Source of the DNA: Polaromonas sp. YR568 | GTDB lineage: Bacteria; Pseudomonadota; Gammaproteobacteria; Burkholderiales; Burkholderiaceae_C | Direction of reading: 5' to 3' | Length of the DNA stretch: 64,000 bases | Assembly (NCBI GenBank): GCA_945878995.1 | Contig: CAMCUN010000005.1 | Location: forward strand, 20,032 to 84,031 | Shown here: one piece after another, positions 1 through 64,000 of the stretch | Layout: each line of letters starts with the position of its first letter | Numbering within the stretch: the first letter of the stretch is position 1 | Notes under the pieces: model-generated | What the model saw: the letters and a program-made list of their open reading frames with translations, nothing else | Databases searched by the model: none | Told to the model about the DNA's origin: nothing | Translations under genes and position numbers: made by a program

Positions 1-120
1 CTGGTTCGCCCAGACCAACATGTGTGCGCCCGCTGGCGCCAGCCCACCGAGCCCGCCGTTCGCGCAGCGCTGGCCCGCGCCAGCTGCGCCATTCGCCCTT
101 TGGATCAAGCCCCATGCTGA
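1..120 (+). CDS. C-terminal end of an FAD-dependent oxidoreductase (partial)
   Basis: Frame 1 is open from the window edge to a TGA at 118-120. It reads LVRPDQHVCARW and then about 25 more residues. The LVRPD-x-H-V-x-x-RW signature is typical of the extreme C-terminus of flavin-dependent aromatic hydroxylases of the PheA/TfdB/MhpA type, where it belongs to the thioredoxin-like dimerisation domain. The stop overlaps the start of the next gene, a DUF2783 protein, and DUF2783 genes commonly follow such monooxygenases. Only about 39 residues are visible, so the substrate cannot be inferred. Confidence 0.7.
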   Translation: MVRPDQHVCARWRQPTEPAVRAALARASCAIRPLDQAPC

Positions 121-308
121 ACACCCAAGCCCACATGGCCTCGTACGACGACTTTTACGAGGCCTTGCTCAACGCCCACCAAGATCTGAGCACCGAAGAC
201 AGCCACGCGCTCAACGCCCGCCTGGTGCTGCTGCTGTCCAACCACATCGGCGACATGGCCGTGCTCACCGAAGCGCTGCGCTTGGCACGCGGCTCTTCTC
301 CTCTGTAG
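114..308 (+). CDS. DUF2783 domain protein
   Basis: A 64-residue protein starting MLNTQAHMASYDDFYEALL. It matches the small DUF2783 family: a DDFYEAL helix, a D-L-S-x-E-x-S-HALNARLVLLL core, then NHIGD and an ALRLAR tail. The function of the family is unknown; it usually sits directly behind an FAD monooxygenase, as here. Its ATG overlaps the upstream TGA, implying translational coupling. The ORF track starts upstream at 24, but that stretch is the shadow of the monooxygenase end. The TAG stop at 306-308 lies inside the first REP-like repeat unit, so the last codon or two may be repeat-derived. Confidence 0.8.
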   Translation: MLNTQAHMASYDDFYEALLNAHQDLSTEDSHALNARLVLLLSNHIGDMAVLTEALRLARGSSPL

Positions 309-1062
309 GAGCCAGCCTGCTGGCGATGGTTTGACTGAGGTGATGCCTGTGGTCCGGCACGATTCGCTTGCAGGCAAGCTCCTACAAATTCAAGACGCTG
401 GTTCCCTTGTAGGAGCCGGCCTGCCGGCGAATGTTGGGCTGAGGTGATGCTTGTGATGCGGCACGATTCGCTTGCAGGCTTGTCTCCCACAAAGACAAAA
501 CGCGGGTCTTCTCCCCTGTAGGAGCCGGCCTGCCGGCGAATGTTGGGCTGAGGTGATGCTTGTGGAGCGGCACGATTCGCTTGCAGGCAAGCTCCTACAA
601 AAGATAAGGCGCTGGTTCCCTTGTAGGAGCCGGCCTGCCGGCGAATGTTTGACTGAGGTGATGCTTGTGGTGCGGCACGATTCGTTGGCATGCTTGTCTC
701 CTACAAAGATAAAGCGGGTCTTCTCCCCTGTAGGAGCCGGCCTGCCGGCGAATGTTGGGCTGCGGTGATGCTTGCGTTGCGGCACGATTCGCTTGCAGGC
801 AAGCTCCTACAAAAGATAAGGCGCTGGTTCCCTTGTAGGAGCCGGCTTGCCGGCGAATGTTTGACTGAGGTGATGCTTACGTTGCGGCACGATTCGCTTG
901 CAGGCAAGCTCCTACAAAAGATAAGGCGCTGGTTCCCTTGTAGGAGCCGGCCTGCCGGCGAATGTTTGACTGAGGTGATGCTTGTGGTGCGTCACGATTC
1001 GCTGGCAGGCTTGTCTCCTACAAATTCAAACAGGTTCGCGCAGGAACCGGCCTGCCGACTAT
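304..1062. repeat. REP-like tandem array 1 (7 units, period about 105 bp)
   Basis: Seven near-identical units begin with TGTAGGAGCC at 304, 408, 517, 622, 729, 834 and 939. A decayed half unit lies at about 1037-1060. In each unit a left arm TGTAGGAGCCGGCCTGCCGG is followed by a spacer containing TGAGGTGATG, then an inverted right arm ATTCGCTTGCAGGCAAGC plus TCCTACA. Each arm also contains its own small palindrome. The layout resembles bacterial interspersed mosaic elements built from REP pairs. All ORFs called here, such as 155..691 minus and 472..768 plus, are translations of the repeat. The array fills the gap between DUF2783 and ETF-QO. Confidence 0.93.
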
Positions 1063-1100
1063 GCATCTCCTGGGTGAACCAGAGAAATCTCCGCGCCAGC

Positions 1101-2786
1101 TCACATGCCCACGTAGTTGGGCCCGCCGCCGCCCTCGGGCGTGACCCAGACGATGTTTTGCGTGGGGTCTTTGATGTCGGAGGTTTTGCAGTGCACGCAG
1201 TTTTGCGCGTTGATCTGCAGCCGGTCGGCGCCGGCATCGGTCTTGACGTACTCGTACACCCCGGCCGGGCAGTAGCGCCCCTCAGGGCCGGCGTAGCGGG
1301 CCAGATTGGTGGCCACGGGCACGCTGGCGTCTTTGAGCGTCAGGTGGGCGGGTTGGTTTTCTTCGTGGTTGGTGTTGCTGATGAACACGCTGGAGAGCCG
1401 GTCAAAGCTGAGCTTGCCGTCAGGCTTGGGGTAGGCAATTTGCGGGCATTGGTCGGCAGGCAGCAGCTTGGTGTGGTCGGCGGCGGCGTTGTGCAGGGTC
1501 CAGGGCGGGCTTTTCACGCCTATCTTGGGCAAAAACCAATGCTCCACGCCGGTCATGAGCTTGCCCACCAGCGGGCTCTTTTTGAACCAGTTCTTGAAGT
1601 TGCGGTAGGTCCACAGCTCCTCGTGCAGCCAGCTGGCCTTGTACTTGTCTTCGTAGCCGGTCAGCATGTCGCTGCTGCGGCCTGCGGTCACCGCTTCAAA
1701 CGCGGCCTCGCCGCAAAGCATGCCGCTTTTGATGGCGGCGTGGCTGCCCTTGATGCGTGCCGCATTCAAAAAGCCGGCATCGCAGCCCACCAGCGCCCCG
1801 CCGGGAAACACCGTTTTCGGCAGGGCTTGGGGCGTGCCGTTGTTGAGCGCGCGGGCGCCATAGCCAATGCGCTTGCCGCCCTCAATGTGGGCGCGGATGC
1901 TGGGGTGGGTTTTCCAGCGCTGCATTTCTTCAAACGGGCTCATCCAGGGGTTGCTGTAGTCCAGGCCAATCACGTAGCCTAGGGTGACCTGGTTGCCCTC
2001 CATGTGGTAGAGAAAACCACCGCCAAAGGCGTCGTCGTTCAGCGGCCAGCCGGCGGTGTGCACCACCAGGCCGGGCTTGGCCTTGTCGGCCGGGATTTCC
2101 CAGAGCTCTTTGATGCCAATGGCGTAGGTTTGGGGGTCTCGCCCTTCGGTGAGCTTGAATTGGCTGAGCAGTTGCTTGCCAAGGTGGCCGCGCGCACCCT
2201 CGGCAAACACGGTGTACTTGGCGTGCAGCTCCATGCCGAGCTGAAAGTTGTCGGTGGGCTCGCCGTCTTTGCCCACGCCCAGGTTGCCGGTGGCCACGCC
2301 TTTGACCGAGCCGTTGTCGTGAAAGAGTACTTCGGCGGCGGCAAAGCCGGGGAAAATCTCCACGCCCAGGCCCTCGGCATGGCTGGCCAGCCACTTGACC
2401 AGATTGCTTAGCGAGATGACGTAGCAGCCGTCGTTGTGAAAATTGCGCGGCATCAGCCAGTCGGGCGTGCGCGTGGCGCCGGTCTCACTGAGCACCAAGA
2501 GGTCGTCGCCGCTGACGGCTTGGTGCAGCGGGGCGCCCAGCTCTTTCCAGTTGGGAATCAGCTCGTTCATGGCAATGGGGTCCATCACGGCGCCCGACAA
2601 AATGTGTGCGCCAGGCTCTGAGCCTTTTTCAAGCACCACCACCGAGACCTCTTGGCCCTTTTCGGCGGCCAGTTGCTTGATGCGGATGGCGGTGGCCAAG
2701 CCAGCCGGGCCTGCGCCCACGATGACCACGTCGTAGTCCATGGCTTCGCGGGGGCCGTGTTGGGCCAGGATCTCTTGGGGGGTCAT
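1101..2786 (-). CDS. Electron transfer flavoprotein-ubiquinone oxidoreductase
   Basis: A 561-residue ETF-QO, which passes electrons from ETF (loaded by acyl-CoA dehydrogenases) to ubiquinone at the inner membrane. The FAD-binding GAGPAG lies near residue 24. The C-terminal ferredoxin-like part contains CPAGVYEY, NAQNCVHCKT and the terminal GGGGPNYVGM typical of the family. Length fits the usual 550-560. The start at 2786 (MTPQEIL) has a GGAG about 6 nt upstream; the 27 extra residues in the ORF track look non-coding. Oddity: the fourth cluster position reads CVHCKTS, so the last expected cysteine is serine (TCC). Acyl-CoA dehydrogenase and other CoA genes elsewhere in the window would use this protein. 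Confidence 0.95.
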   Translation of the reverse strand: MTPQEILAQHGPREAMDYDVVIVGAGPAGLATAIRIKQLAAEKGQEVSVVVLEKGSEPGAHILSGAVMDPIAMNELIPNWKELGAPLHQAVSGDDLLVLSETGATRTPDWLMPRNFHNDGCYVISLSNLVKWLASHAEGLGVEIFPGFAAAEVLFHDNGSVKGVATGNLGVGKDGEPTDNFQLGMELHAKYTVFAEGARGHLGKQLLSQFKLTEGRDPQTYAIGIKELWEIPADKAKPGLVVHTAGWPLNDDAFGGGFLYHMEGNQVTLGYVIGLDYSNPWMSPFEEMQRWKTHPSIRAHIEGGKRIGYGARALNNGTPQALPKTVFPGGALVGCDAGFLNAARIKGSHAAIKSGMLCGEAAFEAVTAGRSSDMLTGYEDKYKASWLHEELWTYRNFKNWFKKSPLVGKLMTGVEHWFLPKIGVKSPPWTLHNAAADHTKLLPADQCPQIAYPKPDGKLSFDRLSSVFISNTNHEENQPAHLTLKDASVPVATNLARYAGPEGRYCPAGVYEYVKTDAGADRLQINAQNCVHCKTSDIKDPTQNIVWVTPEGGGGPNYVGM

Positions 2787-2926
2787 GGGAGTGCTCCGTG
2801 ATAATGATTTCAAGCGCACACGCCGCCAGAAGCGGGGTGTGCAAGGCGCGGCTGGCTTGTGGGCCAATCGCTAAATTCTAGTCAAAGCCCCACGCCAAAG
2901 GGGCGAGCATGCACAAGGACTGCCGC

Positions 2927-3709
2927 ATGAGTTACAGCATAGACCTCGATAAGCGCATTGCCATGGTGACCGGCGCCTCCAGCGGCCTGGGCGCGCAATT
3001 TGCTCGCACCTTGAGCCGCGCGGGCGCCACCGTGGTGCTGGCCAGCCGCCGCAAAAACAAGCTCGAAGACCTGCGCGCCGAGCTCCAAGCCGCAGGCGGT
3101 GCGGCCCATGTGGTGGAAATGGACGTGACAGACCAAGCCAGCATCCAATCCGCTGTCGCCCAGGCCGAAGCCGAGGTCGGCCCCATTGAGCTGCTGGTCA
3201 ACAACTCGGGGGTGAGCACCACGCAAAGGCTGCAAGACGTCAGCCCCCAGGATTTTGACTTTGTCTTTGACACCAACGTCAAGGGCGCTTTTTTTGTGGC
3301 CCAAGAGGTGGGCAAGCGCATGTTGGCCCGATCCAAGGAGGCCGCACCTGGCGGCTTTGCGGGGGCCAGAATCATCAACATCGCCTCTGCGGCGGGCTTG
3401 CGCGTGCTGCCCCAAATAGGCGTTTACTGCATGAGCAAGGCGGCCGTGATTCAAATGACCAAGGCCATGGCGGTGGAGTGGGGGCGCTTTGGCATCAGCG
3501 TCAACGCCATTTGCCCGGGCTACATAGACACCGAGATCAACCACGCGCACTGGGACACCGAGCAAGGCCAAAAACTCATTGCCATGATGCCCCGCAAGCG
3601 CCTGGGCCAGGCGCAAGACCTCGACGGCCTCTTGCTCATGCTGGCCAGTCCGGCCAGTCATTTGATCAATGGCGCGGTGATCTCCGCCGACGATGGGTTC
3701 AGCGTATGA
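2927..3709 (+). CDS. SDR family NAD(P)-dependent oxidoreductase
   Basis: Classical short-chain dehydrogenase of about 260 residues. It has the cofactor motif TGASSGLG near the N-terminus, NNSG in the middle, a serine in IASAAG, the catalytic YCMSK (YxxxK), and the post-catalytic CPGYIDTE. It would interconvert a hydroxyl and a keto group, possibly on an acyl-CoA given the thioesterase that follows; the substrate is not deducible. I chose the ATG at 2927 (MSYSIDLDKR) because an AAGGA lies 7 nt upstream and homologs begin this way; an in-frame ATG at 2909 is the alternative. The stop overlaps the next start (ATGA), so the two genes are probably co-translated. Confidence 0.93.
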   Translation: MSYSIDLDKRIAMVTGASSGLGAQFARTLSRAGATVVLASRRKNKLEDLRAELQAAGGAAHVVEMDVTDQASIQSAVAQAEAEVGPIELLVNNSGVSTTQRLQDVSPQDFDFVFDTNVKGAFFVAQEVGKRMLARSKEAAPGGFAGARIINIASAAGLRVLPQIGVYCMSKAAVIQMTKAMAVEWGRFGISVNAICPGYIDTEINHAHWDTEQGQKLIAMMPRKRLGQAQDLDGLLLMLASPASHLINGAVISADDGFSV

Positions 3710-4128
3710 AAATTGAGATTCCCGACATCAAAAAGCTGGTCTACCAAATGGAGTTGCCCCTGCGCTGGGGCGACATGGACGCCATGGGCCACCTCAACAA
3801 CACCGGCTACTTTCGCTACATGGAAACCGCGCGCATCGACTGGATGCACAGCCTGGGCCAGGTGCCGGGCCCAAATAGCGTGGGCATTGTCATCGTCAAC
3901 GCGTTTTGCAATTTCTACAAGCAGCTCGAATACCCGGCCAACTTGCATTTGAAGATGTACACCAGCGACCCCGGCCGCAGCTCCTTTGAGACCTGGGTCA
4001 CCCTGGAGCGCTGCGACCAGCCGGGCGATGTGCATGCCGCTGGCGGGGCCACCACCGTGTGGGTGGACTTTCCCAAGCAAAAGTCCATGCCGCTGCCGGA
4101 TTGGCTGCGCGAGTTGGTCACGCCCTGA
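3706..4128 (+). CDS. Acyl-CoA thioesterase, 4HBT hotdog family
   Basis: A 140-residue single hotdog-fold protein. The N-terminal LRWGDMDAMGHLNNTGYFRYME carries the D-x-x-G-H-x-N signature of the 4-hydroxybenzoyl-CoA thioesterase/YbgC family, with the Asp expected to act in catalysis. It should hydrolyse an acyl- or aroyl-CoA in the cytoplasm. The ATG overlaps the SDR stop by 4 nt, so the real start is 3706, not the longer ORF at 3478. Repeat array 2 begins about 60 nt after the stop. Substrate unknown. Confidence 0.92.
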   Translation: MKIEIPDIKKLVYQMELPLRWGDMDAMGHLNNTGYFRYMETARIDWMHSLGQVPGPNSVGIVIVNAFCNFYKQLEYPANLHLKMYTSDPGRSSFETWVTLERCDQPGDVHAAGGATTVWVDFPKQKSMPLPDWLRELVTP

Positions 4129-4189
4129 ACGCGGGGCTGCGCCCATAGGTGGGCAAGTGCTGGTGTTTTTCGCCTGGGGCGAGGATCGT

Positions 4190-4705
4190 TGTCCGGCACG
4201 ATTCGCTTGCAGGCTTGTCTCCTACAAAGACAAGGCGGTGCCTTCCCTGTAGGAGCCGGCCTGCCGGCGAATGTTCGCCTGAGGTGATGGCTGTGGACCG
4301 GCACGATTCGCTTGCAGGCAAGCTCCTACAAAGTCAAGATGCAGCTCTGTTGTAGGAGCCGGCCTGCCGGCGAATGTTCGCCTGAGGTGATGCCCGTTGC
4401 CCGCTGCGATTCGCTTGCAGGCAAGCTCCTACAAATACAAGGCGGTGCCTTCCCTGTAGGAGCCGGCCTGCAGGCGAATGTTCGCCTGAGGAGATGGCTG
4501 TAGACCGCCACGAATCGCTTGCAGGCAAGCTCCTACAAAGTCAAGATGCAGCTCTGTTGTAGGAGCCGGCCTGCCGGCGAATGTTCGCCTGAGGAGATGG
4601 CTGTGGACCGCTGCGATTCGCTTGCAGGCTTGTCTCCTACAAAGACAAGATGCAGCTCTCTTGTAGGAGCCGGCCTGCCGGAGATTTTTGCCCGGAGGTG
4701 ATGCC
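4190..4705. repeat. REP-like tandem array 2 (5 left arms, period about 103 bp)
   Basis: Same element as array 1. An orphan right arm (GATTCGCTTGCAGGCTTGTC) opens the array. Left arms TGTAGGAGCC follow at 4248, 4351, 4455, 4558 and 4662, the last one truncated and decaying after about 4700. Within-array differences are mostly in the spacer (TGGCTGTGGACC and similar) and in alternate forms of the right arm (GGCAAGCTCC or GGCTTGTCTCC). The array fills the gap between the thioesterase and the converging PF10118 gene. No gene or promoter is seen in it. Confidence 0.92.
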
Positions 4706-4731
4706 TCAGGGAATTTGCTGAGCTTGAGGGT

Positions 4732-5616
4732 TCACCGAACGCCACGCCACTGGCTGGCGTTCTCTGTCAACCAGCGTTGGGCCATTTCCGCGCTGTCGCT
4801 GCCGTGCTCGCCTTGCTGAGGATGAAAGTCGCGCCGCAAATAGCGCAGCAGGGCTGGCATGCTGCGCCACACCAGGCCTTGGCGACCTAAGAAGAACGCC
4901 AGTCCATCGCACCAAGTGCCCAAACGCCACAGCTTGCCGCTGTGCTTGAGGTTGAGCACGGTTTGCGCTGTGGCCTCCAGGGCCATGGTCAGCAGCACAA
5001 ACAAATACCACTGCACCCGTTTGCGATGGTTGCCACCCACGGCCTGGTAGAGGTCAAAGGCCACGCTGCGGTGCTCTATTTCCTCACTGGCGTGCCAGCG
5101 CCACATGGTTTGCATGCGCTCTTCGGCGCCCTCGAGTGCATCGGCGTGCTGCAGGGTTTGGTGGGCCAGGGTGGCGGTCAGGTGCTCGTAGGCGCAGGTG
5201 ACGGCCAGCAGGCTTTTGGGATGCATGCCCAGGCGCATGGCCCTGGCTTGTCGGCGCAAGGCCCAATGCTGCCACTTGTTCACCAAGCCCTGAGTCTCAA
5301 GCTGGGCGTTGTAGAGGGCATGGATTTGCCGGTGCGCCGCCTCTTGGCCTATGAATTGCAGAATGTCACGGCGCAGTTGCAGGTGTTCTGGTTGCTGCGC
5401 CAACATGGGCAGGGCGCCGCGCATCGAGTCAATGAAAAACTGCTCGCCCACCGGAAAGCTCATGGACAAGGCGTTGAAATACTGGGTCAAAAAGTCGTTG
5501 CGGTGCCACCGTGCGGCCAGTGGGGTGCGCATGTCCACCAGCAGGCGGCGCACCGTGAGCTCAGAGGTCGTGGCGCCGTCGACTGCGCTGTCAGCGCTGG
5601 AGCGAGTGGGTGTCAT
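4732..5616 (-). CDS. PF10118-type predicted metal-dependent hydrolase
   Basis: A 294-residue, mostly helical protein resembling the Metal_hydrol (PF10118) family of unknown function. Three acidic/histidine motifs that could form a ferritin-like di-metal site are visible: FIGQEAAH, AYEHLTA and WHASEEIEHRSVAFDLY. A hydrophobic stretch (WYLFVLLTMALEA) follows the last motif. The family has no firmly established reaction. The start at 5616 overlaps the stop of the upstream AhpD-like gene by 4 nt, so the two form an operon. Confidence 0.85.
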   Translation of the reverse strand: MTPTRSSADSAVDGATTSELTVRRLLVDMRTPLAARWHRNDFLTQYFNALSMSFPVGEQFFIDSMRGALPMLAQQPEHLQLRRDILQFIGQEAAHRQIHALYNAQLETQGLVNKWQHWALRRQARAMRLGMHPKSLLAVTCAYEHLTATLAHQTLQHADALEGAEERMQTMWRWHASEEIEHRSVAFDLYQAVGGNHRKRVQWYLFVLLTMALEATAQTVLNLKHSGKLWRLGTWCDGLAFFLGRQGLVWRSMPALLRYLRRDFHPQQGEHGSDSAEMAQRWLTENASQWRGVR

Positions 5617-6194
5617 TTTTGCCTGGGCGCGCGGCCCATCAGGTAGAACTCGGGGTTGGGCATCATGCTGGAAAAGCTGGCGATGCGGTTGGACAAGCCA
5701 AAAAATGCGGTGATGGCGGCAATGTCCCAGGCGTCTTCGTCGTCCAGGCCGTGGGCGTTCAGGGCTGCAAAGTCGGCATCGGCGATCTCATCGGAATGCA
5801 GGCAAACCTTCATGGCAAAGTCCAGCATGGCGCGCTGCCGGGGCGTGATCTCGGCCTTGAGGTGGTTCACCGCCACTTGGTCGGCCACCAGCGGCTTTTT
5901 CTCGTAAATGCGCAAGAGCGCGCCGTGGGCCACCACGCAATACAAGCACTTGTTGGCAGCGCTGGTGACAGTGACGATCATCTCCCTGTCGCCCTTGCTC
6001 AGGTTGCCGCCCTCTTTGAGCATGATCGCATCGTGGTAGGCAAAAAATGCCCGCCACTCGGCCGGCCTGCGTGCCAAAGTCAAAAACACATTGGGCACAA
6101 AACCGGCTTTTTCTTGCACTTCCAAAATGCGCGCGCGAATATCTTCGGGCACCTCGGCAAGGGTAGGGGCGGGGTAGCGGGCTGCGGTGCTCAT
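5613..6194 (-). CDS. Peroxidase-related (AhpD/carboxymuconolactone decarboxylase-like) protein
   Basis: A 193-residue protein of the peroxidase-related AhpD-like group. The core ANKCLYCVVAHGALL holds a CxxC followed by the downstream His expected of AhpD-type redox centres, and DIAAITAFFGLSNRIA matches the helix after it. Such proteins act as alkylhydroperoxidase-like thiol enzymes, but the partner is unknown. The start at 6194 has AAGGA about 7 nt upstream. The gene is first in a two-gene operon with the PF10118 protein. Confidence 0.87.
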   Translation of the reverse strand: MSTAARYPAPTLAEVPEDIRARILEVQEKAGFVPNVFLTLARRPAEWRAFFAYHDAIMLKEGGNLSKGDREMIVTVTSAANKCLYCVVAHGALLRIYEKKPLVADQVAVNHLKAEITPRQRAMLDFAMKVCLHSDEIADADFAALNAHGLDDEDAWDIAAITAFFGLSNRIASFSSMMPNPEFYLMGRAPRQK

Positions 6195-6341
6195 GCGGAG
6201 TCCTTGTTTGAAGGGTCAATGGCGTATCTTCGCCCATCAAGCAGGTCTTTGCCATGCAGGGTCATGTTTGATGCGAGATTCAAGCCAAACCCTGGGAGCC
6301 GCCGCGGCCGAGGCGGTGCAGTTCAGTCCTGCACAGGCCCA

Positions 6342-8393
6342 CTAGAGCACTGGCGCTTGCCAAATCAAATTGCCGTTGTTCACCAGCTCTGCCAAGGTCT
6401 TGTTGATACCGTCCAAGATGATGATCTGGGTGGATGAACTCGCCAAATCATTCAGGTTGGGGGTGGCGCTGGCGTTCAACAGTCCCTGAGCGTTGATGTA
6501 AAGGCGCGTTTCCTCAATCTCAGGGTCGTTGTCCGTGTTCACGGGAATGACTTTTAAATAGTTGGCCAGGTTGGTGCCGTCCAGTGTGGGGCCGCGACCG
6601 AGCAGGTCTTTCAGATCTATCACGCCTTTGGTGCCAGTGTCTTGGCCGAGGTAGAAATTTTTCACCACATCGGTGTTGGTGGCGCCATTGGTGCCTGCAT
6701 TGGCCTTGATCCAATAGAAAACGTCTGCAGCAGGTGTGCCTTGCGCAATCAGCACCTGAGAGCCAGCGCGGTCAACGAAATAGTCGGGCTCTGTGCTGTC
6801 CAGGCCAGGTTGGGTGCTTTGCCCGGGCAGCCAAGCATCTTCAATCACTTTTTCACGGTCAATTTCCAAGACCTGGTACACGGTGGACTTGTTCCCTTTG
6901 GTGTCTTGCAGGTTAAAGATCAAGCTGTAATAACCGTCAGCTAGCTTGGTCAATATCTCCGAGGCAACGCTCACCGATGTGACCCCACTCAGGGAGCCCA
7001 GGTCTTTGCCCAGCAAGGTCAATCTAGAGAGGTTGCTGTCCAACTCGCCACCACTGTAGGTGAAGGGCACTTGCAAAGGACCTGTTTCATTCACCAAGGG
7101 ATTGTTGGCACCCCCAGGGTTGGTCACCGCCAAGCTGGGCTGACGAAGGTCAAAAGGCGTGAGCACCGTGGCCGCTTGCGAGGGCTGGGTCAGGTCATTG
7201 CCCGCAATGTCTTGCAAAGTTTTGCCGACCGTGCTCCATGTCAAGGTTTGAGTTCCCGTGGTGCCGGCTGCAGGAAGGTCGGTGAGGCTGTATTCGGTGT
7301 CGCTGACCTTGGTCAAAACGCTGCTGGCGGGCAGGCTGCTGCCGTTGAGGTTGAAATCCGCGGCCAGCAATGCGCGAGCAGGTTTCTCGCTCAAGGTGAT
7401 TTTGTATTTGAAGCCCGCCTGGCTCTCGCTGATGTTAAGGATGTTGTCCGCCTTGCCGCCCACGCCTGTTTCCAGCGCTGAAAGGTTGCTAGAAAAAGCG
7501 GCCGTCATGGGAGTGGCGTCCACGGTGATTTTGAATTCTGTGCTGATGGGCAAACCCTGGGCGTTGGTGCCGTTCACTTTGATTTGATAGTCCTTGTCAC
7601 TGGCCAAGGGGGACTTTGGGGCCCATTCCCATCGGCCCAAGGCGTTGACCAGCACTTCTTCTGGGCTGCCGTTGTCTAGCGTGATAAATATCTTGCTGTT
7701 CGGCTGGGCGAAGCCGCCAATTTTGGGTTGGGTTTTTCGGGTGATGTTGTCCGTGGGGCTCACGCCTGTGTCCTCTCCTGGGAGCAGGGCTGCACTAAAG
7801 CCTGAGGCCGGAATGGCCTCCTCGCCTGAATTGCCACCTCCTGCAACTGCGCCTCCCCCGCCACCACCGCCACCACCCAAAGCCGCCAAACCCGCCACAC
7901 CCGCTGCAGCCAAGCCTACGGGACCCAGCGCAAAACCCGCCACGCCCACCAATGGCGCGGCAGCCACGGCCATGGCCGACCCCGAGCTCACCACAAAGAC
8001 CGGACCGCCCAGCACTTGTGAGGCGCTTGCGCCCTCGGGCAAGAGGCTGAGTTGGTCGAATTCTTGGGCGGTGTTGGGAATGAAGCGGTAGGTGCTGGTG
8101 TCTTCGGCCACGCCCACGATGGTGCCTGGGGCAACTTCGAAAAAGTTCTCCAAAATCAGGTCAGGCGCTTCGCCGGGGCGCTGCACATCGAGTTGAAGGT
8201 GCAGGTTTTTGCCCTGGCGCCTAGAGAAAATTTGCTGCGGCGCTTTGTCGCTGGCTTTGTCGCTCAGGGTGTAGACGGCATTGGGCTGGGCCTGGAGCCG
8301 CACAGGCTCGGTTTTGTTGCCGGGTATCAGCAGGACCTCAGCGGCCTTGGCGTCAATGGCCCTGTCAACGGTGACTTGGTAGTTTTTGGTCAT
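6342..8393 (-). CDS. Type I-secreted Ig-like surface protein (adhesin paralog A)
   Basis: A 683-residue protein. Residues 1-130 resemble the N-terminal prefix of BapA/LapF-type adhesins, with YTLSDKASDKAPQQI and DLILENFFEVAPG. A hydrophobic Ala/Gly/Val stretch (about 131-172) runs into nine glycines (173-181). Then come an Ig-like domain (ITLDNGSPEEV), one Big-type repeat and a C-terminal VFYWIKANAG...TDVVKNF...IDLKDLLG pattern typical of type I secretion targets of the VC_A0849 subclass. It should be exported by an ABC/HlyD/TolC channel; none is adjacent. The gene lies 9 bp behind an OmpA-domain gene with no clear ribosome site of its own, so coupled translation is likely. Paralog of 10090..13254. 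Confidence 0.85.
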   Translation of the reverse strand: MTKNYQVTVDRAIDAKAAEVLLIPGNKTEPVRLQAQPNAVYTLSDKASDKAPQQIFSRRQGKNLHLQLDVQRPGEAPDLILENFFEVAPGTIVGVAEDTSTYRFIPNTAQEFDQLSLLPEGASASQVLGGPVFVVSSGSAMAVAAAPLVGVAGFALGPVGLAAAGVAGLAALGGGGGGGGGAVAGGGNSGEEAIPASGFSAALLPGEDTGVSPTDNITRKTQPKIGGFAQPNSKIFITLDNGSPEEVLVNALGRWEWAPKSPLASDKDYQIKVNGTNAQGLPISTEFKITVDATPMTAAFSSNLSALETGVGGKADNILNISESQAGFKYKITLSEKPARALLAADFNLNGSSLPASSVLTKVSDTEYSLTDLPAAGTTGTQTLTWSTVGKTLQDIAGNDLTQPSQAATVLTPFDLRQPSLAVTNPGGANNPLVNETGPLQVPFTYSGGELDSNLSRLTLLGKDLGSLSGVTSVSVASEILTKLADGYYSLIFNLQDTKGNKSTVYQVLEIDREKVIEDAWLPGQSTQPGLDSTEPDYFVDRAGSQVLIAQGTPAADVFYWIKANAGTNGATNTDVVKNFYLGQDTGTKGVIDLKDLLGRGPTLDGTNLANYLKVIPVNTDNDPEIEETRLYINAQGLLNASATPNLNDLASSSTQIIILDGINKTLAELVNNGNLIWQAPVL

Positions 8394-8402
8394 GGGTTGG
8401 CG

Positions 8403-9545
8403 TCAGTTTTTTGCGGGGTTGACAGTGATTTCCACGCGGCGGTTGGGCCGGTTGCAGTTGAGCCTGGCGTCTCGGGTTTTGGCCACTTGCTGGCAGTCTT
8501 TGACGAGCAGCTCCGAGCTGCCCAGGCCTTCAGCCCGCAGTTGTCTGGCGGGCAGTCCGCTGTTGACAAGAATGCGGCTGACCGTTTGGGCGCGCTCCAA
8601 GGACAAACGCCGGTTCAAAGCCACCGAGCCCATGGGGTCGGTGTGGCCCTGAACCACGATCACTTGGCCGGGCTTGAGCTGCTCCTTGATGCGCTTGCCC
8701 AGGCGCACGATTTGTGTCTGCCCTTGTTCAGACAGGTGCTGGGGCTTGGAGCCGGAAAAGGTAAAAAGCATTTCGGCCGACAAGGTGTATTTGGAGACGG
8801 CCTGCTCGGGGGGGGGACGGGAAACCACAGGGGCCGGCACAGGAACAGGCACAGGCATGGGCACCACCGCAGGCAATGGCACTTGCATGGGCAATGGCAA
8901 TAGCAGGGGCAATGGCAGTGGCAATGGCAATGGCACGGGCACGGGCACGGGCACGGGCACGGGCACGGGCACAGCTGCAGGCGTGCTGGCGGCTGCAAGC
9001 ACGGGCTCGGGCTTCATCACGGGGAGGGCTTGGCAATCTTGCGCGGCTGGCACGCGCGAGACGGCATGCGACTGGCGCCGCAGCTCAGGCAGCAGGGCCT
9101 GGGCTTGCTGGTTGCTCAGGTTCGATTGCGTTGCCGCACCCGCTTTGGTTTGGATCAACACGTACACAGTTTGGCGGGGCAGGCTGGCCAGGTTGAAGGG
9201 GCTTTTGGCCGATGGCCCCGTTTTGCCTTGGCTGGCCAACTCAACCCACCGGTTGCCGGGGCAGACCTCGGTTTCAGAAAAAGCGCCAGGCAGCACCGTG
9301 GTGTGAAAGCGTCCTTCTACCCACACGTCCACTGGAGCACCTGTGTCTTGCATGGACCGTGGTCGCAAAAAGAGCAGGCGTGCGAGGTCTTGGCTGACCT
9401 GGGCGCGGGGTCGTTCATTGAGGTTGGCAAAGGTTTGCCAGGGAGGCGGGGGAGCGGTGGACTGCGAATACGCCGCCACAGAAAAAAACAAGGTGGCGGG
9501 CAAGCCAATCAGGCGTGTGAGGGCGAGCAGTGTGGTGGATTGCAT
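8403..9545 (-). CDS. OmpA-domain protein with Val-Pro-rich linker (paralog A)
   Basis: A 380-residue exported protein. A signal peptide (MQSTTLLALTRLIGLPATLF, cleaved near AYSQS) is followed by an uncharacterised domain of about 150 residues with two cysteines (EVCPG, QDCQ). Next is a linker of alternating Val-Pro and Leu-Pro, then a C-terminal OmpA peptidoglycan-binding domain (VVQGHTDPMGS, LSLERAQTV, GLGSSELLV, NRRVEI). I chose the ATG at 9545 because the signal peptide begins there. The linker is encoded by a hexanucleotide repeat. The N-terminal half, linker type and downstream adhesin are shared with the paralog at 13262..14380. It probably sits in the periplasm or outer membrane and assists the secreted partner; that role is inference. 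Confidence 0.88.
   Translation of the reverse strand: MQSTTLLALTRLIGLPATLFFSVAAYSQSTAPPPPWQTFANLNERPRAQVSQDLARLLFLRPRSMQDTGAPVDVWVEGRFHTTVLPGAFSETEVCPGNRWVELASQGKTGPSAKSPFNLASLPRQTVYVLIQTKAGAATQSNLSNQQAQALLPELRRQSHAVSRVPAAQDCQALPVMKPEPVLAAASTPAAVPVPVPVPVPVPVPLPLPLPLPLLLPLPMQVPLPAVVPMPVPVPVPAPVVSRPPPEQAVSKYTLSAEMLFTFSGSKPQHLSEQGQTQIVRLGKRIKEQLKPGQVIVVQGHTDPMGSVALNRRLSLERAQTVSRILVNSGLPARQLRAEGLGSSELLVKDCQQVAKTRDARLNCNRPNRRVEITVNPAKN
8932..8973. repeat. Hexanucleotide microsatellite (GGCACG)n in the OmpA gene
   Basis: Six perfect GGCACG units and one imperfect GGCACA lie inside the Val-Pro linker; on the coding strand each unit is CGTGCC, giving the Val-Pro dipeptide. Related degenerate hexamers (GGCAAT, GGCACA) extend the low-complexity tract to about 8830-8975. 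Slippage would change linker length in steps of two residues without breaking the frame. Confidence 0.85.
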
Positions 9546-10089
9546 GGGGTTCGGTAGATCGGTTCCTAGAGGGCCAATCGCCGAAGTGCAAATGCTCAAC
9601 GGCGCCATCTGTCTAATTTAATTCGAACCTTTTTATTACTTTGTTAAAAATCATTGTTTTCTAAAAATAAATGATGAATTAACAAACTTTAAAAATCTAA
9701 TCGTCTTTATTTGTAAATTAATAGACGTGGAAATGCATTGAAAGGAAATAAAAATATATTAATAATTAAATGAGCTGTGTTTGTGTGTCGCTCGGGTGGG
9801 ATCTGCCATTCATCAGGCCACCCAGGCGGCATGGGGCGTCGAGTGATCCACCAACTGCGGCCCTGGCTGTGCTGCATTGAGCGAGTCCTGTAGGACGCCG
9901 TCTACAGCCACTGGGTAGAGTGCAAATCAACAAGCTGCGCTGCACAAGTCCGCTGACAAGGCACTTTTGCGGGCACTCTAAAGCGACAGATGGCGATGGC
10001 GCCTCGATGCAAGGCGTGCCTTGGGCAGCGCAGGCCTGTGCATCAGGCACTGCGCGTCCCGGCTGTGGTCAAGCAGCTGTCAAGCTGTC
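9546..10089. other. AT-rich promoter region and spacer between the two adhesin cassettes
   Basis: No gene is supported. The stretch 9610-9775 is strikingly AT-rich for this genome and lies just upstream of the minus-strand OmpA gene, so it probably holds its promoter, possibly with nucleoid-protein silencing. The 9776-10089 part is GC-rich spacer downstream of the second adhesin and contains one imperfect hairpin (CTGTAG/CTACAG, 9888-9907) without a T-run. The ORF at 9766..10050 minus lacks any recognisable feature. Confidence 0.5.
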
Positions 10090-13000
10090 TCAGCCGAACA
10101 AGGGCTGGCTCAGCGTGGTGTTCCAGTCGATGTTGAGCGCCGCAGCCAGCGCCACCAAGTTGGAGGCGGCTGGCAGAGCCAAGTTGCTCAGCACAATGAG
10201 CTGGTCCGCCTGAGCGGCATCGCCTGACCCTGTGAATATCCCGGCTCGGCTGATGGCCAGTTGCACGGCATCGGGCAGCGTGTCGGTGTCGACGTTGGTG
10301 TCGATGGCGCTGATCATGAGGTACTTTTCCAGGCTCGCCGCAGTCACGCCGCCTAGCAAATCTCGAAGATTGAGCCTGTCGCCCTGAGGTGCGCCTGCTA
10401 AAGAAAAGTCAGTAATGGTGTCCACTTCGGGGGCGCCCGCTTTTCCCGGGTCCCGAGAAAGCCAGACAAAAGTATCCGCAGACCCGTTGCCTTGAAAACT
10501 CTGGCTCCCGCTCGTGTTGATAAAAAGGTTGTCTGCACCGTCGCCAATGGGCGTTGTTCCCTCCCAAAGCTTGGGCAAGAAACCTCGGTTTAACTTGAAG
10601 ATTTGCAGCGTGTCTGTGCTGTTGCCTGCGGTGTCGGTGCTTGTGAGTTTGAAGGTGTAGTAGCCGTTGGCCACATTGGATAAACCGGTTTGTGTCAGTT
10701 CAAACTGCCAGGCCGCACTGGCATTTGAAGCCCGCGAGAGTGTTTTGCTGCTGCCTAAAAAGCTCGCAGTCACGCTGCTCAAGTCGGTGTCTGTGGTGTT
10801 GGCGGTGATGGGGAAGTTGGCGTTGAAAGGAAGGTCCTTGATGGACTCGCTGAACAAGCTGACGACAGGGGCTTTGTTGTCAAATGAAACTTCAGGGCTG
10901 TTGGCGGTGGCCAGAGGGTTACCTGCGGCATCGGTCAAGGGGTTGGCAGCACTGGCCTGCACGCTGAGCTTGAGCACCCCAGTGTTGGTGGCCGCCAGGC
11001 TGGGGCTGGGCTGCACCACAGCGGTGTATTCGGTGGCATTGACTTTGGTCAAACTGCCCAAGCTGCCCCCCGTGCCTACAGTCAAGTCCCCTGTGCCCAG
11101 GTCTCTTTGGGGGGCGCTGTCAAGAGTGATTCTGAAGGTCACGCCACCGCCCGCCAACTCAGCGATGCTCAGCACCGAGTTGTTCAAGGTGTCGATTGCA
11201 GCGAGGTTGGACGTGATGCTGGTGACGCTCAAGGCCTTGGTGTCATAGCTGATGTCGGCACTGCTGGCGCCGGGGGCGGGGTTGCCCGAGGCATCGGTCA
11301 GTGGGGTGGCAGGCTGCAAGCTCAGCTTGAGCTTGCCTGAGTTGGTGTCTGCAGTGGGCTGGGCCCTGACGGTGTAGACCGTCTCGCTGACTTTGCTGAG
11401 GCTGCCTGTGACCAAGCTGCCACCCGCAAAAACCAAATCTGCCGCCACGATGTTGCGGGTGGGTGCGTTGTCAAAGGTGAGCGTGAAGGTCACGCCATTG
11501 GTGGTCGGGCCGCTGGCCAGTTCTGCGTTGTTCAGCACCCCGTCCTTGACCAGGCCCAGGTCCAGCGCCTCTCGGTTGTTGGTGATCACCACGCCAATGG
11601 CCTTGGTGTCGTAGTTGATGAGGGGGCTGACGGTGGTGCCCAGTGGGTTGAGCGCGACATCTGACAAGGTGGTGCCCGTGGCAGCCCGCAAGCTCAGTTG
11701 CAGTTGACCGCCGTTGGTGTCGGCCGTGGGTTGGGCCTTGACGGTGTATTGCGTGTCGCTCACCCGCGTCAGGCTGTTGGCCAAGGTGCCGCCCGTCAGC
11801 ACCAAGTCTGCCAGGGTAAGCGGGCGGTTGGGGATGCTGTCGAGCGTGATGGCGAAGGTCACGCCATTGGTGAGTTCGGTGCTGTTGAGGATGCTGTCTT
11901 TGGGGCCTTGGTCCAGGTCAGCCAGGTTGCTGGTGATGGTCGCCGTTGGCGCCTTGTTGTCGTAATTGAAGGTTTTGGGGGTGACCGTGCCCAGAGGGTT
12001 GCCAGCGTCATCTGTCAGCGCAGGGCTTGGGTTGGTTTTGAGGCTGACCACCACGGTGCCGGTGTCGCTGGTGGGGGAGGGCGGTGGCTGCACAGCGACG
12101 GCATATTCCGTGGGACTGATTTTTTTGAAGCTCCCAGGCTTGATGCTGCCTCCCGTGACACTCAAGTCCTCGACCGTCAAGTCCCTGATGGGGGTGTCGT
12201 TGAGCTTGAGGGTCACGGGAACCTCTGGCGAAGCGCCGCCCAATTCTGCGCTGTTGAGCACTCCGTCTTTGAGCGCCGCATCCAGGCTGGCGGGCGTGCC
12301 AATTTGAACGCCCAAGGGGCTGGTGTCTATGAGCAGCGTGACAAGCTTCTCAGCGGGCGTGCCAGTCGGGTCTTTGGGGTCTGTGGCCTTGATCTTGACG
12401 GTGTGTTCACCGTCGGACAAGTTGGCCGGCGGCGTCCAGGTCCAACTGCCATCTGCATTGACGGGGCTTATTTCTTGCTCAGTTCCGTTGTCCAGCGTCA
12501 CAAACACCTTGTTACCAGGCGCGGTTTTGCCCTCAATGATGGGCTTGGGTTTGTTGGTTTGTGTGTCTGTGGTGAGGCCAGTGTTGTCTGCAGGTTTGAG
12601 CTCGGTCTCCAGCGGCACTTTGGTGACTGGAGTTGGATTGACTGTGGTGCCTGTTCCACCGCCACTCTCGGTTCCTGTGTTCCCCCCTGTGCCTGTGTCC
12701 GCTCCCCCGCCAGATCCGCCACCGCCGCCTCCGCCTAAAGCGGCAGCGCCCGCCAAAGCCGCAGCGCCTGCGCCCAGTCCGCCCAGCCCCGCCACCGCAC
12801 CGCCCACGCCCGCCACACCCAGCAGCGGTGCGGCCACAAAAAACGGCGAGCCTCCCAATACTTGGGTGATGCTGGCGCCGTCGATCAGCTCACCGATTTG
12901 GTGCTGCGGGAGGGCGGTGTTGGGGATGAACCGGTAGCTGATGTCGTCTTCAGCAATGCCTGTCAACGGGCCTGGAGCTTGCTCGAAATAGTTCTCCAAA

Positions 13001-13254
13001 ATCAGATCGGCGCTGTCGTCGGGTCGGTAGTCGTCGATTTGGATGAGCAGGTCATTGCCCCGGCGCTTGGTGTGAATTTGCTGGGGGGCTTTGCCCGTGC
13101 TCTGGTTGCTCAGGGTGTAGGTGGCGCCGCTTTGAGCCAACAGGCGTGTGGCTTGGGCCGAGTTGGCGGGGATGGCTTGCACCACGTCGGCCGTTTTGCC
13201 ACCCTCTTTGGCGGGGGCATTGGAGGAGATGCTGATTTGGTAGGTATTGCTCAT
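10090..13254 (-). CDS. Large Ig-repeat type I-secreted adhesin (paralog B)
   Basis: A 1054-residue protein with the same plan as the 683-residue paralog. A BapA/LapF-like prefix carries GKAPQQIHTKRRG, DLILENYFEQAPG and SYRFIPNTA. An Ala/Gly-rich hydrophobic stretch (about 137-172) runs into a Gly/Thr/Ser-rich hinge, followed by one Ig-like domain (FVTLDNGTEQEI). Then come four tandem Big-type repeats of about 115-120 residues, each ending in L-x-D-x-x-x-NP and a YD/FDNKA boundary, one further Ig-like domain, and a C-terminal type I secretion target (ADTFVWLSRD, DTITDFSL, LNLRDLLG). It starts 7 bp after an OmpA-domain gene and has no strong ribosome site. Predicted cell-surface or released adhesin; ligand unknown. 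Confidence 0.88.
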   Translation of the reverse strand: MSNTYQISISSNAPAKEGGKTADVVQAIPANSAQATRLLAQSGATYTLSNQSTGKAPQQIHTKRRGNDLLIQIDDYRPDDSADLILENYFEQAPGPLTGIAEDDISYRFIPNTALPQHQIGELIDGASITQVLGGSPFFVAAPLLGVAGVGGAVAGLGGLGAGAAALAGAAALGGGGGGGSGGGADTGTGGNTGTESGGGTGTTVNPTPVTKVPLETELKPADNTGLTTDTQTNKPKPIIEGKTAPGNKVFVTLDNGTEQEISPVNADGSWTWTPPANLSDGEHTVKIKATDPKDPTGTPAEKLVTLLIDTSPLGVQIGTPASLDAALKDGVLNSAELGGASPEVPVTLKLNDTPIRDLTVEDLSVTGGSIKPGSFKKISPTEYAVAVQPPPSPTSDTGTVVVSLKTNPSPALTDDAGNPLGTVTPKTFNYDNKAPTATITSNLADLDQGPKDSILNSTELTNGVTFAITLDSIPNRPLTLADLVLTGGTLANSLTRVSDTQYTVKAQPTADTNGGQLQLSLRAATGTTLSDVALNPLGTTVSPLINYDTKAIGVVITNNREALDLGLVKDGVLNNAELASGPTTNGVTFTLTFDNAPTRNIVAADLVFAGGSLVTGSLSKVSETVYTVRAQPTADTNSGKLKLSLQPATPLTDASGNPAPGASSADISYDTKALSVTSITSNLAAIDTLNNSVLSIAELAGGGVTFRITLDSAPQRDLGTGDLTVGTGGSLGSLTKVNATEYTAVVQPSPSLAATNTGVLKLSVQASAANPLTDAAGNPLATANSPEVSFDNKAPVVSLFSESIKDLPFNANFPITANTTDTDLSSVTASFLGSSKTLSRASNASAAWQFELTQTGLSNVANGYYTFKLTSTDTAGNSTDTLQIFKLNRGFLPKLWEGTTPIGDGADNLFINTSGSQSFQGNGSADTFVWLSRDPGKAGAPEVDTITDFSLAGAPQGDRLNLRDLLGGVTAASLEKYLMISAIDTNVDTDTLPDAVQLAISRAGIFTGSGDAAQADQLIVLSNLALPAASNLVALAAALNIDWNTTLSQPLFG

Positions 13255-13261
13255 GCTGGTG

Positions 13262-14380
13262 TCAATTTTTTGAAGGAGCGACTGTGATTTCCACGCGGCG
13301 GTTGGGCAGATCGCAGGCGATCCGCTCGCCTCGCTTGGGGTGCAAGGCGGCGCAGTCCTTGACCAGCAGTTCCGAGCTGCCCAGGCCTTGGGCGCGCAGT
13401 TGTCGGGCAGGAATGCCTTGGCTGCGCAAAATGCTTAAAACAGTGTCTGCGCGTTCGGCCGACAAGCGTTGATTCAGCCCAGCCGAGCCTGTGGGGTCGG
13501 TGTGGCCTTGCACGAGCACCACATCGCTGGCTTGGAGGTCCTCTTGGAGTTGCTTGGCCAGGGCCATGATTTCTCTGCGGCCCCGCTCGGCCAGGTGCTT
13601 GGGTTGTGAACCGCCAAAGGCAAACAGCATTTCAGCCGACAAGGTGTAGCGCTTGGCAGGCTTGGGCTCTGGGGGCGGCACAGGGGCCGGGGGAGGTGGT
13701 GGAGGCGGTGGAAGCGGTGGAAGCGGTGGAGGTGGTGGAGGTGGTGGAGGCGGTGGAGGCGGTGGAAGTGGTGCAGGCGGTGGAAGTGGTGCAGGCGGTG
13801 TAGGCGGGGGAGGTGGGGCTGTTGGAGCGAGCTGGGCGATCTGTGCCGGGGCTTCAGGGGCTGGTGTGGGGCAACTCAGTGGCGGCTGCACCCGCGAGAC
13901 GGCGTGGGATTGGCGGCGCAGGTCTTTGAGCAGGACATTGGCCTCCTCAGCGTTCAGGTCTGAGCGCATGGGGCTCTTTGCGCTGGGCGCTTGCACCACC
14001 ACGTAGGTGGTCTGCTCAAGTTGGGCCAGAACGGGCAGGCGCGGTCTAAAGTTCAGACCGCTGGTGCCCTGGCCCGCCATTTCAAGGACTCGGGAGCCAG
14101 GGCAGACTTGGGCCTCGGCAAAGCCTCCGGGCAAGAGCGAAGTGAGGTAGCGCCCGTCAATCAGAATGTCAGCCGGGAAGGTGGCGTCTTGGGGGCTGGG
14201 TGGGCGCAGCAAGACGAGTTTGGCCAGACCTTGTGGCACGGTGGTGCTGGGCCTTTCGCTTTGACTTGCAAAAGTATTCCAGGTGGCGCTGGCCGCACTC
14301 GGTTGGGCACCAGCGTTCAAGCTCGCAAGGGCAGTGATGGCCAATGTGGCCAAGCATGTTCTGAGGGTGGTGGCGTGCAT
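13262..14380 (-). CDS. OmpA-domain protein with polyproline linker (paralog B)
   Basis: A 372-residue exported protein. A signal peptide (MHATTLRTCLATLAITALAS, cleaved near GAQPSA) precedes an N-terminal domain of about 150 residues homologous to that of 8403..9545 (shared LLPGGFAEAQVCPGSR and RRQSHAVSR). A very long proline-rich linker runs from about residue 185 to 240, followed by an OmpA C-terminal domain with VLVQGHTDPTGS and NRRVEITV. The linker chemistry differs from the paralog (Pro runs here, Val-Pro there) while both flanking domains are kept, so linker length and rigidity may matter. First gene of a bicistron with the 1054-residue adhesin. Confidence 0.88.
   Translation of the reverse strand: MHATTLRTCLATLAITALASLNAGAQPSAASATWNTFASQSERPSTTVPQGLAKLVLLRPPSPQDATFPADILIDGRYLTSLLPGGFAEAQVCPGSRVLEMAGQGTSGLNFRPRLPVLAQLEQTTYVVVQAPSAKSPMRSDLNAEEANVLLKDLRRQSHAVSRVQPPLSCPTPAPEAPAQIAQLAPTAPPPPPTPPAPLPPPAPLPPPPPPPPPPPPPPLPPLPPPPPPPPAPVPPPEPKPAKRYTLSAEMLFAFGGSQPKHLAERGRREIMALAKQLQEDLQASDVVLVQGHTDPTGSAGLNQRLSAERADTVLSILRSQGIPARQLRAQGLGSSELLVKDCAALHPKRGERIACDLPNRRVEITVAPSKN
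13688..13820. repeat. GGTGGA/GGTGGC low-complexity tract encoding the polyproline linker
   Basis: Irregular trinucleotide and hexanucleotide repeats of GGTGGA, GGTGGC and GGAAGT on the plus strand translate to Pro/Leu runs on the minus strand. The tract is in frame within the OmpA paralog and could slip. The long ORFs on the opposite strand here are poly-Gly/Val/Glu shadows. Confidence 0.8.
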
Positions 14381-14847
14381 TGATTGTTGTTGAGTTGATC
14401 CAGGGGATGAACGGCGGACCCGTTCATGGCGACCTCTGCAAATCTAAACTAAATAATGAACAGCTTTGAAAAAGTAATTCTTAAAAATTGTCTTTTAATG
14501 TCTATTTGAGCAAATATGATTTATCAAGTAGTCAATTCGTGATTCTGGTCTGTCGTGGGGGTGGTGTTGCATTTGCCCATCTGCCGAGCGCGATAAGTGG
14601 CTGCGGTTCGGTGTCAGATGCCCAAAGCGCGGCCCGTGGCTTTGGGGCTCATGCCCGCCCAAAGGTGGGCGGGCGCTGAGGTCTTCAAAACTCCAAATGC
14701 CGGCCTTGTGGGAGGTGGGAGCGTTCATGGGCCTGACTTGTGCGAAATACCAGGTCATCGGCTACGTAGAATCATTGAGTTTTGTGCTCTTTTGGCGCAG
14801 GGTCTCTTTCAAGCCTTGCGCTCCACCTTTTCTTGCAGGAGATCGCC
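14381..14847. other. Intergenic region between the adhesin cassette and the CoA-transferase genes
   Basis: No gene is supported. About 14440-14540 is AT-rich and lies upstream of the minus-strand OmpA/adhesin cassette, matching the AT-rich stretch upstream of the other cassette, and is a likely promoter area. The rest is of ordinary composition and should hold the promoter of the plus-strand CoA-transferase operon, although no clear -35/-10 pair can be singled out. Confidence 0.45.
14653..14674. other. Perfect 9-bp GC hairpin
   Basis: GCCCGCCCA-AAGG-TGGGCGGGC is a perfect 9-bp stem with a 4-nt loop. No T-run follows on either strand, so it is not a classical terminator. It lies between the divergent adhesin cassette and CoA-transferase genes and might insulate them. 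Confidence 0.5.
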
Positions 14848-15552
14848 GTGAACAAGATGTACCCTTCAGCGGCCGCCGCGCTCCAAGGCGTGGTCAAAGA
14901 TGGCCAGCTGATTGCCGTGGGAGGCTTTGGCCTGTGCGGTATTCCAGAGGCCTTGATTGATGCGCTGCGCGACAGCGGCGTGAAGAACCTGACGGCCATT
15001 TCCAACAACGCAGGCGTCGACGGCTTTGGCCTGGGCAAACTGCTGGAGACGCGCCAAATTAAAAAAATGATTGCCAGCTACGTGGGCGAGAACAAAGAGT
15101 TCGAGCGCCAGTATCTGGCCGGCGAGTTGGAACTGGAATTCACGCCCCAGGGCACGCTGGCTGAAAAGCTGCGTGCGGGCGGCGCAGGCATTCCGGCTTT
15201 TTTCACCAAAACGGGCGTGGGTACGCTGGTGGCCGAGGGCAAAGAAACCCGCGAGTTCGATGGGGAAACTTACCTGATGGAGAGGGCGCTTATGCCTGAG
15301 ATTTCTTTGGTCAAGGCCGATGTGGCCGACACCTCTGGCAACCTGCGCTTTCGCTACACCGCCCGCAACTTCAACCCGGCCGTGGCCATGGCGGGCAAGC
15401 TGTGCATTGTGGAGGTGGAAAAAATCGTTGAGCTTGGCGAACTCGCCCCCGACGACATTCACTTGCCCGGCATTTATGTGCACCGCTTGGTGCTCAATGC
15501 CAGCCCAGAAAAGCGCATTGAAAAGCGCACCGTCACCACGCAAGGAGCCTGA
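14848..15552 (+). CDS. scoA: 3-oxoacid CoA-transferase subunit A
   Basis: A 234-residue alpha subunit of a two-subunit family I CoA-transferase (succinyl-CoA:3-ketoacid type). The N-terminal [16 protein letters not shown] is the CoA-transferase signature, followed by [14 protein letters not shown]. It moves CoA from succinyl-CoA to a 3-oxo acid such as acetoacetate. I chose the GTG at 14848 ([12 protein letters not shown]) because AGGAG lies 6 nt upstream; the ORF-track start at 14782 lies in non-coding sequence. The partner subunit starts 2 nt after the stop. Whether the substrate is acetoacetate or 3-oxoadipate cannot be settled by eye. Confidence 0.92.
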
Positions 15553-15554
15553 TC

Positions 15555-16196
15555 ATGGCCTGGACCCAAGACCAAATGGCGGCCCGCGCCGCGCAAGAAC
15601 TCGAAGATGGTTTTTATGTGAACTTAGGCATTGGCATTCCCACCTTGGTGGCCAACCACGTGCCTGCCGACAAAGAGGTGTGGCTGCAGTCTGAAAACGG
15701 CATGCTGGGCATAGGCGCTTTCCCCACGGAAGACAAGGTCGATGCCGACCTCATCAACGCGGGCAAGCAGACCGTGACCACGCTGCCCGGCTCGGCTATT
15801 TTTGGCAGCCACGACAGCTTTGCCATGATTCGCGGCGGCAAGATCAACCTGTCTATTCTGGGTGCCATGCAAGTCAGCGAGCACGGCGACCTGGCCAACT
15901 GGATGATTCCTGGCAAGATGGTCAAAGGCATGGGCGGCGCCATGGACCTGGTGGCGGGCGTGCCGCGCGTGATTGTGCTCATGGAGCATGTGGCGCGCAA
16001 AAAAGACGGCACTGAAGACATGAAGATTCTCAAGCAATGCACGCTGCCTCTGACCGGCGTGGGCGTGGTGGACCGTGTCATCACCGACCTGGCCGTGATG
16101 GACGTGACCCCGCAAGGCCTCAAGGTGGTTGACTTGGCCCCTGGCGTGACGCCTGAGTTTTTGCAGTCGAAAACGGGCGCGGCGCTGATTTTTTAA
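15555..16196 (+). CDS. scoB: 3-oxoacid CoA-transferase subunit B
   Basis: A 213-residue beta subunit. The motif [10 protein letters not shown] holds the glutamate that forms the glutamyl-CoA intermediate in this family, and [13 protein letters not shown] matches the N-terminal signature. It sits 2 nt behind subunit A in the same operon, and together they form the active enzyme. The 3' end converges on the HNH gene with only 12 nt between stops. Confidence 0.93.
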
Positions 16197-16208
16197 AGGT
16201 GCTGCGGA

Positions 16209-16556
16209 CTACCTGCCCCGCACGCGCTGGCTTTTGCGCGTGCGTTCAAAAAAATCAGCGGGCTTGCCGCGCACCCAGGCCACAAAGCGCGCCATCTCCG
16301 GGTGGGCCAGCAGCGCCTCGACCGTGCTGTACTGGCGGGCCAGTTCGGTTTCGGTGAAGAGAGCGTGCACCTGCCGGTGGCACATGCGGTGCAAAAACTC
16401 GGTGTGCCTGCCGCCTTTGGACTTGGGCACCAGGTGGTGCGCGTCTTTTTGGGCCGGAGGTATCACGCGCTCGCACAGCGGGCACATCAGAGCGGGCTGC
16501 TCTTGCGGCGTTTGGAGTCGTTCGGCCAGAAGCTGGCGCCGTATGCGTCCGGTCAT
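16209..16556 (-). CDS. Small HNH-type nuclease-like protein
   Basis: A 115-residue protein with a zinc-finger-like HNH core: CPLCERVIPP, DAHHLVPKSKGG, then HRMCHRQVHALF. The double histidine and the CxxC/CH pairs fit the HNH fold, with the central Asn position apparently replaced by Phe/His. Stand-alone proteins of this size are common in Proteobacteria and annotated as HNH endonucleases without known biology. No restriction or phage genes are nearby. It converges on the CoA-transferase operon. Confidence 0.8.
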   Translation of the reverse strand: MTGRIRRQLLAERLQTPQEQPALMCPLCERVIPPAQKDAHHLVPKSKGGRHTEFLHRMCHRQVHALFTETELARQYSTVEALLAHPEMARFVAWVRGKPADFFERTRKSQRVRGR

Positions 16557-16581
16557 GCGGTCATAGAGATGGTTCAGTAAA

Positions 16582-16609
16582 TTCTACAAGCCGGCAAGCT
16601 TGGTACACT
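16582..16609 (+). promoter_or_regulatory. Candidate sigma-70 promoter for infA
   Basis: TTCTAC at 16582-16587 and TACACT at 16604-16609 are separated by 16 bp on the plus strand, just after the divergent HNH start. If used, infA would have a leader of roughly 500 nt. The -35 match is weak and the call rests on eye inspection only. Confidence 0.25.
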
Positions 16610-17123
16610 TGTCTGGCTAAAGGCATTTGTCCTTGCGGTGGCTTGATTATTTGATGCGCCCTTCGCGCTGCGCATTGCGCAATTCCGGTATCAGTTCAAT
16701 CCCAGCCTCTGGCCTTGTGGCTGGTGGGTCCACTGCCCGGTTTTATTTCCCTTTTGGGTCTGCTCGCCTCTCTTCAATGCATTGATCAGAGCGTGTGTGG
16801 CCTGCTCCGGCACCCGAATCTCCTGCATTTTTTTGCGCTGCAGGCGCATTGATTTTTCGCGCGAGCCAGTTTTGCTGTGCGACGTGCGCTTTGATGAACG
16901 ACAAGAGCCTCACATGTTCAGCGGTGGACGGGTCATCACCCGTCCTAAGCCGCGTCAACGCAGCACTGGCTGCTCACCGTGGCCGCACTGCTGGCCCGCA
17001 GGACCGGGTGCGCCGGCTTACCTTTGTTTGACCCGCAAGTGCAGGCCAAGGCCCTGGGCCAGACCCGGCGGTGGCCGCCAAGCCGCCATGCGGCCTGATG
17101 CATTTGTTTTTACAGGAGTTTGA
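16610..17123 (+). other. Long gene-free leader of infA with a perfect hairpin
   Basis: About 500 nt with no believable ORF precede infA. The region holds a perfect 8-bp hairpin at 16926-16945 (GGACGGGT-CATC-ACCCGTCC) and a shorter GCCTCTGGCC...GGCTGG inverted element near 16705-16726. Long structured leaders are known for cold-induced genes, but nothing here proves regulation. The 16782..17123 plus ORF lacks recognisable features. Confidence 0.4.
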
Positions 17124-17390
17124 GTGTCCAAAGAAGATCTGATTGAAATGCAAGGAAAAGTTGACGAGGTCTTGCCCGACGGGCGTTTCCGCGTCACCCT
17201 GGAAAACAACCACAACCTGATTGCCTATTCGGGCGGCAAGATGCGCAAAAACCGCATCCGCGTGTTGGCGGGTGACCGTGTCACGGTGGAACTGTCCCCC
17301 TACGACCTGACCAAGGGCCGCATCACCTTCCGCCACCTGGAGCCGCGCACAGGCGCGCCCATGCCTGCGTTCAAGCGGCGTCCACGCTGA
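17124..17390 (+). CDS. infA: Translation initiation factor IF-1
   Basis: An 88-residue IF-1 with an S1/OB fold. [42 protein letters not shown] and PYDLTKGRI are family hallmarks. It binds the ribosomal A site during initiation. GTG start with AGGAG 7 nt upstream. The C-terminal tail ([14 protein letters not shown]) is longer than in the usual 72-residue protein. Because the gene is not in the secY-rpmJ-rpsM ribosomal region, this is probably the second IF-1 paralog carried by many Burkholderiales. Confidence 0.96.
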
Positions 17391-17398
17391 ACCATTGA

Positions 17399-17424
17399 CA
17401 AGGCGGCCGCTCCAAGCGGCGGCC
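17399..17424. terminator. Candidate bidirectional terminator hairpin
   Basis: The 63-bp gap between the convergent infA and acyl-CoA dehydrogenase genes contains GCCGCT-CCA-AGCGGC within a longer GC-rich inverted stretch. No clear T-run follows, so intrinsic termination is uncertain. Confidence 0.35.
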
Positions 17425-17453
17425 CGCGGGCATCACCAACGGATGCCCACCCC

Positions 17454-18632
17454 TCAAGCCCCCTGCGACTTAAGCAACTCCCGCGCAATGATGAGTTGCT
17501 GCACTTCTGTGGCGCCTTCGTAGATGCGCAGCGCCCGAATTTCGCGGTAAAGGCGCTCCACCGGTTCGTTGCTGACCACGCCTTGGCCGCCAAAAATTTG
17601 CACGGCCGCGTCAATCACGCGCTGGGCGCCTTCGGTGGCTTGGAGCTTGGCCATGGCGGCTTCGCGGGTCACAGTCTTTCCTTGGTCGCGCTGCCAGGCC
17701 GCGCGGTAGGTGAGCAGGGCCGCGCTGTCTATGGTGGTGGCCATTTGCGCCAGGCTCGCTTGCGTGAGCTGAAAGTCGGCCAACACGCCGCCGAACATCT
17801 CGCGGCTGCGTGCGCGTGTGAGGGCCTCATGAAAGGCGTGGCGCGCAAAGCCCAAGGCCGCAGCCGCCACCGAGGTGCGAAACACATCCAGCGTGCGCAT
17901 GGCGACTTTAAAACCCTCGCCTGCTGCGCCCACGCGCTGGCTCAGGGGCACGCGGCACTCCTTGAATTGAAGCCGGGCCAGCGGGTGCGGTGCAATCACT
18001 TGAATGCGCTCGGCCACCACCAGGCCAGGGGTATCGGCATCCACAATAAAAGCCGAGATGCCGCGCGCGCCTGGCGCCTCGCCGGTGCGGGCAAAGACCA
18101 CGTAAAAGTCGGCAATGCCGCCGTTGGAGATCCAGGTTTTTTCGCCCTCAATCACTGCATGTCCGCCCTCGATGCGGGCAGCGCATTGCATGGCCGCCAC
18201 GTCCGAGCCCGCCTGGGGCTCGCTGAGCGCAAAAGCGGCAATGGCCTGGCCGCTGGCCACGCGCGGCAAGTAAGCCTCTTTTTGAGCAGGTGTGCCCGCC
18301 AGTGAGATGGCGCCCGAGCCCAGGCCCTGCATGGCAAAGGCAAAGTCGGCCAGGCCGTGGTGGCGGGCCAGGGTCTCGCGCGCCAGGCACAGGCTGCGGG
18401 TCTCTATGGTGTCGGCCGCGCCGCCGTACTGCCGGCCGGCCACGGTGGGGGCCAGCCAGCCTGCCGCGCCCAGTTGTCGCACCAGGGCGCGACATTGCGC
18501 GTCGGTGTCAGCGTGGTGCTCAGGATCAATGTGATCGGTGGCCCAGGTATCGAGTGCCTGCGCAAATTCGGCGTGGCGGCTGTCAAAAAACGGCCACTGC
18601 AGGTGGTCCAGGTGCTGGCTCATGGCGGGCAT
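17454..18632 (-). CDS. Acyl-CoA dehydrogenase
   Basis: A 392-residue FAD-dependent acyl-CoA dehydrogenase. The substrate/FAD region has [27 protein letters not shown] and [12 protein letters not shown]. The C-terminal [12 protein letters not shown] contains the region of the catalytic base in this family. Electrons would leave through ETF and the ETF-QO at 1101..2786. It is the third gene of a MarR-hydratase-dehydrogenase operon next to an aroyl-CoA monooxygenase/reductase, so its substrate is probably an alicyclic CoA thioester from that ring pathway rather than a fatty acid; this is inferred from context. Confidence 0.92.
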
Positions 18633-18634
18633 TC

Positions 18635-19488
<854 letters not shown>

Positions 19489-19492
<4 letters not shown>

Positions 19493-20031
19493 TTGTTCTC
19501 CTTTGAAAGGTGGGTTTTGCGCTCGTGCAGCGCCAGCACATGCAGGCGCAACGCGCCCAGTTCGGTGGACATGTGCTTCATGGTCGCAGTGTCCTGCGTT
19601 GAGAAAATCTCCAAAATCCACTGCTCATGCTCGGCCGCCATGGCTTTGAAGCTGATGCGCCCGGTCTCGCTCAGCCGCACCACCCAGGAGCGTCTGTCGT
19701 TGGGCCGGGGTTCGCGCACGACCAGGCCCTCTTTTTCGAGCTCGTCGGTCAGCCCCGTCACGTTGCCGCCCGTGACCATGAGGTTGCTTGAGAGCTCCTT
19801 CATCATCAGCCCCTCGGGCTTGCGGTAGAGCTGGGCGAGGTAGTCAAAGCGGGCCAGCGACATGCTAAAGCGCTCGCGCAAGCGGCGCCGGATCTCGTCT
19901 TCAATTTGCGTGGTGCAGGCCAGCATGCGCAGCCACAGCTTCAGGGCAGCGTGGTCGCCTTGCTCAATGCGCGCTTCATGGCCCAGGCCGTCGGCATTGT
20001 TCAGCAGGGTGCGGGTGGCGTCGGCTTTCAT
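19489..20031 (-). CDS. MarR family transcriptional regulator
   Basis: About 180 residues with a winged helix-turn-helix: [41 protein letters not shown] and the wing [12 protein letters not shown]. MarR proteins next to aromatic-CoA genes usually repress them and respond to the CoA thioester. I chose the ATG at 20031 ([10 protein letters not shown]); the ORF track begins at a TTG at 20067, and neither has a strong ribosome site. It is the first gene of the operon with the hydratase and dehydrogenase, and lies 48 nt downstream of the bifunctional monooxygenase. Confidence 0.88.
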
Positions 20032-20079
20032 GCGGTTCAGCGGCTGGTGGGTGCAGGACTTGTCCAACCAGGTACTGGC

Positions 20080-22428
20080 TTAATCTGCACGCACTGTGGC
20101 AGCTGCTGCGGACTGCGCGCGTTCACGTTGAAAAAGGGCCTCCATTTGCGGCTTGCCTGCGATGTAAGGCTTGGGCCACTGGGTGCCGGTGTAGCCAATT
20201 TTGGCAGCCTCGGTCAGTGTCCAGGCCGGGTTGGCCAGGTGGGGCCTGGCCACGGCGCACAGGTCGGCCCGGCCGGCGGCCAAAATGCTGTTGGCGTGGT
20301 CGGCCTCGCTGATGGCGCCCACTGCAATGGTGGGTATGCCGGCTTCTTGGCGAATGCGGTCGGCAAAAGGCGTTTGGAACATGCGGCCGTAGACTGGCTT
20401 TTCTTGTTTGCTCACCTGGCCGGACGAGCAGTCGATCATGTCGGCCCCGGCGGCCTTGAAGGCGCGGGCAATGTCTACCGCGTCGCTGGGGGTGATGCCG
20501 CCTTCGACCCAGTCGTGCGCGGAAATGCGCACTGAAATGGGTCGCTCAGCCGGCCAGACCGCACGCACGGCGGCAAACACCTCCAGCGGAAAGCGCAGGC
20601 GATTGTCCAGGCTGCCGCCGTAGGTGTCTTGGCGGTGGTTGGTCAGGGGCGAGATAAAGCTGGACAACAGGTACCCGTGGGCGCAGTGCAGCTCCAGCCA
20701 GTCCACCCCGACCTCTGCGGCTGCCAGCGTGCTGGCCACAAATTGCGCGGTGACTTCGTCCATGTTGGCACGCGTCATGGCGCGCGCGGTTTGGCTCACG
20801 CCGGGCAGGTACTGCTGCTCGGAGGCGGCCAGAATGGGCCAGTTGCCTGACTCCAGGGGCTGGTCTATGCCGTCCCAGGCCAGGCGGGTGGAGGCTTTGG
20901 GGCCGGCATGGCCGATTTGCATGCCAAATTTGGCGTCTGACTGAGTGTGTATCCAGTCGGCAATGCGCTTCCAGGCGGCGGTGTGCTCGGGCTCGTACAG
21001 GCCCGGGCAGCCGGGGGTAATGCGGCCTGTGTCACTCACGCAGGTCATCTCGGCAAACACCAGGCCCGCACCACCCATGGCGCGCGCGCCCAGGTGGACC
21101 AGGTGGTAGTCGCCCACCAAGCCGTCAGTGGCCGAGTACTGCGCCATGGGCGAGACCACAATGCGGTTTTTCAGCGTCATGCCGCGCAGCGTGTAGGGCG
21201 TGAACATGGGGGGCGGGGCGCTTTTCGTGTTCTCAATGGGGGCTGGCAAGCCCGCTTGGCTGGCAAACCAGGCCTCGTAGTTGCCCAGCCAGCGGCTGTC
21301 GCGCAGGCGCAGGTTTTCATGGCTGATGCGCTGGCTGCGCGTGAGCATGGAGTACATGAACTGCTGGGGCGGCAGTTGTTCGCAGTAACGCTCGCCGCAC
21401 ACCTCAAACCATTCCATGGCGTTCCAGGCGGCGTTTTGCAGGCGCAGCACATCCACATGGCGCAGCGCCTGGTAGCGTTTGAGCACGGCAGGGATGTCGG
21501 GCGACACATGGCCGGCTTGGTCAAACTGGCGGGTCAGCTCAATCGCATCTTCAATGGCCAGCTTGGTGCCCGAGCCAATGGCAAAGTGCGCGGTGTGCAC
21601 CGCATCGCCCATGAGCACCACATGGCTGCGGCCATTGAAGTGCGACCACTGCTGGCAAATCACCCGCTGAAAATTCAGCCAGGCCGAGCCGCGCAGGTGG
21701 CGTGCGTTGGTCATCAGGGGCTCGCCCTGCAGGTTGGCCGCAAACAGGCGTTCGCAAAACTCAATCGACTGTTCCTGGTCGGCCTGGTCCAGGCCATGGG
21801 CCAGCCACACATGCTCGGGGCACTCCACAATGAAGGTGCTGGTGTGCTCGTCAAACTTGTACACGTGGGCCTGAAACCAGCCGTGCTCGGTTTTTTCAAA
21901 CAAAAAGTTGAACGCGTCGTAGAGTTTTTTGGTGCCCAGCCAAATAAAGCGGTTGGGGCGGGTCACGATGTCGGGCTTGAAGACCTCGGCGTATCGCCCC
22001 CTGATGCGCGAGTTGACGCCGTCGCTCGCAATCACCAGGTCGGCGTCGGGAAAGTCGGTGTCGGCGTCCACATCGGCTTCAAACACCAAATTGATACCCA
22101 GTTGCTCGCAGCGCGACTGCAAGATGTTGAGCAGCTTTTTGCGGCCAATGCCCACAAAGCCATGGCCGCCCGAGCGGATGACCTCGCCCTTGAAGTGCAG
22201 CTCAATGTCGTCCCAGTGGTTAAAAGCCTGCTCAATTTCGGCGGCCGTCACCGGGTCCCACTGGCGCATGTTCTCCATGGTGGCATCGGAGAACACCACG
22301 CCCCAGCCAAAGGTGTCGTAGGCGCGGTTGCGCTCATGCACGCTGATGTCGTGCTCGGGGTGGCGCATTTTCATGAGCAGGCTGAAATACAGACCAGCGG
22401 GTCCACCGCCAATGCAAACGATCTTCAT
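20080..22428 (-). CDS. Bifunctional aroyl-CoA monooxygenase/reductase (2-aminobenzoyl-CoA or salicylyl-CoA type)
   Basis: A 782-residue two-domain fusion. Residues 1 to about 380 are a flavin monooxygenase (N-terminal [14 protein letters not shown], later [18 protein letters not shown]). From about residue 400 to the end is an old-yellow-enzyme TIM barrel ([53 protein letters not shown]). This architecture is that of 2-aminobenzoyl-CoA monooxygenase/reductase and of proteins annotated salicylyl-CoA 5-hydroxylase. It hydroxylates the aroyl-CoA ring and then reduces it. Start at 22428 with GGAG 6 nt upstream. The adjacent RidA, hydratase, dehydrogenase and MarR favour the anthranilate branch; a CoA ligase is not in the cluster. 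Confidence 0.92.
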
Positions 22429-22667
22429 GGATGCTCCAAATGCGGGCGCGATGAGAGTACGCGCTATGAAATTCAAAACCAATAGTTTAGAACTCAATTA
22501 AATGCGGGCGTTCTGTGGGGCCATGCAGGTGAGGGTCTAAATTTATTGATGAACCTGCCCAGACCTTGAAAAAACTTGAGAACTGAACTGTTCATGGGTA
22601 AAAATAAGTTCTGAAAAGGCCCGCGCCGTTGCCGGCCCTCTTTTGATTGACCGCCTGAAGGAACCCC
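22429..22667. promoter_or_regulatory. Divergent promoter region with repeated AGAACT half-sites
   Basis: This gap separates the minus-strand monooxygenase operon from the plus-strand ridA. AGAACT occurs at 22489 and 22579, the second inside TTGAGAACTGAA, and its complement AGTTCT at 22607. They are plausible binding half-sites for the neighbouring MarR protein, but no canonical palindrome is present and the call is tentative. Confidence 0.35.
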
Positions 22668-23060
22668 ATGAAAGTGCTTTTGCCGCCCGGTTGGGCCCAG
22701 CCCAAGGGCTATGCCAACGGCGTCACCGCCAGCGGCCGCACCGTGTTCATTGCCGGCATGATTGGCTGGGACGGGCAGGGCGTGTTCCATTCCGATGATT
22801 TTGCCGAGCAAGCCCGCCTGGCCTTGCAAAACGTGGTGGAGGTGCTCAAAGAAGCGGGCGGCAAGCCCGAGCACATCATGCGCATGACTTGGTACGTCAC
22901 CGACAAGCGCGAGTACCTGGCCGCCGGCCGCGAGGTGGGGCGGGCCTTTCGCGAGGTGATTGGCTGCTACAACGCGGCCATGACGGCGGTGGAGGTCACG
23001 GCCTTGATGGAAGACCGGGCCAAGGTCGAGATCGAGTGCACCGCCATCATTCCTGAGTAA
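22668..23060 (+). CDS. RidA family protein
   Basis: A 130-residue RidA/YjgF-fold protein. GRTVFIAGMIGWDGQG, FAEQARLALQNVVEVLKEAGG and the C-terminal RAKVEIECTAIIPE match the family, including the conserved substrate-site Arg and Glu. RidA proteins hydrolyse enamines and imines to ketones and ammonia. Transcribed divergently from the aroyl-CoA monooxygenase/reductase, it may deaminate the amino ring product of a 2-aminobenzoyl-CoA pathway, as RidA-like genes in anthranilate clusters are thought to do. ATG with AAGGA 5 nt upstream. Confidence 0.9.
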   Translation: MKVLLPPGWAQPKGYANGVTASGRTVFIAGMIGWDGQGVFHSDDFAEQARLALQNVVEVLKEAGGKPEHIMRMTWYVTDKREYLAAGREVGRAFREVIGCYNAAMTAVEVTALMEDRAKVEIECTAIIPE

Positions 23061-23120
23061 GCCGCACAGACGGCCTTGGCTGCACAGGGCCGGCCAAGCC
23101 TGTGTGCATTTGACAAAGCT

Positions 23121-23768
23121 TTAAGCGGCCTGCGCAATTTGCCTGAGCGCATCCTCAAACACCTGGGCCGGCTGGCCGCCCGAAATCAGGTGGGTGTCAT
23201 TGATGACCACCGCCGGCACCGAGCGTATGCCCGCCGACTGGTACTGTGCCTCCGCTTCGGCCACCTCAGCGTCATAGCGGCTACTGGCCAGTACCTCGGC
23301 GGCCTCTTGGGCATCAAGGCCGGCCGATGCGGCCGCCTGCAGCAACACGGCGTGGTCTTCCATGGCCTGGCGGTCACGGTGGCAGGCCAGCAGCAAGGCA
23401 TTTTTAGGGGCCAGTTGCTTGTCGGGCTGGCCCGCGGCCCAGTGCAGCAGGCGGTGGGCATCTCGCGTGTTGTAGACCCGGCCCCGGCCGTCCGGGTTGA
23501 ATTCAAAACCCACCTCCGCGCCGCGCTGGCGAATGACATCACGCATTTGCGCTTGCTTTTCGGGGGTGGATCCGTACTTTTGCGTCAGGTGCTCGCTCAT
23601 GTCTTGGCCGCCGGGCCACATGCGGGGGTTCAACTCAAAAGGCTGAAAGTGCAGCGTGGCCTGGATGTCGGGCTGCAACTTGTCCAGGGCCTCCAAAAGA
23701 GCATGCAGGCCTACGGCACACCAGGGGCAAGAGACGTCGGAGACAAAGTCGATCTTGAGCGTTTTCAT
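23121..23768 (-). CDS. DsbA family oxidoreductase (FrnE-like)
   Basis: A 215-residue cytoplasmic thioredoxin-fold protein of the FrnE/DsbA-like group. The active site SCPWCAVG lies near the N-terminus, with a helical insertion and the cis-proline region IRSVPAVVIND near the C-terminus. No signal peptide is seen, which fits FrnE rather than periplasmic DsbA. I chose the ATG at 23768 (MKTLKIDFVSD) as homologs do; the ORF-track extension to 23831 is unlikely. It probably acts in thiol-disulfide exchange; partner unknown. Confidence 0.9.
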   Translation of the reverse strand: MKTLKIDFVSDVSCPWCAVGLHALLEALDKLQPDIQATLHFQPFELNPRMWPGGQDMSEHLTQKYGSTPEKQAQMRDVIRQRGAEVGFEFNPDGRGRVYNTRDAHRLLHWAAGQPDKQLAPKNALLLACHRDRQAMEDHAVLLQAAASAGLDAQEAAEVLASSRYDAEVAEAEAQYQSAGIRSVPAVVINDTHLISGGQPAQVFEDALRQIAQAA

Positions 23769-23851
23769 GGGCAGTGAAGAAGTTTCAAAAACCCTGATGC
23801 TAGCCGCTGGCGTGACCTGGCTGAGCCCCATGCGGGTTCAGGCCGAGCAAC

Positions 23852-24211
23852 TCAGAGGACCGGTCCCGGGCTGTACATGTCGCTTGGCATGCTGGACGCG
23901 CCTGCCGCGCCACCTGACCAGGACCTGCTCGATGCCCTCATCGACTGCATGTGCGACATGTGCTCGTCCATCAGGCGCATGTGCTCGTCCATCAGCGCCT
24001 GTTTTTGCTCAGGCGTGGTGGCCGTGTTCATGCGGGTGCGCACATCTTGCATGGCGCGCATGTGGGTGTTCATGCGGTTGTGCATCTCGGGGTTCATGCT
24101 GCCCATACCGCCCATGCCGCCCACGCCCGGGTCGGCCCCTGTCTGAGCGAACACCGTCAGGGCCATGCCCGTCGCAGCCACGGCCACTGCCCATTGTTTT
24201 TTAAAGCGCAT
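23852..24211 (-). CDS. Met/His-rich small exported protein
   Basis: A 119-residue protein with a signal peptide (MRFKKQWAVAVAATGMALTV, cleaved near VFAQT). The mature part is very rich in Met with interleaved His, Asp and Glu, including a near-perfect tandem MDEHMRL/MDEHMSH and GMGGMGSMNPEMHNRMN. Such composition suggests metal (for example copper) binding, but no named family is recognised. Start at 24211 with GAAGGA 7 nt upstream. No metal transporter or sensor genes lie alongside. Confidence 0.7.
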   Translation of the reverse strand: MRFKKQWAVAVAATGMALTVFAQTGADPGVGGMGGMGSMNPEMHNRMNTHMRAMQDVRTRMNTATTPEQKQALMDEHMRLMDEHMSHMQSMRASSRSWSGGAAGASSMPSDMYSPGPVL

Positions 24212-24705
24212 CGAATTTTCCTTCTCAATGGTTGACACGCAGCCGCCCACATGGCTACTGCTGAAGCCCACAGATTCAGGCGACACTCGCGCCCCAAGCG
24301 TTGGTGGTGATCCTCAAGCCATGGCAGACGTTGCCTGCTGGCCGTGTGGGACTTCGCCTAGGCGTTCAAGCTCAAAGGGGGTGGCCCGAGCTGTCCAGCC
24401 CCTGAGCAATGTCTTCGCTGGGTGAGTAAGGTCAGAGCCGAATCGAGGAGCACTTGGGCACTGCCTTTAGCAAAAAATTGGCAACAAAGGGGGACGTCGT
24501 TATCCCGGCCGTAAGTGCTTGATTCATATGGCCGAAGGTGAGCTCTGGACTCGCAAAATGCGTCTGGCACGCTGGTCTGGGTGCCAAGGGTCCAATACCC
24601 CTTAAACTATCTTGTTGGCAGATAGTTAAGTTCTATCTGTGTCCTGTCCCCGTCGGCCATGTTGTCTAGCGTGCGCCCATGCTCCTGAGGCGGATGCTTT
24701 TTTCT
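24212..24705. other. Intergenic region upstream of the glycan locus
   Basis: About 490 bp separate the divergent Met-rich protein gene and wbpA. No gene is supported; the ORF at 24358..24570 minus has no recognisable family or ribosome site. No ops/JUMPstart element (GGCGGTAG) was found, although the region directly precedes a long polysaccharide operon. It contains the hairpin listed separately. Confidence 0.45.
24605..24627. promoter_or_regulatory. Perfect 8-bp inverted repeat before wbpA
   Basis: AACTATCT-TGTTGGC-AGATAGTT is a perfect 8-bp inverted repeat with a 7-nt centre, about 80 bp before the first glycan gene. It could be an operator or an RNA hairpin in the leader. No T-run follows. 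Confidence 0.35.
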
Positions 24706-26004
24706 ATGCAGTCCAATCAACAAATCGCAGTCATCGGTCTGGGTTACGTGGGACTTCCGCTGGCCGTTGAATTCGGCAAAATTCGCTCGGTGCTGGGCTT
24801 TGACATCAATGCCGATCGCATCGCTGAATTGCGCAGCGGCAAAGACTCCACCTTGGAGGTCAGCCCTGCGTCGCTCGCTCAATCCCATTCGCTGAGGTTC
24901 AGTGACAGCCAGGATGATCTCAAAGCATGCTCGATCTTTCTGGTGACTGTGCCTACACCGGTGGACCAAGCCAATCGGCCTGACATGACGCCGCTGATCA
25001 AGGCGAGCGAGACGGTAGGACGGGTGCTGAAAATCGGCGATATCGTCATATTTGAATCGACGGTTTACCCTGGCGCAACTGAAGAAGTGTGCGTTCCGGT
25101 GCTCGAGCGCGTCAGTGGGCTTAAATTCAACCAAGATTTTTTCTGCGGCTACAGCCCCGAGCGCATCAACCCGGGTGACAAAGTCAATACCCTGACCACC
25201 ATCCGCAAGATCACCAGCGGCAGCACGCCTGAAGTGGCCGACCAAGTAGATGCCTTGTACGCCAGCATCATCAAGGCCGGAACGTGGCGGGCCAGCAGCA
25301 TCAAGGTGGCCGAGGCGGCCAAGGTCATTGAGAACAGCCAGCGTGACTTGAACATTGCATTCGTCAATGAACTGTCGGTGATTTTCGAACGCATGGGCAT
25401 AGACACCCTGGAGGTTCTGGAGGCCGCAGGCACCAAGTGGAACTTTTTGCCATTCAGACCCGGCATGGTGGGTGGCCATTGCATAGGGGTGGATCCCTAC
25501 TACCTGACCCACAAGGCAGAAGAGCTGGGCTATCACCCCCAAGTCATTCTGGCTGGCCGGCGCATAAACGACAACATGGCCCGCTATGCGGCCCGCAGCG
25601 TTATCAAGCGCATGTTGCAAAACGGCATTGATGTGGCCCGCAGCACGGTGGGCGTGATGGGCGTGACCTTCAAGGACAACTGCCCCGATATTCGCAACAG
25701 CAAGGTGGCTGATCTGGTCAGAGAATTTCAGACCTGGAATGTCAAGGTGTTGGTGGTTGACCCCTGGGCCGATGCGCAGGAGGTTCGTCATGAATACGGC
25801 ATTGAACTGGTCACCCTTGAAGAATGCGCCGGTCGGCTCGATAGTTTGGTCGTGGCGGTGGCGCACCAAGAATTTGCTTCCATGAATGGCGCTGAGCTGC
25901 GGGCATTGTGCAAGCCGCAAGGGCAGCCGGTGATCGGCGATCTCAAGAGTATTTATGACAGGCATGCCTTGGCTGCTGATGGCTTTACCGTGTTTCGACT
26001 TTGA
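24706..26004 (+). CDS. wbpA: UDP-N-acetylglucosamine 6-dehydrogenase (WbpA/TviB type)
   Basis: A 432-residue nucleotide-sugar dehydrogenase. The NAD-binding IAVIGLGYVGLPLAVEFGK, FESTVYPGATEEVCVPVLE, NINPGDK-like ERINPGDKVN and the catalytic GGHCIGVDPYYLTHKAEELG (active Cys) are all present. It oxidises UDP-GlcNAc twice to UDP-GlcNAcA with NAD+. The WbpB, WbpD and WbpE genes that follow define the WbpA role rather than UDP-glucose dehydrogenase. Start: ATG 24706 fits homologs; ATGs at 24694 and 24679 are alternatives and no ribosome site decides clearly. First gene of the glycan operon. Confidence 0.9.
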   Translation: MQSNQQIAVIGLGYVGLPLAVEFGKIRSVLGFDINADRIAELRSGKDSTLEVSPASLAQSHSLRFSDSQDDLKACSIFLVTVPTPVDQANRPDMTPLIKASETVGRVLKIGDIVIFESTVYPGATEEVCVPVLERVSGLKFNQDFFCGYSPERINPGDKVNTLTTIRKITSGSTPEVADQVDALYASIIKAGTWRASSIKVAEAAKVIENSQRDLNIAFVNELSVIFERMGIDTLEVLEAAGTKWNFLPFRPGMVGGHCIGVDPYYLTHKAEELGYHPQVILAGRRINDNMARYAARSVIKRMLQNGIDVARSTVGVMGVTFKDNCPDIRNSKVADLVREFQTWNVKVLVVDPWADAQEVRHEYGIELVTLEECAGRLDSLVVAVAHQEFASMNGAELRALCKPQGQPVIGDLKSIYDRHALAADGFTVFRL

Positions 26005-26012
26005 AGGTTTCC

Positions 26013-27071
26013 ATGCGCACTTACGACAATATCAAAGACCGCAAAATCCGCATGGCACTGGTCGGCTGCGGCCGCATCGCAGCCAATCACTTCGCTGCTA
26101 TGGAGCAGCATGCGCCTGACATTGAGGTGGTCGATGTCTGCGATGTGGACCCGGTTGCCCTTGAAAAAGCCGTCGCCCGAACAGGCGCTCAAGGCCACGC
26201 CGGTTTGACGCAGATGCTCGCCAGCACCAGCGCTGACGTGGTGGTGCTCACCAGCCCGAGCGGACTTCATCCTGAGCAGGCGGTTGAGATAGCGCGCTCG
26301 GGTCGCCATGTCATGACCGAAAAGCCCATGGCCACGCGTTGGCATGATGGCTTGCGCATGGTCAAGGCCTGCGACGACGCTGGCGTGCGCATGTTCGTGG
26401 TCAAGCAAAACCGCCGCAATGCCACGCTTCAGTTGCTCAAGCAGGCGGTCGAGCAAAAGCGTTTTGGCCGAATCTACATGGTCAACATCAACGTCTTCTG
26501 GACCCGTCCTCAGGACTACTACGACAGCGCCAAATGGCGGGGTACCTGGGAGTTTGATGGCGGTGCCTTCATGAACCAAGCCAGTCACTACGTGGACTTG
26601 CTCGATTGGTTGATTGGCCCGATCGAAAGCATACAGGCCTACACAGCTACGCTGGGGCGTGACATTGAGGTCGAAGACACCGGCGTACTGAGCGTCCGTT
26701 GGCGCTCGGGGGCCTTGGGGTCCATGAACGTGACCATGCTCACCTTCCCGCGCAACCTGGAGGGCAGCATCACCATCTTGGGCGAGAAGGGCACCGTTCG
26801 TGTGGGCGGTGTGGCTGTCAACGAAATCCAGCACTGGGAGTTTGCAGAAAAGTTGCCCCAGGACGAGCAAATTGCCTCGGCCAACTATCAGACCACCTCG
26901 GTCTACGGCTTTGGCCATCCGCTTTATTACAAGAACGTGATCGAGGTTTTGCGCGGACAGGCAGAGCCCGAGACCGATGGCCGCGAGGGCCTGAAGTCCT
27001 TAGAGGTGCTGGTGGCCGCCTATCTGTCAGCCCGCGACGGCAAGCGCATTGCCTTGCCGCTGGACTATTGA
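26013..27071 (+). CDS. wbpB: UDP-GlcNAcA 3-dehydrogenase (WbpB type, Gfo/Idh/MocA family)
   Basis: A 352-residue Gfo/Idh/MocA oxidoreductase. The Rossmann motif [14 protein letters not shown] and the catalytic MTEKPMA (EKP lysine) are clear, and the C-terminal part shows [18 protein letters not shown] with the second catalytic region. In the Wbp pathway this enzyme oxidises C3 of UDP-GlcNAcA to the 3-keto sugar. The ATG at 26013 has GAAGG 5 nt upstream; the TTG at 26001 used in the ORF track is less likely. It follows wbpA by 8 nt. Confidence 0.88.
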
Positions 27072-27073
27072 GC

Positions 27074-27655
27074 GTGAGCGTCTCGATTCATCCCAGTGCC
27101 ATCGTTGACGAGGGCGCACAGATAGGCGAAGGTTCTCGCGTCTGGCATTTTGTGCATGTGTGTGCGGGTGCCCGAATTGGCAAGGGCGTGTCTCTGGGTC
27201 AAAACGTCTTCGTCGGCAATAAAGTCATCATCGGCGACCATTGCAAGATCCAGAACAACGTGTCGGTTTACGACAATGTCATCCTCGAAGAGGGTGTGTT
27301 TTGCGGGCCCAGCATGGTGTTCACCAATGTTTACAACCCGCGTTCATTAATTGAGCGCAAGAGCGAGTACCGTGACACCCTGGTCAGAAAAGGCGCGACC
27401 TTAGGCGCTAACTGCACAATCGTCTGTGGTGCCACGGTGGGTGAATACGCTTTTGTGGGAGCGGGTGCGGTCATCACCAAAAATGTCCCAGCCTATGCGT
27501 TGATGGTGGGCGTGCCGGCAAAGCAAATTGGCTGGATGAGCGAATACGGCGAACAATTGGCTTTGCCCCTGGACGGAGTGGGTCGGGCCGTCTGTCCCCA
27601 AACAGGGTCTGTTTACCAGCTTGATGGGCAAGCGATTACAAAGATACAAGGATAA
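27074..27655 (+). CDS. wbpD: UDP-3-amino-sugar N-acetyltransferase (WbpD type)
   Basis: About 193 residues made almost wholly of left-handed beta-helix hexapeptide repeats: [35 protein letters not shown] and [24 protein letters not shown]. The segment [16 protein letters not shown] is characteristic of WbpD-like acetyltransferases. It would acetylate the 3-amino group to give UDP-GlcNAc(3NAc)A. Start is taken as the GTG at 27074; a TTG at 27068 overlapping the wbpB stop is possible, and there is no strong ribosome site, suggesting coupling. The long ORF-track start at 26699 is inside wbpB. Confidence 0.88.
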
Positions 27656-27660
27656 GCTCA

Positions 27661-28770
27661 ATGGAATTCATGGACCTTAAAAGCCAGTATCGGCGCCTGA
27701 AATCGGACATCGATGCCGGCATTCAGCGTGTGCTCGATCACGGGCAATACATCCTGGGTCCGGAAGTGGCTGAGTTGGAAGAACGTCTCGTGGCCTACAC
27801 CGGCGCAAAGTACTGCATCACGGTGGCCAATGGCACCGATGCCTTGCAGATCGCGCTGATGGCCCTGGGCGTGGGCCCCGGCGATGAGGTCATCACCCCA
27901 GGCTTTACCTACATCGCCACTGCCGAAACGGTGGCTCTGCTGCGGGCCAAGCCGGTGTATGTGGACGTCGACGAGCGCACTTACAACCTGGATACTCAGC
28001 TTCTTGAAGCTGCAATAACGACCAGAACAAAGGCCATCATTCCCGTCAGCCTGTACGGCCAGTGTGCAGACTTCGACGCTATCAATGCCATTGCTGCCCG
28101 CCACGGCATCCCGGTCATTGAAGACGCAGCCCAGAGCTTTGGCGCCACCTACAAAGGCCGCAAGAGCTGCAACCTATCGACCATTGCCTGCACCAGCTTC
28201 TTCCCGAGCAAACCGCTGGGCTGCTACGGTGATGGTGGAGCCATCTTCACCAACGACGACGAACTCGCCAAAGTCATGCGCCAGATCGCCAGGCATGGTC
28301 AGGACCGCAGGTACCACCACGTGCGGGTGGGCGTGAACAGCCGCTTAGACACAATTCAGGCGGCAGTTTTGTTGCCGAAGCTGGCGGTGCTGGATGAGGA
28401 GATCCGGCAAAGGCATGAGGTGGCATTGCATTACGCACTCTTGCTGGATGGCCATGGTGTCGCGAGGATTCCTGTGATCGAATCGCATAACGTCAGTGCC
28501 TGGGCGCAGTACACCGTGCAAGTCTCAGAACGCGACCATGTGCAAGGCAGGCTCAAGGATGTTGGCGTGCCAACGGCGGTGCACTATCCCATTCCATTGA
28601 ACCGACAACCGGCGGTCCAAGACCTTGAAGTCAAGCTTCCGATCGGGGATGCGGTGGCGCAGCGGGTGGTCAGTCTTCCCATGTACCCCTATATGGCTCC
28701 CAAGCTCATTGAGCAAGTGGGCGGCGCGTTGATGGCTGCTGCTTCGCAACCCAGCGCGGTCAGTCGCTGA
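27661..28770 (+). CDS. wbpE: UDP-3-keto-sugar aminotransferase (WbpE type, DegT/DnrJ/EryC1)
   Basis: A 369-residue PLP-dependent sugar aminotransferase. ANGTDALQIALMALGVGPGDEVI, the VIEDAAQSFGA aspartate motif and the PLP lysine in SFFPSKPLGCYGDGG are all present. It should transaminate the 3-keto sugar made by WbpB, feeding WbpD. ATG with AAGGA 8 nt upstream, 5 nt after wbpD. The set A-B-D-E is complete for UDP-2,3-diacetamido-2,3-dideoxy-D-glucuronic acid; no WbpI-type 2-epimerase is seen in the window, so the gluco form may be the end product. Confidence 0.92.
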   Translation: MEFMDLKSQYRRLKSDIDAGIQRVLDHGQYILGPEVAELEERLVAYTGAKYCITVANGTDALQIALMALGVGPGDEVITPGFTYIATAETVALLRAKPVYVDVDERTYNLDTQLLEAAITTRTKAIIPVSLYGQCADFDAINAIAARHGIPVIEDAAQSFGATYKGRKSCNLSTIACTSFFPSKPLGCYGDGGAIFTNDDELAKVMRQIARHGQDRRYHHVRVGVNSRLDTIQAAVLLPKLAVLDEEIRQRHEVALHYALLLDGHGVARIPVIESHNVSAWAQYTVQVSERDHVQGRLKDVGVPTAVHYPIPLNRQPAVQDLEVKLPIGDAVAQRVVSLPMYPYMAPKLIEQVGGALMAAASQPSAVSR

Positions 28771-28778
28771 TTTTCTGG

Positions 28779-30071
28779 ATGTCTCTGCCAAGGATTCGGG
28801 CGTTTTTCCCGCAGGGTGGGGCCGCCCGTGATGTAGCCGTGTTGACCCTGGGAACGGCGCTGGCTCAGTTGATCACCATCGCCGCAACTCCAGCCCTGTC
28901 GCGTATTTACTCTCCTGCCGAGTTCGGTCTTTTTGCGGTGTTCATGGCCGCTTCCAGCTTGGCTGCAACATTGGTAACCTTGCGCTACGAGACCTCCATT
29001 TTGGTTCCCGTTGATGATGCTGACTCGGCCCGGCTCGTCCGATTGATTCTTCTTTTGGTACTCCTCGGAACGGTATTGCTGGGACTGCTCAGTGTTGGTT
29101 TTTTGTGGTTTGAGTTGGAAGTGCCAGGGCTTGCCGGCATACAAAGTTGGCTCCCCTTGGCATGCCTCGTCGCGGGCCTCACCGCTGTAATGACCGTTGT
29201 GCAAGCCTGGCTGAATCGCCAAAAGCGCTACCGCCGCATTGCTCAGCTTCGGGTGGCGCAGAGCGCCACCATTGCCGCAACGGCGCTGTTCATGGGCATT
29301 GTTTTGGAGTCGCCCCACGGGCTGCTTTTAGCCCAAGCCATTGCCTGCGGCGTGACGACGGCGGCAGCTTGTTGGTTTTTGCGCTCAGCTGCGCCTCTCT
29401 GGCACAGAGGAAGCCTGGGTCAAATTGCCATGGCGCACAGCAATGCACCAAAGTACCTGCTCCCCACTGCACTGCTCGACATCGCAACCATGCAACTGCC
29501 GGTGATCCTGATTTCTGTTTGGTTCAGTGAAAGTATGGCGGGTCAGTTCAGCATGGCTTGGCGACTCATGATGCTGCCCATGGCCTTGATCGGTGCGTCT
29601 GTGGGACAGGTTTTCATGCAGAGGTTTTCTGGACTTGGAAGCAACCCGCAAGCCGCACGCTCATTGCTGAAGAAGACGTGGGTGTTGCTTTTCATCATGG
29701 GGGCGCCGCCGCTAGCCCTGGTGTTTCTGGCGGGTGAGCCCTTGTTTGCGATGTTCTTGGGAGAGAGCTGGCGCGATGCTGGAGGACTTGCAGTCATCAT
29801 GGCTCCGATGATCCTCGGAATGTTTATCTCTTCCCCGACCTCTGGTTCTTACATTGTTTTGAATTTGCAGAAATACAGCCTTCTGTTCGGACTCGCTGTT
29901 TTTATTTATCGCCCCTTGTGCCTGTATATTGGCCATCTTCAAAATGATCTTGTCGCGGGCATGCGCTTGTGGGTTGTTTGTGAGCTGATTCAGATTGCCA
30001 TCTATCAGTGCTTGATCTGGAAAAAAACGGGAGAGCCAAGTGAATTATTTCATCGGCAAGAAAAAATCTGA
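28779..30071 (+). CDS. Wzx-like oligosaccharide flippase (MATE/MOP superfamily)
   Basis: A 430-residue integral membrane protein with roughly 12 hydrophobic segments. The start DVAVLTLGTALAQLITIAATPALSRIYSPAEFGLFAVF is typical of polysaccharide biosynthesis/Wzx flippases, and an internal WRLMMLPMALIGASVGQVF matches the second half. It should flip an undecaprenyl-linked oligosaccharide across the inner membrane. It starts 8 nt after wbpE. This is the only clear multi-spanning transporter in the locus, and no Wzy-like polymerase accompanies it. Codon composition becomes less GC-rich from this gene onward. Confidence 0.88.
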   Translation: MSLPRIRAFFPQGGAARDVAVLTLGTALAQLITIAATPALSRIYSPAEFGLFAVFMAASSLAATLVTLRYETSILVPVDDADSARLVRLILLLVLLGTVLLGLLSVGFLWFELEVPGLAGIQSWLPLACLVAGLTAVMTVVQAWLNRQKRYRRIAQLRVAQSATIAATALFMGIVLESPHGLLLAQAIACGVTTAAACWFLRSAAPLWHRGSLGQIAMAHSNAPKYLLPTALLDIATMQLPVILISVWFSESMAGQFSMAWRLMMLPMALIGASVGQVFMQRFSGLGSNPQAARSLLKKTWVLLFIMGAPPLALVFLAGEPLFAMFLGESWRDAGGLAVIMAPMILGMFISSPTSGSYIVLNLQKYSLLFGLAVFIYRPLCLYIGHLQNDLVAGMRLWVVCELIQIAIYQCLIWKKTGEPSELFHRQEKI

Positions 30072-30759
30072 GTACTACGATGGTTTGTTGGTGAAGGCGG
30101 ACCTGGGCCTGCATCAGCAAATCGCGGGTCAGGTTCAACAGCGTTTGCTCCGGGGTGGTGCCGTTCTTGACCTGGGTGCGGGGGAGGGGGCGCTCAGCGC
30201 GAGACTGGCTGATCTGGGTTATGTAGTGACTTCGGTGGATAAGGATGCGGGCAGCTTCAAGTGCAGCAAGACTGCTTTTGAGCGATTGGATTTTGATTCG
30301 GCCGAACAGATTCAAGGATTTGTGTCCCGGCATGAGGCGATGTTCGACGCTGTCTTGGGCATCGAAGTGATTGAGCATGTACAGGACCCATGGCAGTATG
30401 TCCGACAACTGATGAAGATGGTCAAGCCGGGTGGCTTGGTCTTGATCACCACGCCAAACACAAGTTCATGGTTGTCCAGGGTGATGTTCCTCCTGACGGG
30501 GCGATTCCATCAGTTCGGTGATGCCGACCTGCCATATGGCCACATCAGTCCGATATCGCCTTGGGAACTGGAACTAATTTTGAAGTCGGAAGGTGCCCTG
30601 GCCATTGAAATGCAGCCTGCCGGCACCTTGCCTCCCGTTTACATCAACGGGTCTGTCCGCATGCTGGCAATGAATTTGTTGGCCTTGCTGTTGAGGCCTT
30701 TTTCCACGGGCATTCTCGACGGGTGGTGTGTCATGGCCACTGCCCGCAAGCCGGAATGA
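30040..30759 (+). CDS. Class I SAM-dependent methyltransferase
   Basis: A 239-residue methyltransferase of the UbiG-like group. The SAM-binding VLDLGAGEGALSARLADLG, the acidic loop SVDKDAG, and FDAVLGIEVIEHVQDP and VKPGGLVLITTPN are visible. A C-terminal hydrophobic stretch (MLAMNLLALLLRPF) may touch the membrane. GTG start with GGGAGAG just upstream, overlapping the flippase end by 32 nt. In a glycan locus it probably methylates a sugar or the lipid-linked glycan; acceptor unknown. Confidence 0.88.
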   Translation: MNYFIGKKKSEYYDGLLVKADLGLHQQIAGQVQQRLLRGGAVLDLGAGEGALSARLADLGYVVTSVDKDAGSFKCSKTAFERLDFDSAEQIQGFVSRHEAMFDAVLGIEVIEHVQDPWQYVRQLMKMVKPGGLVLITTPNTSSWLSRVMFLLTGRFHQFGDADLPYGHISPISPWELELILKSEGALAIEMQPAGTLPPVYINGSVRMLAMNLLALLLRPFSTGILDGWCVMATARKPE

Positions 30760-31952
30760 ACATTTTTACTGTCCCTTCCTGGTATCCCAGCGAGACCAAC
30801 CCGATCTCCGGCATCTTCATCAAGGAGCAGGCGGAGGCGATTGCAGATGTAGCCCAGGATCTTCGCATCATGGTGAGCCTGTGGGGACATGACGACAGCC
30901 TGTTTTCCCTGCGGCGACCCAAGTCATGGGCGAGGCTGTTGCGCTGGCGTTTCAGTCGACGCGGCAGTGAGCTTGCGCAATGCAATGGGGTTCACCAGGT
31001 TTGCAGTAAAAAAATCACATGGAGCGACCGCCTTCCTTTCGGGGGTCTTCGGCAATTGATACGCGTGAACCGTCACAATTTTCGGCTCGCGCAAGACCGA
31101 TGGGGTCCAATCGATTTGATCCATGCCCACGTCAGTTATCCCGGGGGGTATATTGCCTCGGTGTTGGCGCGGGACCATGGCGTGCCCTATGTCCTGACTG
31201 AGCACATGGGGCCCTTTCCTTTTCCTTCCCTGATGAGACAGGGGCGGCCGATGGACGAAATCAAATGGGCTTTTGCGGGTGCGGCAGCATCGATTGCAGT
31301 CAGTTCTGCACTGGCAGAGCGCGTGGCGTCCTTTGGTTATTCAAAGCCGATTGTTGTTCCCAATATGGTGGATGAACGCCGCTTTTTTCCGGGTCGGCCG
31401 CGGGAGGACAAGCTGGTCTTTTTCACGCTGTGTGCGGTCAGCGAGAAAAAAGGCATTGGCCAACTTCTTGAGGCCATCGCACTTTGGGATCCACCGGCGG
31501 AGAAGTTTGAATTCGTGATAGGCGGAGATGGGCCGCAACGAGCGCAGTATGAAGCCAAGGCTTTGTCGCTGGGATTGGCAGACCGGGTGCGCTGGGTGGG
31601 CGAAATAAGTCGCGAGCAAGCGCCAGAACTTTTCCGCCAAAGTCATGTCTTTGTGCTGCCGTCGTGGCATGAATCATTCGGCATCGTTTACGTTGAAGCA
31701 ATGGCCTGCGGCAAGCCTGTCATTGCCACTCGATGTGGGGGGCCTGAGTCTATTGTTAATGAGAACAATGGCGTGTTGGTCGATGTGGGTGATGTCAGCG
31801 GCCTCGCGGATGCCATGCGCACCATGGCCAGCCACTGGAGCCGTTATGACCCAGACCTGATTCGCCACGATTTTGAAGCCCGCTTTTCCAGGCAGGCGGT
31901 GGTCGCGCAGATCAGGCGTGTCTACATTGATGCTTGCGGAAGGCCAAGCTGA
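30756..31952 (+). CDS. Glycosyltransferase family 4 protein
   Basis: A 398-residue GT-B enzyme. The N-terminal half has VPSWYPSETNPISGIFIKEQ and IHAHVSYPGG. The C-terminal half has the GT4 nucleotide-sugar motif with the conserved Glu pair, HESFGIVYVEAMACGKPVIAT. It probably adds one sugar to the lipid-linked oligosaccharide. The ATG at 30756 overlaps the methyltransferase TGA by 4 nt; the earlier ORF-track start lies inside that gene. Donor and acceptor cannot be predicted. Confidence 0.9.
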   Translation: MNIFTVPSWYPSETNPISGIFIKEQAEAIADVAQDLRIMVSLWGHDDSLFSLRRPKSWARLLRWRFSRRGSELAQCNGVHQVCSKKITWSDRLPFGGLRQLIRVNRHNFRLAQDRWGPIDLIHAHVSYPGGYIASVLARDHGVPYVLTEHMGPFPFPSLMRQGRPMDEIKWAFAGAAASIAVSSALAERVASFGYSKPIVVPNMVDERRFFPGRPREDKLVFFTLCAVSEKKGIGQLLEAIALWDPPAEKFEFVIGGDGPQRAQYEAKALSLGLADRVRWVGEISREQAPELFRQSHVFVLPSWHESFGIVYVEAMACGKPVIATRCGGPESIVNENNGVLVDVGDVSGLADAMRTMASHWSRYDPDLIRHDFEARFSRQAVVAQIRRVYIDACGRPS

Positions 31953-33841
31953 TGTGCGGAATTCTTGGATTTTTTCGCCCGTCCAGCGATGCCCATGTCT
32001 TGACGCGCATGAAGACGGCGATGCGAACGCTCCAGCATCGTGGTCCGGACGACAGTGGTCTGACTCAAATTACAGGAGGGCGGGGCGTTGTCTGGCTCGG
32101 TCATACCCGTCTTTCCGTGATCGATCTTTCTGCTGCAGGACACCAGCCGATGCAGTCGGCCGATGGAAGGTTTGCCCTGGTCTTCAATGGTGAAATCTAC
32201 AACTATCGTGAATTGCGGGCGAATTTGATTGAAAGTGGCGTGAGGTTTAAATCTGACTCAGACACTGAGGTTTTGCTTGCTGCCTGGCAGGCATGGGGTC
32301 GTGATTGTCTTGCTCGACTTGATGGGATGTTTGCCTTCACAGTCTATGACCGCGAGTCACAGACCCTCACTTGTGTGCGTGATGCCTTTGGCATCAAACC
32401 ATTTTTTTACTCTTATGGCGATGGCGACTTTTGTTTTGCATCAGAGGTCCCGGGTCTGATTGCGCTGCGCGGCAGCAAACCGCAGGTCAACATGCAGCGT
32501 GCCTATGATTACCTGGTGCACGGGGAATACGATGCCCGAGCGGATTCCATGGTTGACGGAATACGCCATCTTCTGCCCGGCCATGTGCTCACTGTCAGCA
32601 TGGGGGGCGCTGCGACTGAAGTCGTCTTAGAGCGATGGTGGGCTCCCAGGATTGCCCAGTCTTTTGACATGGGATTTTCAGAAGCAACTGAGCTGGTCAG
32701 GCAGCGCTTTTTCCGCAGCGTTGAATTGAATCTTCGCAGTGACGTGGCCTTGGGCGCGGCATTGTCAGGGGGCATTGACTCGTCGGCGATTGTTTGTGCC
32801 ATGAGGCATTTGGCACCAGAGATGCCGATTCACACCTTCAGTTTCGTGGCCAGTGGAACGCCAGCCGACGAGGAGCGTTGGATAGATATTGTCAATTCAC
32901 ATGTGCGAGCCACGGTACATAAAGTACGGCTCGGCCCCGGGGAGTTGATGCGTGACCTTGATGGCCTGTTGCTGGCCCAGGGAGAACCGTTCGGCAGTTT
33001 GAGCATCTATGCTCAATACCGCGTTTACCAAGAGGCCCGGGAACGTGGGGTGACGGTCACCTTGGATGGACAGGGCGCAGACGAGATCTTGGCAGGGTAT
33101 CAAGGCTTTCCGGGTGAACGGGTCCACAGCTTGATCGATGAACGGGAATGGTTACAGGCCTACCGGTTCCTGGACCAATGGCGCCGGTGGCCCGGGCGCA
33201 GTCTTTCAACGGGACTGCGTTCTGTCATCTCGGAATGGGGTGGCGATGCCGTGCTCGTCATGCTGAGGCGACTTGCAGGTCTGGATCGGCCGCCAGAGTG
33301 GATAGACGCTGAGATGGTCGCCGAAATGGGAATTCATTTTAAGTTTCAAAGGTTCCGGTCCGGGGCTGAGGCGAGCGGTCGTCGACTGATTGCGCAGGAA
33401 GTGAACATGCTCACCTCTCATGGCTTACCTGCGCTTTTACGTCATGGCGATCGTAATTCCATGCACTTTGCGGTGGAAAGCAGGGTCCCATTCTTATCTC
33501 TTGATTTCGTGGAACTGATGCTTGGCATGCCGGAGCGTTTCCTGGTTTCCGACGAAGGTCGAACCAAGCACCTGTTTCGAGCTGCGATGGAAGGGATTGT
33601 GCCCGCGGAGATTCTCAACAGGAAGGACAAAATCGGATTCGAGCCTCCCGAGAAGGATCTGATCCTCTCGATTGCCAAAGATATCAAGCAAGTTCTGCGA
33701 CAGGACATCGGCATCCCTTTCCTGCGCGGTAAGGTACTCAGCCAGCACTTCGATGAAATCGTTACAGGGGTCAGGCCGTTTTCTTGGCAGGCCTGGAGAT
33801 GGTTCAATTTCTACAAATGGAAGTTGATGCTGGTAGGCTGA
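31952..33841 (+). CDS. Asparagine synthase-like glutamine-dependent amidotransferase
   Basis: A 629-residue AsnB-family protein. An N-terminal class II glutaminase (MCGILGFF with Cys2 as nucleophile, LQHRGPDDSG, FNGEIYNYRELR) is joined to an ATP pyrophosphatase synthase domain (ALSGGIDSSAIV near 270-281, later LDGQGADEILAGY). In O-antigen loci such proteins (WbpS-like) amidate the carboxyl of a uronic acid instead of aspartate. That fits here because WbpA makes a uronic acid, but it is inferred from context. ATG overlaps the preceding stop (TGATG). Confidence 0.9.
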   Translation: MCGILGFFRPSSDAHVLTRMKTAMRTLQHRGPDDSGLTQITGGRGVVWLGHTRLSVIDLSAAGHQPMQSADGRFALVFNGEIYNYRELRANLIESGVRFKSDSDTEVLLAAWQAWGRDCLARLDGMFAFTVYDRESQTLTCVRDAFGIKPFFYSYGDGDFCFASEVPGLIALRGSKPQVNMQRAYDYLVHGEYDARADSMVDGIRHLLPGHVLTVSMGGAATEVVLERWWAPRIAQSFDMGFSEATELVRQRFFRSVELNLRSDVALGAALSGGIDSSAIVCAMRHLAPEMPIHTFSFVASGTPADEERWIDIVNSHVRATVHKVRLGPGELMRDLDGLLLAQGEPFGSLSIYAQYRVYQEARERGVTVTLDGQGADEILAGYQGFPGERVHSLIDEREWLQAYRFLDQWRRWPGRSLSTGLRSVISEWGGDAVLVMLRRLAGLDRPPEWIDAEMVAEMGIHFKFQRFRSGAEASGRRLIAQEVNMLTSHGLPALLRHGDRNSMHFAVESRVPFLSLDFVELMLGMPERFLVSDEGRTKHLFRAAMEGIVPAEILNRKDKIGFEPPEKDLILSIAKDIKQVLRQDIGIPFLRGKVLSQHFDEIVTGVRPFSWQAWRWFNFYKWKLMLVG

Positions 33842-33893
33842 TCTCTGCAGGGAAGCAGGGATTGCTTAGGTCCTAAATCAACTGATTTAACTC

Positions 33894-35048
33894 ATGAGAA
33901 TCGTCCATCTGACGCATACATTCATCCCAGAGGACAGTCGCATTCTCAAGGAGATGCATGCGCTGGCCTGCGACGGCAAGGCTCAGGTGCACGGAGTAGG
34001 TGTGGCACCTGTGGAGGGTGCCGCCCAGACCCAGAGCGAAGGGGGTTTGGTGATTCACTCACTGGCTATCCAGGCCCGAAGGTGGCGTTTCGTGCCGGCG
34101 TCTGTGCGCAGGATATTCGCACTGATAGAGTGGTATGTCCGGATGATCAGGCTTGGTTTGAGCTTGCGTCCGGAGGTAGTGCATTGTCACGACACCCCTG
34201 CGCTCCTTGCCGGTGTAATCATTTCCAGGATCCTTCATGCAAAGCTGATTTATGACGCCCATGAACTGGAAAGTCGCAAGAACGGACAGTCGCGCTGGAT
34301 TTCGCACCTGACGCTCTGCGTAGAAAAGTTGAGCTGGCGATCGATTCATCACCTGATCTCTGTGAGTCCGTCGATCTTGGATTGGTACCTGACGAAGCTG
34401 GGACCCAAACCCTCTACCTTGGTGCTCAATTCGCCTCATCTTGGCACCGAGAATTCAGCGATGGAGAACGCTGACTCTGCGCGGTCAGGATACTTTCGTC
34501 AAAAATACAATATACCAGCGGACTCAAAAATATTTCTTTATCTTGGCTTGCTGGTCCCGGGGCGCGGCATTGACATGCTGTTGCAGGTGTTTTCATCCCT
34601 TCAGGTCAATTCGCATATTGTGTTCATGGGGCGCGGCATGCTGTCGGCCTCTATAGACCAAGCCGCCGCAATGAACGCCAGAATTCACCTGCATCCTGCA
34701 GTACCACACCATCAGGTGGTTGCGGTATCCAGGGAGGCCGACTATGGACTGTGCTTTGTGGAAAATATTTCCTTGAGCGACTATTACTGCTTGCCAAACA
34801 AGCTGTTTGAATATGCTTTTGCAGGAGTTCCTGTGCTGGCGTCAAATTTTCCAGACATGGCTCTACTGGTGCGGGAACATGGCCTGGGAGATTGCTTTGA
34901 TCCCGAGTTGGACGCGCTGACGGCAGCCATCGTTAGAACCGAAAAAAATCCTTTTGTGCCCACCATGACCAATCTAAACCATCTGAGTTGGCAGACCCAG
35001 GCCAGACGACTCCAGACAGTCTATGCCTCCCTGAGTGAGCGAGGTTAA
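33894..35048 (+). CDS. Glycosyltransferase family 4 protein
   Basis: A 384-residue GT-B protein. It opens with MRIVHLTHTFIPEDSRILKE, has VVHCHDTPALLAG and LIYDAHELES in the acceptor half, and carries a donor-half motif LPNKLFEYAFAGVPVLASNFP. The domain order resembles WbuB/Wbp-type capsule and O-antigen transferases. It is separated by 52 nt from the AsnB-like gene, one of the few gaps in the operon, and by 2 nt from the next transferase. Substrates unknown. Visibly lower GC than the flanking loci. Confidence 0.88.
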   Translation: MRIVHLTHTFIPEDSRILKEMHALACDGKAQVHGVGVAPVEGAAQTQSEGGLVIHSLAIQARRWRFVPASVRRIFALIEWYVRMIRLGLSLRPEVVHCHDTPALLAGVIISRILHAKLIYDAHELESRKNGQSRWISHLTLCVEKLSWRSIHHLISVSPSILDWYLTKLGPKPSTLVLNSPHLGTENSAMENADSARSGYFRQKYNIPADSKIFLYLGLLVPGRGIDMLLQVFSSLQVNSHIVFMGRGMLSASIDQAAAMNARIHLHPAVPHHQVVAVSREADYGLCFVENISLSDYYCLPNKLFEYAFAGVPVLASNFPDMALLVREHGLGDCFDPELDALTAAIVRTEKNPFVPTMTNLNHLSWQTQARRLQTVYASLSERG

Positions 35049-35050
35049 CC

Positions 35051-36208
35051 GTGTCACAGAAAAAATTGTCGAAGTTCAAAGTCGCGCACCTCACCTCTGC
35101 ACATCCCCGTGACGACATCAGAATTTTCCACAAGCAATGCCTCAGCCTGGAGCGTGCGGGATTTTCTGTCTTACTGGTCGTGGCTGATGGCTTGGGCTCT
35201 GGTGCGACCCGCGGCATCGAAGTGCACGACGTCGGCTTAAGCCGTGGGCGAGTTGATCGTGTCCTCAGGGTATGCCGTCTTGTCTTTCGCAAAGCAGTGG
35301 AACTCGATGCGGATCTATACCATCTGCATGACCCCGAGTTGCTATGGGTCGGGCTGATGTTGCAGCGGCGCGGAAAGAGAGTTGTTTTTGATTCCCATGA
35401 AGATGTCCCGCTCCAATTGCTTGGCAAGCCGTATTTGAATCCGGCGGTTCGCGGGTTGGTCGCAAAGTTCTATCGCGTGGGAGAAAGATTCTGTTGTAAA
35501 AGATTTTCAGGGGTGATAGCCGCGACACCCACCATTCGGGACAAATTTCTTGCAATTCATTCAAAAACGGTTGACATCTGCAATTTCCCCATGCTCGAGG
35601 AGTTCGCAACGAACGTGCAATGGGCTGACAAAATGGATGAAGTCTGCTATGTCGGAGGACTCTCTAAAATCCGAGGACTTTGGGAGATGGTGGCTGCGAT
35701 GAATATCTTGCCTGGTACGACCAGGCTTAACCTTGTAGGCGGTTTCTCAAGTCCGCAGGACCGGGAACTGATCTGCCGCGAACCAGGGTGGAGTCGGGTC
35801 AATGAAACCGGCGTACTTGATCGGGCGGGTGTCGCTGCCGTGTACCGCAGATCTTTTGCAGGCTTGGTGACATTAAGGCCTCTGCCAAACTATATCGAAG
35901 CGCTGCCGATAAAGATGTTCGAGTACATGGCGGCTGGCATTCCTGTCATCGCCTCTAATTTCCCGTTATGGGAGTCTATCGTGGCGGACCATCGGTGCGG
36001 TTTGTGTGTTGATCCGGATGATGTGAGAGCGATAGCCGATGTGATTGTTAAATTGGCGGCCTCGCCGGACGAGGCCCGGGCTATGGGCGAGAATGGTCGT
36101 CGAGCAGTTCTGACGATCTACAACTGGAAAGCGGAGGAGACGAAGCTGATTGCTTTTTACGCCGAACTCCTGTCGATATCCCCCGAATCGGTGAATAAGG
36201 AAGTTTGA
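35051..36208 (+). CDS. Glycosyltransferase family 4 protein
   Basis: A 385-residue GT-B protein related to its upstream neighbour: AHLTSAHPRDDIRIFHKQC at the start, YHLHDPELLWVGL and VVFDSHEDVPLQ in the middle, and LPIKMFEYMAAGIPVIASNFPLWES in the donor half. GTG start with GAGG 6 nt upstream. The shared HD(T/P) and DxHE motifs suggest these two adjacent genes are old paralogs. It precedes the amidotransferase fusion by 1 nt. Confidence 0.88.
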   Translation: MSQKKLSKFKVAHLTSAHPRDDIRIFHKQCLSLERAGFSVLLVVADGLGSGATRGIEVHDVGLSRGRVDRVLRVCRLVFRKAVELDADLYHLHDPELLWVGLMLQRRGKRVVFDSHEDVPLQLLGKPYLNPAVRGLVAKFYRVGERFCCKRFSGVIAATPTIRDKFLAIHSKTVDICNFPMLEEFATNVQWADKMDEVCYVGGLSKIRGLWEMVAAMNILPGTTRLNLVGGFSSPQDRELICREPGWSRVNETGVLDRAGVAAVYRRSFAGLVTLRPLPNYIEALPIKMFEYMAAGIPVIASNFPLWESIVADHRCGLCVDPDDVRAIADVIVKLAASPDEARAMGENGRRAVLTIYNWKAEETKLIAFYAELLSISPESVNKEV

Positions 36209-36209
36209 T

Positions 36210-38021
36210 ATGTGTGGGCTCTTCGGTATTATTTCCAAGCAGTCGGTAAATAAGGATGATCTCCGTGTCCTGGTGCAGCACGCCCAGCAGCGCGGCCGTG
36301 ACTCCAGCGGCCTGATCACCTACGTCGACTCCGGCTACAGCGTCTTTCGGGCCGACTACCCCATCTCCCGTTTGCTTGCGGAAGTGCCCACGGCCCAGGC
36401 CAACATCGTCATGGGCCACAGCCGGCTCATCACCAACGGCCTTGGCGACAACCAGCCCGTGGTGCGCGACGGGGTGGCCGTGCTGCACAACGGCATCGTG
36501 GTAAATGACGAGGCCATCTGGGGCAGCCTGTCCAAGACCCGGCAATTGCAGATCGACAGCGAGGTGATCGCCGCCATCGCAGCCGATCACCTCGATCAGG
36601 GCGGCGCTGTGAGCGAGGTGGCGGCCAAGGTGTTGGCCGCCTGTCGCGGTGTGGTGGCGTGTGCGCTGCTGTTGCCGCGACTGGGCAAGCTGTGCCTGTT
36701 TTCCAATAACGGGAGTCTTTACGTCGGAAAGAAGCAAGGCAACACTTGCTTCGCGTCCGAGCGATACGCTCTGAGTCAGATCGGTTGCGAGGACATCGAG
36801 CAGGTCAGGGACGCCGTGTGGGTGGACATTCCGCCCTCGCAGGCCCCAATGCCGTTCTCCGACCACCATGCGCGCGCCACCAACCTCATTCCTACCCTGG
36901 GCCTGTCAACGCAAGAGGAGCAAGTGCTCACCTTCCGCAAGCATGAACTTCGCCGCTGCACCCGCTGCGTGCTCACCGAGACCATGCCCTTCATCCGCTT
37001 TGACGCGCAAGGCGTGTGTAATTACTGCCACGCCTACAAGCCGCGCAACCGCCCGCGGCCCAAGGAGGAGTTGTTCAAGCTGGTCGAATCCTACCGCCGC
37101 ACGCAAGGCCCGGAGTGTGTGGTGCCGTTTTCCGGTGGCCGCGACAGTTGCTTTGGCCTGCATCTGGTCGTCAAAGAACTCAAGATGCGCCCCATCACCT
37201 ACACCTACGACTGGGGCATGGTGACCGACCTGGGGCGACGCAACATCAGCCGCATGTCGGCCGAGCTGGGCGTGGAAAACATCATCGTCGCCGACGACAT
37301 CGCCAAGAAACGCCATCACATTGCGCTCAATCTCAAGGCCTGGCTCAAGTCGCCGCACCTGGGCATGATCAGCATCCTGACGGCGGGCGACAAGCACTTC
37401 TTCAGGCATGTGGAGACCATCAAGCAGCAGACCGGCTTGAGCCTGAACCTTTGGGGCATCAACCCGCTGGAGGTGACCCATTTCAAGGCTGGCTTCCTGG
37501 GCGTGCCGCCCGACTTTGAAGAAGAACGCGTTTACGCCCACGGCGCCATGAAGCAGCTGCGCTACCAGCTCCTGCGCTTTAAAGCCATGCTGGCCAGCCC
37601 GGGCTACTTCAACAGCTCCTTATGGGACACCTTGACAGGCGAGTACCACCGCAGCTTCACCCAAAAGAGCGACTACTTCCACATTTTTGATTACTGGCGC
37701 TGGGACGAAAAGCAGATCGACGCCACCCTTGCCCTTTACGACTGGGAAAAAGCCCCGGACACCAGCACCACCTGGCGCATCGGCGACGGCACGGCCGCCT
37801 TCTACAACTACATCTATTACACGGTGGCAGGCTTTACCGAGCACGACACCTTCCGCAGCAACCAGGTGCGCGAGGGCGACCTCACGCGCGAAGAGGCCCT
37901 GGCCATGGTCGAGGACGAGAACCAGCCTCGCTACCCCAACATCAAGTGGTACCTCGATGCCCTGGGCATGGACTTCAAGGAAGTCATCTCGGTGGTCAAC
38001 CGCATTCCCGCCCTGTACTGA
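36210..38021 (+). CDS. Fused class II glutaminase - WbpG-type N-acetyl sugar amidotransferase
   Basis: A 603-residue protein with two parts. Residues 1 to about 235 are an Ntn class II glutaminase: MCGLFGII with Cys2, GHSRLITNG, LHNGIVVND and IDSEVIAAI. From about 247 on it matches the WbpG/PseA/LegG-like PP-loop amidotransferases: a zinc-type CTRC...CNYC (C250, C253, C270, C273), then the ATP motif PFSGGRDS (about 306-313), and a conserved tail NRIPALY. WbpG normally takes ammonia from separate HisH/HisF-like proteins; here the glutaminase is built in. The predicted job is conversion of an acetamido group to acetamidino on a diacetamido uronic acid. GC content rises from this gene onward. 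Confidence 0.85.
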   Translation: MCGLFGIISKQSVNKDDLRVLVQHAQQRGRDSSGLITYVDSGYSVFRADYPISRLLAEVPTAQANIVMGHSRLITNGLGDNQPVVRDGVAVLHNGIVVNDEAIWGSLSKTRQLQIDSEVIAAIAADHLDQGGAVSEVAAKVLAACRGVVACALLLPRLGKLCLFSNNGSLYVGKKQGNTCFASERYALSQIGCEDIEQVRDAVWVDIPPSQAPMPFSDHHARATNLIPTLGLSTQEEQVLTFRKHELRRCTRCVLTETMPFIRFDAQGVCNYCHAYKPRNRPRPKEELFKLVESYRRTQGPECVVPFSGGRDSCFGLHLVVKELKMRPITYTYDWGMVTDLGRRNISRMSAELGVENIIVADDIAKKRHHIALNLKAWLKSPHLGMISILTAGDKHFFRHVETIKQQTGLSLNLWGINPLEVTHFKAGFLGVPPDFEEERVYAHGAMKQLRYQLLRFKAMLASPGYFNSSLWDTLTGEYHRSFTQKSDYFHIFDYWRWDEKQIDATLALYDWEKAPDTSTTWRIGDGTAAFYNYIYYTVAGFTEHDTFRSNQVREGDLTREEALAMVEDENQPRYPNIKWYLDALGMDFKEVISVVNRIPALY

Positions 38022-39274
38022 TGGCGCAGCCCATGCCTTGCATTTGGTACATCTCCAAGTACGTCTCGCCGCCAGCTCAGGCCAGCTCGGGCGGGCGGGG
38101 CTATATGCTGATGCGGGAGTTCGCAGGCATGGGGTATGAGTGCGTCATCATCACTTCAGACTCCAACCGGCTGGCGCAAGTGCCCCGGCTTGACCAGGCG
38201 GTGTGGCTGCAGCAGCTCGATGGCATGACGGTGTGCTGGCTCAGGACTCTGAAATACGAGGTCGCAAAGTCCGCCCGCCGCATCCTGAGCTGGCTGGACT
38301 TTGAATACCGCTTGCTGCGTCTGCCCAAGAAGACCTTGCCCCGGCCCGACGTGGTGGTGGTCTCCAGCTTGTCGCTGCTGACCATCCTCAACGGGTTTTT
38401 GCTGCGCTGGCGTTACAAGTGCCGCTTGGTGCTTGAAATTCGCGATATCTGGCCGCTGACCATCACCGAGGAGGGCGGCTTCAGCCCAGGCAACCCCTTG
38501 GTGCTGAGTCTGGGGTGGATAGAGCGCCTGGGCTATCGCTTGGCCGATGCTGTTGTGGGCACCATGCCCAACCTGGGAGTGCATGTGGCGAAGGTTCTAG
38601 GTCGACCGCGCCAGACGCATTGCATTCCCATGGGCGTCGATGATGATGCACTGCAAGCCGCTGAGTCCGTGCCCGAGGACTACATCCAGGCGCACCTGCC
38701 CCAAGGCAAGTTTCTGATTGCACATGCGGGCACCATTGGCATCACCAATGCGCTGGACACATTTTTGGAGTCTGCGCAGGCCCTGCAGGGCGATGATCGG
38801 CTGCACTTTCTGGTCGTCGGTGACGGGGATCTGCGTCCGTTCTATCAAAAAAAATACGGCCACCTGCCCAACCTCAGCTTTGCGCCGCGCGTGAAGAAGT
38901 CCATGGTTCAGTCTGTGCTCTCGCGCTGCGACCTGCTGTACTTTTCCGTGCACCCCTCCAAGGTCTGGCGCTACGGCCAGTCGCTCAACAAGGTCATTGA
39001 CTACATGCTGGCGGGCAAGCCCGTGCTGGCTTCGTACACGGGCTATCCGTCCATGATCAACGAAGCCGACTGCGGCAGCTATGTGCCCGCTGGCAGTGTT
39101 GGGGCGCTGCAGCTCGAAATCCTGCGCTACGCCAACATGGACCCGCAGGAGCGCGCGCGCATGGGCGAACGTGGGCGCCAGTGGGTGCTGGCGAACCGGC
39201 GCTATCCTGTGCTGGCACGGCAGTACCTGGAGATCCTGTTTCCGACCCAGCCGGTTTCAGGGGCGCTTGCGTGA
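38021..39274 (+). CDS. Glycosyltransferase family 4 protein (WbuB-like)
   Basis: A 417-residue GT-B enzyme. PMPCIWYISKYVSPP and GRGYMLMREFAGMGYE open the protein, LVLEIRDIWPLTITEEGGF is typical of WbuB-like transferases, and the donor half shows YGQSLNKVIDYMLAGKPVLASY. The ATG at 38021 overlaps the stop of the amidotransferase fusion (TGATG); an ATG at 38033 is an alternative. Immediately followed by the initiating phosphosugar transferase with a GTGA overlap, so it probably adds the second sugar; that is inference. Confidence 0.88.
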   Translation: MAQPMPCIWYISKYVSPPAQASSGGRGYMLMREFAGMGYECVIITSDSNRLAQVPRLDQAVWLQQLDGMTVCWLRTLKYEVAKSARRILSWLDFEYRLLRLPKKTLPRPDVVVVSSLSLLTILNGFLLRWRYKCRLVLEIRDIWPLTITEEGGFSPGNPLVLSLGWIERLGYRLADAVVGTMPNLGVHVAKVLGRPRQTHCIPMGVDDDALQAAESVPEDYIQAHLPQGKFLIAHAGTIGITNALDTFLESAQALQGDDRLHFLVVGDGDLRPFYQKKYGHLPNLSFAPRVKKSMVQSVLSRCDLLYFSVHPSKVWRYGQSLNKVIDYMLAGKPVLASYTGYPSMINEADCGSYVPAGSVGALQLEILRYANMDPQERARMGERGRQWVLANRRYPVLARQYLEILFPTQPVSGALA

Positions 39275-39864
39275 TCAAGCGTGGCTTCGATGTGGTCGCA
39301 GCCGCTGCGCTGCTGCTGTGCCTGAGCCTGCCCTTGGCCTTGCTGGCGCTGCTCATTCGCGTCAAGCTGGGCTCGCCTGTCCTCTTTCGCCAGCAGCGGC
39401 CCGGCTTGCACGGCCAGCCTTTTCTCATGGTCAAGTTCCGCACAATGACCGATGCCTGCGGCCCAGATGGGGCTTTGCTGCCGGACGCTCAGCGCATGAC
39501 CGCCCTGGGTCGTTGGTTGCGCGCCACCAGCCTGGACGAGTTACCCGAACTGTGGAATGTACTCAAGGGAGAGATGAGCCTGGTCGGACCACGGCCCTTG
39601 CTCGTGGAGTACCTGACGCTTTACACGGCCGAGCAGGCGCGGCGCCATGAAGTCAGGCCGGGCATCACGGGCTGGGCGCAAGTCAATGGCCGCAACGCCA
39701 TCGACTGGACCCAGCGCTTCAAGCTCGATGTCTGGTATGTGGACCATCAAACCCTTTGGTTGGACTTGCGCATCCTGTGGCTGACGCTGCGCAAGGTGTG
39801 GCGGCGCGAGGGCATCAGCGCCGCGGGGGAGGCCACCGTGGCCAGGTTCAAGGGGAACCCATGA
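39271..39864 (+). CDS. pglC: Undecaprenyl-phosphate phosphosugar transferase (PglC-like)
   Basis: A 197-residue small monotopic phosphoglycosyltransferase. An N-terminal hydrophobic re-entrant helix ([20 protein letters not shown]) precedes [19 protein letters not shown], the catalytic Asp-Glu pair in [11 protein letters not shown], and VGPRPLL and [14 protein letters not shown]. It transfers a phospho-sugar from its UDP donor to undecaprenyl phosphate to start glycan assembly. The short PglC-type form and the adjacent PglD/E/F genes suggest UDP-diacetamido-bacillosamine as donor. GTG start overlapping the previous stop. Confidence 0.9.
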
Positions 39865-40508
39865 TGCGCAAGCTGGCACTGCTGGGGGCAGGCGGGCACG
39901 GCAAGGTCGTGGCCGATTCGGCGCTGTGCGCCGGATGGCAGGAAGTGGTCTTCTACGACGACGCCTGGCCAGGGGTTCAGTCATGTGGACCTTGGCCAGT
40001 CGCCGGAAATTCCGAAAAACTGCGCCTGGACATTGCAGGTTTCGACGGTGTCGTGGTGACGATAGGCAACAACGCCGTTCGGCTGGACAAACAGCGCTGG
40101 TTGCAGCAAGGGGGCGCTGCGCTGGTCAGCGTGGTCCATCCGGCCGCATGCATCAGCCGCTACGCCTCCATTGGCCCCGGCTCCGTGATCATGGCCGGTG
40201 CGGTACTCAACATCGATGTCAAGCTGGGACAGGCCTGCATCATCAACACGGGCGCGACCGTGGACCACGACTGCCAGCTGGCCGATGGCGTGCATGTCTC
40301 GCCAGGCGCTCATTTGTCGGGCGAGGTGCAGGTCGGGCAAGCCAGCTGGATCGGTGTCGGCGCGGTAGTGCGCCAGGGTTTGAGCATTGGCCGATCTGTC
40401 ACGGTGGGCGCTGGCGCGGTGGTGGTCAAACCCATTTCAGATGCCATGACGGTGGTCGGTAATCCGGCCCGCGTTCTCCTTCGCCACGACCCTTTAGGCG
40501 CCCTCTGA
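39861..40508 (+). CDS. pglD: UDP-4-amino-sugar N-acetyltransferase (PglD-like)
   Basis: A 215-residue acetyltransferase. It has an N-terminal nucleotide-sugar-binding domain (LALLGAGGHGKVVADSA) and a C-terminal left-handed beta-helix. The NTGATVDHDCQL motif contains the His thought to be the catalytic base in PglD. It would acetylate the 4-amino group made by the adjacent aminotransferase. The ATG at 39861 overlaps the pglC stop by 4 nt, and AGGGGA lies upstream. Confidence 0.9.
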   Translation: MMRKLALLGAGGHGKVVADSALCAGWQEVVFYDDAWPGVQSCGPWPVAGNSEKLRLDIAGFDGVVVTIGNNAVRLDKQRWLQQGGAALVSVVHPAACISRYASIGPGSVIMAGAVLNIDVKLGQACIINTGATVDHDCQLADGVHVSPGAHLSGEVQVGQASWIGVGAVVRQGLSIGRSVTVGAGAVVVKPISDAMTVVGNPARVLLRHDPLGAL

Positions 40509-40527
40509 GTCCATTGACAATCTCCCC

Positions 40528-41703
40528 ATGCTCAACACCGCATTCCCCCCCTGGCCCAGCTTCACCCCCGAAGAAGCTGACGCCGTGCACCGTGTCGTCT
40601 TGTCCAACAAGGTCAATTACTGGACGGGTACCGAATGCCGCGAATTCGAAAAGGAATTTGCTCAGTGGTGCGGCTCCAACCACGCAGTGGCCCTGTCCAA
40701 CGGCACGCTCGCGCTGGATGTGGCGCTCAAGGCCCTCGGCATAGGTCCGGGTGACGAGGTGGTGGTCACGCCACGCACCTTTATCGCCAGCGTCTCCTGC
40801 GTGGTGAACGCCGGTGCCACGCCGGTGTTTGCCGACATCGAGCCCGACAGCGGCAACATCTCGGCCCGCACCATCGCCCAGGCGCTCACTCCACGCACCA
40901 AGGCGGTCATTTGCGTGCATCTGGCCGGCTGGCCTTGCGACATGGACCCCATCATGGAATTGGCCGCTCAGCACGGCCTGAAGGTGATCGAAGACTGCGC
41001 TCAAGCCCATGGCGCGCGCTACAAGGGCCGCAGTGTGGGCAGCATAGGCCACGTGGGCGCCTGGAGCTTTTGCCAAGACAAGATCATCACCACCGGCGGC
41101 GAAGGCGGCATGGTCACCACCGACGACGAAGGCCTCTGGCGCGCCATGTGGGCCTACAAGGACCACGGTAAAAGCTATGAGGCGGTGTATGAACGTCAGC
41201 ATCCGCCGGGTTTTCGCTGGCTGCACGAAAGCATTGGCACCAATTGGCGGATGCTGGAGATGCAAGCTGCCGTAGGCCGCATACAGCTGCGCCGGCTGGC
41301 TGCTTGGACCGCAAGCCGCAGCACGAATGCTCAGGCCATCTTGGATGTCTGCCGAAAGCAGCCCGCGCTCTATGTACCTGAAGTTCCTGCGCAAAGCGAG
41401 CATGCCTTCTACAAGTGCTACGTCTATGTGCAGCCAAAGCGCCTGGCCAGTGGATGGAGCCGAGACCGTGTCATCGAAGCCATCACCGCCCGGGGCGTGC
41501 CCTCCTACCAGGGTTCTTGTTCAGAGGTCTACCTTGAAAAGGCGTTTGACGCCACAGGCTGGCGGCCCAATGAGCGCCTGCCTCATGCAAAGCAACTGGG
41601 TGAGACCAGCTTGATGTTCCTGGTTCACCCGACTTTGACTGCGCAGGAGATCAGCCTGACCTGCCTGGCGATTTCCGAGGTGTTGGCACAGGCCACACTG
41701 TAA
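40528..41703 (+). CDS. pglE: UDP-4-keto-sugar aminotransferase (PglE-like, DegT family)
   Basis: A 391-residue DegT/DnrJ/EryC1 aminotransferase. NKVNYWTGTECREFEKEFA, LSNGTLALDVALKALGIGPGDEV, VIEDCAQAHGA and the PLP lysine in SFCQDKIITTGGEGG are present. It should aminate the 4-keto sugar produced by the PglF-like dehydratase. It follows pglD after 19 nt and precedes pglF by 30 nt. This is a second, distinct sugar aminotransferase from wbpE in the same locus. Confidence 0.9.
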   Translation: MLNTAFPPWPSFTPEEADAVHRVVLSNKVNYWTGTECREFEKEFAQWCGSNHAVALSNGTLALDVALKALGIGPGDEVVVTPRTFIASVSCVVNAGATPVFADIEPDSGNISARTIAQALTPRTKAVICVHLAGWPCDMDPIMELAAQHGLKVIEDCAQAHGARYKGRSVGSIGHVGAWSFCQDKIITTGGEGGMVTTDDEGLWRAMWAYKDHGKSYEAVYERQHPPGFRWLHESIGTNWRMLEMQAAVGRIQLRRLAAWTASRSTNAQAILDVCRKQPALYVPEVPAQSEHAFYKCYVYVQPKRLASGWSRDRVIEAITARGVPSYQGSCSEVYLEKAFDATGWRPNERLPHAKQLGETSLMFLVHPTLTAQEISLTCLAISEVLAQATL

Positions 41704-41733
41704 ATGCAATGTTTGCTTCCTTGCGGCTAGACC

Positions 41734-43677
41734 ATGACACCGCTTGAACTGGCCGCGCCTATGCTGGCCCTACCGCGAGCTGCCAAGCGCATCACCGCGC
41801 TGCTCACCGACTTGGGCCTGTGTGTTTTCTCGGTATGGCTGGCTTATTACCTGCGCCTGGGGGAGTTTGTTTCGTTGTCCGGCAATGCCTTGTGGGCCGT
41901 CGGCGGCTCGGTGGTGCTGGCCTTGCCGATTTTTGTGGTGTCCGGTTTGTACCGGGCGATCTTTCGCTACAGCGGCTGGCCTGCCGTGGTCACGGTGGCG
42001 CGTGCTGTGGGTATTTATGGTCTGCTTTATGCGTCGATTTTTACAGCCATCGGCATCAACGATGTGCCACGCACCGTCGGCCTCATTCAGCCTATCTTGT
42101 TGTTGCTTTTTGTGGGTGCCTCCCGGGTGCTGGTCCGGGTCTGGCTGGGTGATCGCTACCGCAGCATCATCAAACAGGCCGCACGTCCCAAGGTCTTGAT
42201 TTACGGGGCGGGCAGCGCAGGCAGGCACCTGGCAAGCGCCTTGGCAAACAGCCCTGAAATGCAAGTGCTGGGGTTTCTTGACGACGCCCCTCGTTTGCAA
42301 AACGAGGTGCTCAATGGCTTGCGCATTTACAACCCCGCCGATCTGGCTGCATTGGTGCCTGCCTTAAACGTGAGCAACGTGTTGCTGGCCGTGCCGAGCG
42401 CCAGTCGCAAGCGCCGCAATGAGATCCTGGCCCATATTCGAAGTGCTCATGTGTCGGTTCGCACTCTGCCCAGCCTCAGCGATATTGCACAGGGCAGGGT
42501 GAGTGTGTCAGACCTGCGTGAACTCGATATAGACGATCTGCTCGGGCGCGAGCCCGTTTCGCCCGATATGGGTTTGCTGACCAAGAACATCAAGGGCAAA
42601 GTGGTGCTGGTGACGGGCGCCGGTGGCTCAATCGGCGGCGAGTTGTGTCGCCAGATTCTGGAGGCCGCACCCTCCCGGTTGCTGCTGGTCGAGCAAAGCG
42701 AGTTCGCGCTTTATGCGATACAACAGGAGCTCGAGCAAAAGCTTCAGGGCACTGCGCATTTGTTGGTGCCGCTGTTGGCTTCGGTGCAAGACCTGGACCG
42801 GATGATGCAGATCATGTCGGTCTGGCGACCGCAGACTATTTACCACGCAGCGGCCTATAAACATGTGCCGCTGGTTGAGCACAATCCAGCCGAGGGCTTA
42901 CGCAACAACGTGTTCGGTACCCTTCACACCGCGCAGGCTGCAGTTGCTTGTGGTGTGTCGGACTTTGTGCTCATCAGCACTGATAAAGCAGTGCGGCCGA
43001 CCAATGTGATGGGAGCGAGCAAGCGCCTTGCTGAGATGGTGCTTCAGGCCCTGGCCGCGGAGCAAGCATCTCCGAGCGTCACTCAGTTCACCATGGTGCG
43101 CTTTGGCAATGTGCTGGGCTCGTCGGGATCGGTGGTGCCCAAGTTTCGTCAGCAATTGCGCGACGGTGGGCCTATCACCTTGACGCACCCGGAGATCACC
43201 CGCTACTTTATGACCATTCCTGAAGCCGCCCAGCTTGTCATTCAGTCCGGAGCCTTGGCCCGGGGCGGCGATGTGTTTGTGCTGGACATGGGTGAGCCGG
43301 TTCGCATCATGGACCTGGCCAAGCGCATGGTGGAGTTGTCTGGCCTGAGCGTGAGGGACGAAGTCGATTCTGAGGGTGACATCGATATTCAGATCACCGG
43401 TCTGAGGCCTGGGGAAAAGCTGTTCGAGGAGTTGCTGATTGGTGACAACCCCGAGCCCACTTCGCACCCTCGGATCATGCGTGCCCGTGAAGCCTTCATA
43501 CCCTGGGATCAGATTATCGCTGAACTGGGCAAGCTCGACCAATCACTGAAAGCCAACGACATCGACCAAGTTCGTCAGCAACTCCAGCAATTGGTCAGCG
43601 GTTACAAGCCCAGCGATGGGATTGCCGATTGGGTCTATTTGGAGCAGTTGCCTCACAAAAACGAATCATGGTCATAG
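41734..43677 (+). CDS. pglF: Membrane UDP-N-acetylglucosamine 4,6-dehydratase (PglF/WbpM/CapD-like)
   Basis: A 647-residue protein. Four N-terminal membrane segments are followed by a Rossmann-like domain (LIYGAGSAGRHLASAL, about 155-290) and then the extended-SDR dehydratase domain: VVLVTGAGGSIGGELCRQI, YHAAAYKHVPLVE, and STDKAVRPTNVMGASKR, where Met replaces the usual Tyr of YxxxK, as in WbpM and PglF. It converts UDP-GlcNAc to the 4-keto-6-deoxy sugar feeding PglE and PglD. Last gene of the locus; homologs often sit at the end of O-antigen clusters. Confidence 0.93.
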   Translation: MTPLELAAPMLALPRAAKRITALLTDLGLCVFSVWLAYYLRLGEFVSLSGNALWAVGGSVVLALPIFVVSGLYRAIFRYSGWPAVVTVARAVGIYGLLYASIFTAIGINDVPRTVGLIQPILLLLFVGASRVLVRVWLGDRYRSIIKQAARPKVLIYGAGSAGRHLASALANSPEMQVLGFLDDAPRLQNEVLNGLRIYNPADLAALVPALNVSNVLLAVPSASRKRRNEILAHIRSAHVSVRTLPSLSDIAQGRVSVSDLRELDIDDLLGREPVSPDMGLLTKNIKGKVVLVTGAGGSIGGELCRQILEAAPSRLLLVEQSEFALYAIQQELEQKLQGTAHLLVPLLASVQDLDRMMQIMSVWRPQTIYHAAAYKHVPLVEHNPAEGLRNNVFGTLHTAQAAVACGVSDFVLISTDKAVRPTNVMGASKRLAEMVLQALAAEQASPSVTQFTMVRFGNVLGSSGSVVPKFRQQLRDGGPITLTHPEITRYFMTIPEAAQLVIQSGALARGGDVFVLDMGEPVRIMDLAKRMVELSGLSVRDEVDSEGDIDIQITGLRPGEKLFEELLIGDNPEPTSHPRIMRAREAFIPWDQIIAELGKLDQSLKANDIDQVRQQLQQLVSGYKPSDGIADWVYLEQLPHKNESWS

Positions 43678-43718
43678 GCTGCTTCGGCCAAACGCATTTT
43701 CACGCCACGACCGGCTCA

Positions 43719-43736
43719 GGCAGCACCCGTGCTGCC
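43719..43736. terminator. Candidate terminator hairpin after the glycan locus
   Basis: GGCAGCA-CCCG-TGCTGCC is a perfect 7-bp stem with a 4-nt loop in the 76-bp gap between two convergent genes. No T-run is present on either side, so it may need Rho or have another role. Confidence 0.4.
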
Positions 43737-43753
43737 TTGGCCACCTGTCAAGC

Positions 43754-44881
43754 TCAAGCCAATTGAGCCAGCGCCGCCTTGACATGGCTGACCGTGCGGT
43801 CGACGTGGTGCCACTTTTCCAAGCCAAACAGGCCAATGCGGAAGGTTCTGAAGTCGGCGGGCTCGTCGCACTGCAGGGGCACGCCGGCGGCGGTTTGCAG
43901 GCCGGCGGCCAGGAACTTTTTGCTGGACTGGATGTCGGGGTCTGTGGTGTAGCTCACCACCACGCCCGGGGCCTCAAAGCCCGGGGCGGCCACGCTGGGG
44001 TAGCCCGCTTGCACCAGCAACTGGCGCACTTGGCGGCCCAGCTCAATTTGCTCTTGGCGCACTTTGGCAAAGCCATAGGCCTCGGTTTCCAGCATCACCT
44101 CGCGCAGGCGCACCAGGGCGTCGGTGGGCAAGGTCGTGTGGTAAACGTGGCCACCGGCCTCGTAGGTTTCCATGACCTGCAGCCATTTGCGCAAGTCCAT
44201 GGAATACGTGGTGCTTTGGGTCTGCTCAATGGCTTGGCGGGCGTGTTTGCTCATCATCACCATGGCGCAGCAAGGCGAAGAGCTCCAGCCTTTTTGCGGC
44301 GCCGAGATCAGCACGTCCACACCGGTGGCGCGCATGTCCACCCACATGGCGCCCGAGGCCACGCAGTCCAGAACCAGCAAACCGCCGTAGGCGTGCACCG
44401 CGTCGGCCAGGGCGCGCAGGTAGGCGTCGGGCAGCATCATGCCGGCCGAGGTTTCGACGTGGGGGGCAAACACCACGGCGGGCTTGTCGCGGGCGATGGC
44501 GGCAGTGACTTCTTCAATCGGGGCAGGCGCCCAGGCCGCTTGCGAGGCGTCGGCCACGCGCTTGGCTTTGAAGACGGTGTGGCTGCTCGGAATGCGGCCC
44601 ATGTCGAAAATTTGCGTCCAGCGGTAGCTGAACCAGCCATTGCGCACCACCATCACGGCCTTGTCGGCGGCAAACTGCCTGGCGACTGATTCCATGCCAA
44701 AAGTGCCGCTGCCGGGAATCAGGGCCACCGAGTCGGCTTGGTACACCTCTTTGAGCATGCGCGAGATGTCGCGCATCACGCCTTGAAAGCGCTGCGACAT
44801 GTGGTTGAGCGCGCGGTCGGTGTAGACCACTGAAAATTCCAGCAGTCCATCGGGATCGATCAGGGGCAAGAGTCCAGGCAT
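43754..44881 (-). CDS. Class V aminotransferase (alanine-glyoxylate aminotransferase family)
   Basis: A 375-residue PLP enzyme of the AGAT/serine-glyoxylate class. IPGSGTFGMESVARQF, PHVETSAGM, VLDCVASGAMWVDM and the PLP lysine in SAPQKGWSSSPCCA are visible. It transaminates between an amino acid and a 2-oxo acid such as glyoxylate or pyruvate; the exact pair is not clear. The start at 44881 has AAAAAAGGAGA upstream. Transcribed alone, toward the glycan locus. Confidence 0.9.
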   Translation of the reverse strand: MPGLLPLIDPDGLLEFSVVYTDRALNHMSQRFQGVMRDISRMLKEVYQADSVALIPGSGTFGMESVARQFAADKAVMVVRNGWFSYRWTQIFDMGRIPSSHTVFKAKRVADASQAAWAPAPIEEVTAAIARDKPAVVFAPHVETSAGMMLPDAYLRALADAVHAYGGLLVLDCVASGAMWVDMRATGVDVLISAPQKGWSSSPCCAMVMMSKHARQAIEQTQSTTYSMDLRKWLQVMETYEAGGHVYHTTLPTDALVRLREVMLETEAYGFAKVRQEQIELGRQVRQLLVQAGYPSVAAPGFEAPGVVVSYTTDPDIQSSKKFLAAGLQTAAGVPLQCDEPADFRTFRIGLFGLEKWHHVDRTVSHVKAALAQLA

Positions 44882-44984
44882 GCAAATCTCCTTTTTTACA
44901 AATTTATTGGGGCAAAGCTTAGCTCAAGCGGGACCTGGACTTTTTGCGACACTCACTTACTTGATTGTTTTTTAAGGAGTTCTC

Positions 44985-45458
44985 TTGTCCGATGTGCATT
45001 CCAGCCTGGTCAAGCACCTGGTCCATGAGGCGCTGAAAGCGCGCGTGGGCCTGCTGTTGGGCCAAACTTCATTTCCAGAACTGCTGGCCGTGCAAGACCG
45101 AGTCAGCAGCACTTTGGCCCGATTGGCAGAGCACAAAAAAGCCCCGTCCTATGGCCCGGCTGTGCAAGCCCAGGCGCTGATGCAGGCCCTGGAGCTCGAT
45201 CCGAGTTACTACGTTGACAGCGAGCTTGAATTTGTGGTGCTTGAAGGCTTGTGCAGCGCCGGTCTGGTGCTGGCCGAGGTGGTGAATGGCCACGAGCACG
45301 ACAGCCGCGCGCGGTGGACGGCCGAGGTGGTGCCTGCTCTCGACCGGGTAGATGATTTTGTGGTCAGCGTGTTTGATGGCCGCTGGGTGCTGGGCGCGGA
45401 GCGCTTGACTTTGAGCCAGTGGATGCGCCAGCCTGCGGCCGCGCAGCGGCTGGGCTGA
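44985..45458 (+). CDS. Hypothetical protein
   Basis: A 157-residue, soluble, probably alpha-helical protein with no signal peptide or membrane segment and no family I recognise. It uses a TTG start (translated MSDVHSSLVKHLVHEAL) supported by AAGGAG 5 nt upstream. The middle contains DPSYYVDSELEFVVLEGLC and VVNGHEHDSRARW. The stop is 4 nt before a cysteine hydrolase start, so the two are probably co-expressed and the protein may relate to that reaction. Confidence 0.75.
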   Translation: MSDVHSSLVKHLVHEALKARVGLLLGQTSFPELLAVQDRVSSTLARLAEHKKAPSYGPAVQAQALMQALELDPSYYVDSELEFVVLEGLCSAGLVLAEVVNGHEHDSRARWTAEVVPALDRVDDFVVSVFDGRWVLGAERLTLSQWMRQPAAAQRLG

Positions 45459-45462
45459 AGTC

Positions 45463-46143
45463 ATGCATCCCAGCGAACTTCCTGATGAAATCACCGAGCG
45501 CATGCGGGTGCGCCGGGGCCGTTTGCACCTCTTCGAGCGCCTGGACGTTAGCCGCACAGCGCTTGTGGTGATAGACATGCAAAACGCTTTTTTGCGCCCG
45601 GGCGCGCCCTCGGAAACGCCCATGGCACGCGCCATCGTGCCGCAAATCAACCGCCTAGCGCAGGCCGTGCGGGCCGGCGGTGGCGTGGTGGCTTTTGCGC
45701 AGGGCTCCTTCCAGCCCAGCGGGCCCGAGGCCTGGCCACTGTTTTTTGAGCACATGGTCAACCCGGCCTTCTCGGCTGCCATCTTGCAGGCCCTGACCCC
45801 TGGCCACCCTGACCATGAGCTGTGGCCGGAACTGGACGTGCAGGATGGTGACGTGCGCGTACGTAAAAAGCGTTACAGCGCTTTTTTCCCCGGTGCCTGC
45901 AGCCTGCCCGAGCAACTGCGAGAGCGGGGGGTGGACACGGTCATCATCACCGGCACCCTGACCAATGTGTGCTGCGAGGCCTCGGCCCGCGACGCCATGA
46001 TGGGCGACTTCAAGACCGTGATGGTCAGCGACGCCAATGCAGCCCGCTCGGACGCCGAGCACCTGGCCGCCCTGGTGACGCTGGTGCAGTTTTTCGCCGA
46101 TGTCCGCAGCACCGACGAAGTGCTGGCCATGCTTTCCCCGTAG
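45463..46143 (+). CDS. Cysteine hydrolase, isochorismatase family
   Basis: A 226-residue isochorismatase-like hydrolase. The likely triad is Asp in LVVIDMQNAF, Lys in RKKRYSAFF, and Cys in TLTNVCCEASARDA, where a cis-peptide motif also fits. Family members hydrolyse amides such as N-carbamoylsarcosine, nicotinamide or ureidoacrylate; substrate unknown here. The final codons CTT TCC CCG TAG run into REP-like array 3: the stop codon is the TAG of the repeat's GTAGGAGCC, so the natural C-terminus may have been set by repeat insertion. Confidence 0.88.
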   Translation: MHPSELPDEITERMRVRRGRLHLFERLDVSRTALVVIDMQNAFLRPGAPSETPMARAIVPQINRLAQAVRAGGGVVAFAQGSFQPSGPEAWPLFFEHMVNPAFSAAILQALTPGHPDHELWPELDVQDGDVRVRKKRYSAFFPGACSLPEQLRERGVDTVIITGTLTNVCCEASARDAMMGDFKTVMVSDANAARSDAEHLAALVTLVQFFADVRSTDEVLAMLSP

Positions 46144-46410
46144 GAGCCGGCCTGCCGGCGAATGTTCGCCTGAGGAGATGCCTGTTGTCCGCCACCATTC
46201 GCTTGCAGGCAAGCTCCTACAAAGACAAGATGGAGCTTCCCTGTATGAGCCGGCCTGCCGGCGAATCTTGGCGTGAGGTGATGCCCGTTGCCCGCTGCGA
46301 TTCGCTTGCAGGCAAGCTCCTACAAAGACAAGATGGAGCTCCCCTGTAGGAGCCGGCCTGCCGGCGAATGTTCGCCTGAGGTGATGCCCTTGCCCGGCAC
46401 GAATCGTCGG
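46140..46410. repeat. REP-like tandem array 3 (3 units)
   Basis: Left arms begin at 46140 (GTAGGAGCCGG, first T lost), 46242 (TGTATGAGCC, one substitution) and 46345, with right arms GCAGGCAAGCTCCTACA between them, period about 103 bp. The last unit decays after 46400 (GGCACGAATCGTCGGCAG). It is the same family as arrays 1 and 2, lying between the cysteine hydrolase and the converging ThDP enzyme. It supplies the stop codon of the hydrolase. Confidence 0.92.
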
Positions 46411-46455
46411 CAGCCCGGCTTTGAGTGCATGCAAGACCCAGCGCAATCAGTTGCG

Positions 46456-48171
46456 CTAGGAGCAGATCACATTGAGCAAGGCCTGCCGGCCATGCACCAT
46501 CACCTGCTCGATGGCGCGCTCGATGGCGCCCTCCAGCGCGTCCACGCTTTCCACCCGTTCGCCCCAGCCGCCGCAGGCGGCGATGACCTGCTCGAAGTGC
46601 GGCATCGGCGCCAGCGACACCAGCTCCATCCCTTGGCGGGCGGCCACGCCCTGCGGATAGAGGGCGCGGGTGGCGCGCTCGACCGCGCCGTAGCCGCCGT
46701 TGTTGAGCACCACGGTGAGTGTGGCAATGCCGTGCATGGCTGCGGCATGGTGGCATGCCAGGGGGTTGGAGAACTCGTAGCTGCCGTCGCCCAAGGTGGC
46801 CACCACCAGCGCCTCGGGCCTGGCCAGCTTGGCGCCCAGTGCGGCCGGCAGGCCCCAGCCTAGGCCGCCCACGGGGCTGGAGCCGAAATAGCTGCCGGGC
46901 TCGTGCAAGCTCAGGGCGGCGCTTACCAGCGAGTACTCGTTGACCACGATGGCGCCCGGATGCGCTTGCAGCGCCCGACCCAGGGCCGCGCTGACCGCCG
47001 CCATGCCCAGGGGCTGGCCCGCTTGACTGCCCTGGGCAATGGCTTGGCCCAGGGTCTGCCGGCGCGCAGCGCCCTTTTGGCTGAGCAGGTTCTCGCGTGC
47101 GGCGCGCAGCTCAGGGCGGCAGGTGTGCGCGCTGAGTGCCTGGCGCAAGGCTCGCAAGAAAGCCGCGGGCGTGGACTGCACGCTCGCGTCAGAGCGAAAC
47201 CCCCGGTTGGGGTAGGCCGCGTACAAGGGGTCGCTGCCCACATGGAAAACCGGTACCCCTTCGCGCGGCTGGCCTTGCGCGGGGATCCAGGGCACATCGC
47301 AGTCGAGCACCACAATGGCATCGGCCTGGTCCAGCCAGGGCTGAACCTCGTAGCCGGCGTGCATGGGGTGGGTGTTGGGCAGGTTCAGGTAGCGGGGCCT
47401 GAACTCGACCACGGGCCAGGCCCAGTCCTGGGCCAACGCGGCCAGCAAGGGCAGGGCCTCGGGCTCGCGCCCGGCGCGCGCCGTGATGATCAAGGGGCAG
47501 CGCGCGCCAGCCAGCACGCGGGCCATCTCCGCGAGCGCCGCCGCCGAAGGCTCGCCTGCCAGCACCGCGCCTTGCGAGCTGCCCAGGTTGGGCGCTGGGG
47601 CTTGCTCGTGCATGACCTCCCTGGGCAGGCTCAGATAAACCGGGCCTGGCGGCTGGGCGCGGGCAATGGCCAGGGCCCTGTCGGTGATGGCTTCGAGCTG
47701 CACCGCACTGCGCAGTTCATAGTCCCACTTGGTGTGTTCACGCACCATGCCGGCCTGGTCGAACATTTCCTGCGCCCAATGGATGTTGAGCGAGCGGCTG
47801 GCCGGTGAGCCGCTTTCCAGCCAGGGTGTGCGGCCGGCACACACCAGCATGGGAATGTTCTCGCGGGCCGCGTTGATGAGGCCGCACAAGGCATTGGCCG
47901 TGCCCACGTTCACATGCACCATCAGCGCCTGCGCTTTCCCTGTGACCATGGTCACGCCATAAGCCATGCCGACCGCGACGTTCTCGTGCGGCACCAACAA
48001 GGTCCTCGGGGAGGGAAAGTCCTCTGACCGTTGGCGGGCCAAAGCCTCAACAATGTCAGGGAAATCAGTTCCCGAGTTAACAAAGAAAAATGAAATTCCA
48101 CGATCTGCCAGAATTCGCAGAAACGCCTCCCCGGCGGGCATCTGGGCCTGAGTGCTGCCTGTGAGATTCAT
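46456..48171 (-). CDS. Thiamine diphosphate-dependent enzyme (acetolactate synthase-like)
   Basis: A 571-residue three-domain ThDP enzyme. The N-terminal Pyr domain has VPHENVAVGMAYGVTM with the cofactor-activating Glu. The C-terminal PP domain has GDGSYEFSNPLACHHAAAMHG...NNGGYG, the Mg/ThDP motif. It belongs to the acetolactate synthase/benzoylformate decarboxylase superfamily but is unlikely to be true AHAS, having no regulatory subunit and lying in a catabolic region. It could decarboxylate or carboligate a 2-oxo acid. It diverges from an amidohydrolase gene with only 36 bp between starts, suggesting shared control. Confidence 0.88.
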   Translation of the reverse strand: MNLTGSTQAQMPAGEAFLRILADRGISFFFVNSGTDFPDIVEALARQRSEDFPSPRTLLVPHENVAVGMAYGVTMVTGKAQALMVHVNVGTANALCGLINAARENIPMLVCAGRTPWLESGSPASRSLNIHWAQEMFDQAGMVREHTKWDYELRSAVQLEAITDRALAIARAQPPGPVYLSLPREVMHEQAPAPNLGSSQGAVLAGEPSAAALAEMARVLAGARCPLIITARAGREPEALPLLAALAQDWAWPVVEFRPRYLNLPNTHPMHAGYEVQPWLDQADAIVVLDCDVPWIPAQGQPREGVPVFHVGSDPLYAAYPNRGFRSDASVQSTPAAFLRALRQALSAHTCRPELRAARENLLSQKGAARRQTLGQAIAQGSQAGQPLGMAAVSAALGRALQAHPGAIVVNEYSLVSAALSLHEPGSYFGSSPVGGLGWGLPAALGAKLARPEALVVATLGDGSYEFSNPLACHHAAAMHGIATLTVVLNNGGYGAVERATRALYPQGVAARQGMELVSLAPMPHFEQVIAACGGWGERVESVDALEGAIERAIEQVMVHGRQALLNVICS

Positions 48172-48207
48172 TCGGGGTCTTTCTTTTCTGTTGCAGGTTC
48201 TTTTTCA

Positions 48208-49071
48208 ATGACAAACAGCATCCGCGCCATTGATTGCGTGGTCAATCCGATCACGCCCGAGATCATGGCCATGCGGCCTGCCTGGTCCAAGTCATTCTGG
48301 CAGGAAAAGATCGGGCGGGACGCCTCCGTGGCTCAGGGCCTGACACACCACCAGATGCTAGCGCTGATGGACCACGCGGGCATCGAACGCGCTTTGCTCA
48401 TTGCCACCAAGACCGGCCAGCTGGGCATCCCCGGCAGCTGGCACTTGCCCTACAAGGTGGTGGCCGAGGCGGTGCAGCAGCACCCTGACCGCTTCAGCGG
48501 CCTGGCCGGGTTGGACCCGACCGAAGGCATGGCCGGGGTGCGCGCCTTGCGCCACGCCGTTCAGGAGTACGGCTTTGTGGGCGCGCACTTTTACCCCCAC
48601 TGGTTTGAGCTGGCCCCAGACCACGCGCGCTGGTACCCGTTTTATGCGGCCTGCGTCGACCTCGACGTGCCGGTGCAACTGCAAGTGGGCCAGTCCCTGG
48701 TCTATGACCCTGTCCGGCCTTTGCGCAGCGTCGGCAAGCCCCTGTCGCTGGACGCGGTGGCCTGCGACTTTCCTGAGCTCAAGCTCATTGGCATCCATGT
48801 GGGCATTCCCTGGACCGAGGAGATGATCGCCATGTCCTGGAAGCACCCTAACGTCTACATCGGCTGCGACGCCCACAGCCCGCGCTACTGGCCGGCCTCG
48901 TTTGTGCATTACATCAACAGCTACGGCCAGGACAAGGTGATCTTCGGCACCGATTACCCGGTGCTCGATTTCCAGCGCACCCGTGACGAGATCGAGGCAC
49001 TGGGCCTCAAAGACGGCGTGCTGGCCAAGTTGCTGCGCGAGAACGCCAGGCGCTTGTACCGCCTGCCCTGA
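48208..49071 (+). CDS. Amidohydrolase 2 family protein (ACMSD-like)
   Basis: A 287-residue TIM-barrel protein of the amidohydrolase_2 group. FSGLAGLDPTEGMAGVRALR, FVGAHFYPHWFELAPDH, LIGIHVGIPW and the terminal FGTDYPVLDFQRTRDE with the conserved metal-site Asp are seen. The usual N-terminal HxH metal motif is not evident (DCVVNPITPE instead), as in several divergent members. Such proteins include decarboxylases and lactonases of aromatic catabolism. The gene precedes an ABC uptake operon by 38 nt. Confidence 0.85.
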   Translation: MTNSIRAIDCVVNPITPEIMAMRPAWSKSFWQEKIGRDASVAQGLTHHQMLALMDHAGIERALLIATKTGQLGIPGSWHLPYKVVAEAVQQHPDRFSGLAGLDPTEGMAGVRALRHAVQEYGFVGAHFYPHWFELAPDHARWYPFYAACVDLDVPVQLQVGQSLVYDPVRPLRSVGKPLSLDAVACDFPELKLIGIHVGIPWTEEMIAMSWKHPNVYIGCDAHSPRYWPASFVHYINSYGQDKVIFGTDYPVLDFQRTRDEIEALGLKDGVLAKLLRENARRLYRLP

Positions 49072-49109
49072 ACAGACCTTTGCCCCCTTTCACTTTAAGG
49101 AACATTGCC

Positions 49110-50279
49110 ATGACACATTTCTGGAAATCCCGACTGCTCGCCCTGGCCGCCGCGCTGCTGCCCTTGGCCGCCAGCGCACAGGCCCCGGCTGGCAAGGTGC
49201 AGCTGGGCGTGGTGACCGCCCTGACCGGCCCGCTGGCTGCGCCTGGCGTGTTCCAGATGAACGGCTTCAAGCTGGCGGTCGAAGAGATCAACGCCAACGG
49301 CGGCATCACGGTGGCCGGCCGCAAGTACCAGGTCGAGTTGAAGGTGTATGACACCCGGGCCAACCCCAGTGAGGGGGCCTCGGCCATGCAGCGCCTGGCT
49401 ACCGTGGACAAGGTGCCGGTGGTGCTCGGCGAGCTGTCCTCTGGCGTGGCGGCGGCCATTGCGCCCATTGCCCAGGACTACACCATGCCACTCATCCTGA
49501 CCGTGCCCACGGGCCCCAACTTGACCGAGCAGGGCAACCCCTATTTGTTCCGCGTCAACGCCAACAACCTGCAGCTGAACCAGGCTCTGGCCGAATTCTT
49601 GTCCAAGCAGGGCTGGTCGCCGATTTCCTTTGTGGCCTGGAACAACGACGCCGGGCGCGGCGGTGTCATTGGCATCAAGGAGCTGATGCCTGCGGCCACC
49701 AAGGACGGCTATGTGGGCTACTTCAACGTCGGCGAGGTCGACTTCGCCAGCCACATCTCCAACATCCGCAACAGCAAGTCCCAGGCCGTGATGCTTTTCA
49801 TGGACGAGGAGCCCGGCAGCCTGGCCATCAAACAGATCCGCGACGCGGGCCTGAAGGTGCAGATGGTCGGCACGCTGGCCATGGGCTCGGACCGTTTCCT
49901 TAAGCGGCTTGACGCTCAGCGCCTCGACGGCATGGTGCAGTACAACGCCTTTCCGCCCAATGCCGATGTGCCGCGCATCAAGAATTTCAGCCAGCGTTAC
50001 AAAGCCAAATACGGTGAAGAGGCCCACGGTTTTGCCGCCCAGTCTTATGACGGCGTGATGGTGGCCGTGGCCGCCATGCAGGCCGCCGGAACAGTCAGCA
50101 ATGGCAAGGCCATTCGAGACGCGCTGGCCAAAGTCGACCACCAGGGCGTGATTGGCCGCATCAAGTTCGACGCCAAGGGCCAAGCCAGCCCAGCGGTCTA
50201 CGTGACCCAGTGGTGTGCCAACGGCAGCCGCAGCATTTTGTACCCTGAAAACCTCAAAGCAGGTTGCGGCGCCGGTTGA
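49110..50279 (+). CDS. Branched-chain amino acid-type ABC transporter substrate-binding protein
   Basis: A 389-residue periplasmic binding protein of the LivJ/LivK (Peripla_BP_6) type. A signal peptide (MTHFWKSRLLALAAALLPLA, cleaved near ASAQA) is followed by QLGVVTALTGPLAAPGVFQMNG and GGITVAGRKYQVEL. ATG at 49110 with AAGGA upstream. It heads a complete livHMGF set, so it delivers substrate to that importer. Given the CoA ligase and ThDP enzyme nearby, the ligand may be an aromatic or keto acid rather than an amino acid; this is inference. Confidence 0.92.
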   Translation: MTHFWKSRLLALAAALLPLAASAQAPAGKVQLGVVTALTGPLAAPGVFQMNGFKLAVEEINANGGITVAGRKYQVELKVYDTRANPSEGASAMQRLATVDKVPVVLGELSSGVAAAIAPIAQDYTMPLILTVPTGPNLTEQGNPYLFRVNANNLQLNQALAEFLSKQGWSPISFVAWNNDAGRGGVIGIKELMPAATKDGYVGYFNVGEVDFASHISNIRNSKSQAVMLFMDEEPGSLAIKQIRDAGLKVQMVGTLAMGSDRFLKRLDAQRLDGMVQYNAFPPNADVPRIKNFSQRYKAKYGEEAHGFAAQSYDGVMVAVAAMQAAGTVSNGKAIRDALAKVDHQGVIGRIKFDAKGQASPAVYVTQWCANGSRSILYPENLKAGCGAG

Positions 50280-50307
50280 TGCGCGCGCGCACTGAGCGAG
50301 GGCGTGC

Positions 50308-51183
50308 ATGAACGAGGCGCTGCTCGAGCAGGTCATCAACGGCCTGATGATGGGCTCCATCTATGTGTTGGTGGCCTTGGGCATGGTGCTCATCTATGGG
50401 GTGATGCACGTGGTCAACTTTGCCCACGGCGTGCTCTTCACCATGGGGGGCTACCTGGGCCACTTTTTCTACCACCGGCTGGTCGACAGCTACGTGCTGG
50501 CCATCTTGCTGTCCATGCTGACGCTGGGCCTGATCGGCGTTTTGCTAGAGCGTGGCGTGTTCAGGCCCTTGGCGGGCAACCTGCGCAACCAGGTGATCGC
50601 CTCCCTGGGCCTGATCCTGTTTCTGGAAAACGGCGTGGTGGCGCTGTGGGGGGCCAATGCCCTGCAGTGGAAGGTGGCGACGACCGAGCGCTTTGTGGAG
50701 ATCGGCGAGCTGCGTTTCAGCCAGCACCACCTGGGCATCATCCTCATCACCCTGGTGCTGGTCGCCGCACTGGGCCTGTACCTCAAATACACCCGTTTTG
50801 GCACGGCCATACGCGCCACCAGCCAGAGCCAGGAGGCGGCCATCGTGGTGGGCATTCCCGTGCGGCGCGTGCAGTGGACCACCTTTGCCATCGGCTCCAT
50901 GCTCGCGGGCATTGGCGGGGCCTTGGTGGGCCCGCTGTTTTTGGTGTTTCCGCAAATGGGCGATGTGCCCTTGATCAAGGGTCTGGCCGGCATTTTGTTG
51001 GGTGGCATGGGCAGCGTGCCTGGCGCGGTGATTGGCGGGCTGTTGCTGGGCGTGACCGAGTCGGTCTCCACCTTGTACCTGCCCACGGATTACCGCGACT
51101 CCATCGCCTTCATGGTGATGGTGCTGATCTTGCTGGTGCGGCCCCAGGGCCTGTTTGGCCAGCGCATGCGAGGTGAAGACTGA
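50308..51183 (+). CDS. livH: Branched-chain-type ABC transporter permease (LivH)
   Basis: A 291-residue inner-membrane permease. The start INGLMMGSIYVLVALGMVLIYGVMHVVNFAHG and the C-terminal GLAGILLGGMGSVPGAVIGGLLLGV are LivH hallmarks, with about eight membrane segments. It forms the membrane channel with LivM; its stop overlaps the livM start. ATG lies 28 nt after the binding-protein gene. Confidence 0.93.
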   Translation: MNEALLEQVINGLMMGSIYVLVALGMVLIYGVMHVVNFAHGVLFTMGGYLGHFFYHRLVDSYVLAILLSMLTLGLIGVLLERGVFRPLAGNLRNQVIASLGLILFLENGVVALWGANALQWKVATTERFVEIGELRFSQHHLGIILITLVLVAALGLYLKYTRFGTAIRATSQSQEAAIVVGIPVRRVQWTTFAIGSMLAGIGGALVGPLFLVFPQMGDVPLIKGLAGILLGGMGSVPGAVIGGLLLGVTESVSTLYLPTDYRDSIAFMVMVLILLVRPQGLFGQRMRGED

Positions 51184-52169
51184 TGGCGATGCACCGTTCA
51201 CTGGCCTGGCTGCTGGCACTGAGCGTGACGGCGGCGCTGCTGTCCGCGCCGGTTTGGGCCGCCGAGCACCCTTATGTTTTGCACATGATGGTGCTCATTT
51301 GCATTTACGCCATTCCTGCCGTGGGCCTGAACCTGATGCTGGGCTACAGCGGCCTGGTGTCGCTGGGCCACATGGGCTTTGCCGGCCTGGGTGCCTACAC
51401 GGCGGCGGTGCTCATGGTCGACGCCCGCTGGAGCTTTTGGACTGCGCTGGCGGCAGGCACTGTGTCCGCAGGCCTGGCAGGGGTGCTGATTGGCCTGATC
51501 TGCTTTCGCTTTCGCGGCCACTTTTTCATGATCGTCACCCTGGCTTTTGGCCTGCTTCTGCACGCTGTCATGAACAACTGGGACGCGGTCACCCGGGGTG
51601 CGGCAGGCTTTGCCGGCATTCCGCGGCCCAAGCCCATTGCTTGGGGCGACACCGTGATTGCTTTCGGTCAGCTGCCCAATTTTTACTACCTGGCCCTGGC
51701 CTTGACGGTGCTGGTGTTTGCGCTGCAGTACCTGGTGGTGCGCTCCAACCTGGGCCGCATCCTGGGGGCGATTCGGCAAGACGAGCGGCTGGCCCGCTCG
51801 CGCGGCGTCAATGTGCTCATGTACAAAACCGTGGTGTTTTCGCTGGGCACGGCGCTGGCCGGTCTGGGTGGTGTGCTGCATGTGTCTTTTTTGCGCGTGG
51901 CCGCCCCTGCGAGCTTCACCATGCTAGAGAGCATCAACACCGTGCTGATTGTCATCATTGGCGGCGCGGGTTTCCTGGTGGGGCCGGTGCTGGGCGCTGT
52001 GGTCTTTGTGGCCTTGCCTGAAGGCCTGCGGCTGGCCAATGAATGGCGCTTGGTCATCTTTGGCGCTTTGTTGGTGCTGATCACCCTCTTTGCGCCCAGC
52101 GGACTGGCCGGCCTGCTCGGGCGTTTGTGGACACGCTTGGGCGCGGGTTCCAAGGAGCCTGGGCCATGA
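51183..52169 (+). CDS. livM: Branched-chain-type ABC transporter permease (LivM)
   Basis: A 328-residue permease. IYAIPAVGLNLMLGYSGLVSLGHMGFAGLGAYTAAVL and the EAA-like loop with LGRILGAIRQDERLARSRG are LivM features, and INTVLIVIIGGAGFLVGPVLGA follows. Overlaps livH by 1 nt and livG by 4 nt. The N-terminal LAWLLALSVTAALLSAPVWAAE segment is likely the first membrane helix rather than a cleaved signal. Confidence 0.93.
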   Translation: MAMHRSLAWLLALSVTAALLSAPVWAAEHPYVLHMMVLICIYAIPAVGLNLMLGYSGLVSLGHMGFAGLGAYTAAVLMVDARWSFWTALAAGTVSAGLAGVLIGLICFRFRGHFFMIVTLAFGLLLHAVMNNWDAVTRGAAGFAGIPRPKPIAWGDTVIAFGQLPNFYYLALALTVLVFALQYLVVRSNLGRILGAIRQDERLARSRGVNVLMYKTVVFSLGTALAGLGGVLHVSFLRVAAPASFTMLESINTVLIVIIGGAGFLVGPVLGAVVFVALPEGLRLANEWRLVIFGALLVLITLFAPSGLAGLLGRLWTRLGAGSKEPGP

Positions 52170-52915
52170 GCGCGCTGCAACTCAAGGGCGTGCGCAAGGC
52201 CTACGGCGGCATCGTTGCGCTGGACGGCGCAGAGTTCACCATCGCGGGCCCGGGCATTTACGGTCTGATCGGCCCCAACGGGGCGGGCAAAACCACCTTG
52301 TTTGACGCCATTGCCGGCACGGTCACGCCCGACGCTGGCCAGGTGCTGATGGGTGGGCGCGACGTGACCGGCTGGGCCTCGCACCGCATGGCGGCCGCCG
52401 GCATTTCCCGCACCTTCCAGGAGTGCCGGGTGCTGCTCGAAGAGACCTGCCTGGACAACGTGCTCTTTGCCGCCCAGCCCAAGGGCCTGGGGGCCACGCT
52501 GTCGCAGGTGTTCACGCGCTCCAACCGCCACCGATTGCAGCTTCATGACGAGGCCCTGCGCCTGCTCTCGCTGGTGCGCCTCGAAGCTTATGCCCATGCG
52601 CCGGCCTCGGTCCTGTCTTTTGGGCAGCGCCGCTTACTTGAAATCGTGTCAACCTTCATCAGCTCGCCCGATGTATTTCTTTTGGACGAGCCGGCCTCGG
52701 GCGTCAACCCTTCGCTGCTGGAGGTGCTGATGGACTTTATCCAAACCATGTACGCCGAGCGTCCACGCGTGTTTTTGGTGGTGGAGCACAACATGGAGTT
52801 CATCATGTCGCTGGCCCAGGACATCATCGTCATGCACCAGGGCCGCGTGCTCGAGCGCGGCACGCCCGCCCAGGTGCAGGCCAGCCCCCAGGTGCTGGAG
52901 GCTTACCTCGGATGA
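52166..52915 (+). CDS. livG: Branched-chain-type ABC transporter ATPase (LivG)
   Basis: A 249-residue ATPase. Walker A is GPNGAGKTT; the signature is LSFGQRRLLEI in place of LSGGQ, as is usual for LivG; Walker B is VFLLDEPASGVNP, with the switch His in VVEHNMEFI. I chose the ATG at 52166 because it overlaps the livM stop and has AAGGAG 9 nt upstream; the ORF-track start lies within livM. It overlaps livF by 4 nt. Confidence 0.93.
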   Translation: MSALQLKGVRKAYGGIVALDGAEFTIAGPGIYGLIGPNGAGKTTLFDAIAGTVTPDAGQVLMGGRDVTGWASHRMAAAGISRTFQECRVLLEETCLDNVLFAAQPKGLGATLSQVFTRSNRHRLQLHDEALRLLSLVRLEAYAHAPASVLSFGQRRLLEIVSTFISSPDVFLLDEPASGVNPSLLEVLMDFIQTMYAERPRVFLVVEHNMEFIMSLAQDIIVMHQGRVLERGTPAQVQASPQVLEAYLG

Positions 52916-53628
52916 CGGCCGTGCTGCGCGTGAATGCCCTGAGCGCGGGCTACGGGGGGCGAGTGATCTTGCAGGACGTGAACTTTGAGGTTCAGCCCGG
53001 TCAGATCATGACCATCATTGGCCACAACGGCGCGGGCAAGTCCACGCTGCTGCGGGCCATCTTCAACCTGCTGCCTGTGCGCAGTGGCGGCATCTTCTTG
53101 GGTGAGCGCGATCTCTCGCGCGAAGCCAGCGACCGCCTGCTGCTCGCAGGCATCGCCTACATCCCGCAGCACCGCAGCGTGTTCCCCCGGCTGACCATTG
53201 AAGAAAACCTGCGCATGGGCGGCTACTTGGTGCGTGACAAGGCCGTGCTGGCCGAGCGCACCGCCAAGGTGCTGGACTTGTTTCCGGTGCTCAAACAGCG
53301 TACCGGCCAGCTCGCGGGCATGATGTCTGGCGGCGAGCAGCGCATGCTGGAAATCGCCCGCACGCTGCTGCAAGACCCCAAGCTCATCATGCTCGACGAG
53401 CCCTCCATCGGCTTGGCGCCCAAGATGGTCGATGCGGTGTTTGACAACGTGCGCCTGCTCCGCGAGCAGGGCAAGGCCATCTTGATGGTCGAGCAAAACG
53501 TCAAAAAAGCGCTGTCGGTGTCCGACCGCGGCGGCGTAATGGAGTTGGGCAGCCTGCACATCCAGGACCAAGCCTCCCGGCTGATCGGCGACGAGCGGGT
53601 GGCCAGGCTCTACCTGGGCAAGCGCTGA
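52912..53628 (+). CDS. livF: Branched-chain-type ABC transporter ATPase (LivF)
   Basis: A 238-residue ATPase. Walker A is GHNGAGKST, signature MSGGEQRMLEIARTLL, Walker B LIMLDEPSIGLAP, and the VEQNVKKAL switch follows. Second ATPase of the Liv-type importer and last gene of the transport operon, ending 29 nt from the converging CoA ligase gene. Confidence 0.93.
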   Translation: MTAVLRVNALSAGYGGRVILQDVNFEVQPGQIMTIIGHNGAGKSTLLRAIFNLLPVRSGGIFLGERDLSREASDRLLLAGIAYIPQHRSVFPRLTIEENLRMGGYLVRDKAVLAERTAKVLDLFPVLKQRTGQLAGMMSGGEQRMLEIARTLLQDPKLIMLDEPSIGLAPKMVDAVFDNVRLLREQGKAILMVEQNVKKALSVSDRGGVMELGSLHIQDQASRLIGDERVARLYLGKR

Positions 53629-53657
53629 GCGCTGAGTGATGGGCGGCGCTTGCGCCC

Positions 53658-55037
53658 TCAGTGTGCAGACCTCAGGTCTACAAACTTTTTGGCCTTCCAG
53701 CTGCCGCCCGTGGGGGCCAGGCGGCCGGCCGCTTCAAACTGCAGCTCGGGCGTCACGCCGCAGGCGCGCTTGACCTCATCGGCCAGCTGCTTGGCCCGCG
53801 CTTCATCGGGCTCGGATTCCAGGCGCAGCACCAGCCTGTCGGTGCTCAGGGCCTGGCCGGGCTCTGTGCTTTGCACGCTCAGCAGGTAGGGCGTGGCGCC
53901 CAGCAGGGTGTCTAGGCTGGCGAGCACGGCCTCCGGGTAGATCAGCATGCCCTTGACCTTGAGCAGCGCATCGCTGCGCCTGGGCGTGTGCACCAGGCGC
54001 TCGGTCACCGCGCCGCAGGCCGGGCAGGGCGCATGGCTGCGCACCGACACATCACCCAAAAGGTAGCGCAGCAGCACGGTGCCGCGCCGGTTCAGGTGCG
54101 TCAGGGCCACCGCGCCGCTTTGACCGTCGGGCAGGTTCAGCCCGGTCAGCGGGTCCACCACGTCGATCAGCATTTGCGCGGGCAGCGGGTTGTGCAGGCC
54201 GGCGCCAGGCTGGCACTCGACCAGCCCGCCTTGCATCTCGGTGGCGCCATAGGAAATGCTGATTTGCGCCGACCCCGCGCCCACGGCGGCCAGGGCCTGC
54301 TGCATCTGCGTGCGCGCGGACTCGGCCAGCGCCTCCCCGGTCACAAAGACCAGGCGCACCGCCGACCAGCGCAGCCCCATCTCGGCGGCTCGCACCAGCG
54401 TGCGCTGGATGTAGCTGGGCACGCCCCAAAGGATGGTGGCCTGGCTGCGGCCCACCAGCTGCACCACCTCGTCCAGGTCATTGCCCAGGTGGAAGTAGGG
54501 CGAGGGCTTGCCAGGCATGGCGCAGACCACGGCCACGTTCATGCTGGCGGCGGCGTGCAGCACCCGTATCCAAGCCCCATGCGGCGTGGTGGTGAGGGGG
54601 AACAAGTTGGCAATCAGGTCCTGCGGGCCGACCCCGCGCAGCTCGAGCATGCGGCGCTGCAACTCCAAGATGTTGAAAAAGTCGTAGCTCGTGGACACAA
54701 AGGGCGTGGGCCGGCCCGAGGTGGAGCCGGTGGTGTACATGGTGTCCCAGACGGTCTGCATTTCCTGCGGCAGGCCTTGGGTGTCCAGGATGAATTTCTC
54801 GGGCGCGGCCATGTAGTCGGCCTTGCTGGTCAGCGGCAGGCGCTGCAGGTCGGCCAGCGTCTGAAAGTCGCTGCGGCGCAGGCCCAGGGCGGCCAGGCGC
54901 TCGCGGTAATAAGGGTGGCGTTCAAACACCAGGTCCATGGTCTGGACAAAGTGAGCTTGCCGTGTGTTGTCGAGCAGGTTCTGGGGCTCAAAGGAGGCGG
55001 CTCGGGTGGTCAAGGGCGCGGTCATGGCCGCCATCAT
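53658..55037 (-). CDS. Phenylacetate-CoA ligase-like AMP-binding protein
   Basis: About 459 residues, resembling PaaK-type adenylate-forming ligases. The N-terminal HPYYRERLAALGL, the P-loop YTTGSTSGRPTPF, SYGATEMQGG (motif A5) and RYLLGDV followed by CPACGAVTERLVHTPRRSDALLKVKGMLIYP are typical. It should activate an aromatic or related carboxylic acid to its CoA ester. The neighbouring importer suggests it acts on the imported acid. Start uncertain among ATGs at 55037, 55034 and 55025; none has a strong ribosome site. It follows the EamA gene by 13 nt on the same strand. Confidence 0.88.
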   Translation of the reverse strand: MMAAMTAPLTTRAASFEPQNLLDNTRQAHFVQTMDLVFERHPYYRERLAALGLRRSDFQTLADLQRLPLTSKADYMAAPEKFILDTQGLPQEMQTVWDTMYTTGSTSGRPTPFVSTSYDFFNILELQRRMLELRGVGPQDLIANLFPLTTTPHGAWIRVLHAAASMNVAVVCAMPGKPSPYFHLGNDLDEVVQLVGRSQATILWGVPSYIQRTLVRAAEMGLRWSAVRLVFVTGEALAESARTQMQQALAAVGAGSAQISISYGATEMQGGLVECQPGAGLHNPLPAQMLIDVVDPLTGLNLPDGQSGAVALTHLNRRGTVLLRYLLGDVSVRSHAPCPACGAVTERLVHTPRRSDALLKVKGMLIYPEAVLASLDTLLGATPYLLSVQSTEPGQALSTDRLVLRLESEPDEARAKQLADEVKRACGVTPELQFEAAGRLAPTGGSWKAKKFVDLRSAH

Positions 55038-55050
55038 GCCACTGAAGCCC

Positions 55051-55956
55051 CTAGCGTTTGGGCTGCACCAAGCCGCTTGCCAAGGCCGTGCCCAGCAAAA
55101 TCACCAAGCCGCCCGTCACCATGGCGGGCGTGAGGTGTTCGTCCAGCAGCAGCACCCCGTAGACCACCGCAAAAAGCGGGATCAGGTAACCCACCGTCAT
55201 GGTGCGCGACGGGCTGCCACGGGCAATCAGCCGGTAAAACAGCAGGTAGGCCAGGCCTGTGCAGACCACCCCCACCACCAACACGGCCAGCCAGGCGGTG
55301 GCCGATGGCGCTTGGGTAGGCCAAGTGAGCGCGGCCGGCAGCGCCAGGGCCACGCTGGCGCCTATTTGGCTGCCAGTGGCCGTGACCAAGGGCGGCACTT
55401 GGTTCAGGTGCAGCCGGGTGTAGCTGGCGGCCACCGCATAGCTCATGCAGGCGCCCAGGCAAGCCAGCACCGCCAAGAGCGGCCCCATGCCGCCTGTGGC
55501 CTTGAAGCTGGCCTGGTCCCAGGCCAAGACAATCACGCCCGCAAAGCCCAGCGCCAGCCCCAGGCTGCGCCACACACCCAGCCCGTCACGCAGCCAAATC
55601 AAGGCCACCAGCGCGGCAAACATGGGCGTGGTGGCGTTGAGAATGGCCGACAAGCCCGTGGTGATGAAGGTCAGCGCATAGGCATACAGCGCAAAGGGCA
55701 GGGCCGAGCTCAACACCCCCACCACCAGCAAGGCCCGCCAATGCTGGCGCAGCAGGCGCATGTCGCTGCGCCAAAGCAGCACGGGGAGTAAAAAAGCCGC
55801 GCCAATGCTCACCCGAAGCGCCGTGGTGGCCAGCGGGCCAAAGTCGCCGACTGCCAGTCGGATGAACAAAAAAGACGAGCCCCAAATGGCGCCCAGCGCC
55901 ACAAAGTCGCGCACCCAGGCGGCGGTGACGGCGGGTGTGGGGGCAGGTGTGGTCAA
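55051..55956 (-). CDS. EamA family (DMT superfamily) transporter
   Basis: A 301-residue membrane protein with about ten helices in two EamA repeats. WGSSFLFIRLAVGDFGPLATTALR opens the first, and SYAVAASYTRLHL with ATGSQIGASVALALP lies in the second. EamA proteins export amino acids or other metabolites or act as permeases; the substrate cannot be predicted. It is first in a two-gene operon with the CoA ligase. Confidence 0.9.
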   Translation of the reverse strand: MTTPAPTPAVTAAWVRDFVALGAIWGSSFLFIRLAVGDFGPLATTALRVSIGAAFLLPVLLWRSDMRLLRQHWRALLVVGVLSSALPFALYAYALTFITTGLSAILNATTPMFAALVALIWLRDGLGVWRSLGLALGFAGVIVLAWDQASFKATGGMGPLLAVLACLGACMSYAVAASYTRLHLNQVPPLVTATGSQIGASVALALPAALTWPTQAPSATAWLAVLVVGVVCTGLAYLLFYRLIARGSPSRTMTVGYLIPLFAVVYGVLLLDEHLTPAMVTGGLVILLGTALASGLVQPKR

Positions 55957-56283
55957 ACGGCAGGGCTTTCAATGCGCATCAGCGCGGGCGGGGCAGGGGA
56001 GGCGGGCGGGCTGCCAGCTCCAGGCGGGCAAACCGCATGCGCGGGGCCACCTGCAACTTCACCTGAGTCCGAGGCTTCAGACCTGCACAATGAAGCCAAG
56101 CGATGGCCTTGGGCATGGTCAGTTTCAATGGCTGGTGCAGCGGCAGACATCATACGTCTGACGCCGCCTTGGCGGGCGCAGTGGCTGTGCTCTTTGAAGC
56201 TCAGGGCGGCCACCTAGAATTGAAGCTCAGGGCCGGCCGCCATTGGCCCAGCCCCCACTTTGTTGTCCTTTACTTGGTTGCCT
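55957..56283. other. Intergenic region before the phosphohexomutase gene
   Basis: No gene is supported. It lies between the divergent EamA and phosphohexomutase genes and must hold both promoters. The only structure noted is the short direct repeat listed separately. ORFs here have no family match by eye. Confidence 0.4.
56194..56233. repeat. 14-bp direct repeat, 26-bp period
   Basis: TTGAAGCTCAGGGC occurs at 56194-56207 and again at 56220-56233, each followed by a GGCC-rich tail, about 50 bp before the phosphohexomutase start. It could be a binding site or a chance duplication. Confidence 0.5.
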
Positions 56284-57684
56284 ATGCACGTCTCACCCAG
56301 CATCTTCAAGGCCTACGACATCCGCGGCGTGGTGCCGTCCACCCTGACCGAGGCCGTGGCCGAGGCCTTGGGCCTGGCCTTTGGCTGTGCGGCCTTGGCC
56401 CAAGGCCAGACCACCGTGGCCGTGGGCCGCGATGGCCGGCTCAGCGGCCCGGCCTTGAGCGCCGCGCTCATTCGTGGCTTGGTCGCTACCGGCGTGAACG
56501 TGATTGACGTGGGCCCAGTCACCACGCCCATGCTTTACTTTGCCGCCAGCACCTTGTGCGCCAGCGGCATCCAGGTCACTGGCAGCCACAACCCTCGGGA
56601 CTACAACGGCTTCAAAATGGTGCTGGCGGGCAAGGCCATTTACGGTGAAGACATCCAGGCCCTGCGCCGCACCATGGAAGAAGAAAGCTGGACCTTGGCC
56701 GCCCAGCCCGGCCAACTTGGCCAGGTGCGCCAAGTCGATGTGTTTGCCGACTACTGCCAGCGCATTGCCAGCGACGTCAAGCTCGCCCGCCCCTTGAAAA
56801 TTGTGATCGACAGTGGCAACGGCATTGCCGGCGCCTCGGCCCCGGCCGTGTTCAGAGCCTTGGGCTGCGAGGTCATGGAGCTGTTCAGCGAGGTCGACGG
56901 CAATTTTCCCAACCACCACCCAGACCCGAGCAAGCCCGAGAACCTGCGCGACGTGATGCACGCGCTGGCCACCTCCGACGCCGAGCTGGGCCTGGCCTTT
57001 GACGGCGACGGCGACCGCCTGGGCATCGTCACCAAAGACGGCCAAAACATTTACCCCGACCGCCAAATGATGCTGTTTGCCCGCGACGTGCTCTCGCGCG
57101 TGCCAGGCGCGCCCATTTTGTTTGACGTGAAATGCTCGCAGCGCCTGGCCCCGGCCATTGAAGCGGCGGGCGGCCAGGCCGTGATGTACAAAACCGGCCA
57201 CTCGCTGATTAAGGCCCGCATGCGCGAACTCGACTCGCCCTTGGGCGGCGAGATGAGCGGCCACATTTTTTTCAAAGAGCGCTGGTACGGCTTTGACGAC
57301 GGCACCTACGCCGGCGCGCGCCTGCTGGAAATTTTGAGCCGCAGTGCCGACATGTCGGCCGTGCTCAATGCCTTGCCCACCAGCTTTTCCACGCCCGAGC
57401 TCAACGTGGCCTGCGCCGAGGGCGAGCCCCAGCAATTGGTGGCCCAACTCATCGCCCAAGGCACAAGCCGCTTTGCCGCGCCCGCGCAGGTGTCCACCAT
57501 AGACGGCGTGCGCGTGGACTGGCCAGACGGCTTTGGCCTGGTGCGCGCGTCGAACACCACGCCCGTGCTGGTGCTGCGCTTTGAGGGCCACACGCCCGAG
57601 GCGCTGCAGCGCATCGAAGCCGAAATGCTGGCCCTGCTGCGCAGCGTCAAGCCCGACGCACAGCTCCAAGGCGCGGCGCATTGA
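56284..57684 (+). CDS. Phosphomannomutase/phosphoglucomutase
   Basis: About 466 residues of the AlgC/ManB-type alpha-D-phosphohexomutase family. FKAYDIRGVVPSTLTE opens the protein. The phosphoserine loop is VTGSHNPRDYNGFK, the metal loop AFDGDGDRLG, the sugar loop GGEMSGHIFF, and the phosphate-binding C-terminus RASNTTPVLVLRFEG. It interconverts hexose 1- and 6-phosphates for LPS and other polysaccharides. The ATG at 56284 (MHVSPSIFKAYD) is preferred over the TTG at 56260. Followed closely by heptosyltransferase I. Confidence 0.93.
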   Translation: MHVSPSIFKAYDIRGVVPSTLTEAVAEALGLAFGCAALAQGQTTVAVGRDGRLSGPALSAALIRGLVATGVNVIDVGPVTTPMLYFAASTLCASGIQVTGSHNPRDYNGFKMVLAGKAIYGEDIQALRRTMEEESWTLAAQPGQLGQVRQVDVFADYCQRIASDVKLARPLKIVIDSGNGIAGASAPAVFRALGCEVMELFSEVDGNFPNHHPDPSKPENLRDVMHALATSDAELGLAFDGDGDRLGIVTKDGQNIYPDRQMMLFARDVLSRVPGAPILFDVKCSQRLAPAIEAAGGQAVMYKTGHSLIKARMRELDSPLGGEMSGHIFFKERWYGFDDGTYAGARLLEILSRSADMSAVLNALPTSFSTPELNVACAEGEPQQLVAQLIAQGTSRFAAPAQVSTIDGVRVDWPDGFGLVRASNTTPVLVLRFEGHTPEALQRIEAEMLALLRSVKPDAQLQGAAH

Positions 57685-57718
57685 GACTGGGCCTATTTAC
57701 AGAGTGCGGGGCCACCCA

Positions 57719-58774
57719 TTGAGGGTTTTGCTCGTCAAGCTCTCGTCCTTGGGCGACGTGGTGCACACCCTGCCCGTGGTGCACGATTTGCACGCCGGCG
57801 TACCAGGCGTGCGCGTGGACTGGGTGGTCGAAAAGCCCTTTGCGCCCCTGCTCGCGCCATGCACCGGCATTGAGCGCGTGATTCCCTGCGAGCTGCGCCG
57901 CTGGCGCCAGTCCCCGCTGGCGGCGTCCACCCGCCGAGAATGGCGGGCTTTCACAGCTGAGTTAAAGCAACAGCCGTATGACGCGGTGATCGACCTGCAG
58001 GGCCTGAGCAAGTCTGCCCTCATTGCCCGGCTGGCCCGCCTAGCCCCCGGCGGCCAACGCTTTGCCATGGCCCACCCCACCGACGGCTCCAGCTACGAGG
58101 CCCCCACGCGCTGGCTGGCCGATGTGGCCATTGAACTGCCCAGGCGCGTGCATGCCGTGCAGCGCGCTCGCCTGCTGTGCGCCCAGGCGCTGGGCTATGT
58201 TGCCGCCGAGGAGGTGAGTGATGTGGGCCTGGGCGGCGAGCCTGCCTCATCCAGCGTCCCCAGCGTGCCCAGCGTGCCCACCGTGCTGCTGGTTCACGGC
58301 ACCTCGCGCCGCGACAAAGAATGGCCTTTTGCACACTGGGTCCAACTCGCCGCGCAGTTGCGCAGCGCCGGATTTGGCTTGGCCTTGGCGCATGGCAGCG
58401 CAGCCGAGCTGGCCACCAGCGAGGCCCTGGCCCAGGCCATCACGGCCAGCACGCCCCCCTTGAACCTGCCGGTGGCGGTGTGGCCGCGCCTGCCGCTGGA
58501 CCAACTCAGCCACGCCATGGCCGCCTGCTGCGGCGTGGTGGGCGTGGACAGCGGCTTGAGCCACATCGCCGTGGCGCTGAACTTGCCGCATGTGCAGCTC
58601 TACAACTTTGACACCGCCTGGCGCACCGGCCCGCCTGCCGAGGGCGAGCCCGGCGCCCGCCCTTGGCAGCGCAGCGTTTTCGCCCAGCCCACGCCCAGCG
58701 TGGAGGCAGTGTGGCAAGCGTGGCAGGCTTGTGTGCAAAGCTGTCCGTCAATGTCGCCAAGGCCGCTGGCATGA
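57719..58774 (+). CDS. waaC: Lipopolysaccharide heptosyltransferase I
   Basis: About 351 residues of the GT9 family. VLLVKLSSLGDVVHTLPVVHDL is the diagnostic N-terminus, VIDLQGLSKSALIARL follows, and the C-terminal half has HGTSRRDKEWPFAHW and GVDSGLSHIAVAL. It adds the first L-glycero-D-manno-heptose to Kdo2-lipid A at the inner membrane. No ATG is available near the homologous start: the TTG at 57719 gives MRVLLVKL, and a GTG at 57704 would add five residues. The long ORF-track start at 57533 lies inside the mutase gene. Confidence 0.92.
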   Translation: MRVLLVKLSSLGDVVHTLPVVHDLHAGVPGVRVDWVVEKPFAPLLAPCTGIERVIPCELRRWRQSPLAASTRREWRAFTAELKQQPYDAVIDLQGLSKSALIARLARLAPGGQRFAMAHPTDGSSYEAPTRWLADVAIELPRRVHAVQRARLLCAQALGYVAAEEVSDVGLGGEPASSSVPSVPSVPTVLLVHGTSRRDKEWPFAHWVQLAAQLRSAGFGLALAHGSAAELATSEALAQAITASTPPLNLPVAVWPRLPLDQLSHAMAACCGVVGVDSGLSHIAVALNLPHVQLYNFDTAWRTGPPAEGEPGARPWQRSVFAQPTPSVEAVWQAWQACVQSCPSMSPRPLA

Positions 58775-58817
58775 CTGTGGCCGCCCCGCTGTGATACCCG
58801 CTTTGAAGCCCAAGCCC

Positions 58818-60149
58818 ATGCTCAAGCCCCTGTCGTGGTCAAGCGCCTTGAGCCTGCGCCTGTACGGCGCCCTCATGCACCTGGCCCAGCCGCTCTTGCG
58901 CCGCAAGCTCGCACGCCGGGCGCGCACCGAGCCCGGTTATGCCCAGGCGGTGCCTGAGCGCTTTGGCCACTACACGCAGCCGCCTGAGCCATGCGCACAA
59001 CTGGTGTGGGTGCATGCTGTGTCCCTGGGCGAAACCCGGGCCGCTGCCATTTTGCTCAAGGCCTGGCGCGCCCAGCAGCCCGGCCTGAGGGTGCTGCTCA
59101 CCCACGGCACCGCCACCGGGCGTGGAGAAGGGCTGGCCTTGCTGGAGCCCGGCGATGTGCAGGTGTGGCAACCCTGGGACGCGCCTGGCGCGGTAGAGCG
59201 GTTTTTCACGCATTTCAAACCGCGCCTGGGCGTGCTCATGGAAACCGAGGTCTGGCCGCAGCTGGTGGCCGGCGCCCGCGCCCACGGGGTGCCGCTGCAC
59301 CTGGTCAATGCGCGCCTGTCGGACAAGTCTTTGGGCCAGGCCCTGCGCTGGTCAGTGCTGGCCCGCCCGGCCTATGCCGGCTTGAGCGCCGCGCTCGCGC
59401 AGACCGACGCCGACGCCCAACGCCTGCGCCAACTGGGCACCCCCGTGCAGGCGGTGCTGGGCAACCTCAAGTTTGATGCGCAGCCGCACCCAGGCCAGCT
59501 GGCGCTGGCCAAGGCCCAGCGCCACACCCAGGCCAGCCTGTACCCGGGCGCCTGCCTGCCGGTGCTCATGTTCGCCAGCTCTCGCGAAGGTGAAGAAGCT
59601 TTGTTTTTAGAAGCCCTCCAAAGCTTGAAAGCCTCAGGTGGCTTGCCCTTTCAGCCCCTCATCGTGCCGCGCCACCCGCAGCGTTTTGACGAGGTGGCCC
59701 AACTGGCGCAGGCGGCGGGCTGGGCGGTGTCACGCCGCAGCGCCTGGGGCGCTGAGTTGGCGCAGATGCCGCTGCCTGACGCGCACACGCTGTGGCTGGG
59801 CGACTCGCTGGGCGAGATGACGCTCTACTACGGCCTGAGCCAAGTCGCTGTGCTGGGCGGCAGCTTTTTGCCCTTGGGCGGCCAAAACCTCATTGAGGCC
59901 GCCGCCTGCGGCTGCCCGGTGGTCATGGGTCCGCACACCTTCAATTTCAGCGAGGTGGCCGAGCAAGCCCTGGCCGAAGGCGCGGCTTTGCGCGCCACCG
60001 ACATGGCGCAGGCCTTGGCCCTGGCGGTGCAACTGCTGCAAGCCGGGCAGGCAAGCTGGAGCGAAGCCGCCCAAGCCTTTGCCCGGCGCCACCAGGGAGC
60101 TGCGCAGCGCACCGTGGACTGGCTAGACCGCAGCCTGTGCGAACACTGA
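58818..60149 (+). CDS. waaA: 3-deoxy-D-manno-octulosonic acid transferase
   Basis: About 443 residues of the Kdo transferase family (GT30). An N-terminal hydrophobic segment (LSLRLYGALMHLAQPLL) anchors it to the membrane. VWVHAVSLGETRAA, LTHGTATGRGEG, GVLMETEVWPQLV and GGSFLPLGGQNLIEAAACGCPVVMGPHTFNF are all typical. It attaches Kdo to lipid IVA. ATG at 58818; an upstream GTG at 58791 is possible. It lies 43 nt after waaC, giving a small LPS-core operon. Confidence 0.93.
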   Translation: MLKPLSWSSALSLRLYGALMHLAQPLLRRKLARRARTEPGYAQAVPERFGHYTQPPEPCAQLVWVHAVSLGETRAAAILLKAWRAQQPGLRVLLTHGTATGRGEGLALLEPGDVQVWQPWDAPGAVERFFTHFKPRLGVLMETEVWPQLVAGARAHGVPLHLVNARLSDKSLGQALRWSVLARPAYAGLSAALAQTDADAQRLRQLGTPVQAVLGNLKFDAQPHPGQLALAKAQRHTQASLYPGACLPVLMFASSREGEEALFLEALQSLKASGGLPFQPLIVPRHPQRFDEVAQLAQAAGWAVSRRSAWGAELAQMPLPDAHTLWLGDSLGEMTLYYGLSQVAVLGGSFLPLGGQNLIEAAACGCPVVMGPHTFNFSEVAEQALAEGAALRATDMAQALALAVQLLQAGQASWSEAAQAFARRHQGAAQRTVDWLDRSLCEH

Positions 60150-60191
60150 GCCAGCGCGAGCCGCCCAGTTGAAAGGCTCAGCCCACCCGTT

Positions 60192-61667
60192 TCAGGGCTG
60201 GCTCAATTGCTCGTTCACGGGCTTGAGGTCCTCGGCGCTCAGCACGCCCGTGGCTTGCTTGAGTTTGAGGCCACCCACCAGCACGTCGTAGCGCGCACGG
60301 GCGGCGTCGCGCCGGGTTTGGAACAGCAGGCTTTGCGAGTTGAGCACGTCAATGTTGGTGCCCACGCCCACTTGGTAGCCCAGCAGGTTGGAGGCCACCG
60401 CGCTTTGGCGCGACAACTCGGCCGCCTCCAGCGCTTTGACCTGGCCTTGGTCGGCCCGCAGCTTGAAAAACGCGCTGCGTATGCTTTGGGCCACGGTGCG
60501 CGTGGCGCCTTCCAGGTCTTTTCGCACCTTGTCTTGCAGGCTCAGCGTTTCCCTGATGCGGTTTTGCACCGCATAGCCCGTGAACAGCGGCACATTGAGC
60601 TGAACGCCCACGGCCGCATTGGTGCTGTTGCCTGGCCAGGTTTTTTGGCCGGAGTTGCTCATGGTGTTAGACGCGGTGTTGGCCGCCGTCAGGCCGCTCA
60701 AGGTGCTGGTGCTCGAGGTGCTTGAGGAGCCGGCTGGCATGGCCTGTGTCAAGCTGGCGGTCAAGGCCACGGTGGGCAGGTAGCCGGCTTGAGCTTTAAG
60801 TGTTTCCAGTCGGGCAATTTCCAGCTCCAGGCGCCGCGCCTTTAGCAGCGGGTTGACTTCACTCTGGTTGATCCAGCGCTGCTCGCTCTCGCCCATGTCG
60901 GTGAACAGCGCGCCTTTGCGCACGGTGTAGGGCGTGATGCGGGTTTTACCTACCAGCTGCTCCAGTGCACTTCTCTTGACGGCCAAATCGCCGTCTGCGG
61001 CAATTTCTTGGGCCAAGATCAAGTCAAAACTCGCTTCGGCTTCCCGGGTGTCGATGATGGTGGCCGTGCCTACTTCAAAGCGCCGCTGCGCCGAGGCAAG
61101 CTGCTCTTGCACCGCCTTTTTTTGAGCCGCCAACAAGCTCAGGTTGTCTTGTGAGGCCAGCAGGTCAAAGTAGGCTTGGCTCACGCGCACGATCAGGTCT
61201 TGCTCGGCCACCTTGACCGCCAAGTCGGCCAGGGTCAGCTGGCGCTCGGCCTGCGCCAAGGTGAAATCATTGGGGCGGTTGAACAGCGGATGCTGAGCGC
61301 TCACGCCCAGGCGGGCTTCGGCTTGGGTGGCCGAGGTGGAGCTGGAACTGCGGGTGCTTGAGCTGAGCAATGTGGCGCCCACACCGGAGGTGCTGGTGTT
61401 GGTGTCGCTGCGCGAGCCGCTGTCCACATAGGAGCCGCCCAAAGAGGCCGTGCCACTGACCGTGGGCCTCCTCAAGGCTTGGCGTTGCTCAAACACCGAC
61501 TGCGCGGCTTCAAACTGCAGCTGTGAGGACAGGTAAGCGGCGTCGTAGCTGCGCGCAGAGTCGTACAGCTCCACCAGGGACTGCGCTTGTGCGCCCAGGG
61601 ACAAACTGGAGATCAGGGCCACAGCGACCTTGGTGAGGGGGAAAAGTCCGGGCTTGGTAAGGGGCAT
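60192..61667 (-). CDS. tolC: TolC family outer membrane efflux protein
   Basis: A 491-residue outer-membrane channel. It has a signal peptide (LTKVAVALISSLSLGAQAQ), then SLVELYDSARSYDAAYLSS at the mature N-terminus, and two repeats each with a long coiled-coil stretch, for example AQKKAVQEQLASAQRRFEVGTATIIDTREAEA. It pairs with RND or type I exporters: an RND pump lies a little upstream on the same strand, and the T1SS adhesins in this window also need a TolC. Start at 61667 with AGGA 7 nt upstream. Downstream of rhodanese and pcm in an apparent operon. Confidence 0.92.
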   Translation of the reverse strand: MPLTKPGLFPLTKVAVALISSLSLGAQAQSLVELYDSARSYDAAYLSSQLQFEAAQSVFEQRQALRRPTVSGTASLGGSYVDSGSRSDTNTSTSGVGATLLSSSTRSSSSTSATQAEARLGVSAQHPLFNRPNDFTLAQAERQLTLADLAVKVAEQDLIVRVSQAYFDLLASQDNLSLLAAQKKAVQEQLASAQRRFEVGTATIIDTREAEASFDLILAQEIAADGDLAVKRSALEQLVGKTRITPYTVRKGALFTDMGESEQRWINQSEVNPLLKARRLELEIARLETLKAQAGYLPTVALTASLTQAMPAGSSSTSSTSTLSGLTAANTASNTMSNSGQKTWPGNSTNAAVGVQLNVPLFTGYAVQNRIRETLSLQDKVRKDLEGATRTVAQSIRSAFFKLRADQGQVKALEAAELSRQSAVASNLLGYQVGVGTNIDVLNSQSLLFQTRRDAARARYDVLVGGLKLKQATGVLSAEDLKPVNEQLSQP

Positions 61668-61704
61668 AGGGGTCCTGGGAATGCGGTAAAAAAACACTTA
61701 AAAA

Positions 61705-62037
61705 TCAATAACGTGCCACGCTGGGGTCCAGCTCGCAAGACCAAGCGTCTATGCCGCCTTGCAAGTTGACCACCTCCATGCCCTGGCGCTGCAAATACGC
61801 TGCCGCATGCTGGCTGCGCACCCCGTGGTGGCACAGGCAGGCCACCACGGCGTTGGGCGGCAGCTCGCTGAATCGGTCTGTCAATTCACCCAGCGGGATG
61901 GTCAGCAGCTCAAAGCCGTCAGGGAGTACCGAAGCCGTTTGCCACTCCCAGGGCTCTCGCACGTCCAGCACCACTGCGCCGCCCGCTTGGGCGGCCAGCC
62001 AGGCCTTGAATTGCGAGGCGGGGAGTTGGGCAATCAC
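61705..62037 (-). CDS. Rhodanese-like domain protein
   Basis: A 110-residue single rhodanese domain. VVLDVREPWEWQTAS and the active-site loop CLCHHGVRSQHAA with its catalytic Cys are clear, ending ANLQGG-like NLQGGIDAWSCELD. It transfers sulfur or senses redox state; the acceptor is unknown. I chose the GTG at 62037 (MIAQLPASQF), giving the usual length and an 11-nt gap after pcm; the ORF-track TTG at 62076 lies inside pcm. The pcm-rhodanese-tolC order is common in Burkholderiales. Confidence 0.88.
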   Translation of the reverse strand: MIAQLPASQFKAWLAAQAGGAVVLDVREPWEWQTASVLPDGFELLTIPLGELTDRFSELPPNAVVACLCHHGVRSQHAAAYLQRQGMEVVNLQGGIDAWSCELDPSVARY

Positions 62038-62047
62038 GCGAAAGCGC

Positions 62048-62719
62048 TCAGAACTTAAAAGCCGAAGGCTCTGCAAAGCCCTGCAGGCGCGGGGCCATGG
62101 TTTCCCAGTCTTGGCTAATGCGCCAGGCCGACTCGCTCACGCGGGTGACCAAGGTGGCGCACATCACAGGCTCTTGGCCCACGATGGCGGCCAGCCGCCC
62201 GCCCACCTTGAGCTGGGCTTTGAGGGCCTCGGGCACCTGGGCCACCGAGCCGCTGAGCACAATCACGTCGAAAGGCCCGGCCATCGCGCCCGTCAAAGGC
62301 TGCGAGCCGTCGGCTTCAAACACCTGGGCGTTGTAAATGCCGGCGTGCTGCAGGTGGCGGCGGGCCATGGCGGCCAGGCTGGGCTCAATCTCCAGCGCCA
62401 CCACTTGCTGGGCGCAGTGGGCCAGCAAGGCGGTCATGAAACCGGAGCCGGCGCCGATTTCCAGCACTTTTTCGTGTTTTTGCACTTCCAGGTCTTGCAG
62501 CAAGCGGGCCTCGACCTTGGGCGAGAGCATGCACTGGCTGGGGTGCGAGTGCGGGGGCAGGGGAATCTCCAGGTCGGCAAAGGCCAGCAAGCGGTGGGCC
62601 GCGGGCACAAAGTCTTCACGCCTGACCGCCGCCAACAAGGACAGCACTTGGCTGTCCAGCACTTCCCAGGGGCGGATTTGCTGCTCAATCATGTGAAAGC
62701 GGGCTTGTTCTATGTTCAT
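62048..62719 (-). CDS. pcm: Protein-L-isoaspartate O-methyltransferase family protein
   Basis: A 223-residue Pcm-like methyltransferase. ARFHMIEQQIRPWEVLD at the N-terminus, MLSPKVEARLLQDL, and the SAM motif VLEIGAGSGFMTALLAH followed by VVALEIEPSLA are present. It would methylate isoaspartyl residues for repair, though this short divergent clade (IRPWEVLD) may act on another substrate. The ATG at 62719 is supported by AGGA about 10 nt upstream and by homolog starts; the 34-residue ORF-track extension is rejected. Confidence 0.9.
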   Translation of the reverse strand: MNIEQARFHMIEQQIRPWEVLDSQVLSLLAAVRREDFVPAAHRLLAFADLEIPLPPHSHPSQCMLSPKVEARLLQDLEVQKHEKVLEIGAGSGFMTALLAHCAQQVVALEIEPSLAAMARRHLQHAGIYNAQVFEADGSQPLTGAMAGPFDVIVLSGSVAQVPEALKAQLKVGGRLAAIVGQEPVMCATLVTRVSESAWRISQDWETMAPRLQGFAEPSAFKF

Positions 62720-62766
62720 CTCGGTCGTGTCCTGGAAAAAGAGAGCCTCAGAGAATGTAAAGAATT

Positions 62767-64000
62767 TTAGCCATTGGAGCTTGGCGGCTTGGCCGCCGTG
62801 CCCAAGTAGCGCTTGAACCACTCGGCCAAGTCGTCCATGTAGCAGTAGGCCACGGGCACCACCACCAGCGTGAGCAAAGACGAAGTGATGACCCCGCCTA
62901 TGACCGCCTGGCCCATGGGGGCGCGCTGCTCTGAGCCCTCGGTCAGGGCAAAAGCCAGCGGCACCATGCCAAAAATCATGGCCAGCGTGGTCATCAAAAT
63001 GGGCCGCAGCCGCACCTTGGCCGCCGTCAGCAGGGCTTGGCTGCGCTCCATGCCGTCTTCGCGCAGGCGAATGGCAAAGTCCACCAGCAAAATGGCGTTT
63101 TTGGTGACCAAGCCCATGAGCATGACCACGCCAATGATGGAGAACATGGACAGCGCGGAGCCAAAAAACAGCAGCGCCAGCACCACGCCAATGAGCGTGA
63201 GCGGCAGCGAGGTCATGAGCGCCAGTGGCTGCAAAAAGCTCTTGAACTGGCTGGCCAAGATCATGTAAATGAACAAAATGGCCATGGCCAAAGACGACAA
63301 GGCGTAGCCAAAAGACTCTTCCATGTTTTTGCTGGAGCCGCCAAAGCGCCAGCGGTAGCCGGGCGGGAACTGTATTTGCTCGAGCGCGGTGCGGATGTCG
63401 GTCGAGATCTCACCCACCGAGCGACCGTAGGCGTTGGCGCTCACCGACACCTCGCGCGCCAGGTCCCGGCGGTTGATTTGATTGGGCCCGGTGGACTCGT
63501 TCACGCGGGCCACTTGGTTGAGCCGCACCACGCGCGCATCGGCGCCTGCGCTGAGCAGGGGCAGGCGCTCCAGGTCGGCCGGTGTGCTGCGCAGCTGGGG
63601 GGCCAGGCGCACGTTGATGTCGTAGGTTTGGTCGTCGGGGGCGCGCCAAGTGCCCACGGTTTGACCGGCCACCAAGGCGCGCAGGCTGCTGGCCACCTGG
63701 CCCACGGTCAGGCCCAGGTCGGAGGCGGCCTGGCGGTTGACCACCACATCGAGCAAGGGCTTGTTGGGCTTGACGCTGGAGTCCAGGTCCACCAGGCCGG
63801 CCACACCGACCAGGCGCTGCTGCACTTCTTTGGACAAGCGCTCTAACTCTTGCAGGTCTGGGCCTTGCAGAGAAAACTCCAACTGCTTGCCGCCGCCCAC
63901 GCTGTCTGCCAAGCCCACCATGGTGACGGTGATGCCCGGCACCTGCGCCAGCCGCTGGCGCAGCACGGCAGACATGGCGTCGGCGCTGCGGCTTCTTTGG
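62767..64000 (-). CDS. RND efflux pump inner-membrane transporter, C-terminal part (cut by window edge)
   Basis: The minus-strand frame is open to the window edge and gives about 411 residues ending PPSSNG. It covers the second periplasmic porter/docking region (LEFSLQGPDLQELERLSKE, LTVGQVASSLRALVAGQ) and the last transmembrane block (ILFIYMILASQFKSFLQPL, MLMGLVTKNAILLVDFA with the LVxKNAIL motif, and GMVPLAFALTEGSEQRAPMG). It belongs to the AcrB/HAE1 family of proton-driven multidrug or solvent exporters. The apparent start at 63975 is internal; the true start is beyond the window. TolC downstream is its likely outer-membrane partner. Confidence 0.92.
   Translation of the reverse strand, partial: QRSRSADAMSAVLRQRLAQVPGITVTMVGLADSVGGGKQLEFSLQGPDLQELERLSKEVQQRLVGVAGLVDLDSSVKPNKPLLDVVVNRQAASDLGLTVGQVASSLRALVAGQTVGTWRAPDDQTYDINVRLAPQLRSTPADLERLPLLSAGADARVVRLNQVARVNESTGPNQINRRDLAREVSVSANAYGRSVGEISTDIRTALEQIQFPPGYRWRFGGSSKNMEESFGYALSSLAMAILFIYMILASQFKSFLQPLALMTSLPLTLIGVVLALLFFGSALSMFSIIGVVMLMGLVTKNAILLVDFAIRLREDGMERSQALLTAAKVRLRPILMTTLAMIFGMVPLAFALTEGSEQRAPMGQAVIGGVITSSLLTLVVVPVAYCYMDDLAEWFKRYLGTAAKPPSSNG

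Follow-up and report, generated by a model that had tools for sequence, protein, structure and literature searches.

Paired genes for a DUF2846-like OmpA-domain protein and a type I-secreted Ig-repeat adhesin in Polaromonas and other proteobacteria, a candidate adhesin anchor

The window analyzed here, a 64,000-nucleotide stretch of DNA from Polaromonas sp. YR568, contains two cassettes in tandem on the minus strand (14380-10090 and 9608-6342), each made up of a gene for an OmpA-domain protein (the partner) followed by a gene for an adhesin. The joint presence and absence of the two genes in two proteobacterial lineages indicates that partner and adhesin very probably work as a pair, and we consider it highly likely that they form one functional unit. 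The partner most likely serves to keep the adhesin attached to the cell. The means by which type I secretion system (T1SS) adhesins lacking a LapA-type retention module remain attached is unsettled, and the papers on SiiE (PMC12607715) and BapP describe retention or anchoring as unresolved. The pair therefore provides a defined candidate anchor that is present or absent together with its adhesin in many species.

Organization of the two cassettes

In both cassettes, the partner consists of a signal peptide, a domain of ~125 residues (the N-domain), a Pro-rich linker, and an OmpA domain, and the adhesin combines Ig repeats with a T1SS C-terminal domain. Partner and adhesin genes are separated by 7 bp in cassette 1 and 9 bp in cassette 2. 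The four open reading frames, their order, and their spacing agree with those in an earlier note on this DNA. The features are as follows.

13262-14380, minus: partner protein 1 (OmpA1), 372 aa, Sec-type signal peptide without a lipobox
13871-14248, minus: N-domain of partner 1, probable divergent DUF2846, modelled beta-rich fold
13652-13870, minus: Pro-rich linker of partner 1, about 72 residues
13271-13651, minus: OmpA (PF00691) domain of partner 1
10090-13254, minus: adhesin 1, 1054 aa
12850-13254, minus: prefix domain of adhesin 1 (KAPQQI...DLILEN...YRFIPNTA), no Pfam/NCBIfam model
12715-12840, minus: hydrophobic, Gly/Ala-rich segment after the prefix of adhesin 1
10585-12606, minus: bacterial Ig-like repeats (Big_13, Big_12) of adhesin 1
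10168-10422, minus: T1SS C-terminal target domain (TIGR03661) of adhesin 1
9609-10089, minus: intercassette gap, 481 bp, AT-rich just before cassette 2
8403-9608, minus: partner protein 2 (OmpA2), 401 aa, likely true start 9545
9033-9407, minus: N-domain of partner 2
8793-9032, minus: Pro/Val/Leu-rich linker of partner 2, about 79 residues
8415-8792, minus: OmpA domain of partner 2
6342-8393, minus: adhesin 2, 683 aa
8004-8393, minus: prefix domain of adhesin 2
7869-7985, minus: hydrophobic segment of adhesin 2
6366-6671, minus: T1SS C-terminal target domain (TIGR03661) of adhesin 2

OmpA2 likely starts at the internal ATG at 9545 (MQSTTLL...) rather than at 9608, because the former matches the first ATG of the L030 orthologue. 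The two partners are 61% identical over the OmpA domain and 43% identical over the N-domain; the similarity noted earlier is thus real, although OmpA2 reads VLPGAF and not LLPGAF. PF00691 exceeds its gathering score in both proteins (49 and 54 bits vs 27.2). An Asp and an Arg in OmpA domains bind peptidoglycan. We take these to correspond to D295 and R310 of partner 1, which are invariant among 13 aligned homologues.

The likeness of the two adhesins is equally clear, with 37% identity over 437 aa from residue 1 and the motifs KAPQQI, DLILEN, and YRFIPNTA common to both. Both adhesins score above the Big_13 cut-off and adhesin 1 also above that of Big_12, and TIGR03661 (T1SS_VCA0849) passes in both (38.9 bits in adhesin 1 and 24.2 in adhesin 2; cut-off 17.6). 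A hydrophobic segment comes after the prefix in nearly all adhesins. Comparison of the prefix with NCBIfam and Pfam models gave no convincing match, and no library model applied to the window proteins bears out its previous designation as a BapA/LapF prefix; in G043, however, the homologous adhesin scores above the cut-off of the Blp2 model, at 789 bits. A PDB sequence search with the prefix returned no significant relatives, and confidence in its predicted structure is low (pLDDT 57).

At the same chromosomal site, a congener and another betaproteobacterial MAG contain a single-cassette version, and a near-identical MAG also has both cassettes. The independent two-cassette MAG and the single-cassette relatives argue against an assembly artefact. 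On a single recent tandem duplication as the origin of the two cassettes, the trees disagree: the two window partners group together in the partner tree (support 0.99), but a prefix tree built on a short alignment region places adhesin 1 with the single-copy relatives (0.87). An AT-rich stretch similar to that before cassette 2 also precedes cassette 1, and the two cassettes probably have separate promoters. A REP motif, searched in a guessed form, gave zero matches; a repeat finder revealed repeat arrays.

Pairing of partner and adhesin across genomes

We identified 42 partner/adhesin pairs that are adjacent on one strand in beta- and gammaproteobacteria. The partner precedes the adhesin in 40 and follows it in 2, a flip seen in one clade. 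In a family of 83 genomes, both genes are present in 27 and neither in 56, with 29 genes of each kind (Fisher 2e-22, a value that ignores the kinship of the genomes). A second survey, of a 32-genome order, found both genes in 7 genomes and neither in 25. In one genus of this order (G873, G875), partner and adhesin are unlinked, at a distance of 250-500 kb; since the both-or-neither pattern persists there, linkage alone does not account for co-occurrence. Across both surveyed groups (83 + 32 genomes), every genome with a full partner also had a close prefix adhesin, which argues against a generic OmpA gene that may lie beside anything. In these counts, weak matches that are DUF2846 proteins without an OmpA domain (G820, G127, G393, G660, and G777) were not scored as partners, and G833, a contig-end fragment, was scored as neither.

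The genes are also doubled together, as the window, L030, G839, and G854 each have two partners and two adhesins. A mirror-tree comparison of partner and adhesin gave r 0.87, to which we attach little weight since species descent alone would raise r. Near more distant prefix adhesins, no such partner is encoded, indicating that the prefix can work without it, and contig 88 of the window genome (G000) has a gene for an adhesin that belongs to the same prefix group, but no partner gene within the sequence read there. The fixed pairing and functional partnership proposed in the earlier note are strongly supported by these data (42 adjacent pairs; 27/27 and 7/7 co-occurrence), having withstood a search for genes that are usually unlinked and for partners lying beside unrelated genes.

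The N-domain and the secretion genes

The N-domain had been regarded as novel. Profile comparison instead suggests that it is a divergent DUF2846 (PF11008) domain: the profile matches 9 of the 13 homologues at E <= 0.1, with 5.8e-10 as the best value, and the window members themselves below the cut-off (13.4-15.7 bits vs 34.3). Its predicted structure is a beta-rich fold resembling the N-domain of AlgF, with a weak likeness to TssJ, and a PDB sequence search with the N-domain found no significant relatives. Unlike the partners, the ordinary DUF2846 proteins encountered (G127, G393, G660, G777, and G820) have no OmpA domain, and none of them was seen beside a prefix adhesin. If the pairing holds, it would assign a function to one branch of DUF2846.

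On a Providencia plasmid, the N-domain alone, as a lipoprotein without an OmpA domain, adjoins an adhesin of the same kind. The constant part of the partner is thus the N-domain and not the OmpA domain, and an essential role of the OmpA domain in the pair is not supported. Peptidoglycan anchoring is not universal among partners, because the Providencia protein lacks the OmpA domain and a second partner-like copy in Pantoea matches OmpA only weakly.

Genes for a LapB-like ABC transporter with adjacent HlyD and TolC genes are found in the window genome on a separate contig (G000:C16). The ABC protein scores 643 bits, below the TIGR03375 cut-off of 693, and we infer that this LapB/TolC-type system is the putative exporter of the window adhesins. 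A Pantoea plasmid carries a run of adhesin, partner, second partner-like gene, T1SS ABC, HlyD, and TolC genes; in Providencia, the run is N-domain lipoprotein, adhesin, TolC, ABC, and HlyD, and in G043 the T1SS genes lie about 8 kb from the pair. A LapG (PF06035) profile search was positive in the Caulobacter control and negative in all 7 carrier genomes, which argues against Lap-type release.

Proposed anchoring and its alternatives

We propose that the products of each cassette are an Ig-repeat adhesin exported by type I secretion and its dedicated periplasmic anchor. The adhesin would exit C-terminus first through the T1SS encoded on contig 16, so that its N-terminal prefix (~130 aa) and hydrophobic segment emerge last and may remain on the periplasmic face of the outer membrane or within the TolC exit. 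The DUF2846-like N-domain of the partner would bind the prefix, or a prefix/TolC complex, in the periplasm, and the OmpA domain would bind peptidoglycan, such that tension on the adhesin is passed to the cell wall. Where partners of other lineages bear a lipid anchor, this may supplement or replace the wall link. We assign this mechanism, including prefix retention, direct binding, and load bearing, a probability of roughly 0.55. The invariant peptidoglycan-binding Asp and Arg and the published analogues described below suggest a retainer.

A secretion accessory would assemble or position the T1SS (TolC or the adaptor) at peptidoglycan, or open the wall locally, without holding the finished adhesin. 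Such a role would be consistent with the T1SS genes directly after the pair in Pantoea and Providencia and near it in G043, and with known peptidoglycan-binding T1SS accessory proteins, e.g., SiiA (PMC12607715). We nevertheless regard it as unlikely: in the window genome the partners are encoded next to the adhesins but the T1SS on a different contig, partner copy number tracks that of the adhesins (two with two in the four cases above), and SiiA itself is dispensable for SiiE secretion but needed for function (PMC12607715). Equally unlikely is a periplasmic chaperone or plug, in which the N-domain would serve the prefix or the emptied TolC channel and the OmpA domain or lipid would merely localize it. 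The constancy of the N-domain, its occurrence alone as a lipoprotein in Providencia, and its modelled resemblance to AlgF-N and, weakly, TssJ, both envelope accessory modules, would fit this role; the OmpA domain, however, is present in almost every other member, with the Asp and Arg intact in the 13 aligned. The flipped order in one clade and the adhesins of the group without an adjoining partner could also reflect genes that are merely co-regulated neighbors in a biofilm operon, without direct partnership, yet presence and absence match in two lineages even where the genes are unlinked, and partner and adhesin have doubled in parallel, making this explanation very improbable.

The proposed anchor/adhesin pair has functional analogues, contrary to the earlier view that no comparable system had been described: SO4321 beside BpfA (PMC4523816), TpgA/AtaA (PMC13082670), and SiiA/SiiE (PMC12607715). 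A search of the open-licence literature found no published description of the DUF2846-OmpA/prefix-adhesin pair itself. TpgA, the partner of the trimeric autotransporter AtaA in Acinetobacter sp. Tol 5, is likewise a periplasmic protein with an OmpA-type peptidoglycan-binding domain; its N-domain contacts one specific adhesin and strengthens anchoring, roughly doubling the modelled extraction force of AtaA (PMC13082670). The TpgA adhesin is of type Vc, whereas the window adhesins are T1SS substrates. Membership of the partner in the TpgA family was rejected, as model NF047726 gives 69 bits against a cut-off of 350 and aligns only over profile positions 146-267 of 268, the C-terminal OmpA part; by this test, the N-domains of TpgA and the window partner appear unrelated.

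SO4321 of Shewanella oneidensis resembles the partner as an OmpA-like protein encoded in a T1SS adhesin locus, bpfA; its loss affects biofilm, and it has been proposed to aid BpfA localization (PMC4523816). In that locus, which also encodes LapG/LapD-type regulators, its gene is flanked by the T1SS genes and bpfG (PMC4523816), whereas the carriers here have no LapG. SiiA, which acts with SiiB in Salmonella SPI-4, is a peptidoglycan-binding accessory of the T1SS Ig-repeat adhesin SiiE and is implicated in retention or release, but is an inner-membrane protein of the Mot/Exb/Tol family that forms a proton channel with SiiB (PMC12607715). LapA of Pseudomonas fluorescens is also a T1SS adhesin held by its N-terminus and exported by a LapB-type ABC transporter, but has its own retention module and LapG release. 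The Acinetobacter adhesins BAP and BLP2 share Ig repeats and a common N-terminal motif; the available portion of the source describes no dedicated OmpA-domain partner for BAP/BLP and reports A. baumannii bap as unlinked to secretion genes (PMC4647330).

More tentatively, and at somewhat less than even odds, the DUF2846-OmpA protein and the prefix may constitute a general LapG-independent mooring of T1SS Ig adhesins in beta- and gammaproteobacteria, in which the N-domain would be a specific prefix receptor and the anchor would vary by lineage. The natural variants of the partner (soluble with OmpA on a long linker, lipoprotein with OmpA, and lipoprotein without OmpA) form a ready domain-swap series.

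Cassette architecture and genomic site

As the earlier note described, two cassettes lie on the minus strand, each with an OmpA-domain gene followed by a type I-secreted (T1SS) adhesin gene; the window belongs to contig 5 of its genome. The spacing is 7 bp within the first pair, 9 bp within the second, and 481 bp between the pairs.

14380-13262, minus: OmpA1, open reading frame with PF00691
13254-10090, minus: adhesin 1, with Big_13, Big_12, and TIGR03661
9608-8403 (likely start 9545), minus: OmpA2, open reading frame with PF00691
8393-6342, minus: adhesin 2, with Big_13 and TIGR03661

PF00691 scores well over its cut-off in both OmpA-domain proteins (hereafter partners). Big_13 was found in both adhesins and Big_12 in adhesin 1 too, and the T1SS C-terminal domain TIGR03661 is above its cut-off in both. 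Paralogues across the two cassettes show clear homology, and the motifs quoted previously were recovered with one slight correction, as OmpA2 reads VLPGAF.

The congener G013 (the contig of L032) and L031, a betaproteobacterial MAG, each have a single cassette at the equivalent site. In both, as in the window, a carboxymuconolactone-decarboxylase-like gene lies downstream of the cassette, and G013 and the window share a CoA-transferase gene upstream. Since these relatives hold one cassette at the same site, that of the window is doubled; a near-identical MAG, L030, carries both cassettes. Both window partners fall together in the partner tree (support 0.99), but the short tree of the adhesin prefix, the N-terminal ~130 residues, disagrees (0.87), and the two trees conflict on when the doubling happened.

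Elsewhere in the window, at 304-1024, 4193-4703, and 46134-46400, are apparently intergenic tandem units of ~104 bp with TGTAGGAGCCGGCCTGCCGGCGAA and its inverted counterpart, resembling palindromic arrays of the REP/BIME type.

Pairing of partner and adhesin across genomes

Genomes were searched with profiles of the partner N-domain, and neighborhoods were then scanned with local profiles. N-domain matches with an OmpA domain occur in beta- and gammaproteobacteria. The scan yielded 42 partner genes adjoined on the same strand by an adhesin bearing the prefix, including two from L030 nearly identical to those of the window. The partner comes first in 40 of them, 6-135 bp upstream of the adhesin or, in L031, overlapping it by 4 bp; the order is reversed in G043 and on a plasmid from Pantoea. 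The partner of one pair, carried by a Providencia plasmid, lacks an OmpA domain. Partners lacking an adjoining adhesin were found in genus g438 (G873 and G875; the G874 contig stops 200 bp past its partner gene), and a second partner-like gene on the Pantoea plasmid, directly behind the first partner, has none of its own.

Presence and absence were also matched in two groups. In the G328 family (probably Neisseriaceae; 83 genomes), 27 genomes encode a full partner and exactly those 27 a prefix adhesin with E below 1e-29; G833 (a partner fragment at a contig end) and G820 (a weak match, a short DUF2846 protein) were counted as neither. The family holds 29 partners and 29 adhesins; G839 and G854 each encode two partners and two adhesins, although one of these, the second G839 adhesin, is a short open reading frame of 181 aa. 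In the G582 order (possibly Cardiobacteriales), 7 of 32 genomes have both and 25 neither. Fisher values of 2e-22 (family) and 3e-7 (order) ignore shared descent and so are not readable as probabilities. The E line was set after the lists were seen and sits in a gap, with the next matches at ~1e-22 (family) and ~1e-24 (order); more distant prefix adhesins past this line were found with and without partners.

The two genes could be mere neighbors, a reading disfavored by the matched copy numbers and by co-occurrence where they are unlinked, which argues for partnership more strongly than adjacency does. The partner and its matching adhesin map to 2,083,081 and 1,832,544 in G873 and to 1,597,701 and 2,096,007 in G875. 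A functional partnership between partner and adhesin is thus well supported.

Further prefix adhesins were observed. G582 has five within ~28 kb around one partner gene (three in L059, 7139-19770), with near-identical prefixes and differing lengths, which suggests exchange or alternative use. The window genome encodes a giant adhesin that belongs to this prefix group (L017, 1-7358, contig 88; >2400 aa, Ala-rich repeats, broken by the contig end), with no partner gene within the sequence read. Another large protein in that genome (L064, 3-4859, contig 104) matches the prefix weakly (E 5e-6) and has no adjoining partner. G013 has two more (L018 and L019), located away from the cassette and both running off contig ends.

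Domain anatomy and a possible retention role

By sequence, the N-domain appears to be a divergent DUF2846: the window N-domains are sub-threshold with that profile, and nine of 13 homologues are matched by it (best E 5.8e-10). Its predicted structure has seven strands and one helix (pLDDT 77.5, pTM 0.70, six-sequence alignment), and the best structural match, the AlgF N-domain (E 5e-4, TM 0.43/0.69), is a likeness of fold only. The peptidoglycan-binding Asp and Arg of the OmpA domain are invariant in 13 aligned homologues. Linkers span 41-79 residues in the partners of the closest relatives of the window, which carry no lipobox, and 4-15 residues in other partners. A simple pattern finds a lipobox in most G328-family partners (the L123 and L124 calls look doubtful). 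The 169-aa partner on the Providencia alcalifaciens plasmid consists solely of the N-domain and bears a lipobox; the prefix adhesin, TolC, ABC, and HlyD genes come after it. The Pantoea plasmid order is adhesin, partner, second partner-like gene (weak OmpA match), ABC, HlyD, TolC; this second gene (L078, 20902-21771, Pantoea sp. SOD02), annotated as a hypothetical protein, has a degenerate OmpA domain.

The adhesin prefix has no convincing match among the library models, and its structure model is of poor quality. The prefix is followed by a hydrophobic stretch, whose 19-residue mean is 1.3-2.2 in the close group. Hydrophobicity usually peaks here within the sequence read; in adhesin 1 of the window, a second region reaches a comparable level.

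The domains, invariant residues, pairing, and T1SS genes are directly observed. It is plausible that the partner retains the adhesin on the cell, as the earlier note proposed. Export would proceed C-terminus first, leaving the prefix and hydrophobic segment on the periplasmic side; the N-domain would hold the prefix, and the OmpA domain and/or a lipid anchor would tie the complex to the wall or outer membrane. Rival readings of the same partnership make the partner a secretion accessory, or a chaperone or plug.

Secretion genes and comparable systems

Contig 16 of the window genome encodes a TolC/LapB-like ABC/HlyD set. Its ABC protein scores 643 bits against the TIGR03375 cut-off of 693, and because of this shortfall we only infer that it exports the window adhesins. 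A search of seven carrier genomes found no LapG, and LapA-type proteolytic release is therefore unlikely.

The literature searched yielded no description of the DUF2846-OmpA and prefix adhesin pair; the claim that nothing comparable had been described was too strong. The N-domain of TpgA approximately doubles the modeled force required to extract AtaA (PMC13082670), a retention function that the window partner's would resemble, although the TpgA model test rules out membership of that family. SO4321, an OmpA-like gene product of the bpfA locus, affects biofilm and is proposed to aid BpfA localization (PMC4523816), and may be comparable in function. SiiA, a peptidoglycan-binding protein, has an effect on invasion that depends on SiiE (PMC12607715).

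In G127, a DUF2846 lipoprotein without an OmpA domain lies one gene from an ABC exporter (L038, 1717-4941); the link between DUF2846 and exporters may be wider than these cassettes.
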